From Chloroflexota bacterium (GTDB lineage Bacteria; Chloroflexota; Dehalococcoidia; Lucifugimonadales; UBA3495), in assembly GCA_028875055.1 (NCBI GenBank), contig JAPPGG010000014.1, forward strand, positions 72,722-136,721: a stretch of DNA of 64,000 nt. Direction: 5' to 3'. Positions within the stretch are counted from its first letter, which is position 1; every line of letters begins with the position of its first letter. Both the position numbers and the translations under genes were made by a program. Positions 1 to 64,000 of this stretch are shown here, one piece after another. The notes below the pieces were generated by a model, which saw only the letters and a program-made list of their open reading frames with translations, was not told the DNA's origin and ran no database searches.

Positions 1-1284
1 GATTACCAGCTCCCTGGCCTTCTTGGCAGCTTCCCTGGCCCGCTGGGAGGTAAGACACTTCTCGACGATTTGCTTGCTTTCTACCGGGTGCTCTTCCAGG
101 TACCGGGCCAGACCCTCGCTGACCACGGAATCAACTATGCTGCGGACTTCGGCGTTCCCCAGCTTGGTCTTGGTCTGGCCTTCGAACTGGGGATTGGTCA
201 GCTTGACGCTGATCACGGCTGCCAGACCTTCCCGCACATCTTCACCGGCAAGATTGGGCTGGTCGTCCTTGATGAAGTTGTTCTTGCGGGTGTAGTCGTT
301 GATTACCCTGGTCAGGGCGGTGCGAAAGCCTGTCAGGTGGCTGCCGCCTTCCTGGGTGTTGATGCAGTTGGCGAAGGAAATCACCGACTCGGTAAAGCTG
401 TCGTTGTACTGGATGGCGACCTCGACGGAAGTCTCATCCTGGGTCTTTTCATAATAGAAGGGGGACTGCTGGAAGACGCGGCGATGCTTGTTTACGTTTC
501 GGACCAGGTTGGCAATTCCACCATCGAAATAGTAGGTCCTTTCAATGTCACCGCGACGCTGGGCCCGGTGCCACTGGCTGACGAAACGAATCTCCAGCCC
601 CTTGTTCAAATAGGCAATCTCTTTGAAGTGACCTATCAGGGTCTCAAAATCGTACTCAATGTCCGGAAAAATCTCGGAATCCGGCCGGAAGGTTATGGTG
701 GTACCATGCCGGGGTGTACGCTTACCCTTGGCGACCTCGGAGGTTGGTATCCCCTGGCAGTATTCCTGGTGGTGGATGTAACCGTCCCGGTGAACCTCCG
801 CTTTCAGATAGGAAGACAGGCCATTCACCACCGAGCCACCCACGCCGTGCAGCCCGCCGGTAACCTTATAGGCCCCGCCACCGAACTTGCCGCCAGCGTG
901 AAGTGTGGTCATAACGGTCTCGAGGCCGGACTTTCCGGTAGCCGGGTGGATGTCCACGGGGATGCCCCGTCCATCATCGGAGATGGAAATCAGACCATCC
1001 TCGGAAAGAGTCAGGTCAACCCGGGTGCAGTACCCAGCCATGGCTTCGTCCACGGCGTTGTCAAGAATTTCGTATATGAGGTGGTGCAGTCCCCGCTGGT
1101 CGGTACTGCCAATGTACATTCCGGGGCGAACGCGTACCGCCTCAAGGCCTTCCAGCACCTGGATGTCCTTGGCGGTATATTCACGGTCCTCTTCCTCCTG
1201 GACCGCAACGGTGGCAGCCGCCTGGCCGTTTATCTCTGCGACTACGGGTGGAAGTTCGGGGGTAGCAGATTCCTGTTCCGCCAT
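1..1284 (-). CDS. gyrB: DNA gyrase subunit B, N-terminal part (truncated by window edge)
   Basis: This gene encodes the ATPase/transducer half of gyrase B, which powers negative supercoiling of DNA with GyrA. The leftward frame is open from an ATG at 1284 to base 1, about 428 codons, so the C-terminal TOPRIM part lies outside the window. Visible GHKL motifs are YTAKDIQVLEGLEAVRVRPG near residues 36-55, the EILDNAVDEA helix with the catalytic Glu and Mg-binding Asn, and the DDGRGIP nucleotide-binding loop. The last visible residues (SQRAREAAKKARELVI) match the GyrB segment before TOPRIM. AAGGA lies about 7 bases before the ATG; an in-frame ATG at 1299 is a less likely start. A 415-codon rightward ORF on the other strand is its shadow. 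Confidence 0.96.
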   Translation of the reverse strand, partial: MAEQESATPELPPVVAEINGQAAATVAVQEEEDREYTAKDIQVLEGLEAVRVRPGMYIGSTDQRGLHHLIYEILDNAVDEAMAGYCTRVDLTLSEDGLISISDDGRGIPVDIHPATGKSGLETVMTTLHAGGKFGGGAYKVTGGLHGVGGSVVNGLSSYLKAEVHRDGYIHHQEYCQGIPTSEVAKGKRTPRHGTTITFRPDSEIFPDIEYDFETLIGHFKEIAYLNKGLEIRFVSQWHRAQRRGDIERTYYFDGGIANLVRNVNKHRRVFQQSPFYYEKTQDETSVEVAIQYNDSFTESVISFANCINTQEGGSHLTGFRTALTRVINDYTRKNNFIKDDQPNLAGEDVREGLAAVISVKLTNPQFEGQTKTKLGNAEVRSIVDSVVSEGLARYLEEHPVESKQIVEKCLTSQRAREAAKKARELVI

Positions 1285-1672
1285 CAATCGTCCTTGCATG
1301 TAATTAACCGTCCCTAAAATAGTTTCGAGGCGGTCTCCGCCGTCACCAATGCAACCCCTCGCGGGGCGCCCACTCCCCAACCCTGACCATGCTCAGACAG
1401 TTGAATCGCCGGATTGGTTGGTCCGATTGAGGCCGGAAAGCACAAATTAGGTTGAGCTATCTGTCAAAAGGTGTGGATTTGCCGTGGTTGATAATTTGTG
1501 ATTTGTTTCATTATACCACATTCGTATCTGATTCGCCCTACTTCAGATACGGACTGCTGCGGTCCCGGAGCGCTGGTTCGTGGCATTGCCCGCACCCCAT
1601 CCGGCAAAGAGTAACCCACCTGAAGATGACCAGATCCTTGCCACGAAAATGCTCCGACGTGGGTGTCCTGTC
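1285..1672. other. Intergenic region upstream of gyrB
   Basis: No gene is supported here. The region holds the gyrB promoter and dyad described separately, and a small GC hairpin at 1329-1341 (GGCGG/CCGCC) that would lie in the gyrB leader. A 75-codon leftward ORF at 1464-1691 matches no family I recognise and lies across the promoter, so I do not call it. Confidence 0.6.
1510..1551 (-). promoter_or_regulatory. Putative gyrB promoter with an 8-bp inverted repeat over the -35 region
   Basis: On the minus strand a perfect TATAAT lies at 1515-1510. The matching -35 position (1538-1533) reads GGGCGA, which is poor. A perfect dyad, CGTATCTG-N13-CAGATACG, occupies 1523-1551 and brackets that -35 region. 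A dyad at this place is where an activator or repressor would be expected to act. Transcription from here would give a leader of about 220 bases before gyrB. Confidence 0.45.
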
Positions 1673-2110
1673 TCAGGCGGAAAAGTAACAAACTCCGGAG
1701 CGGTAGCTTTCCAGGGCCAGGGTCACGGCCTGAAAGAGGGGTTGGGGCAGATCGTCCAGGGGAAACCAGCCTGACTGGGAAAAGGCTTCCGGCTCGGCGA
1801 GTCGGGGCTCCTGGTCGCCGATTTCACCCAGAAACTCTACGTCCACGTAGTGCCGGTCGTAGGCGACAATGTTGCTGACACAGAGGAACTTCAGGTCGCC
1901 CACTATCAAGCCCAGCTCTTCCAGGGCCTCCCGCCGCGCACACTCCTCCAGGGTCTCACCCCATTCCAGGTGGCCACCGGCGGAAGCCCAGGTACCCTCT
2001 CCGTGGGCGCCCTGCCGCCTGGCCAGAAAGACACTGTCTTCCCGCACAAACACCACGCCCACGCCTACCAGCGGCCTGCCAAGTTCCTGGGTCACTCCCA
2101 AAGTATACAC
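1673..2110 (-). CDS. Nudix hydrolase
   Basis: A 145-residue Nudix-fold hydrolase that would cleave nucleoside diphosphates linked to another group. It resembles MTH2/NUDT15-type house-cleaning enzymes. The Nudix box G-x5-E-x7-R-E-x2-E-E-x-G is intact (GGHLEWGETLEECARRE followed by ALEELG, around residues 45-68). The length is that of a single-domain enzyme. The first in-frame start is GTG at 2110. The purine-rich AAGGGGGG at 2119-2112 sits almost against it, so the TTG at 2101 or GTG at 2095 could be the true start. It diverges from trpS. The substrate cannot be read from the sequence. Confidence 0.88.
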   Translation of the reverse strand: MYTLGVTQELGRPLVGVGVVFVREDSVFLARRQGAHGEGTWASAGGHLEWGETLEECARREALEELGLIVGDLKFLCVSNIVAYDRHYVDVEFLGEIGDQEPRLAEPEAFSQSGWFPLDDLPQPLFQAVTLALESYRSGVCYFSA

Positions 2111-2198
2111 ACCCCCCTTGCGAGCTTAAAGGTGTCTGGTGTCAGTAATGGACCAGTATTATGTTGCCCCGTACTTCTTCAACGTGCTAGACTTTCGA

Positions 2199-2225
2199 TT
2201 GACTTGGTTGCGAATATCGTAAACT
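2199..2225 (+). promoter_or_regulatory. Weak candidate promoter for trpS
   Basis: TTGACT at 2199-2204 and TAAACT at 2220-2225 are separated by 15 bases, shorter than the usual 17. They lie about 47 bases before the trpS start in the divergent spacer with the Nudix gene. No leader peptide, T-box or trp terminator structure was seen. Confidence 0.3.
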
Positions 2226-2271
2226 TAACCCCAGATACCATCAGTGCTACTGGCGCTTCGAGAACGACAAC

Positions 2272-3306
2272 ATGGTTTCAGAAAGCAAGGCTTCAAATAC
2301 TGCTCAAGGCACTATCCTGTCGGGAATGAGGCCCACGGGGAAGCTGCACCTGGGAAACTACCTGGGAGCTTTGGACAACTGGGTAAGGCTGCAGGACGAC
2401 TACCGGTGCATTTACAGCATCGTTGATATTCACGCCCTCACCACCGTCGAGGACCCGGGCGAAGTAGCCAACATCCAGCCCAACATCCACGAAATGGCCC
2501 TGGACTGGCTGGCGGCGGGTGTCGATCCAGAACGGAGCATAGTCTTTATTCAGTCCCACGTCCCCGAAGTTATGGCCCTGCACACCCTGCTGAGCATGGT
2601 GACGCCCCTGGGCTGGCTGCTGAGAGTCCCCACCTTCAAAGAGAAGGTCCGGCAAATGGACGAGACCGAGGAGAGCGTCAATTACGGACTGGTCGGCTAC
2701 CCGGTGCTGCAGACCGCTGACATCATCATTTACAAGGCAGACACGGTACCTGTGGGCCAGGACCAGCTGCCTCACCTGGAACTTGCCCGGGAGATCGTGC
2801 GGCGTTTCAATTTCCGATTCGGCGACACCTTTCCTGAGCCCCAGGCAAAGCTGACCGAGGCCCCGCTCATCCTGGGGCTGGAAGGCCAGCAAAAGATGAG
2901 CAAATCACTGGACAATCACATCGACCTGGCATCTACCGCAGAGGAGACCACCCAGCGGGTGCTGACCGCGTTCACCGACCCGCAACGCCAGCGCCGCAGC
3001 GACCCCGGCCGCCCCGAGGTGTGCAACGTTTATTCCCTGCACAAGATATTCAGCTCGGCCCGGGACATCGATCAGGTCTATTCCGAGTGTACGACCGCCC
3101 AGCGTGGGTGTGTGGACTGCAAGCGTCATCTGGCCGGCAGCGTGAATGACTTCCTGGAGCCTCTGAGGGAGCGCCGGCGCGAGCTGGAAGAGAAACCGGA
3201 CTACGTGCGAGAAGTTCTCTTCGAGGGCGGCAAGAGGGCCCGAGCCATCGCTCGCGAGACCATTGCCGAAGTTTACGAAAAGATGGGACTTGGGCAACCG
3301 GTTTAG
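2272..3306 (+). CDS. trpS: Tryptophan--tRNA ligase
   Basis: A class I aminoacyl-tRNA synthetase that charges tRNA-Trp. It has 344 residues, a normal length for bacterial TrpRS. The HIGH-type motif is TGKLHLGNYLG (HLGN at residues 26-29) and the second signature KMSKS is at residues 208-212. The tryptophan/ATP pocket segment DIHALTT and the C-terminal anticodon-binding helices are present. The ATG at 2272 has no strong Shine-Dalgarno sequence but puts HLGN at the expected distance from the N terminus. The gene is followed after 66 bases by an inositol-monophosphatase-family gene on the same strand. Confidence 0.97.
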   Translation: MVSESKASNTAQGTILSGMRPTGKLHLGNYLGALDNWVRLQDDYRCIYSIVDIHALTTVEDPGEVANIQPNIHEMALDWLAAGVDPERSIVFIQSHVPEVMALHTLLSMVTPLGWLLRVPTFKEKVRQMDETEESVNYGLVGYPVLQTADIIIYKADTVPVGQDQLPHLELAREIVRRFNFRFGDTFPEPQAKLTEAPLILGLEGQQKMSKSLDNHIDLASTAEETTQRVLTAFTDPQRQRRSDPGRPEVCNVYSLHKIFSSARDIDQVYSECTTAQRGCVDCKRHLAGSVNDFLEPLRERRRELEEKPDYVREVLFEGGKRARAIARETIAEVYEKMGLGQPV

Positions 3307-3372
3307 AGTTCAGGAGCCATTTGAAGAAGGGACAGGCAGGCCTGCCTGCTTCCGCGCGGCCAGGAATAACAA

Positions 3373-4200
3373 ATGAGCCAGCCAAACAGCGAGACAATCC
3401 CACCATCCAGAAGCGGACGATCAGCCCAGGATGTTTCCGTGGAGGCTGCCCGCAGCGCCGGCCGGTTGATAAGGGAGCGGTTCCTGACGGAAAAGGAGGT
3501 CAGGTTCAAGGGAAGGGCCGATATCGTCACTGACGTGGACCTGGCCGCCGAGCGAATCATACTGGACCTGGTTCAGGAGGAGTACCCCGACTTCAGCATC
3601 CTCTCCGAGGAGTCCAGTCCCGTGGAAACCGGCTCGCCCTTTCGGTGGGTGATAGACCCCATCGACGGCACCCGCAACTTTGCCGAGGGGATACCTCACT
3701 TCTGCGTCGTCGTGGCCCTGGCCCGGGACGATCAAACGGTACTGGGCGTAACCTACGACCCCATTAAGGAAGAGACCTTTACGGCGGAAGCAGGCAAGGG
3801 CGCCTTCCTCAACGGCGAACCTATGTCAGTGTCTGACCGGGGGGAAATTCCTGACTGCGTCCTGAGTTTCGACCTGGGTTACTACGACGACAAGGCGGCC
3901 ACGGCCCTGGACATGATCCGGCACCTCTGGCCGGGATTCCAGACCATGCGACTGCTGGGCTCGTCGGCGCTGGGCATGGCCTACGCCGCGGCAGGCCGAG
4001 TTGACCTCTACTTTCATCATTCACTCTCACCGTGGGACAGCGCCAGCGGTCTGTTGCTGGCCCGGGAAGCTGGCGGCAACGTGGTGGACCGCCAGGGGAA
4101 CGACGCCAATCTCTTCACACCTAGCGTGATCGTCTCCAGCCAGCGCCTTATCGACCGGTTTCTTGAGGCCACCGACGGGCTTGCCTGGCGACAGGGGTGA
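3373..4200 (+). CDS. Inositol monophosphatase family protein
   Basis: A Mg-dependent sugar/inositol phosphate phosphatase of the IMPase/FBPase/CysQ superfamily, 275 residues. Metal-binding motifs are intact: Glu79-Glu80 in the SEESS stretch, DPIDGT at residues 95-100, and SPWDSASG followed by EAGG near residue 215. SuhB, HisN-type histidinol-phosphatase and CysQ share these motifs, so the substrate is open. AGGA about 8 bases before the ATG supports the start. It may be co-transcribed with trpS. With the PimA-like glycosyltransferase and CDP-alcohol enzyme near 25 kb it could belong to an inositol-lipid route, but that is inference. Confidence 0.88.
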   Translation: MSQPNSETIPPSRSGRSAQDVSVEAARSAGRLIRERFLTEKEVRFKGRADIVTDVDLAAERIILDLVQEEYPDFSILSEESSPVETGSPFRWVIDPIDGTRNFAEGIPHFCVVVALARDDQTVLGVTYDPIKEETFTAEAGKGAFLNGEPMSVSDRGEIPDCVLSFDLGYYDDKAATALDMIRHLWPGFQTMRLLGSSALGMAYAAAGRVDLYFHHSLSPWDSASGLLLAREAGGNVVDRQGNDANLFTPSVIVSSQRLIDRFLEATDGLAWRQG

Positions 4201-4461
4201 CAACTCGCCGTCGGCCTCCTCTGGCGGCGATCACCCGCCAGCTGTCGGGCTAACCCTGACCTGATTGCGGTATTCGTGTGCTGAGTCCGGCCAGCACATC
4301 CGAGATCTCCGACCACCACGCGCCGTTCCCGTTCTCAAACTGTTCTTCAACTGTCGCCACGCCCCAGCCCATTAACCCTGGAATTCCTCTCCGGGCCTGC
4401 CCGCCAGGCTATTCAAGCAGTTCTTCTCGGGACCATATCGAGGCACAACTGCCGCCGGGGA

Positions 4462-5667
4462 CTACTGGCATACAACTACGCCGGATTCCACCAGCGAATC
4501 TATCTCACCATCCGCGTACCCCGCATCTGAAAGGACTTCCCGGCTGTGCTCTCCCAGGGCCGGCGCCCTTCGACGCACACTTCCCGGCGTCTCCGAAAGT
4601 TTGACTGGTACTCCGATGTTTCGCAGGGTCCCCAGTTCTCCGTCCTCCAGATTCACGACCATGTTCCTGGCGTGGACCTGGGGGTCCTCATAGACCTGTT
4701 CCATGTTGTAAATGGGGCCAGCGACCACGCCCGCCTGCTCCAGCGTTTCCAGCCAGTAACCGGTGGTCTGCTGGCAGAGGGTGGCCTCCAGCAACACCGC
4801 CAGTTCCTTCTCTCGGGCCTTCCGGTCCCCGGGCCGGCGAAATCTCTCGTCTTCAATCAGGTGTTCCAGCCCAGTGGCGCGGCAGAATTGCTCCCACGTG
4901 GCTTGCGTCGCGGCGCCGATGTTAATGTATCCGTCGCTGGTGCGCAGGGCCTGATAGGGGGCTGAAACCCGGTGGGCGGAGCCCAGGGGACCCGGTATCT
5001 CGCCCTCAGAGAAGTACAGGGCCGACTCCCAGATGGTGTAGAAGATGCCGGCCTCCATTAGGGAGGCGTCAACCATCTGCCCTTTTCCGGTCTTGAGGGC
5101 ATGGATGTAGGCGCTGAGTATGCCGAAAGCAGCCTGCGTTCCCGCCGAGATGTCGGTAATGGGCACGCCCACCTTGGCGGGGGGCCCGTCGGGAAACCCG
5201 GTGATGCTCATCAGGCCGCTCATGCCCTGCGCCACCAGGTCAAAACCGCCCCGACTCCGGTAGGGACCGGTGGCGCCAAATCCCGATATGCAGCAGTAAA
5301 CCAGGCCAGGTTTAATCTCGGACAGGCTGGCATATCCCAAACCAAGGCGGTCCATCACACCCGGCCTGAAGTTTTCCACAACTACATCAGCATCCTTAAG
5401 CAGTCGCTTAAAGACTTCCTGCCCCGCGCCATCTCGTAAATTCAGGGCAAGGCTGCGTTTGTTTCGGTTCAGGGCCAGAAATCCTGAGGCCCATTCTCCG
5501 GTGAAGGGCGGCCCCATGCGGCGCGTGTCGTCTCCCCCGTCAGGCTTCTCAACCTTAATGACGTTGGCTCCCATGTCCGCCAGCAGCATGGTGCATACGG
5601 GCCCCGCCATAATCTGCGTTAAATCAAGGACTGTCATACCTTCGAGAGGCAGCTTGCCACTGTTCAT
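4462..5667 (-). CDS. CaiB/BaiF (family III) CoA-transferase
   Basis: A family III acyl-CoA transferase of the formyl-CoA:oxalate, CaiB and succinyl-CoA:(R)-benzylsuccinate type, which moves CoA between carboxylic acids through an aspartyl-CoA anhydride. Its 401 residues are typical. Visible features are the N-terminal fold LEGMTVLDLTQIMAGP, the nucleotide-fold segment around LLADMGANVIKVE, the VENFRPGVMDRLG stretch, and GGFDLVAQ with the presumed catalytic Asp143. AGGAG lies about 10 bases before the ATG at 5667. It diverges from the radical SAM gene and converges with the IMPase gene across 261 bases that hold nothing recognisable. The acid substrate is not predictable here. Confidence 0.92.
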   Translation of the reverse strand: MNSGKLPLEGMTVLDLTQIMAGPVCTMLLADMGANVIKVEKPDGGDDTRRMGPPFTGEWASGFLALNRNKRSLALNLRDGAGQEVFKRLLKDADVVVENFRPGVMDRLGLGYASLSEIKPGLVYCCISGFGATGPYRSRGGFDLVAQGMSGLMSITGFPDGPPAKVGVPITDISAGTQAAFGILSAYIHALKTGKGQMVDASLMEAGIFYTIWESALYFSEGEIPGPLGSAHRVSAPYQALRTSDGYINIGAATQATWEQFCRATGLEHLIEDERFRRPGDRKAREKELAVLLEATLCQQTTGYWLETLEQAGVVAGPIYNMEQVYEDPQVHARNMVVNLEDGELGTLRNIGVPVKLSETPGSVRRRAPALGEHSREVLSDAGYADGEIDSLVESGVVVCQ

Positions 5668-5808
5668 ACTGCAGGTACTCCTACACGTCGCACGCTGGCT
5701 AGCGGGGTCCGTCTAAAAGAGGCGCGCGATACCTCCAGAAGTATAACTTACCCTGAAGGTGAAACGTTGCCGGCGCCCTTGGTTTACAATTGAATGAAGG
5801 AGGGCTTA

Positions 5809-5868
5809 ATGACCACAAGGAAATTGCCCTGCCCTCGAACCCCCAATCCTGTAATGGAGAGCCCATGA
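5809..5868 (+). CDS. Short upstream ORF overlapping the radical SAM start
   Basis: A 19-codon ORF starts at ATG 5809 with an unusually good Shine-Dalgarno (AAGGAGGG, 5797-5804) four bases before it. It ends in a TGA whose first two bases are the TG of the ATG of the next gene (ATGA at 5865-5868). The predicted peptide is MTTRKLPCPRTPNPVMESP, with no recognised family. The arrangement fits a translated leader that delivers ribosomes to the radical SAM start by termination-reinitiation. It could also be coincidental. Confidence 0.4.
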   Translation: MTTRKLPCPRTPNPVMESP

Positions 5869-7313
5869 CAAACACCAACCACCCGGCGGAAACTCCCCGG
5901 GTCAAGCAGGACGCCAACTACATTTTTCATGAGCTGACGCGCAGCATTTGTCCTGAATGCAAGACTGTTATCGACGCCCAGATAATCCTGCGGGATAACC
6001 GGGTGTATATGCGGAAGCGCTGCCCCGACCACGGGTGGTTCGAAGGGCTGATCAGTTCCGACGCAAAGATGTATGTGGACTCCATCGGCTTTAACAAACC
6101 TGGTACGATTCCCCTGGATTTCAGCACCGAGGTGGACAAGGGGTGCCCCCTGGACTGCGGCCTTTGCCCGGAACACAAGCAACATATCTGCCTGGGACTG
6201 ATCGAAGTCAACACCAACTGCAACCTCAACTGCCCGGTATGCTTCGCCAACGCCGGAATTGGCTACAGCCTGACTCTGGAGCAGGTTGAAGGCATGCTGG
6301 ACCGTTTCGTGGAAATCGAGGGAGACCCGGAGGTTGTCCAGTTCAGCGGCGGTGAACCAACCATCCATCCCGACCTCCCGGCAATGATTCAGGCGGCCAG
6401 GGACCGGGGTATCCGGCAGGTGATGGTCAACACCAATGGGGTAAGGCTGGCCCGGGACGACCGGTTTCTCCAGGTTATGGCAGCATTGAAACCGGTCATT
6501 TACTTCCAGTTCGATGGGCTTCGGCGCGAGACGTACCAGACCATCCGAGGGGAGGACCTGCTGGACATCAAACTGAGGGCGCTGGACCGGCTTCAAGAGG
6601 CGGGACTGGATGCAGTGCTGGTTGCGGCCATCGAACATGGGGTCAACGTTGACGAAGCGGGCGCCATCGTTGAGTTCGGCCTCCAGCACCCCGCAGTCAG
6701 AGGCGTTGTCCTTCAGCCGGTCACCCATGTGGGTCGCCACATACCCTTCGATCCCATGAAACGGGTGACCATTCCCGACGTCATCCACGGCATTGTGGAG
6801 CAGACTGCGGGAAAGTTCGTACTGGAAGACTTCGTGCCCGTTCCCTGCTGCTTCCCCACTTGCCAGGTAAATTCCTACGCCTATGTTGATGGTGACCGGG
6901 TTACTCCCCTGCCTCGTCTATTGAAAGTTGACGACTACCTGGACTACATCACCAATGTGGCGCTTCCGAAGGTGCCGGAGGCGGCGGCAATCCGTGAAGC
7001 CCTGGAGAGTCTGTGGTCAGCCTCTGCCGTGCCGGGATCCGACAAGGCAGCCAAGCAGTTCGAATGCGCCTGCGGCACCGGCCTGAAGTTACCCTTTGGC
7101 AGCGAGCACTTGAACAAGCACATATTTCAGATTGCTATCAAAGACTTCCTGGATGCCTATACCTTCAACGTAAAACAGGTAATGAAGTGCTGCGTGGCAG
7201 TCCTCGTCCCGGACGGACGGGCCATTCCTTTTTGCGCCTACAACTCGGTGGGCTACCGGGAAGAGGTTCGGGAGCAGCTGACATCGCGCCAGAGGATGGC
7301 TCGGGATGCTTGA
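5865..7313 (+). CDS. Multi-cysteine radical SAM protein, Tes (MJ0619)/TrsS-like
   Basis: A 482-residue radical SAM enzyme with an ordered set of cysteine motifs. Cys29-x2-Cys32 and Cys53-P-D-His56 form a rubredoxin- or zinc-ribbon-like N terminus. Cys94-P-L-D-Cys98-G-L-Cys101-P-E-H follows, then the radical SAM triad Cys119-x3-Cys123-x2-Cys126-F. SGGEPT lies near residue 160, CCFPTC at 328-333, and late cysteines at 401, 403, 442, 443 and 457. This order matches the family that contains archaeal tetraether lipid synthase and the bacterial (seleno)protein TrsS; no in-frame TGA is present. ATG 5865 is preferred over a TTG at 5790 because GGAG lies 5 bases upstream and the extension is not family-like. 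It overlaps the methyltransferase gene by 8 bases. The substrate is unknown. Confidence 0.85.
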   Translation: MTNTNHPAETPRVKQDANYIFHELTRSICPECKTVIDAQIILRDNRVYMRKRCPDHGWFEGLISSDAKMYVDSIGFNKPGTIPLDFSTEVDKGCPLDCGLCPEHKQHICLGLIEVNTNCNLNCPVCFANAGIGYSLTLEQVEGMLDRFVEIEGDPEVVQFSGGEPTIHPDLPAMIQAARDRGIRQVMVNTNGVRLARDDRFLQVMAALKPVIYFQFDGLRRETYQTIRGEDLLDIKLRALDRLQEAGLDAVLVAAIEHGVNVDEAGAIVEFGLQHPAVRGVVLQPVTHVGRHIPFDPMKRVTIPDVIHGIVEQTAGKFVLEDFVPVPCCFPTCQVNSYAYVDGDRVTPLPRLLKVDDYLDYITNVALPKVPEAAAIREALESLWSASAVPGSDKAAKQFECACGTGLKLPFGSEHLNKHIFQIAIKDFLDAYTFNVKQVMKCCVAVLVPDGRAIPFCAYNSVGYREEVREQLTSRQRMARDA

Positions 7314-8124
7314 CGGTCCGTCCGGCGCTGAGGCCAAGGCCTGCTGCGCCGACCTTTACCGGTCGGGCCTGGCCCGCCTGCTCCTGGGTGACACTCTTCA
7401 CCCAGGGGGGTTGCGGCTCACGAATCGTCTCGGCCGGCTGATGGGCCTGGAACGAGACTGGTGGGTGGCAGACCTGGCCTCCGGGACCGGCGCCAGCGCC
7501 GCCGCAATCTCCCGAGCCTTTCATTGTCGAGTCATTGGCATAGAGTACGGCCGCGAAGCCGTACTGGAGGCTCGGAACACTACGGAGAGCTCCCCAGTGC
7601 CATCTCGGGCCTGGTTCGCCCAGGGGGACGCCGAGTCCCCACCACTGAGACCCCAGGCCCTGGACGCTGTGCTTGCGGAGTGCTCGCTTAGCGTCTTTCC
7701 CGACAAGCAGCGGACAATCGGGCGCGCTGTGGATCTGCTGAAGTCCGGTGGGAGAATCGGCATCAGCGACGTGACCGTCGAACCGGGTTGCCTTCCCTCC
7801 CAGTTGAACAATTCCCTGGGCCAGATGCTGTGCGTGACCGGGGCACTGGGGAAGGACCAGTACGGCAAACTATTGGTCGGCGCCGGTATGGTTAACCTCT
7901 ATTCGGAAGACGCCTCGGGTTATGTCGCTGAACTGCTGAACAGGATCAAGTCAGGCATCTCAACCCTCAGCCTGCTGGATTTAGCCGCCCCGGCCATTTC
8001 CGAACCCTCAGAATTTCGGGACCTCCCGGCTGGGTACGACTGGGGAGGGTTAATTGACCTGTTGATTGACCTGGTGGACCAAGGGCTGCTGGGCTACCGG
8101 CTTTACGTTGCCGAAAAGCCGTAA
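7306..8124 (+). CDS. Class I SAM-dependent methyltransferase paired with the radical SAM gene
   Basis: A 272-residue Rossmann-fold methyltransferase. The AdoMet loop is DLASGTGASAAA near residue 57, followed by the acidic GIEYG turn and AQGDAE, with motif IV near LAECSLSVF. The N terminus carries a Cys-Cys pair and an LLGDTLHPGGLRLT segment seen in ArsM-like and DVU_1556/TrsM-like methyltransferases. That resemblance is from memory. After the Rossmann core comes a helical region of about 100 residues with no assigned domain. The ATG lies inside the end of the radical SAM gene (ATGCTTGA, 7306-7313), so the two are translationally coupled and probably act on the same substrate. Confidence 0.85.
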   Translation: MLDGPSGAEAKACCADLYRSGLARLLLGDTLHPGGLRLTNRLGRLMGLERDWWVADLASGTGASAAAISRAFHCRVIGIEYGREAVLEARNTTESSPVPSRAWFAQGDAESPPLRPQALDAVLAECSLSVFPDKQRTIGRAVDLLKSGGRIGISDVTVEPGCLPSQLNNSLGQMLCVTGALGKDQYGKLLVGAGMVNLYSEDASGYVAELLNRIKSGISTLSLLDLAAPAISEPSEFRDLPAGYDWGGLIDLLIDLVDQGLLGYRLYVAEKP

Positions 8125-8676
8125 GAGAGCCGCCGGCCCAGTCTCAACCCGGTGAGAGATTGAAAGGGACCAGGTTTTGGCGGTCAAACGTCTCCCAAAT
8201 CCACAACTCCGGGCACAAAGGCCTGGCGGGGCAGTCGCACCCCATGCTGCCAATGATGGCCTGAATATCAAGAATTCAAACTCGATGCAAACAGTCACTT
8301 GGGACCTCAATTCGTACCTGGATGCGTCCTCCTGGCGATGGTGAAAGGGCAAGGATAATGGGTTCCACGCACTCATCCCAAGGGCTTCCATCCGAGAAAG
8401 CCGATTGTCTGCGGCAGACCGGGACTATCGCCGTTTGTTCCCGTGCATCCTCTAGTCACTGGTTCCACGGTGAACGGGGGTAACGCAGCGCGGGAAGGGG
8501 GAAGCGTCCGCCGTTGGAAGCTGAACCATGCGACGGAACGAATTTGGGGCAAGCCCGGATTGCCCTGAATTGAAAGGCCAATCCCTATATTTCGGCCCCG
8601 ATGAATGCTATATTACCTGACAGTGTTATCAATCAAGCAATGAGATGAAGTGCCTGCTTCACAAGGGTCGTGACCA
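8125..8676. other. Gene-free stretch of about 550 bases
   Basis: No coding frame with family resemblance was found on either strand. The only structure noted is a small hairpin GTCTG-CGG-CAGAC at 8407-8419. A TATATT at 8609-8614 could be the -10 of the next gene, but no convincing -35 lies 16-18 bases upstream. No terminator with a T-tract follows the methyltransferase. Confidence 0.5.
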
Positions 8677-9372
8677 TTGTCCAGCGAACTAGCCCTGATT
8701 CAAAGTGTGATTGCCTCCATAGTTGTGGGCTATCTCCTGGGTTCAATTCCCCTTGCCCACCTGGTGGCCAGGCGCAGAGGCATTGACATATTTGCTACCG
8801 GCAGCACCCGCGCCGGCACGGCCAATGTATTCTGGAATATCAGCCGCAGAAACGGCATCATGGTATTTGCCGGGGATGCGGCCAAGGGATTCCTGGCGAT
8901 CAAGTTTGCCATCCTCTTTGGCGTACCCGACCAGGCCTTGATAGTCGCTGGACTGGCGGCTGTGGCGGGCCATTGGAAGTCGGTATTTACCCGCTTCCGT
9001 GGCGGAGACGGCATGGTAACGCTGCTGGGCGTAACAGTAGCGCTTACCCCCGTCCTTTCCCTGCTGGGCATAGTGGTCGGCATCGTCGCGGTTCTGTTGA
9101 CCCGACGGTCCCCCTTCCGTTCATCTATCGGAATTGCAGCCTGTTTCATTGTGCTCCTGGGGGTCAGCCACACGGTGGGCCAGTTCGAAAACCACCAGCT
9201 CTTCGTAAAGGAACTGTCGGTCCTGGCCCTGCTGGTTATCTTCCACAACGTATTGATTCACCGGATCAGGGCCCCAGCCCTGGCGGAAAGCGCTATCGAT
9301 CCCGATTCGGACGATGACCTGGACGACTTTCCCGACGCCGGACTGGAGCCCGACTTTTCTGAAAAGACCTGA
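8677..9372 (+). CDS. PlsY-like glycerol-3-phosphate acyltransferase family protein (divergent)
   Basis: A polytopic membrane protein of 231 residues with the PlsY fold, a family that transfers acyl groups from acyl phosphate to glycerol-3-phosphate. Motif 1 is GSIPLAHLVARRRG, motif 2 GSTRAGTANVF, and motif 3 AGHWKSVFTRFRGGDG. The canonical versions are GSIP, GSGN-x-GATN and GH-x-x-P with GGKG, so motif 3 keeps His but has lost the Pro and the GGKG Lys. The C terminus is a hydrophilic acidic tail (DPDSDDDLDDFPD). The start is a TTG with AAGGG about 10 bases upstream. A strong terminator follows. A second PlsY-like gene lies at 13726-14499. Confidence 0.8.
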   Translation: MSSELALIQSVIASIVVGYLLGSIPLAHLVARRRGIDIFATGSTRAGTANVFWNISRRNGIMVFAGDAAKGFLAIKFAILFGVPDQALIVAGLAAVAGHWKSVFTRFRGGDGMVTLLGVTVALTPVLSLLGIVVGIVAVLLTRRSPFRSSIGIAACFIVLLGVSHTVGQFENHQLFVKELSVLALLVIFHNVLIHRIRAPALAESAIDPDSDDDLDDFPDAGLEPDFSEKT

Positions 9373-9395
9373 GGCGACCTGCGTCTGGAGTAGAA

Positions 9396-9431
9396 AACCG
9401 GAGAGCTGGGCAGTGGCCCAGCTCTCCGGTT
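9396..9431. terminator. Bidirectional intrinsic terminator
   Basis: A perfect 15-bp stem (9396-9410 with 9417-9431) has a six-base loop. A T-rich tract (CTTTTATCC) follows on the plus strand, and a run of A precedes it, giving TTTT on the minus strand. It serves the converging plsY-like and TPR genes. Confidence 0.9.
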
Positions 9432-9499
9432 CTTTTATCCTGTTTAAGTGAAGTGGTGCCCTGGATGGTGGGCCACTCAAGGGGATGGATGGCCGAAAC

Positions 9500-10675
9500 T
9501 CACCTTCGGCCGCTCAGATCTTCCTTCAATTCCATCAGCTTCAGGACCCACCCCAGATTCTCGTCGTCGGGAGCTTCGTCAGCGAAATGGGCTTCCAGGC
9601 GTACGGCCTCATCCAGGTATTTGAGGCACTGCTCAATTTCACCCTGGCGAGCGTACTGGCGGGCCGCGTTATACCAGGCAACCGCAAACCTTGAATCCGA
9701 GGACAGAGCCGACAGGTAATCCCTCAGGGCTTCTGCCTCGTTGCCCATGGCCTCGTTAGCCGCTCCCCGGTTGTTGAGCGCCGCCGGAAAGTCCGGCACC
9801 AGTCCCACTGCAGCCGTGTAGTCCTCCAGGGCCCGTTCGTAGTCTCCCAGGGCATCGTAGGCCAGGCCCCGGTTGTTCAGGGCCTCGGCATCCTCGGGAC
9901 GCAGGGACACAACCTCAGTGTAATCCGCAGCGGCTTCCTCAATTTTGCCCAGATAGTAATAAGTCCTGGCCCGGTTGAAGTAGGCGTCCGCGTTTTCCGG
10001 ATTGCAGTCGATCGCCGCCGAGTAATCGGCTATGGCCTGATCGTGCAAGTCCAGTTCGTCCAGGGACGCGCCCCGATTGAGGTAAGCGTTTGACAGCGCG
10101 GGACGAAGTTCAATGGCCCGGTCGAATGAAGAAACAGCCTCCCGGTGCTTCCCGACCCGAGCAAGCACTACCCCGCGATTGAAGTGAGCCTGCAGGTAGT
10201 CGGGGGCCAGGGCAATGGCAATGTCGTAGTCCTCCACCGCCGCGTCGGTTTCGTCCAGGTCGTCATGGGCGTTGCCCCGCTGGTAGTGTGCTTCCGGCAT
10301 ATCAGGCTGCTTCTCGAGCACACGGGAAAGTTCGGTCACCGCCAGTCCCGGCTTCTTCAATCGGATCAGCGACAGGCCCAGATTAAACCTGGCAACCACA
10401 TTGTCGGGATCATTGTTCAAAATTCGGGAATAGACCATGGCGGCATCTCCGTACCGTCCTACGGCAAAGCAGCCGTTGCCGTAAACCTGGTCGGCAGAAG
10501 GGTCCACTTCATCACTGGAGGAGGAGGCCAGTCCGTCAAGCGCATTTTCCATTTCCCTGGCTGCGGTTCCGCGGAGGCGTCCACCCCTGGGAAGTGGGGT
10601 CAAATATGCTACTCCGATGGCATGGTCCTGCAAAAGCAAGATAAGCTTGTCACGAAGGGCGTCGGCTTCTTCCAT
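9500..10675 (-). CDS. Tetratricopeptide repeat protein
   Basis: A 391-residue protein made almost wholly of TPR units, about nine 34-residue repeats from residue 60 to 370. Each shows the pattern of small residues at positions 8, 20 and 27 and a Pro at 32, as in YLNRGASLDELDLHDQAIAD and LNNRGLAYDALGDYERALED. No signal peptide or catalytic domain is attached, so it is probably a cytosolic scaffold. The start is placed at ATG 10675, with AAGG about 9 bases upstream, rather than the first in-frame GTG at 10738. It converges with the plsY-like gene at the shared terminator. The partner is unknown. Confidence 0.88.
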   Translation of the reverse strand: MEEADALRDKLILLLQDHAIGVAYLTPLPRGGRLRGTAAREMENALDGLASSSSDEVDPSADQVYGNGCFAVGRYGDAAMVYSRILNNDPDNVVARFNLGLSLIRLKKPGLAVTELSRVLEKQPDMPEAHYQRGNAHDDLDETDAAVEDYDIAIALAPDYLQAHFNRGVVLARVGKHREAVSSFDRAIELRPALSNAYLNRGASLDELDLHDQAIADYSAAIDCNPENADAYFNRARTYYYLGKIEEAAADYTEVVSLRPEDAEALNNRGLAYDALGDYERALEDYTAAVGLVPDFPAALNNRGAANEAMGNEAEALRDYLSALSSDSRFAVAWYNAARQYARQGEIEQCLKYLDEAVRLEAHFADEAPDDENLGWVLKLMELKEDLSGRR

Positions 10676-11062
10676 TTCGCGCACCTTATGTAATCCGAGA
10701 CTCAACCCTGCAAAATCGCAGGAAATCAAGCATATCACGAACCGGCAAAGTACGGCATAGCGTTGGGCGGTGCTGACTTTGCCTTTTCGCTGATCTCCTT
10801 AAATGTTCGGAATCGATATGCAGTGGAATTACCGTACCAGGAAATGCCGCCCTTCCGCGCCTTTCGAGTCAAGAAATGCCGAACGCCCAGGGCTCTCTGC
10901 TGCCGAATCAATCGCGGGTGCGTCCGGCATGTTTCTTCCCCTCGGCTTTCATTGAATAATGTTGCTGGCAAACGTAGAATAATTGCTGCACGCCCATATC
11001 GCCGGGGGAGCTACCCCGTTTTTGACCCCGCGATGCGAATCCCTATTTCCAGGAGCATAGAC
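10676..11062. other. Divergent intergenic region between the TPR and mini-glutaredoxin genes
   Basis: No gene is supported. The frame upstream of the glutaredoxin-like gene stays open for 100 codons but is arginine-rich, unlike the family and lacks a ribosome-binding site. A good rightward promoter lies at 10952-10980. Confidence 0.6.
10952..10980 (+). promoter_or_regulatory. Promoter for the mini-glutaredoxin gene
   Basis: TTGAAT (10952-10957) and TAGAAT (10975-10980) are separated by exactly 17 bases. Predicted transcription starts near 10987, about 75 bases before the GTG start. Confidence 0.55.
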
Positions 11063-11293
11063 GTGACGACCGAAAACACCCCAGACATTGTCATTTACAC
11101 TCACCCTGACTGTTCATTTTCCGCCGCGGCAAAGATGGACTACCGGCGCAGCAAGACCGCCTACACGGAAATTGACCTGGCCAAGCAGCCCGACCAGATT
11201 CCCGCCCTGCTGGAGCTGACCAATGGTGAGCGCGTGACGCCGGTAATTGTCCAGGACGGAACCGTCACCATCGGGTTCAAGGGCGGCTATTGA
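11063..11293 (+). CDS. UXX-star-like mini-glutaredoxin (single-Cys active site)
   Basis: A 76-residue thioredoxin-fold protein. The first beta strand (IVIYTH) leads to Asp16-Cys17-Ser-Phe-Ser and the helix AAAKMDYRR. A cis-Pro strand VTPVIVQDG and a terminal IGFKGG follow. This resembles the glutaredoxin-like UXX-star (seleno)protein family, in which the active residue is Cys or Sec. Here it is Cys (TGT) and the second position is Ser. Start GTG 11063 was chosen because AGGAG lies 7 bases upstream; the open frame upstream to 10763 is not family-like. A single reactive Cys suggests a monothiol role, but its partner is unknown. Confidence 0.78.
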   Translation: MTTENTPDIVIYTHPDCSFSAAAKMDYRRSKTAYTEIDLAKQPDQIPALLELTNGERVTPVIVQDGTVTIGFKGGY

Positions 11294-11484
11294 GACTTCT
11301 AGTCGGGAGGCTGTAGGCCTCCTCCACTTGTTCCCTGGGACATCCGGAATATCTCCTTATTGAAAGGACATGAACCACCATTGTCTCTCTTGGGATGAAG
11401 CGTTTCCGGAAGTCCCTTTCCAGGTCCAAAGACCTTGCTCCATTCGATTGGAATACCGCCACATTTTCTGCTGACAGTTGCTAC

Positions 11485-11514
11485 TTGTTGAGCTTCCGGG
11501 CCGCATGCTAGCAT
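11485..11514 (+). promoter_or_regulatory. Putative recA promoter with a 10-bp palindrome over the -10
   Basis: TTGTTG (11485-11490) and TAGCAT (11509-11514) are 18 bases apart. The perfect palindrome ATGCTAGCAT (11505-11514) covers the -10 element. It sits where a LexA-type repressor could act, but it does not match the E. coli or Bacillus SOS box. Transcription would start near 11521, about 24 bases before the recA ATG. Confidence 0.4.
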
Positions 11515-11544
11515 TCTGTTAACTTGATAAGGGAAGGGAAAGGT

Positions 11545-12639
11545 ATGGCTACGGATTCCAAGAAAGACAAACTTGCCGCACTGGAAATCGCTCTGGGACG
11601 TATTGAAAAGGACCACGGCAAAGGCGCCGTCATGCGTTTGGGCGAAGAGGCGGCCCAGCGCCTGTCCACCGAGGTAATTCCCACGGGTTCCCTGGCGCTG
11701 GACATCGCCCTGGGAGCCGGCGGCATTCCCAGGGGCAGGGTCACCGAAATCTACGGCAGCGAGTCAGCCGGGAAATCCACCCTGGCCATCCATATCATGG
11801 CTGAAACCCAGAAGCTGGGAGGCATCGCTGCCTACGTGGATGCCGAACACGCCCTGGACCCCTCCTACGCAGCCAACTGCGGCCTCGACCTGGAAGACCT
11901 GTTGATTTCCCAGCCGGACAGTGGCGAACAGGCCCTGGACATTACCGAACAGCTGGTACGCAGCGGAGCCGTTGATACCATAGTTGTGGACAGCGTCGCT
12001 GCCCTGGTGCCCCAGGCGGAAATAGAAGGCGACATCGGCGACACCCACGTCGGTCTCCAGGCCAGGCTGATGTCGCAGGCCCTGCGCAAGCTGACCTCCA
12101 CCATCCACCACTCCCGCACGGCGGTCATATTCATCAACCAGTTGAGGGAAAAGGTAGGCATCACCTACGGCAGCCCCGAAGTCACGCCCGGCGGACGTGC
12201 CCTGAAATTCTACAGTTCGGTCCGCATAGACCTCCGTCGGACCGAGTCCATCAAACAAGGCTCAGACATAATCGGCAGCCGGGTCCGGGCACGGGTAGTC
12301 AAGAATAAAATAGCCGCTCCCTTCCGGGTCACCGAATTCGACATTATGTTCAATAGGGGAATCAGCAAGATGGGTGACCTGCTGGAGCTGGGCGTCAACG
12401 AAGGCATCCTGAAAAAGGCAGGCGCCTTCTACTCCTATGGAGACACCCGCCTCGGCCAGGGCCGCGAAAACTCCAAGGACTTCCTGTCCCAGCACCCCGA
12501 AATTGCGGAGTCCATCGAAGCCAGGGTCCGGGCCAAACTCTCTCCCCAGCTGGAAGACGCCGAGTCGGCAAACCCACCCAGTGAATCAGACGTAAACGCC
12601 ATCCTGGCCTCCCTGTCTGAATCGGAAGAAGAGGAATAG
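11545..12639 (+). CDS. recA: Recombinase RecA
   Basis: The strand-exchange ATPase of homologous recombination and SOS co-protease, 364 residues. Walker A is GSESAGKST at residues 71-79; most bacteria have GPESSGKTT, so Pro to Ser and Thr to Ser changes are present. Walker B is [13 protein letters not shown]. The L1/L2 region and the segment around [11 protein letters not shown] and [14 protein letters not shown] are normal. The ATG at 11545 follows GGGAAAGG; an in-frame TTG at 11524 is disfavoured. recX follows after about 30 bases on the same strand, the usual pairing in which RecX limits RecA filaments. Confidence 0.98.
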
Positions 12640-12669
12640 ACTTTCCGGACCAGGAAGTCAGCAGTATCC

Positions 12670-13182
12670 ATGGACACCAGATTGCCCCGGGACGCCGAAA
12701 GTGAGCCAGACCCGGGGCAGCTTTTTTCCGCTTGCCTGGCGATCTCCCTGCGCTTTCTCAGCTACAGACCCAGAACCGTCCGCGAGGTCGAACGGCGGCT
12801 GGAAGGCAGGTTTCCGCCCCTTACCATTGAGAGGACCATAACCTACCTGAATGACCTTCATTACCTGGATGACGAGGCCTTTTGCACCCAGTGGATAACC
12901 AGCCGCGAGCGACGCCTCCCCAGGGGCAAGACCGCCCTGCGGCAGGAACTGACCAGGTTGGGGGTGCAAAGAGAGTTGATCGAGGAAGCGCTGGAACAGA
13001 CCGATGAAGCGGTCAATGCCAGAAACGCCGGACGAAAATATGCTGAACGCCTGATCTCCCGTGGGAGTAGTCCTCAAGAGTTCAGATCCAGGCTGGCCGC
13101 GTATCTGCAGCGGAGAGGCTTCGGCTACGGCACAGCCAGGGACGCAGCAGTGGAACTCTGGGAAGACAATGCCGAAACCTAG
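12670..13182 (+). CDS. recX: Regulatory protein RecX
   Basis: A 170-residue helical protein that binds and limits RecA filament growth. Tandem three-helix RecX repeats are visible: ISLRFLSYRPRTVREVERRL, then the NDLHYLDDEAFCTQWI unit, then RGKTALRQELTRLGVQREL. A further repeat near the C terminus reads LAAYLQRRGFGYGTARDAA. The start ATG at 12670 lies 30 bases after recA, consistent with one transcript. The 3' end overlaps the convergent zinc-finger membrane gene by 4 bases. Confidence 0.93.
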   Translation: MDTRLPRDAESEPDPGQLFSACLAISLRFLSYRPRTVREVERRLEGRFPPLTIERTITYLNDLHYLDDEAFCTQWITSRERRLPRGKTALRQELTRLGVQRELIEEALEQTDEAVNARNAGRKYAERLISRGSSPQEFRSRLAAYLQRRGFGYGTARDAAVELWEDNAET

Positions 13183-13712
13183 GGGCGAAGCCTCTGCCAC
13201 GCCAGGTAAGCACCAATCCCCACGAACAGCAATTGAAATATCCCAAAGCCAAAGGGGTTGATTGGCCTGCTGATCAGGTAGGCAAGAATGACCACGGCGC
13301 AGGCGACCAGTCCCAGCAAAGTGCTTCGCTTGCGATTTACGGAGCGGCTGATCAATTCTCCCGTTATGAACCCGAAGGCAACGGCCACCAATCCGGAGAC
13401 CGACCCATAGGCCCCCAGCGCAAATAGAAACTGGTCAATCAACACCCATGCCACAGTCCCTGCCACCAGAATGACCAGGGCGACTCCAAAAGCCAGCAGG
13501 TAGTTGGATGGGCGCACATCATAGGTGGGCATGGGCTGCGCCTTGCCACACTCCCGGCAGCGGATCCCCACCGGCGCCTGAACCAGGCACTGGGAGCAAA
13601 TCCGTTTCTCGCACCGGCTGCACGACAGTCCGGTCTCCACGTCAGGATGCCAGTAACATACCGAGGAAACCCGGCTGCCATCGCCTCCCTGTTCCACTGG
13701 TGCCTGCGCCAC
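13179..13712 (-). CDS. Zinc-finger-like membrane protein
   Basis: A 177-residue protein with an N-terminal treble-clef or B-box-like zinc ribbon: Cys/His ligands in CYWHPDVETGLSCSRCEKR, then CSQC and CRECG (residues 19-55). About four hydrophobic segments fill the rest. Similar zinc ribbons precede rhomboid proteases, but no rhomboid GxSG/H catalytic motifs are seen here. Start GTG 13712 is chosen because GGGAGG lies about 8 bases upstream, just after the plsY stop; a GTG at 13754 would overlap plsY. It is the last gene of the ymdB-PHP-plsY block. Function unknown. Confidence 0.7.
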   Translation of the reverse strand: MAQAPVEQGGDGSRVSSVCYWHPDVETGLSCSRCEKRICSQCLVQAPVGIRCRECGKAQPMPTYDVRPSNYLLAFGVALVILVAGTVAWVLIDQFLFALGAYGSVSGLVAVAFGFITGELISRSVNRKRSTLLGLVACAVVILAYLISRPINPFGFGIFQLLFVGIGAYLAWQRLRP

Positions 13713-13725
13713 TGACTTGCCTCCC

Positions 13726-14499
13726 CTAGTCCTTTTCCGAATGGTCCGGGGCACGGCTGACCCAAACTTCCCGATTGTCCACGTCCCGGTCGTGGACCAG
13801 CCTGTTCAGCATTACCCCGCTCCTGGAAGTATCTTCAGGGAAGCGCAGGGTATTGGACATCAAGCGTTTGGCCACGACCAGCCCAAGAATTGCCACACCG
13901 AACCAGCTGATGGCAACAATCTGAGCTGGAGGTACCTGAATCTGCGGACCATTCGCCACCCAGTTCCAGAGTCCCGGCCAGTCCAGGGCCAGAGCTCCTC
14001 CTGGCAAGTGGGGCAATACGGGCAGCAAGAGCAATGCTATCAGCGCCCACACTGCGGAGCTTTTGCTGACTCTCCAGCCCACCAAATAGATGGAAATGGC
14101 TACCAGGAACAACAGGGGAACCAGGGCAATCAGCATTCCGCAGACCACCATAAGCCCCCGTCCACCCTGGAACCCCAGGAATACTGACCAATTGTTGCCC
14201 GCCAGAGCAATCAGCGGCGGTAGCAGGAACAGCGCAGAGGTCCGCTGCAGTTCCGAACTCTGCTCCGCCAGCAGGTAGGCGAACAATACCGGAGAGAGTC
14301 CCTTAAGAATAAACTCGATACCGGCCAGGGGCATGGCCCACTTTTTCCCGAGCTGCCGAATGACGTTGGAGCCGCCGACATTACCGCTGCCGTATTCCCT
14401 TATGTCAATACCCTTTACTACCCTGGCAATCAGGTAGGCCGTTGGTACCGAGCCAGCCAGGTAGGAATAGAGGTAGAGACCTAACAGTTCCAGGACCAT
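13726..14499 (-). CDS. PlsY-like acyltransferase family protein (second copy)
   Basis: A 257-residue polytopic membrane protein of the PlsY family. Motif 1 is GSVPTAYLIARVVKG, motif 2 is nearly canonical (GSGNVGGSNVIRQLGKK), and motif 3 reads AGNNWSVFLGFQGGRG. In motif 3 the conserved His of GH-x-x-P is Asn and the Pro is Ser, while GGRG keeps a basic residue. A hydrophilic C-terminal tail of about 50 residues follows the last helix. It lies 19 bases after the PHP gene and just before the zinc-finger gene, in one leftward operon. The missing His leaves acyltransferase activity uncertain. Confidence 0.82.
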   Translation of the reverse strand: MVLELLGLYLYSYLAGSVPTAYLIARVVKGIDIREYGSGNVGGSNVIRQLGKKWAMPLAGIEFILKGLSPVLFAYLLAEQSSELQRTSALFLLPPLIALAGNNWSVFLGFQGGRGLMVVCGMLIALVPLLFLVAISIYLVGWRVSKSSAVWALIALLLLPVLPHLPGGALALDWPGLWNWVANGPQIQVPPAQIVAISWFGVAILGLVVAKRLMSNTLRFPEDTSRSGVMLNRLVHDRDVDNREVWVSRAPDHSEKD

Positions 14500-14518
14500 T
14501 CAACAGTCGGAGGGCGAT

Positions 14519-15364
14519 TCAGCGTTTCCTGACTATGCTGCGGGAGTTCTCCATCAGCATTTGGACTGAATCCACAGGCGGGCCAAGAAGCCCCGGTTCC
14601 TGTTCTCCGGTGTTGCCAAGCCCGTGGTAGTCGCTGCCACCGCAGGGAATCAGGCCGTGCCGGTTGGCTATCTCCAGGAGCCTCTGAATGGTTTCCTCGG
14701 AGTACATTGCGTAGTGGACTTCCATCCCCACCAGTCCGGCTTCTTTCAATTGAGCGACCTTGGTGTCCAGGTCTTCCAGCCCTGCGGGGTGAGCCAACAC
14801 GGCGGAACCACCCACCTTGGCAAGCATTTCAACGCCCTCCTCGGGGGTCATCTTCTCCCGCTCGGCGTAGGCCAGGCCGTTGCGTCCAAGATACTCATAA
14901 AAGGCTTCCTTGGGCTCCTTGAAATAGCCGGCTTCAACCATCGCCAGGGCAATGTGTGGCCGACCCACCGACCCGTCACCGGCAAAGGCTTTCACGCGCT
15001 CCCATTCAACGGGTTTACCCAAAGCCGCCAGCTTCTCCACCATCATGCGGCCCCGCTCCAGCCTGCCTTCCCGAAAGTGACGCAGAATTCCCTGGAAGTC
15101 CTCGTCTTCGTAGTCAAGGAAATACCCAAGCATGTGAATCTCGTCGCCGGGGATATCGGTGCTTAACTCTATGGCGGGTATTATTTCCAGGTTTTGATGG
15201 GCCGATGCCGCCTGAACGGCCTCGGCAATGCCATCAGTAGTATCGTGGTCAGAAATGGCGGCCACCGTAACGCCTTTGCTGGCAATAAGATTCACCAACT
15301 CTGTAGGCGACAAGCGTCCATCCGATGCCAGGGTATGAAGATGCAGATCTACAAGTCCTTCCAT
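14519..15364 (-). CDS. PHP-domain phosphoesterase (YciV/TrpH type)
   Basis: A 281-residue PHP-family metal-dependent phosphoesterase. Relatives include the RNase AM / 3',5'-nucleoside bisphosphate phosphatases. Metal-ligand motifs are DLHLHTLASDG (residues 6-16), ISDHDTTDG, the HMLGYF segment, an AHPAG strand and the late GSDYHG. The start ATG at 15364 lies one base after the ymdB stop, so the two are tightly coupled. With RNase Y and YmdB upstream, a role in clearing RNA ends or small RNA fragments is plausible, but this is inferred from neighbourhood. Confidence 0.9.
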   Translation of the reverse strand: MEGLVDLHLHTLASDGRLSPTELVNLIASKGVTVAAISDHDTTDGIAEAVQAASAHQNLEIIPAIELSTDIPGDEIHMLGYFLDYEDEDFQGILRHFREGRLERGRMMVEKLAALGKPVEWERVKAFAGDGSVGRPHIALAMVEAGYFKEPKEAFYEYLGRNGLAYAEREKMTPEEGVEMLAKVGGSAVLAHPAGLEDLDTKVAQLKEAGLVGMEVHYAMYSEETIQRLLEIANRHGLIPCGGSDYHGLGNTGEQEPGLLGPPVDSVQMLMENSRSIVRKR

Positions 15365-15365
15365 A

Positions 15366-16136
15366 TTATTCCACCATGCGGTCTATTCTTTGAATTGACA
15401 GGGCCCTGCCATTCTCGTCGTCAATGTCAACCAGGGCCGAGTTCACCATAACCGGGCCTCTGGCCACGGAGAAGCGCTGGGGCAAGCCGGTAAGGAACCG
15501 GTCCAGAACTGCGTTGGTGTCGCTGCCGATCACGGAATTAACCGGTCCGGTCATACCCACATCCGTGAGATACGCAGTGCCCCTGGGGAGTATTCGAGCG
15601 TCCACCGTCCCTACATGGGTATGGGTACCCAGAACAGCGCTGACTTTGCCATCCAGGTACCACCCCATCCCCTGCTTCTCCGATGTAGCCTCGGCATGAA
15701 AATCTACGATTACTACCTTAGGATCAGATTCGTGGAGCGCTTCATCCAGGAGGGCGCTCGCCGTCCGGAAGGGACAGTCAAGGGTAGGCATGAACACTCG
15801 GCCCATGAGATTCAGCACCATCACGCCGTCCTGGACCAGGTAACCCCGACCCGGCGCGTCCGGATAGTTGGCAGGCCGGATCAGGGGCAGCCCTTCATCC
15901 ATGTGGGGGATGATTTCCTTCTGGTCCCAGATGTGGTTGCCTGACGTCAATACGTCCACGCCACTGTCCAGGAGTTCCTCAGCGGTCTCCAGGGTGATAC
16001 CGAACCCCCCGGCAACGTTTTCGCCATTGGCAATGACCTTGTCAATGCTGAATTCCTGGCGAAGGTCCGGCAAAATCCGTTGTATCGCTCGCCTGCCAGG
16101 CTGGCCGATGATGTCACCGATCATTAGGATTCGCAA
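15366..16136 (-). CDS. ymdB: YmdB-family metallophosphoesterase (TIGR00282)
   Basis: A 256-residue calcineurin-like phosphoesterase of the YmdB family. Bacillus YmdB hydrolyses 2',3'-cyclic nucleotides and affects multicellular behaviour. Metal motifs are IGDIIGQPGRRA (Asp8), NGENVAGG, SGNHIWD (GNH), DFHAEATSEK, and GTHTHVGT. The length is that of the family. It lies downstream of rny, as in many Gram-positive relatives, but a terminator-like hairpin separates the two. Confidence 0.93.
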   Translation of the reverse strand: MRILMIGDIIGQPGRRAIQRILPDLRQEFSIDKVIANGENVAGGFGITLETAEELLDSGVDVLTSGNHIWDQKEIIPHMDEGLPLIRPANYPDAPGRGYLVQDGVMVLNLMGRVFMPTLDCPFRTASALLDEALHESDPKVVIVDFHAEATSEKQGMGWYLDGKVSAVLGTHTHVGTVDARILPRGTAYLTDVGMTGPVNSVIGSDTNAVLDRFLTGLPQRFSVARGPVMVNSALVDIDDENGRALSIQRIDRMVE

Positions 16137-16274
16137 CTTGGCTTTTCCTCTTGCCGCTTGCGCTGACCATCGTCTTTACACCGGTACTAATGCGCTCACG
16201 CGGGTAACTTGCGCTATCTTTCTGTCCAGATTTTCGCCCGGTTGCCGACGGCTCGAAGCAGCGCTAACAAATAC

Positions 16275-16307
16275 GGCCCAAGGGCCGAGAATTCCGGCTC
16301 TTGGGCC
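16275..16307 (-). terminator. Intrinsic terminator downstream of rny
   Basis: A 13-bp stem with one G-U pair (16275-16287 with 16295-16307) is followed on the minus strand by a T-rich run (GTATTTGTT). It would end rny transcripts before ymdB, so ymdB may have its own promoter. Confidence 0.65.
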
Positions 16308-16384
16308 TGGTGTCCAGTTGTCGCGGACCGCAAGATAGCGACCCACGGAATACCTTACCGAGCTTATTGCGCCGGAGGTTGCTC

Positions 16385-17917
16385 TTATCGGGCTATTTCC
16401 ACGTTCCTCGTTTCCCGAATAACCGTAACCTTGATCTGTCCGGGGAAGACCAGGTCTTCTTCCACTTTCCGGGCAATGTCCCGGGCCAGCTCAGCCGATC
16501 CGATATCGTCAATATCGGTGGGTTTGACCATGACCCTCACCTCACGCCCGGCCTGTATGGCGAAGGCCCGTTCCACGCCGCCAAAACCTATGGCGGTATC
16601 TTCCAGCTCCCGAAGCCGCTTTACGTACTGCTCCAGAGATTCCTTGCGGGCTCCCGGTCGGGCAGCGCTTATGGCGTCAGCGCTGGCTACGATAAAGGAC
16701 TCAATGGTTGAGTGTTCATCATCGTGGTGCTCGAGAATGGACAGGTAGGAATTATGGTTGATGCCATACTTCTGGGCCAGCTCGGCGCCAATTTCAGCGT
16801 GAGGACCCGCCACCTCATGGGTAAGGGCCTTACCCACATCGTGGAGCAAGCCGCCAATCTTGGCAACCTGGATGTTAGCTCCGACCTCTGCGGCCAGCAT
16901 TCCGGACAACAGACAAACCTCTATGGAATGCTTGAGCACGTTTTCGCCGTAGCTGTAGCGGTACTTCAGCTGCCCCAGGTAGCGGATCAGTTCCGGATCG
17001 ATGCCGCTGAGTCCCACGTCAAAAGTGGACTGCTCTCCGGCTTTCCAGATGGTCTGCTCGATGTCAACCTGGGCCCGATTTACCGTGTCTTCGATACGGG
17101 CAGGCTGGATGCGACCGTCGCTGACCAACCTTTCCAGGGCAAGGCGCGCTACTTCCCGGCGCACCGGGTCAAAACAGGATAGGGTCACAATTTCGGGGGT
17201 GTCATCAATAACAATGTCAACACCCGTCATTGACTCCAGCGCTCGTATGTTCCGCCCTTCACGGCCAATGAGACGGCCCTTCATCTCATCGTTTGGCAGG
17301 GAAACTATGGAAGTCGTGGTCTCTGATACTACATCAGTGGCCAGACGGTTAATGGCCAGGGTAATTATGCGGCGGGCATTTTCTTCTGCGGTGACTTTGT
17401 ACTCACGTTCAAGATCATAGGTCCGGCGGGCCAGTTCGTGCCTGGCCTTTTCTTCGCCTTCTCTAACAATCAGATCCCTGGCTTCATCCACCGTCATTCC
17501 GGCAGCTTCTTCCAGGGCGCGAATCTGTTGGTCCTTTAGTTCGCTTACCTGCTCGAGGGTTTGTTCAACTTCCGACTCTTTCGCCGTAAGGGAGATTCGC
17601 TGTTTTTCCAGCGCTTCGCCCTTTTTTTCCAGTTGCTCCTCCCGCTGCAAGTAGCGGCGCTCCAGGCGATTTAGCTCCTGTCTCTGCTCCTTTATTTCAT
17701 TCTCACCGGTTGACCTGAGCTTCAGGACCTCTTCCTGGGTTTCAAGGAGGATCCGCCGTTTCTCCTCCTCCGCTTGCACTATGACCGTATTGGCCTCTTC
17801 CTTCGCATTTTCTACCCGTTTGCCATCAACCCTGGAACGGTAAACCAGCCACGAGGCTACTCCCGTTCCAGCTATCCCTGCGACCGCCAGGACGGTAAGG
17901 AAAATTGTTATCTCCAT
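16385..17917 (-). CDS. rny: Ribonuclease Y
   Basis: A membrane-anchored endoribonuclease that starts mRNA decay, 510 residues. The order is typical: an N-terminal transmembrane helix (residues 5-25), a long charged coiled coil to about 200, a KH domain with IGREGRNIRALESMTG, and an HD domain with LKHSIEVC, GLLHDVGKA and the ILEHHDDEH stretch. A C-terminal segment with VKPTDIDDIG closes the protein. The ATG at 17917 follows a purine-rich AAGGGAG-type site. A terminator hairpin lies downstream. Confidence 0.97.
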   Translation of the reverse strand: MEITIFLTVLAVAGIAGTGVASWLVYRSRVDGKRVENAKEEANTVIVQAEEEKRRILLETQEEVLKLRSTGENEIKEQRQELNRLERRYLQREEQLEKKGEALEKQRISLTAKESEVEQTLEQVSELKDQQIRALEEAAGMTVDEARDLIVREGEEKARHELARRTYDLEREYKVTAEENARRIITLAINRLATDVVSETTTSIVSLPNDEMKGRLIGREGRNIRALESMTGVDIVIDDTPEIVTLSCFDPVRREVARLALERLVSDGRIQPARIEDTVNRAQVDIEQTIWKAGEQSTFDVGLSGIDPELIRYLGQLKYRYSYGENVLKHSIEVCLLSGMLAAEVGANIQVAKIGGLLHDVGKALTHEVAGPHAEIGAELAQKYGINHNSYLSILEHHDDEHSTIESFIVASADAISAARPGARKESLEQYVKRLRELEDTAIGFGGVERAFAIQAGREVRVMVKPTDIDDIGSAELARDIARKVEEDLVFPGQIKVTVIRETRNVEIAR

Positions 17918-18086
17918 GCGTTCTCCCTTCCTTCCCGTCTAGGTATTCGCTTTAGGGGAAAAACTCCCCTAAATGACTATCGTACTGTTTGAGCTAGCTG
18001 ATGTCAAGAAATCGAGAAGGGCACGGATACGCAGCCGGCAGCTGCCGGGAAGCCGAAAACGTAGCTTTACCAGGAAGGAGCTGCGC

Positions 18087-18785
18087 CTACAGAAAGGCCA
18101 GGGTAAGGGTAGCCAGGCCTGCCAGTATCAGGGCCGCAGACCACAGCAGGTCCACGTTCAGCCACCCTCTCCTGAGAAATGCCAGCCCCAGCTTTCTATA
18201 GACTATCAGTGCGATAATCAGCATTACTGCCAGCATGGCCAGGGTATGCACAGTGAGACCAACGCCCCACGCCGCAGCCGTGTCCGACAGATCCAGGAGG
18301 CCTGAGTGATGGTCAAGATCGGGAGCGCCCGCGCCTTCTTCCTCCAGATTGAGGATTACGGGTGCAAGCATGAGCCCCGCGCCGTGGGATGTGGCCATCA
18401 GGAAGGACCAGGCGATGAGATCGCGTCCACTGACGTTCATTCCTACCCAGCGAAAGTGTCGATAGTACAGGGCCAGCTTGTATATCCCGAATCCCGCCAG
18501 GAATACCCCCACCGCGATCCTTACCCAGAAAAGCGGTACGAAGTAGCCTGCCAGGGCCAGGACGACCGCCACGACCAGGAGAGAGGCCACATGCCCCAGG
18601 GAAATGTAGAGGACGGCGCTGCCTATGGCCCGGACGCTTTCCCGCTGCAGGCCCAGGCTGACCGCAAACAACCAGCCCATGGCCGGATTCATGCCGTGAA
18701 AAGCGCCCAGGGCCGCCAAACCAATTAGCGGCCCCAGGGTAGCAATAGCAGCGGGTTCGGCATGTACCGGAAGCGCGCCCAGCAT
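18087..18785 (-). CDS. NicO/RcnA-like polytopic membrane protein next to SBP56
   Basis: A 232-residue integral membrane protein with about six hydrophobic helices. A His-containing helix start, GAFHGMNPAMGW (His30), and a second one, ATSHGAGLM near residue 133, resemble the metal-binding helices of NicO/RcnA-type metal transporters. The canonical HxxxxD is not present. An acidic/His loop (EEEGAGAPDLDHHSG) lies in the middle. The ATG at 18785 is 11 bases after the SBP56 stop, so the two form an operon. Metal or small-sulfur-compound transport is inferred only from motif shape and neighbour. Confidence 0.65.
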   Translation of the reverse strand: MLGALPVHAEPAAIATLGPLIGLAALGAFHGMNPAMGWLFAVSLGLQRESVRAIGSAVLYISLGHVASLLVVAVVLALAGYFVPLFWVRIAVGVFLAGFGIYKLALYYRHFRWVGMNVSGRDLIAWSFLMATSHGAGLMLAPVILNLEEEGAGAPDLDHHSGLLDLSDTAAAWGVGLTVHTLAMLAVMLIIALIVYRKLGLAFLRRGWLNVDLLWSAALILAGLATLTLAFL

Positions 18786-18796
18786 AGCGCAGCCAG

Positions 18797-20176
18797 CTAG
18801 GGGTAGCAGAACGAGTCTGAAGAGGCGTCCCCGCCTTCCAGACGAACCTGGTGGGCCCGACCCTCACCAAAGTCCACGAAAAAGTCCTCGTCCAGGGACA
18901 AGCCACCTTCCGGATTAACGTTGAACTTGGCCATCCACCCGGTTATGTTGTCGTAGAAGGTGTCGTCCCAGGAACTGTAAAGGGAGTTGGTCGCATAAAC
19001 GCGACGCCCATCCCGACTGATTTCCACCATCTGCGGCGCGCCAATCAGGGGGCCGGACTTGGGGTGGGCGCTCTTGTTGACTATACCGCCCAGCTCAACG
19101 ACCCCGGTAAGCTTCGCGTCGAAGGGGTCGGTGACATCATACTGCCGCATCTGGCCGGTTCCCCAGCAGGACACGTACAGGAACTTGTCGTCCAGGGACA
19201 GGTCCAGGTCGGTCACCAGGGGTGGAACGGCGCCCAATCCCTTCAGCGCCTCGGGCAGCAGGGCAGGGTCGGCCGGTTCGGCAGGAATGTCAATCACCTT
19301 GGTAACCGCCCACTTGTCTCCATCCTGGTACCAGGTCCACACCGAGGATGACAGGTCCTGATTATTGACTACCACGCCGACAAACCCGTAGGCCTTGGTG
19401 GGATTGTGAGATGGGCGCAATTCCAGGACCATCTGGTTCTCGGAGCCAAAGTCAACCTCTTGCAGGTGCCGCCGGCGGCGCAGGTCCCAGAAGTGAATCT
19501 TGTGCCCGTAATTGCCGGCCACAATGTCGGACAAAGACGGACCGTTCTCGAACAGGTCCGGGGTGCACCATTCGCTGGTGATTGCAACGTCAAGGCCCAT
19601 GTGCCACCAGAAGTCGTAGGCCAGGGTCTGGGGTCCCCGGTCCAGCTCCCATGCGCCCAGGGGCTCGAAAGTATTGTGGTCAATTCGGAGAATTCCGCCG
19701 GGCGCGCCACCCTCCGCTGAACCGATTCCGTTGAGGTAAATGGCATCGGGCCCACAGTGGACCGTATGCAGCCGACTGTACCCGGTACGGTTGGCAATTA
19801 CGTCGGCTTCCACCGTCTTGATTACCTGCGGACTGAAGGGGTCCGGCTTGGTATCTATTACATAGATCCTTGAAGTTCGCAGGGTAGGTACGATCAAATA
19901 TCGGCGTTCAAGATGCGGATGAGGGGCATAGGGGCAGAGGCTGGCGCTGCACGCGTTCCAGCCAAAGTGGTGCAGTTCGTCCCCAACATTGGGCATTTTC
20001 AGGGAATTAACAATGGTACTGTAGGTAGGCGACTCCGGATCCAGGTCAACTACCGACATGGCGTCGGGTTGACCATTGGTGTTCAAGACTGCCACGTAGC
20101 CCAATCGCTCTGGTGGCGCCTGTATCGCCAGACGGGCGGATGGGTAAAAGGTTGGGTCCGGTGTCATTAGGGCCAT
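18797..20176 (-). CDS. SBP56 / methanethiol oxidase family protein
   Basis: A 459-residue beta-propeller protein of the selenium-binding protein 56 family, whose human (SELENBP1) and Hyphomicrobium (MtoX) members oxidise methanethiol. Family hallmarks are DELHHFGWNACSASLC near residue 70, LHTVHCGPDAIYLNG, YDFWWHMGLDVAITSEW, LSLDDKFLYVSCWGTGQMRQ and the terminal ARAHQVR-like GRAHQVRLEGGD. No signal peptide is seen, so it should be cytosolic, unlike periplasmic MtoX. GAGG lies 8 bases before ATG 20176. It is followed by a NicO-like membrane protein; no SCO1 or MauG homolog is nearby. Confidence 0.92.
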   Translation of the reverse strand: MALMTPDPTFYPSARLAIQAPPERLGYVAVLNTNGQPDAMSVVDLDPESPTYSTIVNSLKMPNVGDELHHFGWNACSASLCPYAPHPHLERRYLIVPTLRTSRIYVIDTKPDPFSPQVIKTVEADVIANRTGYSRLHTVHCGPDAIYLNGIGSAEGGAPGGILRIDHNTFEPLGAWELDRGPQTLAYDFWWHMGLDVAITSEWCTPDLFENGPSLSDIVAGNYGHKIHFWDLRRRRHLQEVDFGSENQMVLELRPSHNPTKAYGFVGVVVNNQDLSSSVWTWYQDGDKWAVTKVIDIPAEPADPALLPEALKGLGAVPPLVTDLDLSLDDKFLYVSCWGTGQMRQYDVTDPFDAKLTGVVELGGIVNKSAHPKSGPLIGAPQMVEISRDGRRVYATNSLYSSWDDTFYDNITGWMAKFNVNPEGGLSLDEDFFVDFGEGRAHQVRLEGGDASSDSFCYP

Positions 20177-20453
20177 ATCTTACCTCTCGCTGCATATTCT
20201 TCCGGTTGGCGGCCGGTCGGAAACCCTTGAATCCGTGTGGAGTCCAGGGGGCTTATCTCCTTTGAATTTCTTCCGGAGACAGTATATATACTTGCTGCCG
20301 ATTGTCTATACCGTTCAAACTTCAGCCGCGGAGTCGGTCATTTCGCCGGCCAGAGATTCTACTTTGGCTTACCTCGGAAAGCAATGGTAAGAGAACTGGA
20401 TAGGTCGCACTTTCTTCCCGGCCTGACCTGCCTCACCGGCTTTCGCTGAAATG

Positions 20454-20485
20454 GCGCAATGCAGGGTCGGACCCTTGTATTGCGC
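20454..20485. promoter_or_regulatory. Imperfect inverted repeat upstream of the dnaJ promoter
   Basis: Outer arms GCGCAAT/ATTGCGC (20454-20460, 20479-20485) flank inner arms AGGGTC/GACCCT (20463-20468, 20470-20475). No T-tract follows on either strand, so it is not a terminator. It ends 26 bases before the -35 element, a position suited to a protein-binding site. Confidence 0.5.
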
Positions 20486-20511
20486 TGGACTGCTACGAAG
20501 ACACCGCCTCA

Positions 20512-20550
20512 TTGAGAGGCATTTCTCCTCTGGGCTATAATGTAGCCCAG
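20512..20550 (+). promoter_or_regulatory. dnaJ promoter with a palindrome centred on the -10
   Basis: TTGAGA (20512-20517), 18 bases, then a perfect TATAAT (20536-20541). The -10 lies inside a perfect inverted repeat, CTGGGCTA-taatg-TAGCCCAG (20530-20550). Transcription would start near 20548, 66 bases before the dnaJ ATG. Confidence 0.75.
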
Positions 20551-20613
20551 TGCTCTTGACCCAATTGCTTCGGCAGGCGAACAAGGCCTGCCCTTTGTTC
20601 AGGATGGGATCTA

Positions 20614-21843
20614 ATGGCTCAAACCGATTATTACGAGGTCCTGGGGGTTAACCGGCAGGACTCCGAGGAAGAGATTCGCCGCGCCTTCCGAAAGAAGGCC
20701 ATGGAATATCACCCGGACCGCAATAAGGAACCCGACGCCGAGGAGAAGTTCAAGGAAATCAACGAGGCCTACCAGGTTCTCAGCGATTCCTCCAAGCGGG
20801 CTCAATATGACCGCTTCGGGCGCGCCGGAGTCAATGGCGGCGGCTTCGACCGGCCCTTCGACGGCTTTGACGTATTTGGCGGATTCGGGGATATTTTTGA
20901 TTCCTTCTTCGGCGAAGCCGGCGGCCGACGCAGCCGGGCCCCCCAGCGCGGAAGCGACCTTCAGCAACGGGTGACGCTGGAGTTTGAGGATGCGGCCTTC
21001 GGGATTGAACGGGAAATTGATGTTTCCAGGGTGGAAATCTGCCATCAATGTTCCGGAGCCGGCAACGAACCTGGCACTCCCATAAACACCTGCGAAACAT
21101 GTGGCGGCAACGGACAGGTACGACGTACCCAGCGCAGTGTTTTCGGTCAGTTCGCCCAGGTAGCCACGTGCCCTGCGTGCCAGGGCAAGGGAAGCACCAT
21201 CGAAAATCCCTGCGCCGGATGCCGGGGCGCGGGGATGGAAAGGCGCAACCGCAAGACCGTGGTAAATATTCCGGCCGGCATCCAGGATGGTATGCAGGTC
21301 CGCCTCACCGGCGAGGGCAACGTGGGGGCCAACGGCGGACCGCCGGGCAACCTTTACATCCAGGTGGAAGTGCGCCCCCATCGGGTGTTTGAGCGTGATG
21401 ATTATGACCTGCTCTATGTCCTGCCCCTGAATTTTGCGGAGGCGGCCCTTGGAGTAGAAAAACTGGTCCCTACGCTGGAAGGTGAAGACACCTCGCTCAA
21501 GATCCCGGGCGGGACCCAGCACGGCTCAGAGTTCCGTATTCGTGGCAAGGGCATCAAGCATGTCCAGAACGGGCGGAAAGGGGACCTGAGGGTTTATGCC
21601 GATGTTCAGGTTCCAAAGAAGCTATCGAGCAGCCAGAGAAAGCTCCTGGAGGAGTTGGCCCGGTCTTTTGATCCCAGCTTTGGCCAGCACAAGGCGGAGC
21701 GGGACCAGGAAAGCGATTCGGTGGAAGATCCTGCTTACCAACCACTGGATGCGGAAGGGGGCCCCTGGGACGAGGACGAAACCGGCGATTCCTCAACCAA
21801 GGAAAAAGGTATCTTCGACCGCATCAAGGATGTCTTGAGTTAA
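20614..21843 (+). CDS. dnaJ: Chaperone protein DnaJ
   Basis: An Hsp40 co-chaperone that stimulates DnaK, 409 residues. The J domain has HPD at residues 33-35. A G/F-rich linker ([17 protein letters not shown]) follows, then four CxxCxGxG zinc motifs: [24 protein letters not shown] and CAGCRGAG. C-terminal peptide-binding domains end with [15 protein letters not shown]. The last 60 residues are acidic and longer than in E. coli DnaJ. No dnaK or grpE lies beside it. The promoter with its palindromic -10 suggests dedicated regulation. prmA follows. Confidence 0.97.
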
Positions 21844-21918
21844 CCGGCGGCGTCAGGAGGCCGAAGGCCCGATCCGGCGAGGATGGCCGGCCTCTCACTA
21901 AAACTGAGCCTAGTCAAA

Positions 21919-21945
21919 AGACCCGGCAGCGAGGTAGCCGGGTCT
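21919..21945 (+). promoter_or_regulatory. Hairpin just upstream of prmA
   Basis: Arms AGACCCGGC (21919-21927) and GCCGGGTCT (21937-21945) enclose a nine-base loop. Only a short CTTGG follows, so it is a poor terminator. It ends 21 bases before the prmA ATG and may moderate read-through or translation. Confidence 0.4.
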
Positions 21946-21966
21946 CTTGGTGGAGAAAACACATCA

Positions 21967-22833
21967 ATGTGGCAGGAAGTCAGCATCAGCGTGCCGTTTG
22001 AGTACGTAGAGCCTATATCGTATCTTTTCGACCGCTACGGATATGGCCTTTCCATGGAAGACGACGGGCCGGAACACATCAAGCTGCGCACTTACCTGCC
22101 CAGCGATGCCAGGCAACGGTACTCCCATATCGAAGTGGGGGTTAAGCTGGCCAGCATGCTGGAACCCCTTGGAGAACTTACGGTAACTCCGCTGGACAAT
22201 GACGCCGACTGGCAGAACGCTTGGAAGGAACACTTCACACTTCTCCGGATTGGAGAACGACTGGTCATTAAGCCGTCGTGGATCGAGTACGCGCCCGGGG
22301 CGGGGGAGATTCTGATTGAGCTGGACCCCGGGCTGGCCTTCGGCACCGGCTATCACCCCACCACCTACACCTGCCTGGAAGCCATGGAAAAGCTGGTTTC
22401 CCCAGGGTCAAGAGTCCTGGACCTGGGATGTGGGTCAGGAATTCTGTCGATAGCTGCCGTAAAGCTCGGCGCGGCGCAGGTGGTGGCCCTGGACATTGAC
22501 CCGCAAGCTGTCCAGTCTTCCCGGCAGAACTTTCGCCGGACCCGCATAACCACCCAGGTTCAGTTGGACCAGGGGTCTCTGCCCCACAGGCTGGCGACGG
22601 AAGGGACCTTCGACCTGGTAGTCGCCAACATCTCGTCGCGGGGAATACGCGAGAGGGCTCCGGACATTTTGCCAACCTTGAAACCCGAAGGAATACTGGT
22701 TGCCTCGGGCATAATTGATGAACAGCATGCGGAAACCGAATCCGCCTTGCATCAAGCGGGCTTCACGGACATCCAGGTTTGGCCCCGGGAGGACTGGGTA
22801 TCCCTGACCTGCCGACCGGGCTCGGGTCATTAA
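21967..22833 (+). CDS. prmA: Ribosomal protein L11 methyltransferase
   Basis: An AdoMet-dependent methyltransferase acting on ribosomal protein L11, 288 residues. The N-terminal substrate domain starts MWQEVSISVPFEYVEPISYL, and DADWQNAWKEHF is a family signature. The catalytic domain shows GLAFGTGYHPTT, VLDLGCGSGILSIAAVKLGA, ALDIDPQAV and the VVANISSRGI motif IV. The ATG at 21967 matches family N termini better than the first in-frame ATG at 21883. The dnaJ-prmA order is common in bacteria. A kinase-like gene follows after 52 bases. Confidence 0.95.
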   Translation: MWQEVSISVPFEYVEPISYLFDRYGYGLSMEDDGPEHIKLRTYLPSDARQRYSHIEVGVKLASMLEPLGELTVTPLDNDADWQNAWKEHFTLLRIGERLVIKPSWIEYAPGAGEILIELDPGLAFGTGYHPTTYTCLEAMEKLVSPGSRVLDLGCGSGILSIAAVKLGAAQVVALDIDPQAVQSSRQNFRRTRITTQVQLDQGSLPHRLATEGTFDLVVANISSRGIRERAPDILPTLKPEGILVASGIIDEQHAETESALHQAGFTDIQVWPREDWVSLTCRPGSGH

Positions 22834-22885
22834 TTCAGGTACGGATTGGTGCTATACTCTTGCTTGAAAGAGGAAGGCGAGCGCC

Positions 22886-23917
22886 ATGGAAATTGTTCAA
22901 CTGGACCGCTACGAATTAACCGGGTTGCAGGGCAGTGGCGCCGACTACGAGGTCAGGTCAGGCCGGGACAGGAATACCGGCGAGGAAGTAGTCATCAAGC
23001 GCCCGGTGCCGCAGATGATCAGCCGCCGCATGCATATTTCCGTCGAGCAGCGCACGGAACGGACCATCCGGCTGCACGAGGAGCTGGCCAACTCCATTCC
23101 CCAGGTCTGCCCCATGCTGGGTTACACTGACCAGGACAACCACGACGACTTTTTCGGCGATGGACTGGAACAGGAGTACCGTGTTACAGTTTCGCAAAGG
23201 GCGCCTGGAATACCGCTTGTCGGCGATCCGAGAGCTAGAATCCTGCGAGTTCCCATAGGCCTGGGTCAGAACCTTTTCGCTCTGTTTCCCCTCCAAAATT
23301 TAGACAGCGATGATCCCTACCCGATTCAACGGCAGCTGCTGGATGCCGAAGAACAGTTCCACCGGGCGGGTTATGTGCTGCTGGACCTGGGACCTCACAA
23401 CGTTTTCCTCAGCCCCGCTGTCGGCAGGATCAGCATAATTGACCCGGGGGCGTTGCTGGACGGCGAAAATGACCGGACACCGGTGGGCAGAGCGTCCCAG
23501 GACATTCACGACTTTTTTCTGGAAGTTCTCAAGTACTACACCGCCTTTCAGCCTCCGCCTGCCGAAGTCTCGGGCTATCGGGACCCCTACAACCTTCGAC
23601 CGGTTGTAAACTTTGAGCAGGAACTGGAAGATATGGCCCGCGGTCTTTCCGGCGAACCCACCGCCACAGACGATTGCAGAGAGACCGGGCTGGCCGTCAT
23701 CGGACGAGTCCGTGACCGCGGTTACACAAGCTTTGACGATTTTCGCAGCGACTACACGGCCCTTCTTGAAGCTTTGCGGAGGCGAAATTCAGCCTTGCCG
23801 GAACTCGCCCAGGCTCGCCAGGCCTGGAGCAGCGCTCTCGAGTTGTTGCGGGAAGACCATTGGACCAAGTATGTTTTTGATGCCGACCGGGAAATAGACA
23901 GTCTGACAATAGACTAG
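22886..23917 (+). CDS. Atypical protein-kinase-like protein
   Basis: A 343-residue protein with a degenerate kinase fold. The N-lobe has a Gly-rich loop (LQGSGADYEV, residues 14-23) and a VVIK strand with the ATP lysine at 38. The C-lobe has a catalytic-loop equivalent LDLGPHN with Asp167 and Asn172, and a metal Asp186 in IDPG, where DFG would be expected. HRD is replaced by LLDLG. A helical C-terminal region of about 100 residues has no assigned domain. It is followed by a PP2C gene, so a reversible phosphorylation pair is likely. Activity and substrate are unknown; a pseudokinase is possible. Confidence 0.65.
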   Translation: MEIVQLDRYELTGLQGSGADYEVRSGRDRNTGEEVVIKRPVPQMISRRMHISVEQRTERTIRLHEELANSIPQVCPMLGYTDQDNHDDFFGDGLEQEYRVTVSQRAPGIPLVGDPRARILRVPIGLGQNLFALFPLQNLDSDDPYPIQRQLLDAEEQFHRAGYVLLDLGPHNVFLSPAVGRISIIDPGALLDGENDRTPVGRASQDIHDFFLEVLKYYTAFQPPPAEVSGYRDPYNLRPVVNFEQELEDMARGLSGEPTATDDCRETGLAVIGRVRDRGYTSFDDFRSDYTALLEALRRRNSALPELAQARQAWSSALELLREDHWTKYVFDADREIDSLTID

Positions 23918-23965
23918 CCAGGGTTTCGGCAGCACAAATACAGATTGATTTGACGAGGGAGGAAA

Positions 23966-24649
23966 ATGTCCAGCGGCAGCCTTACCAGTGTTGTAGCCAC
24001 CTTGTTCGACAACTCTACGCACGGGGAAGACTCTTACCTCATCCGTGACATGGGTAACGGTCACTTTCTCGATGCGGTAATGGACGGCGTAACCGGTCAC
24101 GGGGGCGAGGAAGCCAGCACCTCCGTCGCGGGGGCCCTGGAGACCGCCTCCATAAGTTCGCCCGAGGACGTAATTGCGATTCTCGAAGAGCAAAATGGGG
24201 ACTTCTTCCAGGTGGGTGGCGGGCGTTTCCTGCTGACCACCGTATCCGTGGCCCTTTATTTAGGGGGGCCCTTGTACATCATCAGTGCTGGCGACAGTCC
24301 CGTGTTTCACATCCGGGGCGAAGAGCACCAGCAGCTTTCAGGGCGAATCGGCGGCATCCTGCGCATGGGTACCGCGAAAGCCATTGGCGCAGGCCAGGAC
24401 CTTAACCTGCATCGGACTGAAGTCAACCTGGAGGGCGGGGACAGGCTGGTCACGGCATCGGATGGCGTAACCGACAATGTCAATCCCGCTGAACTGGCGG
24501 GATTCGTCCGGAATTCAGACAGCCCGGAAGCCGCCTCCGCCTCGGTAAAGCAGGCCATCAACGAGCGCCTGGAGAGGGGCATTACCCCGGAGTTGCTGGG
24601 CGGCAGGTTCAGGCACGACGACCAGACCGGGATTTTCCGGTTCTTCTAG
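23966..24649 (+). CDS. PP2C-family protein phosphatase
   Basis: A compact 227-residue PPM/PP2C serine/threonine phosphatase. Metal motifs are Glu21-Asp22 (HGEDSYLI), Asp40-Gly41 (VMDGVTGHGG), Asp166-Gly (ASDGVTDNV) and Asp218-Asp219 (DDQTGIF). The LTTVSVALY strand is also present. It is slightly shorter than the usual 240-260 residue catalytic core and carries no sensor or membrane domain. GAGGAGGAA lies before the ATG at 23966. It lies 48 bases after the kinase-like gene and 45 before the glycosyltransferase, consistent with one operon. Confidence 0.88.
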   Translation: MSSGSLTSVVATLFDNSTHGEDSYLIRDMGNGHFLDAVMDGVTGHGGEEASTSVAGALETASISSPEDVIAILEEQNGDFFQVGGGRFLLTTVSVALYLGGPLYIISAGDSPVFHIRGEEHQQLSGRIGGILRMGTAKAIGAGQDLNLHRTEVNLEGGDRLVTASDGVTDNVNPAELAGFVRNSDSPEAASASVKQAINERLERGITPELLGGRFRHDDQTGIFRFF

Positions 24650-24694
24650 CTGGAACGGGCCCCTCGCGCTGCCCGAGGAGGAAGAAACACTGTC

Positions 24695-25825
24695 GTGAAA
24701 ATTGCGATGGTTTCCCCCTACGATTTCACTTGGCCTGGAGGGGTCACAGCCCACGTGTCCCAGCTGGCGCAGGAATTGACCCAGTGCGGGCACCAGGTCA
24801 CGGTTATCGCCCCTCATTCTCCGTCCCGGCAGTGCTTTGAGGCCGAGTCTTTCGTACCCCTGGGCAGGTCAGTTCCCGTTCCCAGCGGCGGCTCCATCGC
24901 CAGGGTTTCCCTGTCGTGGTGGCTGTATCCGAAGGTTCGGGAGATGCTGCAGGAGGAGAGCTTCGACTTGATCCACCTGCACGAGCCCCTGGCCCCCATA
25001 CTACCACTGTGCTTCCTCGAATGCTCAAACACGGTGAACGTGGGTACCTTTCACGCCTACTACAGCCGCCAGCACCTTTACCGCTTCAGTCAGCCAATCA
25101 TCAGGCGGTGGCACAATCGGCTGCACGGGGGCATAGCCGTGTCCCCGGCGGCACGCAGGTACGTCCACAACTTCTTTCCCAGGGACTACCGCATAATCCC
25201 CAACGGCATCGACGTGGACCATTTCGCCGGAAACGCCAAACCCTGGCCCCAGTACCAGGACGGCAAGACCAATATCCTGTTTGTCGGCAGAAAGGAAAAG
25301 CGCAAGGGCCTGAAGTATCTGCTGGAGGCCTATTGCCGCCTGAAGTGGGAGCGCCCCGAAACCAGGCTCATAATAGTCGGGCCGGGAGACCTGGACCGGG
25401 ATTCCCAGGGCATAGTCAGCGCGCGGAACCCTGGCGACGTGGAGATTGTGGGTGGCGTTAGCTACCGGGACCTTCCCCGGTATTACGCCACAGCCGACAT
25501 CTTCTGTTCGCCGGCTACCGGACAGGAGAGTTTCGGCATTGTATTGCTGGAGGCCATGGCTTGCGGCAAACCCATAGTTGCCTCGGCGATAGAGGGATAT
25601 ATGGGCATTGTCAAAGAAGGAGAGCAGGGCCTGCTCTTTCCCAGGAAAGATGCCCAGGCCCTGGCGGAAACACTGGCAACCCTGATCGACAACCCTGATT
25701 ACGCCCGTCGGCTGGGACAGACCGGTCGCAGGATGGTGGAACAGTATCGCTGGCAGGCAGTTGCCCGCCAGGTGGAAAGCTATTATCTGGACTGCATTTC
25801 GGAGAACGATGGCCATTCCGGGTAG
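24695..25825 (+). CDS. GT4 glycosyltransferase, PimA-like
   Basis: A 376-residue GT-B glycosyltransferase of family GT4. The N-terminal domain starts MKIAMVSPYDFTWPGGVTAH, as in phosphatidylinositol mannosyltransferase PimA. The VSPAARRYV and IPNGIDVDHF motifs and the donor-binding FVGRKEKRKGLKYLLEAY segment are present. The late E-x7-E motif lies in ESFGIVLLEAMACGKP. Start is GTG 24695 with AGGAGG about 13 bases upstream. Its last 17 bases overlap the CDP-alcohol phosphotransferase gene. A role in glycosylating the lipid made by that enzyme is a reasonable inference. Confidence 0.88.
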   Translation: MKIAMVSPYDFTWPGGVTAHVSQLAQELTQCGHQVTVIAPHSPSRQCFEAESFVPLGRSVPVPSGGSIARVSLSWWLYPKVREMLQEESFDLIHLHEPLAPILPLCFLECSNTVNVGTFHAYYSRQHLYRFSQPIIRRWHNRLHGGIAVSPAARRYVHNFFPRDYRIIPNGIDVDHFAGNAKPWPQYQDGKTNILFVGRKEKRKGLKYLLEAYCRLKWERPETRLIIVGPGDLDRDSQGIVSARNPGDVEIVGGVSYRDLPRYYATADIFCSPATGQESFGIVLLEAMACGKPIVASAIEGYMGIVKEGEQGLLFPRKDAQALAETLATLIDNPDYARRLGQTGRRMVEQYRWQAVARQVESYYLDCISENDGHSG

Positions 25826-26438
25826 AGAAGAAATCCGGGCTGCCCTCGACGGCTACATTGAAACCCCGGGCGCCCGTATGCTGGGAGCCCTCGGCCTGAC
25901 ACCCAACGCCATCACACTCATTGGGTTTGGCGTTTGCGTGCTTTCGGCCGTCCTGGTCGGGAACGGGTGGCTCCTCGCCGGAGGCATTGTGTTTCTGGCG
26001 GGTGGAGGACTGGACATGTTCGACGGGGCCCTGGCCCGCATGTCCGGCAAGGCAAGCCCCTTTGGCGCGCTGATGGATTCTGTGTTTGACCGCCTGGGTG
26101 AAGCCGCACTATTTGTGGGAATGGGCTTTTACTTTCTTACGGCCGGATACAGCGACGACACCACGCTGTTGTATGTGGTCATTCTCCTGCTGGCCCTTGT
26201 CTTTTCCCAGGGCGTCAGCTACCTTCGAGCAAGGGGAGAGGGCCTGGGCGCCTTTACCAGGGACGGGTTGATGACCCGGACCGAGCGAGTCATTGTCCTG
26301 GGGTGCGGCCTGGTGGCGGACGGCCTTACCGGTTTTCCCCTGATGCCCTGGATCTTGCTGGGCATAGCCGTCGTGTCCTGCGTTACCCTTTTCCAGCGAC
26401 TTTTCGCGATAAAGGGCCTGCTGGAAAAGGGTGGCTAA
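25809..26438 (+). CDS. CDP-alcohol phosphatidyltransferase
   Basis: An integral membrane enzyme of 209 residues that joins a CDP-diacylglycerol (or similar) to an alcohol. The active-site motif D-x2-D-G-x2-A-R-x8-G-x3-D-x3-D is complete (from DMFDGALAR to MDSVFD, about residues 73-98). Around six hydrophobic helices are visible. Start ATG 25809 is preferred over the in-frame codon at 25761; GGAG lies 5 bases upstream and it overlaps the glycosyltransferase gene by 17 bases. Pairing with a PimA-like enzyme resembles the actinobacterial phosphatidylinositol-phosphate synthase/PimA arrangement. PgsA-type function is the alternative. Confidence 0.88.
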   Translation: MAIPGREEIRAALDGYIETPGARMLGALGLTPNAITLIGFGVCVLSAVLVGNGWLLAGGIVFLAGGGLDMFDGALARMSGKASPFGALMDSVFDRLGEAALFVGMGFYFLTAGYSDDTTLLYVVILLLALVFSQGVSYLRARGEGLGAFTRDGLMTRTERVIVLGCGLVADGLTGFPLMPWILLGIAVVSCVTLFQRLFAIKGLLEKGG

Positions 26439-26573
26439 CGATTTGCCTGGCGTGTAAACTGGGCTGGACCGTCCTGCGGGGCCGCACAGGGACTCTATTC
26501 TGCTCCGCTTGGGGGCAGGTTTGAGCTTGAGTCCATCGGGCAGGGCTTATTCCGGTGCCATGGGGCCGCAATC

Positions 26574-27263
26574 TTGACGCAACCGGCAACAATTTCAGCG
26601 CAGCAGCGGAACCAGTTGAGGCGTACCTTCCGCAAGGATTTGAAGGCGCCGGTGACTGTCCACCTGTTCACCCGGGAGCCTTCGCCCATTGCCATACCCG
26701 GCAGGGAGTGTCCTACCTGCGAACAGACCCAACAGTTGGTCGAGGAAGTCGCCGGCGCATCGCCAAAAATTACTCTGATTGCTCATGACTTTTTCCGGGA
26801 ATCAGCGCTTGCCGGGGAAATGGGTGTTTCCCGAATCCCTGGTATCATCCTGGGGGACCACAAGCAGCCTCAGCTGAAATTTTACGGTGCCCCCCTGGGG
26901 TACCAGATGGCAGCCATCGTGGAGACCATTCGTTCAATGTCTCGAGGGGTCAGCCCCCTGCGAAACGACACCCGACGCAAGCTCAGGGGATTGACTCTGC
27001 CCGTTAATGTGCAAGTGTTTGTCAGCCCAGAGGACCAGGCCGGCGCCGAAGCAATATACACCGCGTTCGCCATGGCAAGGGAATCTGAAAAGGTAAGGGT
27101 GGAGGCCGTGCAAATTCGGGACTTTCCCTCCCTGGCGCGGTCCCTGGGCGTCAGCGCATTGCCACTGGCGTTAATCAACGACTTTCACCGGCTGGCCGGA
27201 CCGATTTCCGAGGACACGCTTCTAGAGCAAATACTCGAGGCGGGCGCTGGCGAATCGGTTTAG
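26574..27263 (+). CDS. Protein disulfide oxidoreductase-like (tandem thioredoxin fold, second site lost)
   Basis: A 229-residue protein shaped like the archaeal/thermophile PDO family of two fused thioredoxin folds. The first fold has Cys46-Pro-Thr-Cys49 and a cis-Pro strand (SRIPGIIL). The second fold begins VNVQVFVSPEDQ where a CxxC would be expected, and has a cis-Pro (SALPLALI), so only one redox site remains. No signal peptide is seen. The start is a TTG at 26574 without a clear ribosome-binding site, so it is uncertain. ribH follows after 55 bases. Confidence 0.7.
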   Translation: MTQPATISAQQRNQLRRTFRKDLKAPVTVHLFTREPSPIAIPGRECPTCEQTQQLVEEVAGASPKITLIAHDFFRESALAGEMGVSRIPGIILGDHKQPQLKFYGAPLGYQMAAIVETIRSMSRGVSPLRNDTRRKLRGLTLPVNVQVFVSPEDQAGAEAIYTAFAMARESEKVRVEAVQIRDFPSLARSLGVSALPLALINDFHRLAGPISEDTLLEQILEAGAGESV

Positions 27264-27318
27264 TCGCCCGCAAGCAACAGATCGCCATCTACCAGATTAC
27301 CAACTTGGAGAGGATGCA

Positions 27319-27792
27319 GTGCCCCAGGAAATAGTGGGAGACATGGATGGACAGGGCTTGAGGGTGGCCGTGGTGGTGGCCCGCTTCAACGAATTTGTTA
27401 CCCGTCAACTGCTCAATGGCGCCGTGGAGACCCTCGGCCGTTTCGGCGTTCGGGACGAAGACATTGGTGTTGCCTGGGTTCCAGGATCCTTTGAATTGCC
27501 GGTGGTGGCCAAGACGCTGGCCCAGACCCAAAGGTACGACTCGGTTATCTGCCTCGGCGCGGTCATTCGAGGGGAAACGGGCCACTACGATATGGTGGCC
27601 GGCCAGTCTTCCGGGGGAATTGCGTCGGTGGGACTGGAAACGGGCGTTCCTACAATTTTCGGGGTATTGACTGCGGATAACATGGACCAGGCCATCAACC
27701 GTGCCGGCGGAAAGTCGGGCAATATTGGCAGCAACGCCGCCGTCGCCGCGGTGGAAACCGCCCGGCTCATTCAGTCAATCAAGACAGGTTAG
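27319..27792 (+). CDS. ribH: 6,7-dimethyl-8-ribityllumazine synthase
   Basis: The penultimate enzyme of riboflavin synthesis, 157 residues, which condenses ribitylaminouracil with dihydroxybutanone phosphate. Signatures are VVARFNEFVT, WVPGSFELPV, GAVIRGETGHYD with the catalytic His, and PTIFGVLTADNMDQA. The GTG start at 27319 has GGAGAGG about 8 bases upstream. No other rib gene or FMN riboswitch is nearby. It lies 18 bases before an LLM flavin/F420 oxidoreductase. Confidence 0.95.
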   Translation: MPQEIVGDMDGQGLRVAVVVARFNEFVTRQLLNGAVETLGRFGVRDEDIGVAWVPGSFELPVVAKTLAQTQRYDSVICLGAVIRGETGHYDMVAGQSSGGIASVGLETGVPTIFGVLTADNMDQAINRAGGKSGNIGSNAAVAAVETARLIQSIKTG

Positions 27793-27810
27793 AACTCCGG
27801 GAGATCGTCA

Positions 27811-28713
27811 ATGCAGTTCGGAGTTACCGTTCCCAACAACTGGGGAATCGAGGACGTCAATGAAGCCCTGGCCTTTGGCCCCCTGGCGGAGGCGCTGGGC
27901 TACGATTCCGTATGGGTTATGGACCACCTGTTCAACAACGGTTACATACGCGAACGTCTGGACGACAAGCCCTATTACCATCCCCTTGCCACCCTCACCT
28001 ATTTGTCAGCGACCACCAGCCGGGTGCTTCTCGGCACTTCAGTGCTGGTGCTGCCCTATCACAACCCGGTGGAGCTGGCCAAGTACACCGCCACCCTGGA
28101 CCAGATGTCAGGCGGCCGGGTGACGCTTGGCATTGGGGTAGGGGCCATGACCGAAGAGTTTGAAGCCCTGGGAATTCCGATGTCGGAGCGTGCGTCCCTT
28201 ACCAATGAATGCATCCGGGTAATGCGGGAACTCTGGTCCAATCCCGCGCCCAGCTACCACAGCCGTCGGTGGAATTTTGATGACCTTCGATTCTCGCCAA
28301 AACCCGTCCAGCAGCCCCATATACCCATATGGGTGGGCGGAGCGAGCCCTGGCGCCATCAGGCGGGCGGCCAGAATGGGCGATGGGTGGCATCCGTCTGG
28401 CGTGTCCCCGGAAGAGTACGCCTCCAGAAAGGCCGAGATTGCCGAATTGGCCCAGGCTGCTGGCCGCAACGTGGACAACATGGTATGGTCGGCTCGGGTA
28501 GAGGTTGAAGCCACTCCAGGTCCTTCCAGCGAACGGGCGGCCAGCCGTTCGCGGATTCCGGGCCATGACCTGGAGCAGACCGCCCTTTCCATAGCGGCCT
28601 ATCGGGATGCCGGCGTCGAACACCTGGTCCTGGCGCTGAATACGGGGGACGTAAACAGGATTCGGGAGCTCATGGAATCCCTGGCCAATGAGACCATCCC
28701 CCAGTTTCGTTAG
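27811..28713 (+). CDS. LLM-class F420-dependent oxidoreductase
   Basis: A 300-residue luciferase-like monooxygenase (bacterial luciferase TIM-barrel) of the F420-dependent branch. The N terminus starts MQFGVTVPNNWGIEDV, then SVWVMDHLFN, the VLVLPYHNPVELAKYTATLD strand, GGRVTLGIGVG and IPIWVGGASPGAIRRAARMGDGW, all standard for this class. It follows ribH closely. A related enzyme lies at 43847-44785. The substrate cannot be deduced. Confidence 0.88.
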   Translation: MQFGVTVPNNWGIEDVNEALAFGPLAEALGYDSVWVMDHLFNNGYIRERLDDKPYYHPLATLTYLSATTSRVLLGTSVLVLPYHNPVELAKYTATLDQMSGGRVTLGIGVGAMTEEFEALGIPMSERASLTNECIRVMRELWSNPAPSYHSRRWNFDDLRFSPKPVQQPHIPIWVGGASPGAIRRAARMGDGWHPSGVSPEEYASRKAEIAELAQAAGRNVDNMVWSARVEVEATPGPSSERAASRSRIPGHDLEQTALSIAAYRDAGVEHLVLALNTGDVNRIRELMESLANETIPQFR

Positions 28714-28762
28714 CGGGGCTGGAAGCAGGGGAAAACAGCAGCCTGCACAGCAGGCCTGACCC

Positions 28763-30202
28763 TCACCCCTGGGATTTTTCCTCTTCTTCCTTCTGCCTGA
28801 TTCGCTCCTCTTCCTTCCATTCGGCCTCGCGCCGGCGAAGGTCTGCCAGGTCGCGCAGCAAGTCCTGCATTTCGCCACCGCCGGCAGGATGGTTGCCGTA
28901 GTGCGATGAGTGAAATCCTCCAACTATCCGGTCCACCGGCTGGGGAGGCATTTCTTCGCTTACATCGCCTTGGTGCTCCCTGGGAGTCTGCCCCTCTCCC
29001 TTGGGGTGGCCCATGTTGTCCGAAATGGTCAGAAAGCGGTGATATACCTCGCGAGGGTTCTCCGGGTCGGGTTCAGGTTTATCGTCGGTGGTAGCCCGCC
29101 TGACCAGGTCATTCCACCAGCCCTCCACCAGGGAACCCAGGTCGGCGTTTGCCTTGCCCCAGGTAAACAGGGACTCCCGCACCTCCTCCACTTCGCCCGA
29201 CATCTTGAACAGGCGCCGGAAGCGGAACACCCGGAAGAGTATGAAGCCCACTATCAGCATTGTTACCAGAAATACAGCGGTCTTCAGCAGCGTGTAAACC
29301 CAGCCGGGCAACCCCGAACCTTCCACGTCCTCCAGCTCTTCGTGGAACCTTCTCAGGTGCTCCTGTGCCTCGTTCAGGCCGCTCAAGTCGCCGCCGCCCA
29401 TAATGGTGGTCAGCCACTTTCCAAATACAACCAGCGCTTCGGCAATGTAGCCCAGCCCCAGCAAAATGGGTCGGAGTATCCATTCGCTGGCGCGACCAAT
29501 CACCCGGAGTATGGACCGGGTAGCGTCGTCCAACCCCCAGACGCCCAGGCCCGAAATCAACATGGCCAGCAGTAGCACCGACCCCACGGCAACACTTATG
29601 GGGATCAGCCACTCCTTCGACATTACCTGGAGATCAGCGGACTCGGTGGAGAAGCGCGCCAGGGAGAGCCCAAACAGCCCCACGGCGAAGAATCCCAGTA
29701 CCATGAACCCGCCAACAATCCTGGCCGATACCAGGCTGTCGATGACAACGGCGGCAATCAGCACCGCCAGTCCCCACTGAAACGCCGTTCGCACCGTGTC
29801 CAGGCTGACCTCGTCGTGGGCCAGGCTGGTGCCTCGCCACCACAGGGCAACCAGGAAAACAAAGGACAGCGCCAGGGCAAAAGCGGTTTGAAGGTCGCCA
29901 AAGAGGACCCTTCCGATGGGGAAGAAGCCCAGTCCCGAATTCAGGTTCACCAGCACCAGCAACGACAGGGCGCTCAGGAAAAGGCCGATTACGCCGCGAA
30001 GATTCAGCGAGAATCGCACGGTCTGCACGTAGAGGGAAAGGACAAAGGACCAGCCCAGGGCCAATAGCACCAGCCAGAAAGGAAGCCGGGCTCCGGCGGA
30101 GTTGGACAACACCGTGAGCACCGACATGGCCAGGTACGCTCCGGCCGCCTCGAGGTAAAGGGCTGTCCCCGTTATTACGCTAGCCCGCCAGAACTGGCTC
30201 AT
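28763..30202 (-). CDS. DUF4129-domain membrane protein of the MoxR-DUF58 cluster
   Basis: A 479-residue membrane protein with about eight hydrophobic segments in the first 260 residues. A further helix lies near 310-330, followed by a cytoplasmic DUF4129-like segment (YHRFLTISDNMGHPKGEGQT, then PREH). The charged tail is rich in Glu, Lys and Arg. In related clusters DUF4129 is attached to a TgpA-type transglutaminase; no transglutaminase Cys-His-Asp motif is visible here. Start ATG 30202 overlaps the 3' end of the DUF58 gene by 23 bases. The cluster may handle a cell-envelope or stress function, as MoxR systems do. Confidence 0.75.
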   Translation of the reverse strand: MSQFWRASVITGTALYLEAAGAYLAMSVLTVLSNSAGARLPFWLVLLALGWSFVLSLYVQTVRFSLNLRGVIGLFLSALSLLVLVNLNSGLGFFPIGRVLFGDLQTAFALALSFVFLVALWWRGTSLAHDEVSLDTVRTAFQWGLAVLIAAVVIDSLVSARIVGGFMVLGFFAVGLFGLSLARFSTESADLQVMSKEWLIPISVAVGSVLLLAMLISGLGVWGLDDATRSILRVIGRASEWILRPILLGLGYIAEALVVFGKWLTTIMGGGDLSGLNEAQEHLRRFHEELEDVEGSGLPGWVYTLLKTAVFLVTMLIVGFILFRVFRFRRLFKMSGEVEEVRESLFTWGKANADLGSLVEGWWNDLVRRATTDDKPEPDPENPREVYHRFLTISDNMGHPKGEGQTPREHQGDVSEEMPPQPVDRIVGGFHSSHYGNHPAGGGEMQDLLRDLADLRRREAEWKEEERIRQKEEEEKSQG

Positions 30203-31418
30203 CCTCTTCCACCGGCTCAACTTCCAGGGCTTCCAGCGCCCGCCCCAGAGCAATTACGGTTACGTTGTGAAGCCTTATTTGCGGCCCGCCGTCCCCGGAA
30301 AACAGGACCACGACCCGGTAACCCCTGGACTGCATGTCTGTGATTTCGTTAGCCAGCGCCCGGGTTACTACCGAGGTAATGACCACTATCGTGGCTCCTG
30401 GCGGCAAAGACGACCGTTCCTGCTGGAGAACGTCCGTCAGGGAAATAACCGAGTAGGGCCCGGCCATGGCCAGGGATTCCAGGACCAGCCCCAACTGAAG
30501 GGAAGAACTGCCGAAGGGGACGCTGAGCCACTTGCCCGAATAGACTGCCACCCCGTTGCTGATCAACCCGAACTCATAACGGGACTCAGCGCAATGGCTG
30601 GCCACGGAAGCAGCGACGGTGACTGCCCGTTCAAAGAGACGCCGATTGCTGCCCTGCCAAGCAAATTCGCTGGTTGTGGCATTCAAGGCAATCAGAACGT
30701 TCAGGGAAACCACCGGCTCAAATACCTTGCTCTGCAGTTGCGACCGCTTGGCAGAAGCCTTCCAGTCAATGTGCTTCATTGGGTCCTGGGGCTGGTAGTC
30801 CCGCAACCCGAAAAACCTGCTGGGGTCCTGGTAAAGCGGCCTCCGGTTTCCCACGTCTCCCAGCGGGTGTTCCGAGGGCATGATCAGCTCTTTAAGGTCT
30901 ATGATCCTGGGATAAACCAGTATGTGGTCCACGCCCGAGAACCGGTTCTCCGCCGCGGTGAATCCGAAAATGTCGCCACTGCGCAGCCGGACCGGACCGA
31001 TTCTGTGGTAACCGCGAGCCAGGCAGCGGAGGTTGTATTTCCACGTCACCTGCTGATAGGGAAGGAGAGAGGTGGTTATGCGGTGCTCCCGGTCGATTTC
31101 GATGCCGGTACCACGTACCGTGGCGCCCGGCAGGTCGAGTTCCGGGGGGAAATTGTCGTGAATATCTACCCAGATCAGCGGAACAACCTTGTCGTTGACA
31201 AGGGTAACGGAGTACTCCACCGAATCGCCAACGAACGCCCGCTCACTGCCCAGGGCCCTGCCGTGGCTCACCCTCTTGAAAGCAAGCCGGTCCCAGAACT
31301 TGGCAAGCACCCATACTATCAGGACCAGGGACCCCACAATGAGCAGCAGGGCCTGGGTAGCCACCAGGCCAACAAAGAGCAGGACCACACTGGCGAACAG
31401 CCAAAAGTCGTTGAGCAT
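30180..31418 (-). CDS. DUF58 domain-containing protein
   Basis: A 412-residue protein with two N-terminal transmembrane helices (residues 5-50), a beta-rich domain, and the DUF58 signature DYQPQDPMKHIDWKASAKR near residue 210. A von Willebrand A-like C-terminal half follows (VSLNVLIALNATTS and later strands). DUF58 proteins usually accompany MoxR ATPases and may be their clients. The gene lies between MoxR (31 bases away) and the DUF4129 gene (overlapping), all leftward. Confidence 0.88.
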   Translation of the reverse strand: MLNDFWLFASVVLLFVGLVATQALLLIVGSLVLIVWVLAKFWDRLAFKRVSHGRALGSERAFVGDSVEYSVTLVNDKVVPLIWVDIHDNFPPELDLPGATVRGTGIEIDREHRITTSLLPYQQVTWKYNLRCLARGYHRIGPVRLRSGDIFGFTAAENRFSGVDHILVYPRIIDLKELIMPSEHPLGDVGNRRPLYQDPSRFFGLRDYQPQDPMKHIDWKASAKRSQLQSKVFEPVVSLNVLIALNATTSEFAWQGSNRRLFERAVTVAASVASHCAESRYEFGLISNGVAVYSGKWLSVPFGSSSLQLGLVLESLAMAGPYSVISLTDVLQQERSSLPPGATIVVITSVVTRALANEITDMQSRGYRVVVLFSGDGGPQIRLHNVTVIALGRALEALEVEPVEEDEPVLAG

Positions 31419-31449
31419 GTCTCCTTCCGCCGGGGTTAATGGCGGCCGG

Positions 31450-32412
31450 TCAGACTGGCACGGTTACCTGTTCCAGCACTTCGTTGATGATGACGTCCGG
31501 GGTGCGCTCCCGGAGACGGGCCTGGGACTTGAGGATAATTCGATGGCCCAGGGCATAGGGCGCCAGCTGCTTTATCTCATCAGGGGTTACATACTCGCGT
31601 CCCCGCATAACCGCCAGGGCCTGGCTGCACCGGTACAGGCCCATGGTTGCCCTGGGACTTGCTCCCAGTTCCACTTCCGAGTGATCGCGGGTTGCCTGGG
31701 TGATACGGACGGTATAGTTGCGAAGCACCGGGTCCACGTAAACCCTCTGGGTCATGGCCTGATACTCCAGGATTTCGGGACCCGTGGCCACCGGAGACAA
31801 ACTTCCAAGAGGGTCGGCATTCTCGAAGCGAAGGAGCATCTCCTCCTCTTGCTCTTCATCCGGATAGCCCACCTGCAGCTTTATCAGAAACCGATCCAGC
31901 TGGGCTTCCGGCAACGGGAAGGTTCCTTCCAGCTCAATGGGGTTCTGGGTGGCAATGACCAGGAAGGGAGCGGGAAGCGGGATCGTAACTTCGTCAATGG
32001 TCAATTGACGCTCCCCCATGGCCTCCAGCAAAGCCGACTGGGTTCTCGGCGTAGCCCGGTTGATTTCGTCCGCCAGCACTACCTGGGATATGACCGGTCC
32101 AGGCCTGAACTCAAACTCTCCGCTCCTCTGGTTGTAATAGTGAATGCCGGTTATGTCCGACGGCATCAGGTCCGGAGTGAACTGAATGCGCCGGAACTCG
32201 CAGTCCAGGGAACCGGCCAGCGACCGGGCCAGCGTCGTCTTGCCAATGCCCGGAACATCCTCCACCAGGATGTGGCCGCCGCTGAGTACGGCCGCCAGGG
32301 TCAATTCAACGACATCGTCCTTCCCTACAAGAACTCGGCCGATGTTCTCCTTCACTCTGCCGACAGCCTCAGAAACCCGGGCCACCATTTCGGGACTAAT
32401 GATTGCCGCCAC
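31450..32412 (-). CDS. MoxR-family AAA+ ATPase
   Basis: A 320-residue AAA+ ATPase of the MoxR family. Walker A is GIGKTT at residues 55-60, Walker B VVLADEINRA, sensor 1 VIATQNPIE, and the MoxR lid includes LLRFENADP and SPRATMGLYRCSQALA. The start is a GTG whose first base is the last base of the upstream TAG (TAGTG at 32414-32410), so it is coupled to the nucleotidyltransferase gene. MoxR ATPases assist assembly or metal insertion of partner proteins. Confidence 0.94.
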   Translation of the reverse strand: MAAIISPEMVARVSEAVGRVKENIGRVLVGKDDVVELTLAAVLSGGHILVEDVPGIGKTTLARSLAGSLDCEFRRIQFTPDLMPSDITGIHYYNQRSGEFEFRPGPVISQVVLADEINRATPRTQSALLEAMGERQLTIDEVTIPLPAPFLVIATQNPIELEGTFPLPEAQLDRFLIKLQVGYPDEEQEEEMLLRFENADPLGSLSPVATGPEILEYQAMTQRVYVDPVLRNYTVRITQATRDHSEVELGASPRATMGLYRCSQALAVMRGREYVTPDEIKQLAPYALGHRIILKSQARLRERTPDVIINEVLEQVTVPV

Positions 32413-33152
32413 TATTGCGTACTTCCCTGGGCGCCGGCTGCGGCTTCCGCCTGCGCTTCCCTGACGTGGTCCTCTGCCTCCCTTAAGTCCTTAAGCGAGT
32501 CAACGCTGCGCCAGAAGTCGTTTGACCGGTAGGCGGAAATCCGCCCCTCCTGCGCCAGTCCGGGGAAAGTATGGTCCTCGTGGTCCCCCAATTCCGGCAT
32601 GAAGGGCCCAATGGCCCGATCGAAGACATAAACACCCGCATTGATCCAGTGTGGCAAAGCTACCTTCTCCCGAAATCCAATGACGTCGCTGTTTTCATCC
32701 AGGTCAACCAGACCGTAAGGGCTCACCATGGGAACAACCATAATAGTCGCCAGGTGATCGGCGCTTGCCTGCTTTCTCGAGGCGTGGTGATTCAGCAATG
32801 ATGTCGGGTCCTGATCGGTAATAATGTCACCATTGAGGACGAATACCGTTTCCTCTTCCTCCGGTACGTGGGCCAGTCCCAGGCGTATGGCTCCGCCCCG
32901 GCCCAGGGGCCTGGTTTCCACGCTGTAAACAGGTCTTATCCCGAAGCCGGACCCATCGCCAAAATACTCCCGCACCATTTCCCAGCGGTAGCCAACCAGG
33001 AATATTACGTTGGTGACGCCCGCCTGCTTCAGCCACTCCACCTGGTGCCAGAGTATCGGCTTGCTGTCCAGCGGTACCAGTGGCTTGGGCAGTGAGTCAG
33101 TCAGGGGCCTGAGCCTCTCTCCCTTTCCTCCTGCCAGGATCAATGCATACAT
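32412..33152 (-). CDS. Sugar nucleotidyltransferase
   Basis: A 246-residue NTP-transferase of the glucose/mannose-1-phosphate nucleotidyltransferase type. Motifs are LILAGGKGERLRPLTDSLPK with the catalytic signature, SKPILWHQVEWL, FVLNGDIITD (metal-binding Asp) and INAGVYVFD. It lacks a left-handed beta-helix acyl- or PMI-domain, so it is a short form. It is the first gene of the leftward MoxR cluster and ends one base into the MoxR start. Which sugar and nucleotide are used is unknown. Confidence 0.88.
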   Translation of the reverse strand: MYALILAGGKGERLRPLTDSLPKPLVPLDSKPILWHQVEWLKQAGVTNVIFLVGYRWEMVREYFGDGSGFGIRPVYSVETRPLGRGGAIRLGLAHVPEEEETVFVLNGDIITDQDPTSLLNHHASRKQASADHLATIMVVPMVSPYGLVDLDENSDVIGFREKVALPHWINAGVYVFDRAIGPFMPELGDHEDHTFPGLAQEGRISAYRSNDFWRSVDSLKDLREAEDHVREAQAEAAAGAQGSTQ

Positions 33153-33481
33153 GTAGAAGAACCTCTTCCCGCAGCCGTCTGTACCTATTGTGGCCTGCCT
33201 CCGGAATACCTGGGCGCAAATTTACAGTAATATACCTTTGGGCCGGGTACAGGTCAACGCAGGGCATCGCCATACTGACTACAGGGCTCGCTTGCACCGC
33301 CACCGCAACACGGATAATCAAACATGGAAACCCCGCAAGCCAGTACCTCACGCTCATGTCTGCACTTCTCAATCCACGCCCCTCTGGTTTCGATCTGAAT
33401 CGCCCTGACCATAAGCTATAATTGATACTAAATCCAAAGTGTTTTCGGAAAGCTATCCGCCGGCAAAGGAGAACTACCAGC
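33153..33481. other. Divergent intergenic region
   Basis: No gene is supported. It holds the rightward promoter at 33394-33422 and, on the minus strand near 33230, an AT-rich TATATT that could be the -10 of the nucleotidyltransferase-MoxR cluster. Confidence 0.5.
33394..33422 (+). promoter_or_regulatory. Promoter for the UbiE-like methyltransferase
   Basis: A perfect TATAAT (33417-33422) has TCTGAA (33394-33399) 17 bases upstream. Transcription would start near 33429, about 53 bases before the ATG. Confidence 0.5.
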
Positions 33482-34303
33482 ATGACATCTCAGAGCAATT
33501 CCTCATCAAATTACACAATGGGATACAGCGATGAATTCCTGCAATTCCTGGACCGTCGCAACGCCGGCAATAGCGCCGCCTACCTGCTGCCACATCTGGA
33601 ACCAGGCATGCGCCTGCTGGACCTGGGCTGCGGGCCCGGTACCATCACTGTTGGCCTTGCGGCGGCCGTCAGTCCCGGTGAAGTCCACGGAATAGACATG
33701 GAGGAGTCCCAAATAGCCCTGGCCCAATCCGGTGCACAAGCAGGCAACCATGCCAACGCCACTTTCCAGGTCGGAAACGCCCTGTCTCTGCCCTTTGAGG
33801 ACAGCTATTTTGACGTGGTACACGCCCACGCGGTAACCATGCACATACCCGATACTGCTGCCCTCCTGGCAGAAGTCCTGCGGGTGCTGAAGCCGGGCGG
33901 AATCTTCGCCACCAGGGACCTGATTGCCGAGTCCAGTTTCATTGAACCCGGAACGGAAGGACTTCGCGAGGCGTGGACCGTTTTCACCAACTTGATGCGC
34001 GGCAATGGCGCCCACCCCGAGCTAGGCAAGGAGATAAAGGGTATTCTCCTCAACGGCGGATTTGCTGACATACGCTGCTCTGCTTCCTTCGACAGTTATG
34101 GGACTGCCGAGGACCTGGCCTTCTATTACAACTTCATCCTTGACTGGTTCTTTTCCGAGCAACTGATTGAGCGGGTAACCGGACTGGGCATCGCAACCCG
34201 GGAAAAGTTCGATTTCTGGAGAAGCGAACTGGACAGCTGGCAAAGCAGTCCCGCCGCCTTCGGTGCGCTGGCCTTCGGTGAATGCATTGGGCGTAAAGTA
34301 TGA
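33482..34303 (+). CDS. UbiE-like class I SAM-dependent methyltransferase
   Basis: A 273-residue Rossmann methyltransferase. Motif I is LLDLGCGPGTITVGLA, motif II GIDMEESQI, motif III GNALSLPFEDSYFD, and the post-motif strand is VLKPGGIFATRD. AAGGAG lies about 11 bases before the ATG at 33482, so upstream in-frame codons are disfavoured. The C-terminal helical part (SFDSYGTAEDLAFYYNF) is typical of free-standing UbiE/COQ5-like enzymes. It stands alone between divergent genes. The substrate is unknown. Confidence 0.87.
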   Translation: MTSQSNSSSNYTMGYSDEFLQFLDRRNAGNSAAYLLPHLEPGMRLLDLGCGPGTITVGLAAAVSPGEVHGIDMEESQIALAQSGAQAGNHANATFQVGNALSLPFEDSYFDVVHAHAVTMHIPDTAALLAEVLRVLKPGGIFATRDLIAESSFIEPGTEGLREAWTVFTNLMRGNGAHPELGKEIKGILLNGGFADIRCSASFDSYGTAEDLAFYYNFILDWFFSEQLIERVTGLGIATREKFDFWRSELDSWQSSPAAFGALAFGECIGRKV

Positions 34304-34528
34304 GGCTCCAGTGCCGGCATGCCAGTCGTTGGCGAGTCCCGACGGCATGAAGCGGGCTCCCAAAAACAGGAACTGACGGGTCTGAAAACTTGGCATTAGG
34401 CCCCGAAAATGTCTGGGAAAACTGGCATCGGGAAGGTTTGCCCACTGGCACGACGAGTGGAAAACTCTTGCCGGCTGGCCTGCGAGGGAAGAAGGGATAG
34501 AAGGTCAGTGAGCTAATCGTAAGGGGAT

Positions 34529-34602
34529 TGGCTGCCCGGCCTGGGTTCGAACCAGGGCTTACAGCTCCAAAGGCTGACGTGCTACCGCTACACCACCGGG
34601 CA
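34529..34602 (-). tRNA. tRNA-Gln (anticodon TTG)
   Basis: A complete cloverleaf on the minus strand. The acceptor stem TGCCCGG pairs with CCGGGCA, starting with the U1-A72 pair and discriminator G73 typical of tRNA-Gln. The anticodon arm CAGC-CTTTGGA-GCTG gives anticodon TTG. The T arm CCTGG-TTCGAAC-CCAGG is perfect. The 3' CCA is encoded (34529-34531). Confidence 0.95.
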
Positions 34603-34717
34603 AAACTGGGGCGGGAAAGCCTTTCGCGAGACGGAAGCCTGGAAAGGCCAGAAACCAAGTTAACATTCTGACTTCCGCCCCCTTTTCAGTCAAGCGAAAG
34701 GCAAGATCAGAACCGGT

Positions 34718-34725
34718 GTTATAAT
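34718..34725 (+). promoter_or_regulatory. Extended -10 promoter candidate for the nitrilase gene
   Basis: TATAAT at 34720-34725 is preceded by TG one base further upstream (TGTTATAAT), an extended -10. No good -35 is seen. The gene starts 55 bases downstream. Confidence 0.4.
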
Positions 34726-34779
34726 GGCCAGGCAGGCAGACTTGTCAGCCGCAGGGCCCGTATTCTCACTCGGTACACA

Positions 34780-35565
34780 ATGCATATTGCCATGGCCACT
34801 GTTCGCATCGCCCTTCTGCATATTGCGCCCAAAACAAGCCAGGTCGCTCATAATCGCGCCCTGGTTGAGCGGGCCACCCGCTTGGCTGCCGGCGATGGCG
34901 CCAACTGGATTGTGACTCCGGAGCTGTGCATTCCGGGTTACATGTTTATGAAGCAGATCGGTACCGACTGGATCCTGCCGCAACCGGACCCCTGGATGCA
35001 GGGCTATTGCCAGCTGGTGCGCGAACTGGGCGTCACTGTTTTTCTGTCTCATCCTGAAAGAGACCAGGAAACGGACAACCTGTTCAACACGGCCTTCGTC
35101 ATAGCGCCGGATGGAGAAATCGCAGGCAGGCACAGCAAGATCAAGGCATTGCGTGGCGCCGAGGGCTGGTCCACCGCAGGTTCGGTAATCGAGCCCGTGA
35201 GTTGCGACGGCGTCAGCGTTGGCATACTGGTTTGCGCCGACGCTTACAAGAATGAGGTTGCCGAGGTACTGCGGGACAAGGGTGCGCAGATGTACGTTTC
35301 GCCGGTGTCGTGGGGGCCGGGCCAGTGCGCTCCCGATGGCGAATGGGAACAGCGCTCCCTGGACAACGGCCTGCCCATAATAGTGTGCAACCGCTCGGGG
35401 CAAGAGGACGAGGAGCTGGACTATCGCAGGGCAGAGAGCGTGGTGGCCAAGGATGGCATGCGGTTGCTGGAGGCGACATCCGACAGGTCAGTCATCCTCT
35501 CCTTCGACTGGGACCTGGATACCATGACCTGTATTTCCCGGGACTTCGAGCGAATCTATCTCTGA
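34780..35565 (+). CDS. Nitrilase/omega-amidase family carbon-nitrogen hydrolase
   Basis: A 261-residue member of the carbon-nitrogen hydrolase superfamily. The Glu-Lys-Cys triad is visible: Glu in VTPELCIPGY, Lys in GRHSKIKA and Cys in GILVCADAYKNE. The WE-type segment after the Cys differs from classic nitrilases, so this is a branch of uncertain substrate (amidase, N-carbamoylase or similar). ATG 34780 and in-frame ATG 34792 are both possible starts; neither has a strong ribosome-binding site. It converges with ruvX. Confidence 0.85.
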   Translation: MHIAMATVRIALLHIAPKTSQVAHNRALVERATRLAAGDGANWIVTPELCIPGYMFMKQIGTDWILPQPDPWMQGYCQLVRELGVTVFLSHPERDQETDNLFNTAFVIAPDGEIAGRHSKIKALRGAEGWSTAGSVIEPVSCDGVSVGILVCADAYKNEVAEVLRDKGAQMYVSPVSWGPGQCAPDGEWEQRSLDNGLPIIVCNRSGQEDEELDYRRAESVVAKDGMRLLEATSDRSVILSFDWDLDTMTCISRDFERIYL

Positions 35566-35975
35566 CTGTCGCCCTGGGACAGGAACCGTTCCAGGATCAG
35601 AACCGCCGCCAATGCATCCACCTCGCCCCTGGCATTGGACGGACGGTTGCCCGACTCCCTGAGCATTTCTTCCGCCCCCGCAGACGTGAATCTCTCGTCC
35701 ACCACATGCACCTGCAGACTGGTCTGCTTCCTCAGGGCTCGGATGAAACCCTCAGCCAGCCTGGCCTGCTCCCCAATTGCCCCGGATAAAGTGTAGGGCA
35801 TTCCGGCCACAATCCCGTCAACGTCCCGCTCTCCTGCCGCCTGCAACACCCTGTCAATGTCCTGGCGCAAAGTCTTGCGCTCCAGGTAGCCCACGGGAAC
35901 GACCGGAACTCCGGGTTCCCCACCAAGAGCCAACCCAATCCTTCGGTTGCCCAGGTCCAGCGCCAGGTACCTCAC
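35556..35975 (-). CDS. ruvX: Putative pre-16S rRNA nuclease / Holliday junction resolvase-like RuvX (YqgF)
   Basis: A 139-residue RNase H-fold protein of the YqgF/RuvX family, the usual length. Signatures are LALDLGNRRIGLALGG (first catalytic Asp), a GMPYTLSG strand, VVDERFTSAGAEEML, and VDALAAVLILERFL (final Asp). Start GTG 35975 is chosen because the open frame continues 81 codons upstream into alaS in low-complexity Gly/Arg sequence. It lies 11 bases after alaS, a frequent bacterial pairing. The last 10 bases overlap the convergent nitrilase gene. Confidence 0.92.
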   Translation of the reverse strand: MRYLALDLGNRRIGLALGGEPGVPVVPVGYLERKTLRQDIDRVLQAAGERDVDGIVAGMPYTLSGAIGEQARLAEGFIRALRKQTSLQVHVVDERFTSAGAEEMLRESGNRPSNARGEVDALAAVLILERFLSQGDSQR

Positions 35976-35986
35976 GTTGCCTGCCT

Positions 35987-38875
35987 TTATGCCTTGGCGT
36001 TTTCTCTGACCAGCTCCGCCACCCGGTTGAGTGCCTCTCCCAGCTTGTCCGCCTGCCGGCCGCCGGCCTGGGCCATTTCCGGCTGGCCGCCTCCACCTCC
36101 ACCCATTTCCCTGGCGGCAACCCGTACCATGTTGCCGGCGTGCAGTCCCCTCTCGACCAGGTCGGGCGTTACCATTGCCACCAGCAGCGGATTGCCGTTC
36201 ACTACCGCGCCCAGGCAAATCACGCCGCTGGGGACCCGGGTCTTGATGAAATCTCCCATTTCCCGCATGGCCTCAGCGCTGTTTGCCGACGTCCGACCCG
36301 CCACCACCTTTATTCCGCCAATGTCCTGCAATTGTTCAAGCAGCGCTTCCGCTTCCGTTCGCAGGCTACCGCGTTCCAGGGTTGCCAGCCGGCGGCGCAA
36401 CTCCTCAGTATCCTGGATGAAGGTCTCCAGGCGCGCCTCCAGGTCAACCACCGGGGTTTGCAGGCGCCGGGCCAGGGCTTCCAGCCGTTCCGACTGCTCG
36501 ACAAACAATTGTTCAGCGGCCCGCCCGGTGACGGCTTCGATGCGCCTCATACCTCCGCCGATTCCAGACTCGCCGAGGACGAAAAGAGTGCCGACCTGCC
36601 CGGTGGCGCCCACATGGGTACCGCCGCATACTTCAACGCTGAAGGCTTCGCCGTTGGACATTCGTACCACCCTCACGGTGTCGCCGTACCGGTCTCCAAA
36701 GAAGGCCAGCGCGCCGTCCCTGACGGCCTCGGCATAGGTGCTTTCCTGGGTGGAAACCTCCAGGTTCTCCCGAACCTTGGCATTGGCCAGGTTCTGCACC
36801 GCCAACTGCTCATCCGGCGAGAGGGGACCAACGTGACTGAAGTCAAACCGGAGCCGGTCGGGCGCAACCAGCGAACCGGCCTGCCTGACGTGCGGCCCCA
36901 GTACTGAACGGAGCGAGGCGTGCAACAGGTGAGTGCCGCTGTGGTTGCGGGCGGCGTCCAGGCGGCGTCCGATGTCGACTCTGGCCGACACCTTCTCCCC
37001 CAGCGAAATATCCCCGGTTTCCACCACTCCCCGGTGGACGATAAGTCCGGCCACGGGACTCTGGGTGTCCTCGACTCGCACAGTACCGTTGGGGCCGGAG
37101 AGCAGGCCCTGGTCGCCAACCTGGCCTCCGTTCTCAGCATAGAAGGGAGTGCCTTCCAGCAATACTTCCACGGACTGCCCCTGGGTCGCGTGGCCCGCAG
37201 CCACGTTGTCCACCAGCAAGGCAGCAATCTGGGTTTCCCTCTCCAAATGCTGGTATCCGACGAAATGGGTGGCATCGATTCCGAGGTTTTCGTATGCGGT
37301 CAGCATTTCCATCGCGCCGGAAAAACCCTGGCTGGACCGCGACTGTTCCCGCTGGGACTCCATTTCCAGTTCAAAACCCTCGGTATCTACCTCGAGACCC
37401 TGCTCCCGGGCCATTTCAGCGGTCAGTTCCGGCGGAAACCCATAAGTGTCGTAAAGCACGAATGTCTCTTTGCCGGTGACTGCCGAACCCCACCCTTCAA
37501 TCAAGGCGGTCCTGGAGTCGGCACCGGAGGCGCCAGTCTCCGCAGCCTCGACCAGGTATTGTCTCGCCAGTTGGGCCCCCATATTCACCGATTCGTTCCC
37601 GCCCAGGTGATCGGATGGCAAAGCCGTGGCAAAACTGGTGGACTGGACAACCGGCTCCCGTTCTGCCAGGGCGAGCTGGCGATAGATCACCATTCCCCGC
37701 AATATGTCGTTGCCCCGCTCGAAGGTCCGGCTGAACCGCTCCTCCTCCAGCCCGATTACCCGGAGAATGAACTCGCCGTTTTCATCCAGTTCCCGGTACA
37801 CCGGGGCGAAACGCTCCAGTACAACCCCGGCTACCTGGGTCAGAAATGGCTGGGCCAGTCCCAGGCGGCGGCCGTACCGAATGGCCCTCCTGATTACCCG
37901 GCGCAGAACGTAGCCCCGGCCTTCATTCCCCGGTACAACGCCATCCCCTATCAAGAAGCAGGCGGCCCTGGCGTGTTCCGCCACAACCCGCAGGGCATAG
38001 TCCGTGTCCCGGTCACTTCCGTACTCTTTCCCGCTCAGATCGCAAGCCTTGTCCACTATCGGGCGAAAAATGTCGGTCTCATAGACGTTGGGTTTGTTCT
38101 GCAGCACCGCCGCCGCGCGCTCCAGCCCCATGCCCGTATCGACGCTGGGCGCTGGCAGCGGCGTACGGTTGCGTTCCGGGTCCTGGTAGAACTGCATGAA
38201 TACCAGGTTCCACAATTCAACAAATCTCTCGCAGTCGCAATTGGGGTGGCACCCGGGAATGTCCTGCGTCTCACCGGTCTCCCGTTCCCGGAGAAAAATG
38301 CCGGTCAACTCGTCGGGGACCACCATCAGTCCGCACCCTTTCTCCGCTCCTCCGTCATAATGGATTTCGCTGCAGGGCCCCGTGGGACCCTCCGTTCCGG
38401 CTGGTCCCCACCAATTATCGCTGTCCCCGTAACGATAAATCCGCTCTTCCGGCACTCCAATATCATTCTTCCAAAGGGCAAACGCCTCATCGTCATCCAG
38501 GTGAATGGTTACGTACAGTCGTTCGGTTGACAGTCCGAACAAATTTGTCACCAGCTCCCAGGCAAAGGCAATTGCATCCTGCTTGAAGTAGTCGCCAATG
38601 CTGAAATTTCCCAGCATTTCGAAAAATGTCAGGTGCTTGTGGTCTCCCACCTCGTCAATGTCGGTGGTCCGGAAACTCTTCTGAAAGCTGGTCATCCTGC
38701 GGTTGGGAGGGGTTTGCTCGCCCATGAAGAAAGGCTTGAAGGGAACCATGCCCGCGCTGGTAAAGAGGAGAGTCGGGTCGCCCGCGGGAATTAGGGATGC
38801 GCTGGGCATGTGCAGATGCCCCTCGCCTTCAAAGAACCTGATGTAAGAACTCCTGATTTCGTCGCCGGTCATCAA
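35987..38875 (-). CDS. alaS: Alanine--tRNA ligase (long form with internal insertion)
   Basis: A class II synthetase with an editing domain, 962 residues against about 875 in E. coli. The N terminus (SYIRFFEGEGH) and motif 2/3 regions are normal, as are the editing-site HSGTHLLH and CGGTHVGATG zinc ligands and the C-Ala Gly-rich helix ending GGGGGGQPEMAQAGG. About 60 extra residues lie between the ERG motif near 387 and YDTYGFP at 475; the normal gap is about 25. Start is ATG 38875. The strong promoter at 38945-38973 precedes it. ruvX is downstream in the same operon. Confidence 0.95.
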   Translation of the reverse strand: MMTGDEIRSSYIRFFEGEGHLHMPSASLIPAGDPTLLFTSAGMVPFKPFFMGEQTPPNRRMTSFQKSFRTTDIDEVGDHKHLTFFEMLGNFSIGDYFKQDAIAFAWELVTNLFGLSTERLYVTIHLDDDEAFALWKNDIGVPEERIYRYGDSDNWWGPAGTEGPTGPCSEIHYDGGAEKGCGLMVVPDELTGIFLRERETGETQDIPGCHPNCDCERFVELWNLVFMQFYQDPERNRTPLPAPSVDTGMGLERAAAVLQNKPNVYETDIFRPIVDKACDLSGKEYGSDRDTDYALRVVAEHARAACFLIGDGVVPGNEGRGYVLRRVIRRAIRYGRRLGLAQPFLTQVAGVVLERFAPVYRELDENGEFILRVIGLEEERFSRTFERGNDILRGMVIYRQLALAEREPVVQSTSFATALPSDHLGGNESVNMGAQLARQYLVEAAETGASGADSRTALIEGWGSAVTGKETFVLYDTYGFPPELTAEMAREQGLEVDTEGFELEMESQREQSRSSQGFSGAMEMLTAYENLGIDATHFVGYQHLERETQIAALLVDNVAAGHATQGQSVEVLLEGTPFYAENGGQVGDQGLLSGPNGTVRVEDTQSPVAGLIVHRGVVETGDISLGEKVSARVDIGRRLDAARNHSGTHLLHASLRSVLGPHVRQAGSLVAPDRLRFDFSHVGPLSPDEQLAVQNLANAKVRENLEVSTQESTYAEAVRDGALAFFGDRYGDTVRVVRMSNGEAFSVEVCGGTHVGATGQVGTLFVLGESGIGGGMRRIEAVTGRAAEQLFVEQSERLEALARRLQTPVVDLEARLETFIQDTEELRRRLATLERGSLRTEAEALLEQLQDIGGIKVVAGRTSANSAEAMREMGDFIKTRVPSGVICLGAVVNGNPLLVAMVTPDLVERGLHAGNMVRVAAREMGGGGGGQPEMAQAGGRQADKLGEALNRVAELVRENAKA

Positions 38876-38944
38876 TGCAGTTCACCTGTCCGGATGATTA
38901 GGGGTTTGTATCTGTTTCCGGGTAACTCGGAGGCAGCAAACTGG

Positions 38945-38973
38945 ATTGTATGTCAGCCCCCCGGTAGCGTCAA
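38945..38973 (-). promoter_or_regulatory. alaS promoter
   Basis: On the minus strand TTGACG (38973-38968), exactly 17 bases, TACAAT (38950-38945). Predicted start near 38938, about 63 bases before the alaS ATG. Confidence 0.7.
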
Positions 38974-39114
38974 TTGGAGATTGCTCGGCAAGCAGGGTTC
39001 AACGCCTGGGGGTGTATGACCGTTTCTCCCCTCAAGGACAAGTCCTTCGCGCCCACTGGCAACCTGACCGCCGCCGGTTGCATGGAACACCTGCTGAACT
39101 GAAGCGCTCACGCC

Positions 39115-39143
39115 TTGACCCTGTTTTGCGGTGACTTTACAAT
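39115..39143 (+). promoter_or_regulatory. Promoter of the SWIM mini-protein gene
   Basis: TTGACC (39115-39120), 17 bases, TACAAT (39138-39143). Near-consensus. Transcription would start near 39150, about 58 bases before the ATG. Confidence 0.72.
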
Positions 39144-39207
39144 TTATACAAGGCTTCATCTGGGTGCTATGGATGCCCGAGGCTGAAGAGGAATTTTGGA
39201 GGATTGA

Positions 39208-39477
39208 ATGAATTCGAGCTTCATCGGGAAGATAGACAAGGCCAAGAAATACGCCGAAGAGAAGGAACGCGTCAGGATTAACACATTCCACGCCACATTT
39301 GAGGGGAACCACAACACCTACGAGGTGAAGTTCGAGTCCGGCGAGTGGAACTGCCAGTGCCTGTTCTTCCATACCAGGGGCGTATGCAGCCACACTATGG
39401 CCTTGCAGCGAATCCTCGATGACGTTCTGGCTGTTGGCGAGAAGGTTGAAGAAGAGGTTCAGGTAGCCAATCCTTAA
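39208..39477 (+). CDS. SWIM-type zinc finger mini-protein
   Basis: An 89-residue protein with a complete SWIM zinc motif, Cys49-x-Cys51-x8-Cys60-x-His62 (WNCQCLFFHTRGVCSH). SWIM domains bind zinc and mediate DNA or protein contacts in larger proteins such as SWI2/SNF2 ATPases; here the domain is nearly the whole protein. The first 40 residues form a charged helix plus strands (KIDKAKKYAEEKERVRI). GGAGG lies 6 bases before ATG 39208. It has its own strong promoter and terminator, so it is a monocistronic, probably well-expressed gene. Function unknown. Confidence 0.85.
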   Translation: MNSSFIGKIDKAKKYAEEKERVRINTFHATFEGNHNTYEVKFESGEWNCQCLFFHTRGVCSHTMALQRILDDVLAVGEKVEEEVQVANP

Positions 39478-39524
39478 GCGTCGCAACAATTGCGACACAG
39501 GTTCCAGCAGGTCGGAAATATCAA

Positions 39525-39560
39525 GGGCCGGGAGTTCAATGACTCCCGGCCCTGGTTTTT
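39525..39560 (+). terminator. Intrinsic terminator of the SWIM gene
   Basis: An 11-bp perfect stem (39525-39535 with 39542-39552), loop TCAATG, followed by TGGTTTTT. A smaller hairpin GTCGCAA/TTGCGAC lies upstream at 39480-39496. Confidence 0.88.
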
Positions 39561-39623
39561 GCGGCAATCCATTGATCCGGTTCGGATCTGGCCTTGTCTT
39601 ACAACGCCTGTTTCACTGGAAGT

Positions 39624-40868
39624 CTACCCTTCATACTTCTTGAACACCAGGCAAGCGTTCTGCCCCCCAAACCCGAAGGCATTGGACAGAACCACCCCCA
39701 CTTGCTGGACCCTGGCCTCATTTGGAACGTAGTCCAGGTCACAGTCCGGGTCGGGAGTCGTGTAGTTGATCGTCGGGTGTATTTTCCCGGAAGTGATGGT
39801 CTTGATGCATGCCGCCGCTTCCAGGGACCCGGAAGCGCCCAGGGCATGGCCAATCATGGACTTGGTAGAACTTATCGGAATGCGGTAGGCCCTTTCACCG
39901 AATAGTCGCTTGATGGCCACCGTCTCCACTGCGTCATTCAGCGGGGTGGAGGTGCCGTGGGCGTTGATATATTCCACCTCGTCGGTACCCACGCCGGCGT
40001 CATGCAGCGCCCGGCGCATGGCCTCCGCGGCGCTGCTCCCGGTTTCCTCAGGCTGTACCAGGTGACCGGCGTCGGCGGTGCAGCCAAATCCGGCCAGTTC
40101 GCCCAGAATATCGGCTCCCCGGTCCAGGGCATGCTCAAGAGATTCCAGGGTCAATATCACGGCGCCCTCCGAGGGGACGAAACCGTCCCGGTCGGCGTCA
40201 AAGGGCCGGCTTGCTTCTTGCGGAGCATCATTGCGAGTACTCAGAGCTCGCATTACGGCAAATCCCGCCAAACCCAGCTGGCTGATTCCCGCCTCCGCTC
40301 CCCCCGCAAATACGACGTCAGCCTCACCATGTTGAATCAGGCGCAGGGCCTCTCCCATCGCCTGGTTGGACGCGGCACACGCGGTGGTAGCTGTTGAGTT
40401 GGCCCCCTTGGCCCCCAGGTAATGGCTGACGTTGGCTGCCGCCATATTGGGCAATACCATAGGGAAAAAGAAGGGGGACATTCTCATGCCCCCTCGGGAG
40501 GCCAGGATGCGGCAATTTTCCTCCAGCGTGGGAAACCCACCGTTCCCATTGCCAATCACGACGCCAACCCGGTAGGGGTCACTCCAGTCCAGCTTGCAAC
40601 CAGAAACTTCCGCCGCCTGCAGGGCGGCGGCCACTGCCAGCTGGGAGAACCTGGCCATTCGCCGTGCTTCCCGTGCCGGCACAAATTGCACCGGGTCGAA
40701 ATCCGATACCTCCCCGGAAATCTGGCAGGGATAATCGGTGGGGTCGCACAGGGTCATGGGTCCAATACCTGACTGTCCCGCTGCCAGGCTGTTCCAGAAC
40801 TCTTCCGCCGATTGCCCCAAAGGGGTTATTGCGCCAATTCCGGTTATTACCGCTCGCTTCTTGCTCAC
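39624..40868 (-). CDS. fabF: 3-oxoacyl-ACP synthase II (copy 1)
   Basis: A beta-ketoacyl-ACP synthase II of 414 residues that elongates acyl chains with malonyl-ACP. The Cys-His-His triad is in STATTACAASNQA, NAHGTSTPLND and GHALGASG. The thiolase-fold N terminus (RAVITGIGAITPLG) and the C-terminal FGFGGQNACLVF are canonical. It ends the leftward SDR-folC-fabF operon, 87 bases after folC. A second, clearly different fabF lies at 46989-48233. Confidence 0.94.
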   Translation of the reverse strand: MSKKRAVITGIGAITPLGQSAEEFWNSLAAGQSGIGPMTLCDPTDYPCQISGEVSDFDPVQFVPAREARRMARFSQLAVAAALQAAEVSGCKLDWSDPYRVGVVIGNGNGGFPTLEENCRILASRGGMRMSPFFFPMVLPNMAAANVSHYLGAKGANSTATTACAASNQAMGEALRLIQHGEADVVFAGGAEAGISQLGLAGFAVMRALSTRNDAPQEASRPFDADRDGFVPSEGAVILTLESLEHALDRGADILGELAGFGCTADAGHLVQPEETGSSAAEAMRRALHDAGVGTDEVEYINAHGTSTPLNDAVETVAIKRLFGERAYRIPISSTKSMIGHALGASGSLEAAACIKTITSGKIHPTINYTTPDPDCDLDYVPNEARVQQVGVVLSNAFGFGGQNACLVFKKYEG

Positions 40869-40955
40869 TTTGATATCCAGGGTTTCAGGTCTTTTCAGGA
40901 GATAACCTTTCAGTACCCCAAAATGGTGGCGCCGGTCGGGGTATGTCGCCGTACA

Positions 40956-42344
40956 TCACCTGAGGTCAGGCGGCAGCAAGTCCGGGTACAGTTCCGGCTC
41001 AATTCCCAGGGCTTCTTCTCTTGCCTCGGCTGCCACGAAAAGCGAACCCGTAACCAGGATCAGGTCGTTGGGGCCGGCTTCACCCCTGGCAAGCTCCAAA
41101 GCCTGGGACACGGTGTCCGATTGACCAGTGCGTTGGATCCCCGCCTGGCGCATCAAATCCGCCAGCGCTTTGGGCGCCATCGAACGGGGATGCCGGGACC
41201 GGGTTGCGATCACCATGTCCGCCTCCGGACTCAATGCTTCGGCCATTCCACCTACGCTCTTGTCCCTGGAAAAGCCTGCCACTACCAACAGCCGGTCATA
41301 CTGGAAATAACGGCGCAGCGAGTGCAGCATAGTCTCCATGGAATAAACGTTGTGGGCTCCATCAGACACCATCCACGGGCGCCGGTCCAGTACTTCCAGG
41401 CGGCACGGCCAGCTGACCTGGGCCAACCCTTTCCGGATGCTGCGATCCGAAATTTGCCAGCCCTTGCCCATGAGAACTTCGGCAATACCCACGGCTGTCG
41501 CGGCATTTTCCAGTTGGTGGCTTCCCAGCAGAGGTATCTTGACCCTATAGCTGCCCAGCCGGCCGTGAATCAGAGCGGATTGCCCGTTGGCATCTGCCTC
41601 TATCAATTCCCAGGTCAGGTCCTCGCCCACTTGTACCACCGGCGCCCCCTTCTCTTTGGCGGCATCCAATACCACCGCCAGCGCTTCGGGTCGCTGTGGA
41701 CCGACAACCACTGGAATCCCTTGCTTCAGAATACCGGCTTTCTCGCCCGCGATTTCTTCCAGCGTGTCTCCCAGGATAGCCATATGGTCCATGCTGATGG
41801 ACGTTATCGCACAAACTTCGGGTCTCAGGACATTGGTCGCGTCCAGTCTGCCGCCCAGGCCTACTTCTACGGTCTGCAACTCCACCCCTTCGCTGGCAAA
41901 GCACTGGAAAGCCATGGCCGTCATGAACTCAAACAGCGTCACCGCCCCCAGGTCGGTTTCCTGTTCCAGCCTGCCTGCAACAGGCGCCAGCAGGGCCACG
42001 AGTTCGGCAAAGCGCCCCTCATCCACAGGGGCTCCATACAGGCGGATGCGTTCCCGAAAGGTGTGCAGGTGAGGCGACGAATAGAAACCAGTACGGTAGC
42101 CGGAAGCGGCAGCTATCGCATCGACCATCGCCGCCGTAGAACCCTTTCCCTTGGTCCCTGCGATGTGGACCGCGGGTGTCGCCAGGTGAGGGTTGCCCAG
42201 CGACTCCAGGAACCCGGTCACACGGCGCAAATCGTAAATCCGCTTCTGGCGCGGAAGGAAGGGAGTTTGCCTTTCGTGGTCCACCAGGGCCAGCAAATAA
42301 GCAACAGCCTCTCCATAGTCCGCAATGGATGGCAAAGCTTTCAC
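40956..42344 (-). CDS. folC: Folylpolyglutamate/dihydrofolate synthase
   Basis: A Mur-ligase-family enzyme of 462 residues that adds glutamate to folates and usually also makes dihydrofolate. Signatures are HIAGTKGKGSTAAM (P loop), FYSSPHLHTFRERI, EVGLGGRLDATNVL, GSHQLENAATAV and WMVSDGAHNVYS. The length is slightly above the 420-440 residues common in bacteria. It starts four bases after the SDR stop and so is translationally close to it. No other folate gene is in the window. Confidence 0.95.
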   Translation of the reverse strand: MKALPSIADYGEAVAYLLALVDHERQTPFLPRQKRIYDLRRVTGFLESLGNPHLATPAVHIAGTKGKGSTAAMVDAIAAASGYRTGFYSSPHLHTFRERIRLYGAPVDEGRFAELVALLAPVAGRLEQETDLGAVTLFEFMTAMAFQCFASEGVELQTVEVGLGGRLDATNVLRPEVCAITSISMDHMAILGDTLEEIAGEKAGILKQGIPVVVGPQRPEALAVVLDAAKEKGAPVVQVGEDLTWELIEADANGQSALIHGRLGSYRVKIPLLGSHQLENAATAVGIAEVLMGKGWQISDRSIRKGLAQVSWPCRLEVLDRRPWMVSDGAHNVYSMETMLHSLRRYFQYDRLLVVAGFSRDKSVGGMAEALSPEADMVIATRSRHPRSMAPKALADLMRQAGIQRTGQSDTVSQALELARGEAGPNDLILVTGSLFVAAEAREEALGIEPELYPDLLPPDLR

Positions 42345-42348
42345 CGGC

Positions 42349-43299
42349 CTAGTGGTCCCTGATGTGAGAAGGCATGTTACCCATGTTTATCTTCAAAGCA
42401 TCTCTGAAAGTTACGTCGTTGACGAAGTCGATGCTGCCTTCCAGGGGTCTGGGCCTGAACCCAAAGGTCTGTTCCACCATGCCCAGTTCCGCCACGTTCC
42501 GGACCCGCAGCATTTTCAGCATTTCCGCGTTTATGGGCGGCCGGGGCATCAGCCGCTGTAACAGAGCAACATTCATCCTCATAAGCCAGATTGGCACATG
42601 GATCTTCTTGCGCCGTTTTCCCATGGCCCGGGCTATGACATCCACCACCTGGTTGTAACTGAGCTGGTCAGGGCCACCCAGTTCCAGGGTATGTCCATGC
42701 AGGTCATGACGGCTCAGCGACAGGGCGATGCACTGGGCCAGGTCGTCCACCCAGATCGGCTGAAGCCTGTTTCTTCCTCCGGAAATTACGGGTACCAGGG
42801 GGAATAGCCTGACCAGCGAAGCCAGGGAGTTCATAAACTCATCGCCCTGGCCAAAGACCAGGGACGGCCTGATTATTGTGTATGAAAGTCCGCTGCCAAT
42901 TACTGCCTGCTCTGCCTCCCACTTGCTTTTCAGGTAGGGGAGTTCAGGATCGTTCACGGCGCCTACCGCGCTGATATGAACGAACTGGGAAACCCGTCCT
43001 GCGGCCGCCGCGGCGATCACGTTTTCGGTCCCTACCCGATTTATGCTGTCGTAGGTGGCACTTCGTCCCTCTCGAATTACCCCTACCAGGTGGATAACCT
43101 GTTCGACTCCCTGGCAGGCGCTGGCCAATGCCTCGGCATTGCTCACATCGCCGTAGTAGATGTCCACCGGTACCTGGTCAAATATCCGTTCCCGACCGGG
43201 GCTGTGAACCAGGCAGCGCACTTCATAGTTATGCTCCACCAGCTTGTGTACCACCCGCCGGCCCAAAAAACCCGTCGGGCCGGTGACCAATACCGTCAT
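42349..43299 (-). CDS. NAD(P)-binding atypical SDR (NDUFA9/NmrA-like)
   Basis: A 316-residue atypical short-chain dehydrogenase/reductase-fold protein. The dinucleotide motif is VTGPTGFLGRRVV at the N terminus. A strand IYYGDVSN and the YLKSKWEAE helix with a YxxxK pair are present. A C-terminal domain resembles complex I accessory subunit NDUFA9 and plant/bacterial NAD-dependent epimerase-like proteins. Start ATG 43299 is preferred because GGGGG lies about 10 bases upstream and the extension lacks family character. First gene of the leftward SDR-folC-fabF operon. Confidence 0.86.
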   Translation of the reverse strand: MTVLVTGPTGFLGRRVVHKLVEHNYEVRCLVHSPGRERIFDQVPVDIYYGDVSNAEALASACQGVEQVIHLVGVIREGRSATYDSINRVGTENVIAAAAAGRVSQFVHISAVGAVNDPELPYLKSKWEAEQAVIGSGLSYTIIRPSLVFGQGDEFMNSLASLVRLFPLVPVISGGRNRLQPIWVDDLAQCIALSLSRHDLHGHTLELGGPDQLSYNQVVDVIARAMGKRRKKIHVPIWLMRMNVALLQRLMPRPPINAEMLKMLRVRNVAELGMVEQTFGFRPRPLEGSIDFVNDVTFRDALKINMGNMPSHIRDH

Positions 43300-43846
43300 T
43301 CTAAGCCCCCAATTGTTGCTCGCGCTCGAACCTGCTCGGCTTCCGTTGCATTCCAATGGCTATGAAACGGAAAGCCAGCTCAAAATCCCTTGCCGCCGGC
43401 GGGAACCATACGGGAAAGAAGGTGACGTTCTACCATGACTCGGCCATGACCACAATTTCCGCCCCGCTGGAGCATCCCTGGCATATCTTCCAAGGAGGGC
43501 AACAGGGATCACTTGCCCTGGCAAGGGCTCCTTGCGGCACAAGCTCCCGCGAGGAACCCCAACCCAAATCCCCGGGAGAACCGACCGAATAGCTTTGGCT
43601 GTAACACTCTCGCCATACTATTATTGTAATATAAACGCCGGCGAACTGCTTCAGGGCATGGACATCCGGCAGGGCAATCCCACTATGGATGCCGTTCAAA
43701 CTGCGCCAACCCTGGCGGCAAGGAATCCTGTCACCTTGAGCTTGCCCAAGGACCTGCACCCGTGGCTGAGCGCCGTGATTTGAGCCCCATTACCTGGCCG
43801 GCAGATGCGGACTCAGCGCAGACACTTGAATCCTGAAGGAAATACG
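43300..43846. other. Divergent intergenic region of about 550 bases
   Basis: No gene is confidently supported. A 41-codon ORF at 43658-43783 lies between a good promoter and the LLM gene but has a weak ribosome-binding site and no family. The promoter at 43595-43624 lies in a locally AT-rich patch. Confidence 0.5.
43595..43624 (+). promoter_or_regulatory. Promoter candidate upstream of the second LLM gene
   Basis: TTGGCT (43595-43600), 18 bases, TATTAT (43619-43624), in an AT-rich tract. The LLM gene starts about 215 bases downstream, leaving a long leader. Confidence 0.45.
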
Positions 43847-44785
43847 ATGAAACCACCTGGACTACATTTCGGCGCCAGCGCAGTGCTGGGCGCAGCCGAG
43901 ATTGCCGCGGAAGCGCGGTGGCTTGAAGACCTGGGCTTCGAATACCTGTCGGTTGGAGAGCATTTCATGCGCGGAAGCCCGCCGGGGCCAACCCATGCGG
44001 CCCTTCCTCTCCTGGGTGTAGCCGCCGGGGCCACGGACCGAATTCGCCTCTTGTCGTCTATTCTGCTGATCCCCTTTTACCAGCCTCTGGTACTGGCAAG
44101 GATGACGGCATCTCTGGATATCGCCTCCGGCGGCCGGCTTACCCTGGGTGTCGGAGTAGGTGGGGAGTTCCCGGTGGAGTTCGAGGCGGCGGGGCTCAAC
44201 GTAAGGCAACGCGGCCGCCGCACCGACGAATGCCTGGAGTCTGTGCGACGGCTGTGGACGGAAGATAGCGTTTCCTTTGAGGGCCGCCACTTCAATCTGA
44301 ACAATGCGTCAATCAATCCCCTCCCCACCCAGGACCCTCACCCCCCGATCTGGGTAGCGGGCCGGCGGGAGGCCGCCATGCACCGCGCCGTCCGCTTTGG
44401 CGATGGCTGGTTCCCCTATTTTTACAGCCCCGAGCGCTACCTCGACAGTGTTCAAAAGATAACCGCCATGGCAGAGGAGGAAGACCGGGACCTGTCCACA
44501 TTCCAGTGGGCCTTTTTCCCGTACATCTCCATCTATCCTACTGAAGAGGAGGCCGCGGAAGTGGCCGCAACCGCGCTGGGCGGCAGGTACCTCTACGGCG
44601 GCGACTTTCTGAACATCGTACGCAATTACTGCCTTCTGGGAACTCCCGAGGCATGCGTGGAGCGATTGCGGCAATACATCGACGCCGGCGCCAGGCATAT
44701 CGTGTTCAGCGTGGCCTGCCCGAGGGAAGACCGCGTGCGACACATAGAGACCATCGCCGCCGAAATCGTCCCCCATTTCCAGTAG
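43847..44785 (+). CDS. LLM-class flavin/F420-dependent oxidoreductase (second copy)
   Basis: A 312-residue luciferase-like TIM-barrel oxidoreductase. The N terminus (LHFGASAVLGAAEIAAEARW), SVGEHFMRGSPPG, LTLGVGVGGEFPVEF, IWVAGRREAAMHRAVRFGDG and the C-terminal arrangement match F420-dependent LLM enzymes. AAGGA six bases before ATG 43847 fixes the start. It differs clearly from the 27811 enzyme in the barrel loops, so the two are not recent duplicates. The substrate is unknown. Confidence 0.88.
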   Translation: MKPPGLHFGASAVLGAAEIAAEARWLEDLGFEYLSVGEHFMRGSPPGPTHAALPLLGVAAGATDRIRLLSSILLIPFYQPLVLARMTASLDIASGGRLTLGVGVGGEFPVEFEAAGLNVRQRGRRTDECLESVRRLWTEDSVSFEGRHFNLNNASINPLPTQDPHPPIWVAGRREAAMHRAVRFGDGWFPYFYSPERYLDSVQKITAMAEEEDRDLSTFQWAFFPYISIYPTEEEAAEVAATALGGRYLYGGDFLNIVRNYCLLGTPEACVERLRQYIDAGARHIVFSVACPREDRVRHIETIAAEIVPHFQ

Positions 44786-44882
44786 GTTGTCCTCCCTATT
44801 TACCAGCTGTTCTGTGGCATGAAATATGGTGAGTAATCCAATCCGGACGGTTGTGGGTGATGAATATTTTTGAATTAGAGCG

Positions 44883-44888
44883 TATAAT
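44883..44888 (+). promoter_or_regulatory. -10 element upstream of the repeat-tailed radical SAM gene
   Basis: A perfect TATAAT lies in a strikingly AT-rich stretch (44860-44905), 76 bases before the ATG. No clear -35 hexamer is seen at 16-18 bases; ATGAAT is the best candidate. Confidence 0.4.
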
Positions 44889-44963
44889 AGGCTAATATTA
44901 ATTATCTGCATTTGCCTAATGCGGGGAGTGCCTGCTGCCCCATTACCGGTTACAGGTGAGGAA

Positions 44964-46772
44964 ATGGTTGCAACAACGTCCAGGATCAAGCGGGTAGTTT
45001 TGGTTCAGCCGGCATCGGCCGGCGGAAATTTTGAATACATGGCGATACCCCGCCAGGGTATGTTGTTCCTTTCTACCGCGTTAGGGCAGTGGGAAGACGG
45101 ACCTTTTCTCTACGAAAGGGAAATCTGGTTCGAGGATCGCAGCGGCCTGATGGACCCCGACAAGGACCTGGAAAATGTGGACGTCCTCCTGGTGACCGCG
45201 CTGATCAACGAGGCCCCACGGGCATATCAGTTGGCCCGCCTGGCCAAGATGTATCACCCCGACCTGGTTACCATCGGAGGCGGCCCGCAGATGAGCCCCC
45301 TCCCCGAGGAAGCTTTCGCCCTGGGGAACTTTGACGCCATAGTCCAGCGGGAAGGCGAAGACATCGTCGCCCAGCTTTGCGACGTAATGCTGAGCCACCA
45401 GGCCGGAACGCGGGAAGCCTACCTGGAAAACATTCCGGGCATCAGTTTCCGCAGGGACGGCCAGGTAATTCAGACCCGGCGCCGGGGCCTGGTGGACCCG
45501 GCGTTTGCCGAGTTGCCGGACTATCGTTCCATTAAAGACCTTTCGCCTGACCATCCCATGCCGGGCGGCGTGCTGGAGACCGTAAGGGGCTGCACCGAGA
45601 ACTGCACCTACTGCCAGGTTATTCAGCAGTTCCTGGGGTACCGGATGATTCCCAGGGAGACGGAAATCAAGCGGCTCCAGCAGTTGCAGGAACTGGCCTC
45701 CGATGGGCTCCTTCACACCTCTCGCACCGGCCGGTTCAACGTGTTCATTTCTGACGACCTGCATACTCCGCCCCTTCGGGCCGTAAAGTTCCGCAACGAA
45801 CGCCTGGAACGGCTGAAGAACTGGAAGGGCTACACCGACAACATGTACATGATCTGCCAGGCACGGGCGGAAATCGGGCAGGACCCCGAACTCGCCAATG
45901 CCATGACGGAAGCCAACATCAAGATGCTTTACCTGGGTGTGGAGTCCAACAATGCCGAGAACCTCCTTGCCGTAAACAAGCGCCAGGAACCCGGCCAGAT
46001 GGAGCAGGACCTGTGCACCCTCAACGCCATGGATTTCTCCGTGGTCGCGATGACTATCATCGGCCTCCCCTTCGACCGGGAGGAGGACATCATGAACCTG
46101 GCGGAATGGGTTACGCAGCACAGCCGGTACCAGACCGCCAACCTCTTGACCCCCCTGCCTGCCACGTCCAACTGGACTGACCTGCAGCCATTGAACGAGC
46201 ATGGCGAGCTTCTGCAGGAAGGGGAGATAAGACCCTACCACCTGTACACCGGCCGCCAGTTTGTCCACTATGACAAGCGCTGGACCATGCAGGAAAGCCG
46301 CGAGCTGTTTGACCAGTATTCGGCCAAGCTGACATCCATCGATGACCTTTACGGGCGCATCTTCAGGATACTAAGGTCTTACAGACTTCGGGTCGCCACT
46401 TCCGGAAACGAGTTGGGCGATTCCATCAGTTCCCGCATCGCCGAAGCATCCCAGAACCTGCAGAACTGGGCCGATCCCGTCTCTGTGGCGGGAAAGGAAT
46501 TTGGCCAGAACATTTCCCAGCGGGTGGATGAACTTGCCGAAACCCTGCGCAATATGTCCCAACCGCTTTCCAACGCCCGCCGCGATCTCGCGGACAGCAT
46601 CAACACCAAGGTGAATGAGCTGACGGATACATTGAAGAGCATGTCCGACCCGGTCAGCGTCGGCAGCAAGGACCTGGCCGACAATGTATCGGTACGGATT
46701 ACCGAGATTTACGACATGATCAACAATGTCCTCGTTGAATCATCCAGCAGGCGCCGAACCGCCAAGGAATAG
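44964..46772 (+). CDS. Radical SAM protein with B12-binding-like fold and a 29-residue-repeat tail
   Basis: A 602-residue protein. Residues 1-150 form a B12-binding-like Rossmann domain (VDVLLVTALINEAPRAYQLA, then a VTIGGGPQ strand) without the DxHxxG cobalamin His ligand. The radical SAM core follows with Cys210-x3-Cys214-x2-Cys217 (VRGCTENCTYC) and strands through MTIIGLPFDREEDIM. After about residue 470 comes an unusual tail of four consecutive 29-residue repeats (481-596) and a basic end. ATG 44964 follows GGTGAGGAA; an in-frame codon at 44919 is less likely. The core resembles enzymes such as HpnJ, BchE and oxygen-independent cyclases/methylases, but the substrate is unknown. Confidence 0.85.
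   Translation: MVATTSRIKRVVLVQPASAGGNFEYMAIPRQGMLFLSTALGQWEDGPFLYEREIWFEDRSGLMDPDKDLENVDVLLVTALINEAPRAYQLARLAKMYHPDLVTIGGGPQMSPLPEEAFALGNFDAIVQREGEDIVAQLCDVMLSHQAGTREAYLENIPGISFRRDGQVIQTRRRGLVDPAFAELPDYRSIKDLSPDHPMPGGVLETVRGCTENCTYCQVIQQFLGYRMIPRETEIKRLQQLQELASDGLLHTSRTGRFNVFISDDLHTPPLRAVKFRNERLERLKNWKGYTDNMYMICQARAEIGQDPELANAMTEANIKMLYLGVESNNAENLLAVNKRQEPGQMEQDLCTLNAMDFSVVAMTIIGLPFDREEDIMNLAEWVTQHSRYQTANLLTPLPATSNWTDLQPLNEHGELLQEGEIRPYHLYTGRQFVHYDKRWTMQESRELFDQYSAKLTSIDDLYGRIFRILRSYRLRVATSGNELGDSISSRIAEASQNLQNWADPVSVAGKEFGQNISQRVDELAETLRNMSQPLSNARRDLADSINTKVNELTDTLKSMSDPVSVGSKDLADNVSVRITEIYDMINNVLVESSSRRRTAKE
46404..46751 (+). repeat. Four in-frame 87-base units encoding 29-residue amphipathic repeats
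   Basis: Units are 46404-46490, 46491-46577, 46578-46664 and 46665-46751, with no gap or length change. Shared pattern: a starting [GRS]-[NKRS]-[ED]-[LF], an I/V at position 8 (7 in unit 4), R/K at 11, a Leu/Ile-rich helix, and in units 1-3 a terminal P-[VL]-S. The DNA has diverged more than the spacing, which suggests an old duplication kept at constant length by selection. Confidence 0.85.
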
Positions 46773-46805
46773 CAGGTAAGCGAGCCTGCACCCATTGGAA
46801 TGCAG

Positions 46806-46847
46806 GACAGGCTGAGGAATCCCGGTATCAGGGATTCCCGGCCTGTC
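46806..46847 (+). terminator. Terminator-like stem-loop after the repeat-tailed radical SAM gene
   Basis: GACAGGC/GCCTGTC outer and GGAATCCC/GGGATTCC inner arms form a two-part stem with a 3x2 internal loop and a seven-base loop. GGTTGTTATT follows. Confidence 0.65.
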
Positions 46848-46988
46848 GGTTGTTATTGTGCCCGGCACAGTTGAATGTGTGCCAACAGAGAGACTCCACC
46901 TCTCCAAACGCAGCATTTGCGAGGTCCGGACATTGAAACCACAGGTTGCTGGCCTCTCTCCAGGTTCAGCGACGAGATGAGCTGAGCA

Positions 46989-48233
46989 GTGCAAAGGGTA
47001 TTTGTTACTGGGCTGGGAGTGATCAGTCCTCTTGGGCTGGAGATCCAGTCCACCTGGGAATCCATTTCTGCCGGAAAGTCCGGCATTGACTTCATTACCG
47101 CTTTCGATACTGAGGGATTCGACACAACCTTCGCCGCCGAGGTAAAGGGCTTCGACCCCGAGGCCTACTTGGAACGCAAGGAAAGTCGGCGGATGGATCG
47201 TTTCGCCCAGTTTGCCGCCGTCGCCGCCCAGGAGGCTTGCCGCAACGCCGGCATTGACCTGGCCGACGAGGACCCCTTTCGCGTAGGCGCCATCATTGGC
47301 AGCGGCATTGGCGGAATCCTTACCCTTTCCCAACAATACGATGTCCTGCGCGATCGCGGCCCACGGAGGGTAACACCCTTCCTCATTCCGATGATGCTGG
47401 GCGACATGGCGTCCGCCCAGGTTTCCATGGTTACCGGGTCAATGGGAGCGAATTACTGCGTCGTTTCTTCCTGTTCCAGCGGGGCCGATGCCCTGGGTCA
47501 GGGTTGGGAAATGATACGCCGGGGCCAGGCCGATGTGGTGCTGGCCGGCGGAAGCGAGGCTCCAATTGTTCCCATTGCGGTAGCGGGGTTCAATTCCCTT
47601 CGCGCCCTCTCCCGCTTCAACGAAGACCCTGCCCGGGCCAGCAAGCCTTTCAACCGTGACCGCGACGGTTTCGTAATGGGCGAAGGATCTGCAGTCCTGG
47701 TCCTTGAAAGCGAGGAGCACCTCCGGAAGCGCGGCGCCACCGCCCTTGCCGAACTGCGGGGTTACGGCGCCACTTCGGATGCCCACCACCTGACCGAACC
47801 CAACCCCACCGGCCTGAGCGCCGCCAACGCCATTCGACTGGCCCTGGAGGCCGCCTCAGTGGATGTATCGGAGGTGGACTACCTCAACGCCCATGGCACC
47901 TCTACCCCACTAAACGACTGGCAGGAAACCAAGGCAATCAAGCTCGCCATGGGTGAGGAAGCTTACCGGGTCCCCATCAGTTCCACCAAGTCAATGACCG
48001 GCCATCTGCTGGGAGCCGGAGGGGCCCTTGAAGCAGCCCTCTGCGTGAAGGCAATCCAGGAGGACATTATTCCCCCGACTATCAACCTGGTGGACCCGGA
48101 CCCGGAGTGCGATCTGGACTACACGCCGCTTACCGCTCGCACTGCAAAGGTGGATGTGGCCATGAGCAATTCCTTCGGGTTTGGCGGCCACAATTCCGTG
48201 CTGGTCTTTACCGACCCGGCCTGGGCAACCTGA
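46989..48233 (+). CDS. fabF: 3-oxoacyl-ACP synthase II (copy 2)
   Basis: A second KAS II of 414 residues. The active Cys is in VVSSCSSGADALG, His residues in NAHGTSTPLND and GHLLGAGG. The N terminus (RVFVTGLGVISPLG) and C terminus (FGFGGHNSVLVF) are canonical. The nucleophile loop differs from copy 1 (CSSGAD versus CAASNQ), so the two may differ in acyl preference. The start is GTG 46989. A DUF4870 gene follows 15 bases later. No acpP, fabD or fabG is in the window. Confidence 0.94.
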   Translation: MQRVFVTGLGVISPLGLEIQSTWESISAGKSGIDFITAFDTEGFDTTFAAEVKGFDPEAYLERKESRRMDRFAQFAAVAAQEACRNAGIDLADEDPFRVGAIIGSGIGGILTLSQQYDVLRDRGPRRVTPFLIPMMLGDMASAQVSMVTGSMGANYCVVSSCSSGADALGQGWEMIRRGQADVVLAGGSEAPIVPIAVAGFNSLRALSRFNEDPARASKPFNRDRDGFVMGEGSAVLVLESEEHLRKRGATALAELRGYGATSDAHHLTEPNPTGLSAANAIRLALEAASVDVSEVDYLNAHGTSTPLNDWQETKAIKLAMGEEAYRVPISSTKSMTGHLLGAGGALEAALCVKAIQEDIIPPTINLVDPDPECDLDYTPLTARTAKVDVAMSNSFGFGGHNSVLVFTDPAWAT

Positions 48234-48248
48234 GGGGCTCTGTCGGTC

Positions 48249-48800
48249 ATGTTTCGCCGCCCAACACCCGGCGAGGTTGAGGAACCTCTCGTCTTCACCA
48301 GGGTGGAGCGCGTGGGAAGCGCAATCGCCCACGCCGCCCCCCTGCTGCTGGGAGTCCCTCTTTTTCCGCTTCTCGGCAACATCGGGTTTGCCCTGCTTCC
48401 CAGCCCCATTCTTGCTTATATCATTTCCCGCTCCTTCCGAAGCCGGCAATCAACCTGGGGCGCCTTCCAGGGCATGCAGGCAACCCTGGTGCACCTGGTG
48501 CTGGTGGTGCTCGTATTTGTAGCCTACTTCACCGGCGCCACCGCCGATGATCCCGGCGCAGTACCTTCCCAGATAACCCTGGTAGCATTTGTAATCGCTT
48601 TTCTCCTGTTTCTGTACACCCTCTGGGGCGCCTGGGATACGGCCTGGGGGTACGACTTCCGCTACATCTTTATCAGCAATTTCGTGGACAAGATCACCGC
48701 CGCCAACCTGCTCCGTCATGAGCTTCGCCGCCAGCAGCGGGAAGCGCGTGACCGGGGCAATCCCCCGAATCCTCCGACGTCCCCCGGCAGCCAACCCTGA
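48249..48800 (+). CDS. DUF4870/Tic20-like membrane protein
   Basis: A 183-residue membrane protein with four hydrophobic helices between residues 20 and 145. The pattern of an AIAHAAPL helix, PILAYIISRS, a polar turn and GMQATLVHLVLVV resembles DUF4870/Tic20-like proteins. A hydrophilic Pro-, Arg- and Asn-rich tail ends the protein. It starts 15 bases after fabF copy 2. Function unknown. Confidence 0.7.
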   Translation: MFRRPTPGEVEEPLVFTRVERVGSAIAHAAPLLLGVPLFPLLGNIGFALLPSPILAYIISRSFRSRQSTWGAFQGMQATLVHLVLVVLVFVAYFTGATADDPGAVPSQITLVAFVIAFLLFLYTLWGAWDTAWGYDFRYIFISNFVDKITAANLLRHELRRQQREARDRGNPPNPPTSPGSQP

Positions 48801-49160
48801 CCCTGGCAGTCTGTCCCGCCGCAAGAGGTCAGCTCAATAGCAGTCCCAACCGTCTCCAGTCACTGCCGAAAGCCGCCGGCAGCTTTACCGGGGCCAGGCC
48901 CCAAGAAGAGGCTTGCCGGTTCCCCGCTCACTATGCCCAGGTATCCGTTTGCCTCGAGGCAAGCCGCCAGTCACGCAGCAAACCCAACACCTACCTTTCC
49001 ACTGACATCCGCCCGTGGCGCTTTCCCCGAAGGCAAGGTAACCTGTCCAGGCAAACTGGCGGCCGGGGCCATGCAACAGCGACCACACCCCAACAGCCCC
49101 TTTCAGACTCCCGGAAATCGAACAGCTGACCAGCAACGTCTCTGCCCGAACATAAAGCCC
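48801..49160. other. Gene-free stretch upstream of recJ
   Basis: The frame upstream of recJ stays open for 76 codons but its product is Pro- and Gln-rich and unlike RecJ. A perfect 14-bp palindrome, TTGCCTCGAGGCAA, lies at 48949-48962. No promoter with both hexamers was recognised. Confidence 0.5.
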
Positions 49161-50873
49161 ATGAAGCAATGGAAGTTAAAGGATCCGCCCTCCGGAGAGA
49201 CTCGGCACACACTGCCCGAAAACCTGTCGCCGGTCATGGTCAGGCTACTGCTGACAAGGGGAATCGACAGCGCAGAGAGGCTGCGCCTGTTCCTGAACCC
49301 TCCTCATCGCCTGCCACACTGCCCCATGCGGCTGGATGGCATGGAAGCGGCTCTGCAGCTACTGAACCAGGCCGTAGCTTCCTCAGCGAATGGAAGCGCC
49401 AGGGAGCTTGCGGGAATCATGGGTGACTTCGACGTAGATGGCATTACCGGCACAGCAATCCTGACCGAGACTCTCGCCGACTTTGGCCTGGATGCGGTGC
49501 CCTATTTACCGGACCGGATCTCGGAAGGACACGGCCTGTCGGAAGAGGCGGTGCGCCATTTCTCGGCGTTGGGAGCTTCCCTCATCTTCACGGTTGATTG
49601 CGGGGCTTCCTCCCATAACGAGGTGAAGCTGGCTAACTCACTTGGCATAAGGGTCATAGTCACCGATCACCACGTACCGCCGGCCGACCCTCCCGCTGCA
49701 TATGCCATCATCAATCCCGGCACTCCCGGCAATCAGTATCCCTTCCCCCAATTGTGCGGCGCGGGGCTGGCGCTGAAACTGGCGCAGGGCCTGTACCGGA
49801 TGCAGGGTATGCCCGCTCCCAGTGCCCTGCTGGAACTGGCAGCTCTCGGCACTATTGCCGACATGGTTCCCCTGGTGGACGAGAATCGATTCCTGGTCAC
49901 CCAGGGGCTGGCCGAGTTAAGCCGCACAAGGAGGCCAGGCCTGAAGGCCATGTACCGCCTGGCTGGACTGGAGAACAAGCCTATCAATACCGAAAGAGTG
50001 GCGTTCCAGGTTGCTCCCCGGCTTAACGCCGCCGGGAGGATGGGGCAGGCCGGGGACAGCCTGCAGTTGCTGGTGACCCGGGATGAGAACGAAGCGGAAA
50101 TCCTTGCGCGGCGGCTGGAGTCCCAAAACCAGGAACGCAGAGAGTTAACCGCTGCGGCTTTCGAGGCCGCTGCCGCCAAGCTGGACCTGCGGGAAGACAT
50201 TCCTCCCTTTATCTTCATTGACGGACCGGAAATTACCCCGGGAGTGGCCGGTCTCGTGGCCGGAAGGCTGGCCCGAGAATACCAGCGGCCTGCCGTTGCC
50301 CTGGCCTCCGTCGGTGAGGATATTTTCGTTGGAAGCGGGCGCAGCATTCCGACTTTCAACCTGGTCAACGCCTTCAACGAGTGCAGCGACCTTTTTCTTC
50401 GACACGGAGGGCATTCCCAGGCTGCCGGCTTTTCTGTCCGGCGCGAGAATGTCCCGGCCCTGGAAGCCCGCCTGTGCGGGATAGCTGCAACTCACCTGGC
50501 ACATACGGACCCAGCGCCGGCGCTGGAGATTGACGCGGAAATAGGACTGTCGGAATTGACACCGACGTTGTTATCCGAGCTTGAACTCATTGAGCCCTTC
50601 GGCGTGGCCAATCCGCGACCCATCTTCATGTCGCGCGGGCTCAAAGTGGAGGAAATGTACAGGATCGGGAAAGCGGGACAGTACCTGAAACTGGTGGTCA
50701 GCGACGGGCGCCAGCGATTTCCCGTTCTTGTCTTTAACCGGGCGGCGGAATGGGAAAGGGGGACTGAGAGAATTGACCTCGCCTTCACGCTAACTGCGGA
50801 TGTCTGGCAAGGAAAAACCCGGTGCTCCCTGGTTGCAGAGGACTATCGCGTGGCAGGCGCCGGGGACACTTGA
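49161..50873 (+). CDS. recJ: Single-stranded-DNA-specific exonuclease RecJ
   Basis: A DHH-family 5'-3' single-strand exonuclease of 570 residues. Motifs are MGDFDVDGITGTAI (DHH motif I), FTVDCGASSHNEV, VTDHHVPPADPP (DHH) and AALGTIADMVPLVDENR. The DHHA1 motif is FLRHGGHSQAAGFSV, and the OB-fold C terminus is present. Start ATG 49161 gives the family-like N terminus; it has only a weak ribosome-binding site. It converges with the phosphoribosyltransferase gene. Confidence 0.94.
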   Translation: MKQWKLKDPPSGETRHTLPENLSPVMVRLLLTRGIDSAERLRLFLNPPHRLPHCPMRLDGMEAALQLLNQAVASSANGSARELAGIMGDFDVDGITGTAILTETLADFGLDAVPYLPDRISEGHGLSEEAVRHFSALGASLIFTVDCGASSHNEVKLANSLGIRVIVTDHHVPPADPPAAYAIINPGTPGNQYPFPQLCGAGLALKLAQGLYRMQGMPAPSALLELAALGTIADMVPLVDENRFLVTQGLAELSRTRRPGLKAMYRLAGLENKPINTERVAFQVAPRLNAAGRMGQAGDSLQLLVTRDENEAEILARRLESQNQERRELTAAAFEAAAAKLDLREDIPPFIFIDGPEITPGVAGLVAGRLAREYQRPAVALASVGEDIFVGSGRSIPTFNLVNAFNECSDLFLRHGGHSQAAGFSVRRENVPALEARLCGIAATHLAHTDPAPALEIDAEIGLSELTPTLLSELELIEPFGVANPRPIFMSRGLKVEEMYRIGKAGQYLKLVVSDGRQRFPVLVFNRAAEWERGTERIDLAFTLTADVWQGKTRCSLVAEDYRVAGAGDT

Positions 50874-50899
50874 CGGCTTCCCCGGCAGTGAGCGGCTCT

Positions 50900-51385
50900 T
50901 TATGCCCGTTCCCAGGGAAAGTTCTGCCAGGTGGCGTCCCTGAGGAAATAGGGCTCAAAATCCAGGAAGTAATCGGCGCCGAACGAGGTGCTGTGGCGGG
51001 TGTAGAGCGCCGCGTACCGGACGTCCAGATGTTCGTTGGGGGGCTGGCTGAAAATTTGTGACCGGATCCGGTGGAACGCCCTGCCGGTGTCGTTGATTTC
51101 GTCCACAATCAAAATGCGCCGATAGTTGTCCAGCTTGTCCAGCAAAACGTCGTTGTAAATGAAATAGATGGGCCGCTCGAAATAGTGACAGACATGGGTG
51201 GCAGGAACCAGGCCCCCACGTACCACCGCCACCACCGCATCCGGCGACCAGCCATCCGGAGAAGCGGCGATCTGCTCGCACAGGACCTCGATACCCTGGC
51301 TGATTTCCTCGTAGCTCACCGTCCTGACACCGACGTGCGCCAGGGTCTCTACAGTCTCCGAAGCATTCACACCGTTCAAATTCAT
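50900..51385 (-). CDS. Phosphoribosyltransferase
   Basis: A 161-residue type I phosphoribosyltransferase. The PRPP loop is ILIVDEINDTGRAF, with the flexible loop and VVAVVRGGLVPA upstream, as in Gpt-type xanthine/hypoxanthine enzymes. The C-terminal hood (FLDFEPYFLRDATWQNFPWE) is like xanthine-guanine phosphoribosyltransferase. The precise base is not certain. It starts 11 bases after the lgt stop and is the last gene of the leftward ksgA-ispE-lgt operon. Confidence 0.87.
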   Translation of the reverse strand: MNLNGVNASETVETLAHVGVRTVSYEEISQGIEVLCEQIAASPDGWSPDAVVAVVRGGLVPATHVCHYFERPIYFIYNDVLLDKLDNYRRILIVDEINDTGRAFHRIRSQIFSQPPNEHLDVRYAALYTRHSTSFGADYFLDFEPYFLRDATWQNFPWERA

Positions 51386-51396
51386 AACTGAACCCG

Positions 51397-52308
51397 CTAT
51401 TCTTCCGAAATGTCGGCTTGCCGCCGGGGCGCCGCAGCCCTGCGCCTGGGAGCGCGCACAAACTGGGCCTTGTAAACCAGCAAGGGTACGGTTATCAGCA
51501 CTACGATCAGCGACACTATCTGCGCCTCATTCAGCGCCCCTCCAAAGTAGGTGTTGGCCTCCACTCGCAGGAAGCTGATGAAGAACCGGCCAATGGAATA
51601 CATGGCGCCATAAAGCACGAATATCATGCCGTCTGGCCTGATCCTGTTGCGAAGGGGCCAGATGATGGCAAAGATTGCCAGGTCCATCAGCAATTCGTAG
51701 GCCACCGCCGGATGGCTGGCCGCGCGAAAGGCCCCGGGGCTGTCGATGTGGGAATATACAACCCCCCAGGGCAAGTCCGTAAACTTGGCCCAATGCTCGC
51801 CGTTGATTATGTCGCCAAGCCTGCCAATGGCCATCGCCACGAGCAAGGCCGGCGCCGCCACATCGGCCAGCCGGCCCACGCCAGGCAATGGGGCTTTTTC
51901 AGGTTCTCCCGCGAACCGGAAAAACTTCCCCCACAGGGCGAGGAACCAGTTGGAGTTGCGAATCAATATATAGGCCGCGCCAAAAATAAACCCGCCGATT
52001 ATTGCCCCGAATATGGCGATGCCACCCTGCCACACCATAAATATGCTGATCGGGTTTGCGGAGTACCTGCTCCAGAAATCAATTACGTGAAGGATGCGAG
52101 CGCCTACAATTCCGCCGATGATGCACCAGACGGATATGGAGAGAATCGCGTCCCCGTCCAACCCTTCCCTTCTGCCCCAGCGTACTGTCAGGTAAACTGC
52201 CGTGGCCACCGCCACGAATGTAAAGAACCCATGCCACGAGAGCAGGAATGGCCCGAAATCAATGATGTACGGACTGAAGGGAATGCTGATTGCGCCTGGA
52301 ATGAACAT
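51397..52308 (-). CDS. lgt: Prolipoprotein diacylglyceryl transferase
   Basis: An inner-membrane enzyme of about 303 residues that adds diacylglycerol from phosphatidylglycerol to lipoprotein cysteines. Signatures are GGIVGARILHVI, VWQGGIAIFGAIIGG, the Lgt motif GRLGDIINGEHW and HPAVAYELLMD. About seven hydrophobic helices are visible. The C-terminal tail is basic. Start ATG 52308 has GGTGAG about 9 bases upstream; a TTG two codons earlier is less likely. It indicates lipoprotein processing in the organism. Confidence 0.94.
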   Translation of the reverse strand: MFIPGAISIPFSPYIIDFGPFLLSWHGFFTFVAVATAVYLTVRWGRREGLDGDAILSISVWCIIGGIVGARILHVIDFWSRYSANPISIFMVWQGGIAIFGAIIGGFIFGAAYILIRNSNWFLALWGKFFRFAGEPEKAPLPGVGRLADVAAPALLVAMAIGRLGDIINGEHWAKFTDLPWGVVYSHIDSPGAFRAASHPAVAYELLMDLAIFAIIWPLRNRIRPDGMIFVLYGAMYSIGRFFISFLRVEANTYFGGALNEAQIVSLIVVLITVPLLVYKAQFVRAPRRRAAAPRRQADISEE

Positions 52309-52346
52309 TGGCAAGTACTCACCGTTGGTAAGAAATTAATGCTGCA

Positions 52347-53270
52347 TTAGTGGCCGGGATACCCAGCGGCCAAGGGTCTGGCTGACCGCCCGAGGGTGCG
52401 TACAAAATACGCCTGTGCACGATGCCCTTGCAAGGCCCTCGTCACCGAATAGTACTCGACCTGGGAAGAGGCATACAAGAAAAGCGCCGGGCCGGCGCCG
52501 GACAAATGAGGTCTCCGCCCCGTGGCTCTTTCCACCGCATCCATGATTCCTGGCAGGCTCGAAAATTCCTGCAGGGCCGGGCCCTCAAATACATTATGGA
52601 ACAAATCATCAGCCCACTGGCCCGCCATCAGATTCTGCACAAGGCGCTGGGTGACTCCGCCGTCACTGAAGTGCCCGGAATTCAGACGCCCATACAGGCG
52701 TGCCGTCTTGTCGATCATCGTTGACTCCGGGCAGATCAGGGAAACACTTACTCCCCGCTGCGATGGCAGCGGCTCTATTACTTCACCTCGACCGCTGGCC
52801 AGGGCCGCGCCTCCCCAGAGAAAAAACGGCACATCGGACCCGACTCGCGACGCGGCCGCAGACAGCCTCTCGGGGCCCAGGTCCAGCTTCCAGAACTGGT
52901 TCAAGCCCATCAGCGCGGCCGCCGCGTCGCTGCTGCCGCCGCCCAGGCCCATGGCAACTGGGATACGCTTCCTCACCACAATCTCTACCAGGGGAAGTCG
53001 GCCGCACTCCCTGGCAAGTTCAACGGCAGCCCTCCATACCAGGTTCTGTTCCCCATTCAGCTCGGGATCATCACACCGGACCACCAAAGAGTCTGCGGGC
53101 AATATTTCCAGCTCGTCCGCCAGATCAATTTCCTGCATAACGGTCCGGACTTCGTGGTAACCGTCGTTGCGGCGTCCCAGGACTTCCAGGCCCAGGTTCA
53201 GCTTTGCCGTCGCTTGAACTAGCAAACCTTTTCCCGCGCCACTGCGAGGCTTTGCCCAAGTCTCTTCCAT
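52347..53270 (-). CDS. ispE: 4-diphosphocytidyl-2-C-methyl-D-erythritol kinase
   Basis: A GHMP kinase of the MEP isoprenoid pathway, about 307 residues. Motifs are AKLNLGLEVLGRRNDGYHEV, the ATP loop VAMGLGGGSSDAAAAL and the C-terminal LSGAGPALFLY. The start is uncertain. ATG 53270 is used; a GTG at 53291 and a TTG at 53225 are alternatives, all overlapping the 3' end of ksgA. No start has a good ribosome-binding site, which suggests coupling to ksgA translation. Confidence 0.92.
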   Translation of the reverse strand: MEETWAKPRSGAGKGLLVQATAKLNLGLEVLGRRNDGYHEVRTVMQEIDLADELEILPADSLVVRCDDPELNGEQNLVWRAAVELARECGRLPLVEIVVRKRIPVAMGLGGGSSDAAAALMGLNQFWKLDLGPERLSAAASRVGSDVPFFLWGGAALASGRGEVIEPLPSQRGVSVSLICPESTMIDKTARLYGRLNSGHFSDGGVTQRLVQNLMAGQWADDLFHNVFEGPALQEFSSLPGIMDAVERATGRRPHLSGAGPALFLYASSQVEYYSVTRALQGHRAQAYFVRTLGRSARPLAAGYPGH

Positions 53271-54079
53271 TGGCGATAGGTCTCGAGCCACTCTTCCAGT
53301 TCCAGGGTTTCGGCCCGTCGGGAGCCGTCTATTCCGGCCGTCTCCAGCAGTTGCATGCTTTCCTGGGAGCCTATACCCAGACCATGACCCAGAGAGTTGC
53401 GCAATTGCTTCCGGGGCGCCGAGAATCCTGCACGCACCAAGTCAAAGAACCCCGCAGCGTCTCCTTCTTCCAGGGATCGAGAAGGGAGCAAGGCGAGCCG
53501 GACCACCGTGGAAGTTACCTTGGGTGGGGGACGGAAAGCCGCAGGTGGGACCTGGCAGACTGTTCTCGCACTGGCATAAAACTGGGTAGCGACGGAAAGC
53601 AGGGTCATCTTTCCCGGCGGGGCGGTCATGCTGTCGGCTACTTCCCGCTGGACCATTGTCACCATGGAACTGGGACGAGGCTCCGACTCCAGGAATCGTC
53701 GAATAATGGGATTGGCGGCATAGTAGGGCAAATTCGCCACTACCTTGTAGGGCTGTCCGGCTTCAAGAATTTGCGACAAGTCTATTGTCCTGGCATCTCC
53801 AGCCACCACCGACAGGTTGGGAGGATTATCAAGTCTGGCCGGCAGAGTCTCCGCCAGGTTGTCATCCATTTCAATTGCTATGACCCGGGCTACCCGAGGC
53901 AGCAGCCGGCGTGTCAGGGCGCCCCTCCCGGGGCCGACCTCAACCACGACGTCAGCCTCGTCCAGGTCTGCGGCAGCTACAATGCGTGCCAACACCCGGC
54001 TGTCGACAAGAAAATGCTGCCCTAGAGACTTGCGGGGTCTGGCAGAGAACTGGCGCGGTGCGGAGGAGATAGCGCTCAA
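53219..54079 (-). CDS. ksgA: 16S rRNA dimethyladenosine transferase
   Basis: A Rossmann-fold methyltransferase that dimethylates two adenosines near the 3' end of 16S rRNA, about 286 residues. Signatures are RKSLGQHFLVDSRVL, VVEVGPGRGALTRRLL, EMDDNLAE, VVANLPYYAANPIIR and FRPPPKVTSTVV. The start is set at TTG 54079 because codons further upstream (GTG 54178) lie inside the SRP RNA; TTG 54100 is the other option. ispE overlaps its 3' end. Confidence 0.9.
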   Translation of the reverse strand: MSAISSAPRQFSARPRKSLGQHFLVDSRVLARIVAAADLDEADVVVEVGPGRGALTRRLLPRVARVIAIEMDDNLAETLPARLDNPPNLSVVAGDARTIDLSQILEAGQPYKVVANLPYYAANPIIRRFLESEPRPSSMVTMVQREVADSMTAPPGKMTLLSVATQFYASARTVCQVPPAAFRPPPKVTSTVVRLALLPSRSLEEGDAAGFFDLVRAGFSAPRKQLRNSLGHGLGIGSQESMQLLETAGIDGSRRAETLELEEWLETYRQWKRLGQSLAVAREKVC

Positions 54080-54104
54080 AACAGAAGTAGCAAACCTCAA
54101 ATGA

Positions 54105-54377
54105 GAGACCGCGCACCCCCCGTTGACGAAAACCCTATGGACATCCCCTGGGCAACAACTCAGACCAGGCGTTCCCACGGCACCCGCAGGGACCTGTTTA
54201 CCGTTGCTTCCTCTCGGACCTGGCGGGGTTCACAAGCCTGCGCCGCGTGGGACCCGGTCATCAACACTGCTCACCCTGGGCAGCGGCCCAACAGGTTTGG
54301 CCTAGGGGAGGAATTACACCCCGCTATAGCGGATTGCGGGTCAAGGGCACCGCTAGCTCCCCGTCTAGCACGGTCTC
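54105..54377 (-). ncRNA. ffs: Signal recognition particle RNA, large bacterial type
   Basis: On the minus strand the helix-8 core reads CCAGGTCC-GAGA-GGAAGCAACGG (54204-54226), the Ffh-binding motif with a GNRA loop. Flanking helices pair (TCCCACG/CGTGGGA, 54246-54252 and 54173-54179; GACCGGG/CCTGGTC outside them). The 5' Alu-domain sequence follows the conserved pattern of large SRP RNAs (GTGCTAGAC, GCTAGCGGTGCCC, then CCGCTATAGCGG). The ends pair: GAGACCG (54377-54371) with CGGTCTC (54111-54105). The implied length of about 273 bases matches the Bacillus-type RNA. It works with Ffh and FtsY in co-translational membrane targeting. Confidence 0.9.
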
Positions 54378-54384
54378 GCATTAG

Positions 54385-54413
54385 ATGGTAGGGTAGTCCC
54401 GCTACGCTGTCAA
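54385..54413 (-). promoter_or_regulatory. Promoter of the SRP RNA gene
   Basis: On the minus strand a perfect TTGACA (54413-54408), 17 bases, TACCAT (54390-54385). The predicted start near 54378 coincides with the 5' end inferred from the terminal helix of the RNA. Confidence 0.78.
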
Positions 54414-54572
54414 TTACGAAACACCCCTCAAGAAACCCCAGGTGGCCGGCGGATCAGCCAGGATAACGGCTACCCGTTTCGGGTAATCACTTCAACCTGA
54501 ACCTGACAGTAGCTGATTGCAACAGTAACCGGACTTGAAAGCCAGTGATAGAATTGACTGGAGATTATTGTT

Positions 54573-55451
54573 ATGCAGGTCAGAAAAGCCGTCATACCCG
54601 CCGCGGGCCTGGGCACCAGATTCCTGCCAATTACCAAGGCGGTGCCCAAGGAACTGCTGCCGATTCTGGACCGACCCATGCTTCAGTACGTGGTCGAAGA
54701 GGCGGCCGAAGCGGGTGTGGAGGAAGTAATAGTAGTTACCGCCAGGGGAAAGGAGTCCATCGCCTCATATTTCCAGCCCCGTCCCGACCTGGAAGCGCGC
54801 CTGGCCGAGGCCGGGTCCGCCGACCTGCTCGAGTCGATCCGGCACGTCTCAACCCTTGCGGAAGTTTCCTTCGTGATCCAGGAAGAACCCCTGGGACTGG
54901 GTCACGCCGTTCTGACTGCCAGGGACGCGGTGGGGCATGAGCCCTTCGTCGTAATTCTTCCTGATGACATCGTTGACCACCAACCCGGCGTCATTTCCCA
55001 GATGCTGGAAGTCTCGGCCCGGCACCAGGCAGGCGTTATTGCCGTGGAGCAGGTACCCTGGGAAACCATCCACAATTATGGAGTAGTGGACGCAGAGGAG
55101 CGCGGCGCGAGGACCTACTTCATCAAGCAGCTGGTCGAGAAACCCGCTCGGGAAGACGCTCCCTCCAACTTGAGCATAGTGGGCAGGTATATCCTCCCAT
55201 GTGAGATTTTCGACTGTCTGGAGCGAACCCCCCCGGGCGCCCGGGGAGAGATTCAATTGACCGACGGTATTCAGTTGCTCCTGGAACAGCAGGACGTCTA
55301 TGCCTATGAATTTCTTGGAACGCGGTACGACGGCGGCTCCCCAATGGGGTTGCTGCGCGCTTCCTTCGAGTTCGGGATCGCCCGGGAAGATACCGGCGAT
55401 GCCGTCCGAGCCCTGGTCAGGGAAATAGCCGGCCAGCTGGAGCAAGACTGA
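54573..55451 (+). CDS. galU: UTP--glucose-1-phosphate uridylyltransferase
   Basis: A 292-residue enzyme that makes UDP-glucose from UTP and glucose-1-phosphate. Motifs are RKAVIPAAGLGTRFLPITKA, the KELLPILDRPMLQYVVEEA stretch, VVILPDDIVDHQP, the FIKQLVEKP lysine region and GEIQLTDGIQ. The length is standard. GGAG lies about 9 bases before the ATG. It diverges from the SRP RNA/ksgA genes. It supplies sugar nucleotides for envelope polymers or glycolipids. Confidence 0.95.
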   Translation: MQVRKAVIPAAGLGTRFLPITKAVPKELLPILDRPMLQYVVEEAAEAGVEEVIVVTARGKESIASYFQPRPDLEARLAEAGSADLLESIRHVSTLAEVSFVIQEEPLGLGHAVLTARDAVGHEPFVVILPDDIVDHQPGVISQMLEVSARHQAGVIAVEQVPWETIHNYGVVDAEERGARTYFIKQLVEKPAREDAPSNLSIVGRYILPCEIFDCLERTPPGARGEIQLTDGIQLLLEQQDVYAYEFLGTRYDGGSPMGLLRASFEFGIAREDTGDAVRALVREIAGQLEQD

Positions 55452-55466
55452 AGGTGTCCCACGAAA

Positions 55467-56204
55467 ATGCTTAAGTCGCCTGCCACCGGGGTTTCTGGTT
55501 CCCCTCTGCTTTCCGACCGTATGGTGCAAGGGATTACCGCAGCGCTGCTTGTCCTCTATTGTGCCGCCCAGGTAATCACCATAGTCACCCGCATTGCCAG
55601 TGGCACCGACACGGAAAGCTCATCGGAGTCAATGGCCATGATTGCCGCCAACCATTCATGGTACATGGCCAGCAAAATTGCCAACCTGGTAGCGGCATTT
55701 CTATTGCTGGCGTCGGGAATCCTGATTTACCGGGTCTTTCGGCCCTTCGACCAAACCCTGGCTCTTTTGGCGGGCGCGTTCTTCGCCGTCGGGGCTTCTC
55801 TCTGGCTCTTCTCCAGCCTGGTCGGCCTGGCTATTGCCGAGGTCATTGGCGGTAATTCAGGTCCGACTGCCACCTATGTCGCGGGGTCGCAGTCCCCGGC
55901 CTTCCATGCCATCGAACCTGTCAGGGCAATAGCCGGTCGGGTCGGCTTTACCGCAGCGGCCCTGGCCCTGGCATTTCTCGGCATATTAATCGCATTGGCG
56001 AGACCCCTGCCCCGCTGGTTTGGCTGGGCAGCCCTCGCCACGGCCGCCGCGATGTTGTTTATCTGGGATCCTGAAGCCTCCGCCATGCACCGCATCGGGG
56101 GGGCCGCTCTTCTCCTGTGGTTTCTGGCCGTCGCGGCCTGGCTTGCCCTGAAGGGGGTCAGCCCCCGGGACCAGGGAGCAACTCAGCTCGAGAATGACTG
56201 TTAG
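55467..56204 (+). CDS. Polytopic membrane protein, DUF4386-like
   Basis: A 245-residue integral membrane protein with about six hydrophobic helices, starting 15 bases after galU. The pattern (an early helix LLVLYCAAQVITIV, WYMASKIANLVAAFLLLAS, a conserved-looking FRPFDQTLALLAGAF and a late small-residue-rich helix) is reminiscent of DUF4386 proteins. I do not recognise a catalytic motif. No signal peptide is separate from the first helix. Function unknown. Confidence 0.65.
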   Translation: MLKSPATGVSGSPLLSDRMVQGITAALLVLYCAAQVITIVTRIASGTDTESSSESMAMIAANHSWYMASKIANLVAAFLLLASGILIYRVFRPFDQTLALLAGAFFAVGASLWLFSSLVGLAIAEVIGGNSGPTATYVAGSQSPAFHAIEPVRAIAGRVGFTAAALALAFLGILIALARPLPRWFGWAALATAAAMLFIWDPEASAMHRIGGAALLLWFLAVAAWLALKGVSPRDQGATQLENDC

Positions 56205-56400
56205 CTGTTACCCCGCATGGGCAACGGCGGCTATCTGGAATCACTGCCGGGTGGAAACTTACCTGGCTTCATGGAGGACCAAACAGAGGGCAGGGTAGGC
56301 ACCCGTCCTCAACCATCAACCCGGACATCTTGGCCGTGCCCAATAGTCTTGCCATCAAACCTGAACCGGACAAACCCCTTCGCAAAGACAGGAGACTTAG

Positions 56401-56862
56401 ATGCTGGAACTGCTTCTTACCCTTCACATCCTTTCCGCCATCTGGCTGATGGGCTATCTGATCAATTCCGCCTACTGGAAAAAGCGGGCGGACCGATCGG
56501 GCAACCCGGAAACCATTGCCACCACCGCCCAGGCCCTGGTGCGAGCAGACCTCATTTTTATGGGGCCAGGGATCGCCGGCCTGCTGGCAACGGGCATCTG
56601 GATGGGAGGAATCACCGGCTGGGACCGTTTTGAGGAGCCCTGGCTGGCCGCTTCCTTCATACTGACTGTGGTCATAGTGGTCCTGTGGCTGGCGGTCCTG
56701 CTGCCCCAGCAGCGGCGCATGGCCCGGTATGCCAGTGAAACGCTGGAAGGCTCCGACCACTCGGAAAGCTATCAGAGGGCGAGCAAACTCTGGAACATGG
56801 TTACCGGCGTGGTCACCCTGATTCCCCTGGTAGTTCTTGTCCTGATGGTATTCAAGCCTTAG
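56401..56862 (+). CDS. DUF2269-like membrane protein
   Basis: A 153-residue membrane protein with four helices. The first helix carries LLTLHILSAIWLMGYLINSA, the His-containing start typical of DUF2269. MGPGIAGLLATGIWM and a C-terminal helix after SESYQRASKLWN follow. The conserved His and small-residue pattern suggest a membrane redox or transport accessory role, but none is established. The DinB-like gene follows after 36 bases. Confidence 0.72.
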   Translation: MLELLLTLHILSAIWLMGYLINSAYWKKRADRSGNPETIATTAQALVRADLIFMGPGIAGLLATGIWMGGITGWDRFEEPWLAASFILTVVIVVLWLAVLLPQQRRMARYASETLEGSDHSESYQRASKLWNMVTGVVTLIPLVVLVLMVFKP

Positions 56863-56898
56863 CTCAAATCCCGGGTCAGTAACGCCACCGGAGGAGTT

Positions 56899-57390
56899 AT
56901 GACGTCTGCCAAAGACCAGCATCTTGCCAACGTTGCGGAAATACGAGGGGAAGTCCTGCAAATCCTGGAGGGAATGGAAAGCGCCCTGGACTGGCGTCCA
57001 GACGCCGACACCTGGTCGCCCCGGGAAGTCATCACCCACATGCTTTACACTCCGCCGGGAGGCGTGCCTCAAATCCTGAAGGGAATCATGGGCGGCGAAG
57101 TAGTGGAATACGACCTGTGGGCGGACCAGAAGTACATGACCGGCGAGGCGGAAGCCTGGACACTGGATGAGGTCCGGCGTCAATTCACCGGCTATTTCGA
57201 CGCCCTGGAATCGGGTCTGGCGCCTCTGACGGATGAGGTCCTGGAAGCCTCAACCGCCCTGGTCCACCAGCGAAACCGTCACTGGGACGAACCCAGAACA
57301 GCCCAGTGGCTGGTGGAACGGTTATTTGCGGGCCACTGGCGGGAACACCTGGTGCAGTTGCGGGATCTGAAAGCCGCCGCCTTCGAATAA
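56899..57390 (+). CDS. DinB/YfiT-like four-helix metalloprotein
   Basis: A 163-residue four-helix-bundle protein of the DinB/MDMPI superfamily. Metal-binding His candidates are in WSPREVITHMLY (helix 2), RNRHWDEP and HWREHLVQLRD (last helix). Members include bacillithiol- or mycothiol-dependent transferases and stress-induced proteins. GGAGG lies before ATG 56899. The substrate and metal are not predictable from this sequence. Confidence 0.78.
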   Translation: MTSAKDQHLANVAEIRGEVLQILEGMESALDWRPDADTWSPREVITHMLYTPPGGVPQILKGIMGGEVVEYDLWADQKYMTGEAEAWTLDEVRRQFTGYFDALESGLAPLTDEVLEASTALVHQRNRHWDEPRTAQWLVERLFAGHWREHLVQLRDLKAAAFE

Positions 57391-57425
57391 ATCAACAAAA
57401 CCGGGCAGGACTGTTCCATTCCAGG

Positions 57426-59273
57426 TCAGGAACCTTCGCTGCCGATTCCCAGCAGGCTAAGGAAAGCTTCCTGGGGCACCTCCACCCGGCCCACGCTCTT
57501 CATCCGCTTCTTGCCTTCCTTCTGCTTCTCCAGCAGTTTGCGCTTGCGGGTGATGTCTCCGCCGTAGCACTTGGCCAGCACATCCTTCCGCAGCGCCCGG
57601 ACGGTTTCCCTGGCGATGATCCTGCTTCCTATGGCCGCCTGAATGGGCACTTCGAAGAGCTGCCTGGGGATGGTCGTCCTCAGCTTCTCCACCAGCGCGC
57701 GCCCGTGCACCACCGCTAGATCGCGGTGCACGATCATGGACAGCGCCTCCACCGCCTGGTGATTGATCAGAATGTCCACCCGGCTCAGTGGAGCGGCCCG
57801 ATACCCCTCGAAGTTATAGTCCAGGGAGGCGTATCCCTGGGTGCGGGACTTGAGCTGGTTGTAGAAGTCGGCGAGCATTTCCGACAACGGCATGGTGTAT
57901 TCCATCACCACCCGGGTCTGCTCCTCCGTGGCGTCGCCTCCATCCCGCGAGGCTATGCTCTGAATGTACTCCATCCGCCTGAATTCGGAGCGCCGGGCAT
58001 GCATTAGTTCCATAATGGCCCCAACATGCCGGTTTGGGGCAACAATGGTCAAGCCCAGGACAGGTTCCTGGATTTCCCTGATTTCGTGGGGCTGGGGCAG
58101 CTTTGAAGGATTATCCACTCGAAGCTCGGTCCCGTCCTGCAGAATCACCTGGTAGGCGACGCTGGGAGCTGTAACTATCAGGTCCAGGTCGTACTCCCGC
58201 TCCAGCCTTTCCTGGATAATTTCCAGGTGCATCAGGCCCAGGAAGCCGCAGCGGAATCCGAAGCCCAGCGCGCCGCTGCTCTCCGGCTCCATGGTCAGCG
58301 AGGCATCGTTCAGGCGAAGCTTTTCCAGCGCCGCTCGAAGGCTGTTGTACTCTTCACCATCCGAGGGGTACAGACCCGCGAAGACCATGGACTTCAGCTC
58401 AACGTAGCCAGGCAGCGGCTCGGTGGCCGGCCTGTTGCTGATGGTCAGGGTGTCGCCAACGCTGCACTCCTGAACGTCCTTGAAGCCGGTGGCAATATAC
58501 CCCACCTGTCCGGTCCCCAGCGCTTCAACCGGTGTGGGATGGGGAGCGAAGACCCCCACCTCCATTATTTCGGCAACCCTTCCCGACGACATCACCAGGG
58601 TCTTGTCACTCTTTGAAACTGCTCCGTCTTCCACTCTGACGTGGGCAATAATTCCCTTATAGCTGTTGTAAACCGAGTCAAAAACCAGCGCCCTGAGGGC
58701 TCCCTCGGTATCGCCTGAAGGGGGCTTGAGACGTTCAACCACGGCATCCAGTATGTCATTGGCCCCGGTGCCTTCCTTGGCCGAGACGTACAGAATCTCA
58801 TCCTCCCGAAAACCGAATACCTGCTGTAGTTCACCGGCGACCCGGTGAGGTTCGGCCTGGGGAAGGTCAACCTTGTTCACTATCGGAATCAGTTCCAGGT
58901 CGTATTCCATTGCCAGCAGGGTGTTGGCGATGGTCTGCGCCTCTATCCCCTGGCTGGCGTCCACCACCAGCAGCGCCCCCTCGCAGGCGGCCAGCGCTCG
59001 GGATACCTCGTAGCTGAAGTCAACGTGGCCGGGGGTGTCAATCAAGTTCAGCTGATACAGCTGGCCGTCCCGGGCCTTGTGCTGCATTGCCACCGCTTTC
59101 CCCTTGATGGTAATTCCTCGTTCGCGTTCCAGTTCCATCTGGTCCATGAACTGGGCCTTCATCTCCTGGGGACGCACCGTACCCGTTATTTCCAGGAAGC
59201 GGTCGGCAAGGGTGGACTTGCCATGGTCAATATGCGCAATAATGCAGAAGTTTCGAATGTTTTGGGGATTCAT
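57426..59273 (-). CDS. lepA: Elongation factor 4 (LepA)
   Basis: A translational GTPase of 615 residues that acts on stalled or misassembled ribosomes. G motifs are [25 protein letters not shown] and NKVDL. LepA-specific C-terminal sequences ([40 protein letters not shown]) are present. It lies between the DinB-like gene, which converges on it, and the peptide-ABC ATPases. Confidence 0.97.
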
Positions 59274-59351
59274 AGCTTCACAATAGTATCACGGTGGTTG
59301 TCAGCGCAACAATAACGGCGCGTTGGCGCGTCTGCCTAATTTCGCCCTCCC

Positions 59352-59381
59352 AATGTAAAAGGGCCGACGAAATGTCGGCCC
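59352..59381 (-). terminator. Terminator of the peptide-ABC ATPase operon
   Basis: Stem GGGCCGAC/GTCGGCCC (59361-59368 with 59374-59381), five-base loop, followed on the minus strand by TTTTACATT. Confidence 0.85.
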
Positions 59382-59404
59382 TCAAGACACTGCTTTGTCT
59401 GCCC

Positions 59405-60448
59405 CTAGTAAGAGCCGTATCCCGGGGACTGGATGCACGCGGCCCAGTGGTCGGGTTCGACTTCCCGAAGCTCGGGAATAACCTGCTGGCAACTGTCAAT
59501 AGCTATGGGACAGCGGGGGTGGAATACACAGCCACTGGGAGGATTCAGCGGGCTTGGCACCTCGCCGCTGAGCAGAATGCGCTCCCGCTGCGCGTCGATA
59601 ACCGGGTCGGGAATGGGTACTGCCGACAGCAGCGCCCGGGTGTAGGGATGGAGCGGATTGGCGTAAATCTCGTTCCGGTCCGCAATCTCCACGATGTGAC
59701 CTAGGTACATGACCGCCACCCGGTTGCTGATATGCCTCACCACCGACAAGTCGTGGGCGATGAAGAGGTAGGTGAGGTCAAACTGCTCCTGCAGGTCCTC
59801 CAGCAGGTTCACAATCTGGGCCTGGATTGACACATCCAGGGCGGACACCGGCTCGTCGCATACAATGAACGAGGGGTCAACCGACAGCGCTCGCGCCACT
59901 CCGATGCGCTGGCGCTGCCCGCCACTGAACTCGTGGGGGAATCGGTCGGCCATGTAAGGGTTCAGGCCCACGTTCTGCAGAAGCTCCGCCACCCGTTCCC
60001 TGTACTCCTCCTTGTTATTCACCAGGCCGTGAACAATCAAGGGCTCGCCGATAATGTTTCCCGCGGTCATGCGGGGGTTCAGGGAGCTATAAGGGTCCTG
60101 GAAGATCACCTGCATCCGGCGGCGCATTACCCGCATCTGGCGGGTTGACATGGAAGTCAGTTCCTGACCGTCGAAAACCACCTGTCCACCGGTGGGCTTG
60201 TACAGCTGCAGTATGCAGCGCCCGGTGGTGGTCTTGCCGCAGCCGCTTTCTCCCACCAGCCCCAGGGTCTCACCCTTCTTGACAAAGAAGCTTACATCAT
60301 CGACCGCCTTGATCTGGGCTACCGCCCGCTGGAATATGATCCCCGCAGTGACAGGGAAGTACATCTGAAGATTCTTGACCTCGACCAGGATATCGTTTTC
60401 GGGGGACGCCCCGTTTCCGCGCTGGTCCGCTTCAGTCATCGTGGTCAT
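59405..60448 (-). CDS. dppF: Oligopeptide/dipeptide ABC transporter ATPase (DppF/OppF type)
   Basis: A 347-residue ABC ATPase. Walker A is [15 protein letters not shown], the signature [15 protein letters not shown], Walker [13 protein letters not shown], and H-loop IAHDLSV. The C-terminal peptide-transporter extension carries [10 protein letters not shown] with Cys residues typical of the Opp/Dpp group, which binds a [4Fe-4S] cluster in some members. It starts 20 bases after the paired ATPase gene and ends at a strong terminator. Confidence 0.94.
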
Positions 60449-60468
60449 ATCGTCATACTCTCCGCGGG

Positions 60469-61557
60469 CTAGTTTTCTTCTTCAGGTTCCGAGTCTGCAG
60501 CCGAACCGCCATTGGTCGCGCCTTCCAGCATTTCGGCGTCGGCGTAGAAGTCCAGGGCGGAGGGCCCCAACTCGTCGGACCGCCAGCAGGCGGACCAGTG
60601 GCCCTCGTTCATCAGCATCAGGGGGGGTTCCTCGGTAGCGCACTTGTCCACTGCCCAGCGGCAGCGGTCCCGGAAGGAGCAGCCCTGGGGTAGGTTGATC
60701 AGGTCAGGCGGCTGACCTTCAATGGGGTCCAGCTTGGCCCGGCGGGGCAAATCCAGCCGAGGCACCGACTTGAGCAGACCTACCGTGTAGGGATGCCTGG
60801 GATTGCTGTAAACCTCTCGGGCTGTGCCTCTTTCAATAATCTTGCCGGCATACATGATGTTCATGCGGTCGGCGTAGCGGGCAACCACGCCCAAGTTGTG
60901 AGTAATAACAATGAGAGAAACGCCGAACTCGTTGGTCAGCGACTTCATCAACTCCAGGATCTGGGCCTGAATGGTCACGTCAAGAGCGGTGGTAGGCTCG
61001 TCGGCGATGATCAGCCTGGGATTGCAGCTGAGAGCCATGGCAATCATTACCCTCTGCCGCATGCCGCCGCTGAACTGGTGGGGATACTGCTTGACCCGTC
61101 GCTCCGCATCGGGAATACCGACCCTGGCCAGCAGGTCCACCGACTCGTTGCGGGCCTCCTCCCGACTCATGCCCCGGTGGAGTTGCAGGGTCTCACTGAG
61201 CTGCCGCTCCAGGGTAAGTACGGGGTTGAGCGAAGTCATAGGCTCCTGGAATACCATGGACATCTTGGCGCCACGGATGCGACGCATATCATCCATGTCA
61301 ATTTTCAGGATGTCTTCCCCTTCGAAGAGCATTTCACCGGACACTATCTTGCCTGGCGGGTCCGGTATCAGCCGCATCAACGAAAGAGCGCTGACGCTCT
61401 TGCCGCATCCACTTTCCCCGACAAGACCCAGAGTTTCGCCTTCTTCCACCTCATAGCTCACGCCGTCAACTGCTTTGACAACTCCCTCAAAGGTGAAGAA
61501 ATGTGTGCGAAGGTCTTTTACTTCCAGAAGCGTAGCCAACTGCCCTCCCCCCGGCAA
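60469..61557 (-). CDS. dppD: Oligopeptide/dipeptide ABC transporter ATPase (DppD/OppD type)
   Basis: A 362-residue ABC ATPase partner of the adjacent gene. Walker A is [14 protein letters not shown], signature [15 protein letters not shown], Walker [14 protein letters not shown]-loop ITHNLGV. The C-terminal extension has [19 protein letters not shown]. It is preceded upstream by two tRNA genes rather than by permease and binding-protein genes, so the membrane subunits must be encoded elsewhere. Confidence 0.94.
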
Positions 61558-61636
61558 CAGACCGGTAACTCTCCAGTTTCATGCGCCGGTTTAAAGTAAA
61601 TGGCCCTCATCCAGGGCCGACTTCAGGTATTTTCTC

Positions 61637-61721
61637 TGGTGGGGAAGGGGAGACTCGAACTCCCACGCTTTGCAGCACATGATCCTAAGTCATGCTCGTC
61701 TACCAATTCCGACACTCCCCC
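61637..61721 (-). tRNA. tRNA-Leu (anticodon TAG)
   Basis: A class II tRNA on the minus strand. The acceptor GGGGGAG pairs with CTTCCCC. The anticodon arm CATGA-CTTAGGA-TCATG gives TAG. The long variable arm around TGCTGCAAAGCG is typical of Leu. Discriminator A73 and an encoded CCA (61637-61639) are present. Confidence 0.95.
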
Positions 61722-61755
61722 AGGCTGCAATACCCCTTTTTGTCTGTTTCCACTT

Positions 61756-61831
61756 TGGTGACCCGCCTCGGGGTCGAACCGAGAACCTACGGATTAAGAG
61801 TCCGTTGCTCTGCCAGTTGAGCTAGCGGGCC
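61756..61831 (-). tRNA. tRNA-Lys (anticodon CTT)
   Basis: A complete cloverleaf on the minus strand. Acceptor GGCCCGC/GCGGGTC, D arm GCTC-AACTGGCA-GAGC, anticodon arm ACGGA-CTCTTAA-TCCGT giving CTT, perfect T arm CTCGG-TTCGACC-CCGAG. Encoded CCA at 61756-61758. It lies 34 bases upstream of tRNA-Leu, probably on one transcript. Confidence 0.95.
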
Positions 61832-61873
61832 AACACGAACCACCCCTGAAATCCACCGTTTTCAGGTTGCAAA

Positions 61874-61902
61874 AGACTATCAACAGTACCCGCTCTTGTC
61901 AA
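61874..61902 (-). promoter_or_regulatory. tRNA operon promoter
   Basis: On the minus strand TTGACA (61902-61897), 17 bases, TAGTCT (61879-61874). Start near 61867, about 36 bases before tRNA-Lys. Confidence 0.72.
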
Positions 61903-62302
61903 TAGACCTGCCCTTTGCGGCGCAAGGGCAATTGGCCTACCACCCGTAGTTAAGCTCCGTCCCTCTTCCTCTTCCGGGCCGCTGGCATTTTCCCTCTCCC
62001 CATCCACTATTGCCCTCTCCCACCATGAAACGGAGCGACCGGAAAACCGGGGCCTCCACCGTACCCCGTACACCAGAGCCTCTCGGGGCCGGAACCCCTT
62101 GAAATGGCTGCAGGAAAGCCCACATCTCGGAGAAATTCAGGCCGCCAGGAAGACATCTTCAAATACGAAATGAGCCAGATGAGACTGAGTTACGGGAAAA
62201 ATTGTGCTTTCTACTCATTCCAGCGCATTCCGTGTCTGACGAGGCTGTCCTGCCTTCGCCGCGGCGAACCTCTGGCCATCGCAACATTACCTGCTTCAAG
62301 AG
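61903..62302. other. Gene-free stretch of 400 bases
   Basis: No coding frame with family likeness, RNA motif or repeat was recognised between the tRNA promoter and the phosphoesterase gene. Confidence 0.5.
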
Positions 62303-63046
62303 CTAAACCCCGTGGTCCAGCCGGTCTATCAGGCTCCTGGGCAATCCCGCAGTCCGCATCTTTTCCTGGGTAGCGGCCCTGGCATATTCCACCCTGTGCC
62401 GTTCCAGGAAACCCGAAGACTCGGGGTCTTCCTGAACGTAAATTGCGTAGCTTGGCCTGGGGTCGTAGTCCCGAGGCTGTCCCACGCTTCCCGCATTTGC
62501 GATTAGGCGCCGCTCATCCAGGGCAAAGGCCTCCTGCTCGGAAAACTGTACGAACCTGGGCCCGTCCCGGTTTTCCAGGCACAGAAATGGCAAGTGCGAG
62601 TGCCCTACCAGGCAGTAGCTGGTGGTCAAGCGGCCAAAAGTGCTGGCGGCGGCCTCTTCGTTCAGCAAATATTCCCGCAGGGGCGCGCGCAAGCTCCCGT
62701 GCACCAGGGTGAAGGCGCCGGCGGTAGCCACTTCGGGAAGGTCGGCCAGGAAACTCCGGTGTCCCTCGGGCAATTGCCGGGCGGTCCAGTTCGCGGAATA
62801 GGCCGCGGCGCTGTTGAAGTCCGCGCTCTCCCGAAGGTCCAGGGCGGCACGGTCATGATTTCCCGCGACCGATACCAGGGGAAAAGACTGAAGCAAGTCC
62901 AGGCAGGCGGCAGGGTCGGGACCATACCCAACCGAGTCGCCCAGGCACCAGATCACATCGAAACCGCCCCTGCCCTGGGCGTCGGCAATCACCGCCTCCA
63001 GAGCTTCCAGGTTGGAATGAATGTCGGAAACAATCAGGGCACGCAT
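62303..63046 (-). CDS. Calcineurin-like metallophosphoesterase
   Basis: A 247-residue metallophosphoesterase. The five motifs are SDIHSN (Asp8, His10), LGDSVGYG, AGNHDRA, LVHGS and GHSHLPF, all intact. The fold is the YfcE/DevR-like group that acts on small phosphodiesters. Start ATG 63046 is the first codon of the conserved N-terminal strand MRALIVSDIH. The physiological substrate is unknown. Confidence 0.9.
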   Translation of the reverse strand: MRALIVSDIHSNLEALEAVIADAQGRGGFDVIWCLGDSVGYGPDPAACLDLLQSFPLVSVAGNHDRAALDLRESADFNSAAAYSANWTARQLPEGHRSFLADLPEVATAGAFTLVHGSLRAPLREYLLNEEAAASTFGRLTTSYCLVGHSHLPFLCLENRDGPRFVQFSEQEAFALDERRLIANAGSVGQPRDYDPRPSYAIYVQEDPESSGFLERHRVEYARAATQEKMRTAGLPRSLIDRLDHGV

Positions 63047-63336
63047 AAACCGCCGCCGGATCCGTCTCGTGGGTAAGCCATAATTGACTTGACCCTGAAT
63101 TGGCCGTAGTCTGCCAGAGAATCGTTAAGATTATATTAACAGAACAGATTCTGCCCACCTGGGCGGACGCGAAAACGGGACTGTGTCTCCCGGACCGGCA
63201 TGTGCCTGTGGCGCAGCGCAACAACTGTCAAGCCCTCAACCCTGTTTGAACGAACTTCGAGCCAGGACTGTTGCCACCGATAACGCCCTCCCAATAATAA
63301 GGAAGCCCGAACAATCCACCACCGACAGGAGTTCAA

Positions 63337-64000
63337 ATGAACGCTTCAAAACCCTCGATTGCCATAGTCGCCACCGGAGGCAGCATCGCCGGAGTGGGCC
63401 CTGACAGGATGGACTTCATCCTTTACCCCGAACTGGGAGAGCACATTACCATTGAACAATCTCTCCAGCGCATCCCGGAGGCCAACGACATCGCCCACAT
63501 TTCGTCGGAAGACCTGGTCAGCGTGGGAAGCACGGCAATAGGACCGGAGGAATGGCTGAGCCTGGCGCAACGCATAAATGAACTGGCGCAGGACAACAGC
63601 ATTGACGGTGTTGTCGTTACCCACGGAACCGCGACCCTCGAAGAGACCGCCTATTTTCTCCACCTGACCGTCAAGTCCGGCAAGCCGGTGGTAGTAACCG
63701 GGGCCATGCGTCCCCCCACTGCCCTGGGGACCGACGCCGACCTGAACCTGCTTGACGCCATCCGGGTGGCGGCCTGCCCCCGCACGGGAGGGCTGGGCGT
63801 TCTTACCATTTTGAACAACGAAATCCAGTCAGCCCGGGATGTGGTCAAGACCAACACCTTCCGCGTGGAGACTTTCAAGCCCAACGAGCTGGGGTTCCTG
63901 GGGTACGCCGACTCCGACGGTGAGGTTGTTCTGTACCGGGCGCCCCTGCGCAAACACACCATGGAAACCGAGTTTGACGTAACCGGCAAGGACACGCTTC
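63337..64000 (+). CDS. Asparaginase-family amidohydrolase, N-terminal part (truncated by window edge)
   Basis: The first 221 residues of a type I/II L-asparaginase-like protein, open to the window end. ATGGSIAG near residue 12 holds the nucleophile position (Ser16 where E. coli AnsB has Thr12). THGTATLEETAYFL at 95-108 has the Thr98 of the second dyad but Ala99 where AnsB has catalytic Asp90. VVKTNTF with Lys171 corresponds to the AnsB Lys162. AGGAG lies 7 bases before ATG 63337. The missing Asp suggests altered chemistry or substrate, or a known sub-branch with the same change. The C-terminal half is not visible. Confidence 0.88.
   Translation, partial: MNASKPSIAIVATGGSIAGVGPDRMDFILYPELGEHITIEQSLQRIPEANDIAHISSEDLVSVGSTAIGPEEWLSLAQRINELAQDNSIDGVVVTHGTATLEETAYFLHLTVKSGKPVVVTGAMRPPTALGTDADLNLLDAIRVAACPRTGGLGVLTILNNEIQSARDVVKTNTFRVETFKPNELGFLGYADSDGEVVLYRAPLRKHTMETEFDVTGKDTL

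Follow-up and report, generated by a model that had tools for sequence, protein, structure and literature searches.

One of the closest described systems to the gene pair studied here is Tes (GDGT-MAS, MJ0619), a radical SAM enzyme that couples lipid tails. In M. jannaschii Tes a lipid radical is captured on a cluster sulfide, so that a lipid-sulfur bond is made to the C cluster, and when SAM is limiting a thiolated lipid is released; the C cluster carries a labile ligand, Met439, and the M439A variant is still active (PMC9433317). Mss, a bacterial membrane-spanning lipid synthase, is likewise a coupler of lipid tails, reported with a catalytic architecture common to Tes (PMC13274423), and is set beside the present pair by description only. 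A second related system is TrsS/TrsM (DVU_1556 family), where a radical SAM enzyme is encoded beside a DVU_1556/ArsM-like methyltransferase; TrsS is listed as a selenoprotein (PMC13188914), and literature searches found no paper on the function of TrsS/TrsM.

The window analysed here, a stretch of 64,000 nucleotides, contains a radical SAM enzyme of 482 aa (5865..7313) followed by an ArsM/DVU_1556-like SAM methyltransferase of 272 aa (7306..8124), and all features of the pair given below lie on the + strand. The first gene starts at ATG 5865, for which the GGAG at 5856..5859 is a likely ribosome binding site, and its open frame extends upstream to TTG 5790. The 8-base overlap of the two genes reported in the preliminary description was found again (7306..7313) and, with overlaps seen elsewhere, makes translational coupling probable. 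The closest named relatives are Dehalococcoidia/Chloroflexi MAGs (~80% identity), in agreement with the Chloroflexota origin that had been thought likely. The identity of the pair is firm: it is a self-contained two-gene cassette from a third branch of the Tes/TrsS superfamily.

The enzyme had been called Tes/TrsS-like, and profile searches confirm the superfamily, with TrsS (NCBIfam NF045646; 355.8 bits, E 3e-106) and Tes (NF045702; 340 bits, E 2e-101) as the top families and all other NCBIfam radical SAM families, the intein form of Tes excepted, below 60 bits. Neither curated cut-off is reached (356 of 490 bits for TrsS, 340 of 450 bits for Tes) and the enzyme falls into a separate superclade in the tree, hence membership in Tes or TrsS proper was rejected. 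Members from other phyla also obtain intermediate scores with both models, and the third branch therefore stands alone rather than being a poor match to either. Pfam identifies PF23545 (HMPTM zinc ribbon, corresponding to the MJ0619/Tes N-terminus) and PF04055 (Radical_SAM), the sole full-length relative in the PDB is M. jannaschii Tes (7tol/7tom; E 3e-85 for 7tol), and the proposed structure prediction recovered the Tes fold, the AlphaFold model (pLDDT 91.3) being matched by Foldseek to 7tom with a TM of 0.82 and 33% identity.

The tree contains a split with 98% support that separates archaeal and acidobacterial Tes, TrsS and one haloarchaeal protein from the window clade, a group with Lgt-like partners and the archaeal paralogues; TrsS forms one long branch, the exact position of which is unsure. 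On the window's side one clade (34 sampled proteins, 96% support) spans Chloroflexota, Actinomycetota, Acidobacteriota, Thermomicrobiota and one gammaproteobacterial MAG, and the superclade that includes it reaches Chloroflexota, Actinomycetota, Acidobacteriota and archaea. Its distribution is patchy, with any match in 47 of 301 Chloroflexota genomes and a close match in 6 of 396 Actinomycetota genomes; in Mycolicibacterium vanbaalenii JOB5, a cultured carrier like Ktedonobacter racemifer and a Streptomyces sp., the pair sits on a plasmid. A phage origin was considered and rejected, as the phages searched gave no match.

Every cysteine motif named in the preliminary description is present in the Tes-like order, from C29 through C457. 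The rubredoxin-like site C29, C32, C53, H56 (5949..6032) corresponds to C9, C12, C33, H36 of M. jannaschii Tes (PMC9433317), and the N-terminal auxiliary cluster motif GC94PLDC98GLC101PEH104 (6144..6176) to C73, C77, C80 and a His of Tes, its C94, C98, C101 and H104 showing no variation across 42 aligned relatives. These are followed by the radical SAM cluster triad C119, C123, C126 (CxxxCxxC; 6219..6242) and by the late cysteines 328, 329, 333, 401, 403, 442, 443 and 457, among which Cys333 (6861..6863), Cys442 (7188..7193, together with Cys443) and Cys457 (7233..7235) occupy Tes-type C-cluster ligand positions. In Tes, conservation at 333, 442 and 457 (window numbering) and of a Met at 426 fits the published C cluster; the window clade retains all three of these cysteines, and the rubredoxin-like, N-terminal auxiliary, radical SAM and C-cluster cysteines are thus at positions identical to those of Tes. 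Unlike in Tes, the labile Met is replaced, by Lys426 in the window enzyme and by Gln, Lys or Arg across its relatives, and most of the window superclade conserves four extra cysteines, Cys109 (6189..6191), Cys328 (6846..6848), Cys401 (7065..7067) and Cys443, which archaeal Tes lacks. TrsS shares Cys109, 401 and 443 and has Cys or Sec at position 328.

The main Lgt group loses the Tes-type set, with Ser/Thr at 442 and Asp/Glu at 457 in 17 of 17 proteins each, yet keeps the second set. Because the two sets are gained and lost separately, the alignments suggest two independent sites, and the extra cysteines could perhaps bind another [4Fe-4S] cluster. As to Cys328, an acidobacterial TrsS homologue (L287) has an in-frame TGA at this position (...FIPPG-U-EEPHC...) and its relative L289 a Cys (...FIPSACEDPRC...), an alignment that rests on the one TGA-bearing example and fits the listing of TrsS as a selenoprotein. 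The pair had been described as Cys-only; a small correction is that Cys328 is homologous to a selenocysteine-type position of a TrsS homologue. The TGA of L287, at ~10198-10200 (G515:C89), is a candidate for where the selenocysteine of TrsS lies.

Since all four Tes metal sites are retained as cysteines within a Tes fold, the enzyme might be expected to perform a Tes-like C-C coupling of two lipid tails into membrane-spanning (brGDGT-like) lipids, while the methyltransferase would introduce a methyl branch or work elsewhere, and bacterial Tes homologues have been proposed as the brGDGT coupling enzymes (PMC8941075; PMC11868695). We regard this as unlikely: the window enzyme stays at its 340 bits while 19 of 99 Acidobacteriota and 75 of 81 archaeal genomes (sampled phyla) exceed the Tes cut-off, it lies across a supported split from Tes, and it differs in the labile Met and the four extra cysteines. 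Nitrosotalea and Thorarchaeota genomes moreover hold a true Tes (690 and 636 bits) alongside a window-type paralogue. Nor is Tes known to require a methyltransferase partner, which counts against the same reading. The suggestion that the pair could be a lipid-modifying or uncharacterised C-C/C-S bond-forming system stands in its second part, which is the best description available, and membrane-spanning lipids are not specifically indicated, given the archaeal coexistence and the differences in defining cysteines. A Chloroflexota genome (G121) was also found to carry a true TrsS (543 bits) and a window-type fragment.

The TrsM/ArsM-like character proposed for the methyltransferase is supported; it scores 113 bits against the DVU_1556-family model NF045667, short of the curated cut-off of 155, and 70 bits against ArsM NF008823, below the cut-off of 263. 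In this protein (METHYLTRANSFERASE), Cys13, Cys14, Cys126 and Cys176 are conserved among 63 aligned partner methyltransferases: the Cys13-Cys14 pair (7342..7347) at 96-98%, and Cys126 (7681..7683) and Cys176 (7831..7833) at 100%, these last two being aligned to the SNCV Cys (ArsM example L105) and the GCxSGA Cys of ArsM. Like ArsM it is a class I SAM enzyme; in contrast with ArsM it is without the GLGCGNP cysteine and carries an HPGGxxLT motif. The fold and profile (AlphaFold pLDDT 90.5) are those of general class I enzymes, near RebM/MitM/phosphoethanolamine methyltransferases, so the substrate is not readable from the fold.

These cysteines also bear on an organoarsenical or organometal chemistry, in which the ArsM-like partner would bind and methylate As(III) or another soft element and the radical enzyme would join it to a carbon chain, yielding an arsenolipid or a detoxified organometal. 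Such a role would be in keeping with the Methanococcoides relative, where the next gene is a methyltransferase exceeding the ArsM cut-off (356 vs 263 bits), with an ArsC-like phosphatase before the Halorarius homologue, with MerA above cut-off at L035 and, at L283, a MerA-like gene that includes a metal-binding domain, and with an ArsP_1/SaoE-like permease after the enzyme at three Ktedonobacteria-type loci (L043:9185-11574, with a 4-base overlap; L044:7679-10137; L092:7893-10497), the last being a hint of organometal export. It nevertheless appears quite improbable, as an ars or mer operon is missing at most loci, nothing ties the Lgt-partnered form to arsenic, TrsM too has ArsM-type cysteines in settings unrelated to arsenic, and the genome of the window encodes another ArsM elsewhere and no MerA above cut-off. 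That ArsM (276 bits, above cut-off; G000:C68:178476-179192) would make arsenite methylation in the window genome independent of the cassette. A mercury role was rejected, since MerA occurs in few loci, none is above cut-off in the window genome and most loci are without mer genes.

Compared with TrsS/TrsM, the window pair differs in its scores (356 of 490 and 113 of 155 bits), in the extra CC pair of its methyltransferase and in gene order, the methyltransferase coming after the radical SAM gene in the window and before it in the TrsS system. It is distinctly improbable, in our view, that the pair serves to synthesise or repair a small redox cofactor or to modify a protein, a role TrsS may have in the DVU_1551-1557 system, its resemblance to lipid enzymes being purely ancestral. 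The TrsS score slightly higher than the Tes score, the Cys109, 401, 443 and Cys/Sec328 positions held in common with TrsS, and a TrsS-TrsM operon with C-GCAxxG-C-C, zinc-ribbon and CoA-ligase-like genes all speak for such a function; however, the DVU_1551-1557 companions, present at L050, were looked for near the window pair and are absent there, the sole TrsS in the tree is the long branch of unsure placement, and the alternative Lgt-like partner suggests a membrane substrate.

The partner genes were surveyed at 117 loci; these include some close relatives, and the partnered loci therefore do not amount to 100 independent events. An ArsM-like methyltransferase was found at 65 and an Lgt-like protein (PF01790) at 35, both together at none and neither at 7, the remaining 10 being cut by contig ends. 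The methyltransferase is the immediately next gene in 61 of its 65 loci and overlaps in 35 of those 61, and within the window's own family the methyltransferase lies near the enzyme gene, in the same direction, in every untruncated carrier; the pairing, whose absence from close relatives would have spoken against the preliminary description, is thus conserved. On the tree the partner has switched at least three times, three changes being forced by the starred branches, and six loci inside the window clade itself have the Lgt-like partner (L041, L042, L058, L076, L079, L093).

The Lgt family alkylates thiols with diacylglyceryl. In the Lgt-like partners both arginines aligned with R143 and R239 of E. 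coli Lgt are kept (100%), the HGG histidine is lost and the GRxGN asparagine has mostly become cysteine; with the HGG histidine lost, the reaction of the Lgt-like partner is uncertain. Loci L106-L134, L041-L047, L058, L076 and L093 (e.g., L107:7200-9708), from Bacillota, Bacteroidota, Planctomycetota and Melainabacteria, show a three-gene system in which the Lgt-like protein and the Tes-like radical SAM enzyme are joined by a small membrane protein whose final transmembrane segment repeatedly bears a cysteine. The small membrane protein could be a lipidation target. RiPP-like precursor peptides were rejected, the small genes at Lgt-type loci encoding short membrane proteins rather than leader peptides.

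Family members without the enzyme, among them G301 (same genus), G308, G313, G316 and G322, have the CoA-transferase, plsY and TPR genes that flank the window's pair adjacent and in one orientation, so that the two genes of the pair are evidently gained or lost together. For the same reason the neighbouring plsY (8677-9372) was rejected as a clue to a lipid function: CoA-transferase, plsY and TPR stay together without the pair. Two PlsY-like acyltransferase genes lie within 6 kb in the window (8677-9372 and 13726-14499), and several plsY copies are present per family member. The earlier impression of no obvious substrate gene nearby was thus correct, plsY being an unrelated neighbour and the other window neighbours housekeeping genes.

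The proposed survey of conserved neighbourhoods, in addition to the conserved methyltransferase pairing, revealed thiol-redox genes as recurrent at methyltransferase-type loci. Counts were made at such loci outside the window's family, 42 for training and only 11 held out, with neighbour families chosen from the same training loci before testing. An FAD disulfide reductase was found at 20 of 42 training and 5 of 11 held-out loci, 1 of 35 Lgt loci and 5 of 20 control regions, all of the latter from Chloroflexota genomes while many methyltransferase-type loci are not, and the association is modest. Rarer neighbours, each in 0 of 20 control regions, are CcdA, TlpA-like thioredoxins, DUF3179 (absent from all 11 held-out loci), DUF427, SRPBCC and CDP-alcohol phosphatidyltransferases, the last at 5 of 42 training, 2 of 11 held-out and 0 of 35 Lgt loci. 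Methyltransferase-type surroundings are thus marked by thiol-disulfide redox, accompanied by a few genes of lipid metabolism and now and then by mer genes, which is a pointer and not proof. In Nitrososphaeria a thioredoxin-like protein of ~100 aa that contains a CxEC motif is encoded after the pair (L087:2681-3769, L090:2764-3773), and corrinoid protein and URO-D-type methyltransferase genes were read by eye around the archaeal relatives L285 and L286.

We tentatively infer, giving it somewhat less than an even chance of being right, that the radical enzyme forms a C-S (or other soft-atom) bond on a hydrophobic substrate and that its partner caps the product. The 5'-deoxyadenosyl radical would abstract H from an unactivated C-H bond in a hydrophobic substrate, probably a lipid-like one, and the resulting carbon radical would be trapped at the Cys328 site, where the cysteine may be a ligand, a nucleophile or a redox residue, or by a sulfur belonging to the C-terminal auxiliary cluster, giving the C-S or other soft-atom bond; the new thiol-like group would then be methylated by the coupled ArsM-like methyltransferase, whose four conserved cysteines would suit a soft nucleophile, or in sister lineages capped by the Lgt-like diacylglyceryl transferase that replaces it. 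C-S formation is within the known chemistry of the family, because Tes makes a lipid-sulfur bond (PMC9433317). We counted in favour of this mechanism the family and fold, the tree, the exclusivity and switching of the partners, the ArsM-type methyltransferase cysteines, the ArsM-scoring partner of the Methanococcoides relative, the TGA/Cys position at Cys328, the thiol-redox and lipid neighbours and the cassette behaviour, and against it the housekeeping nature of the window's own neighbours, the modest FAD reductase association and the lost HGG histidine of the Lgt-like partner; the ArsM-type cysteines could also serve arsenic, another metal or structure instead of a thiol product. A more specific version, in which the Tes-fold radical enzyme sulfurates an unactivated lipid-tail carbon and the ArsM-like or Lgt-like partner caps it, giving methylthio-lipids or thioether-joined lipids depending on lineage, seems rather unlikely.

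These results affect how Tes homologues are used in lipid surveys, where bacterial homologues, notably those of Chloroflexota, have been taken to indicate a potential for membrane-spanning lipids under loose thresholds such as E <1e-30 with >=30% identity in a Black Sea study (PMC11868695); another survey used E <1e-50 (PMC8941075). Window-type proteins, ~33% identical to M. jannaschii Tes, would probably pass such thresholds, and since this branch differs in cysteines and partners, counts of brGDGT potential may be overstated. The chemistry of the third branch is probably not lipid fusion, and the branch needs to be set apart before genomes are credited with lipid potential. The exclusive choice between methyltransferase and Lgt, together with the Cys328/Sec match, makes the function of bacterial Tes relatives directly testable. 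A further Tes-like group (~320 bits, 600-770 aa) was observed in Acidobacteria (L229-L239 and L155); it is without the N-terminal auxiliary cluster cysteines and branches within acidobacterial Tes.
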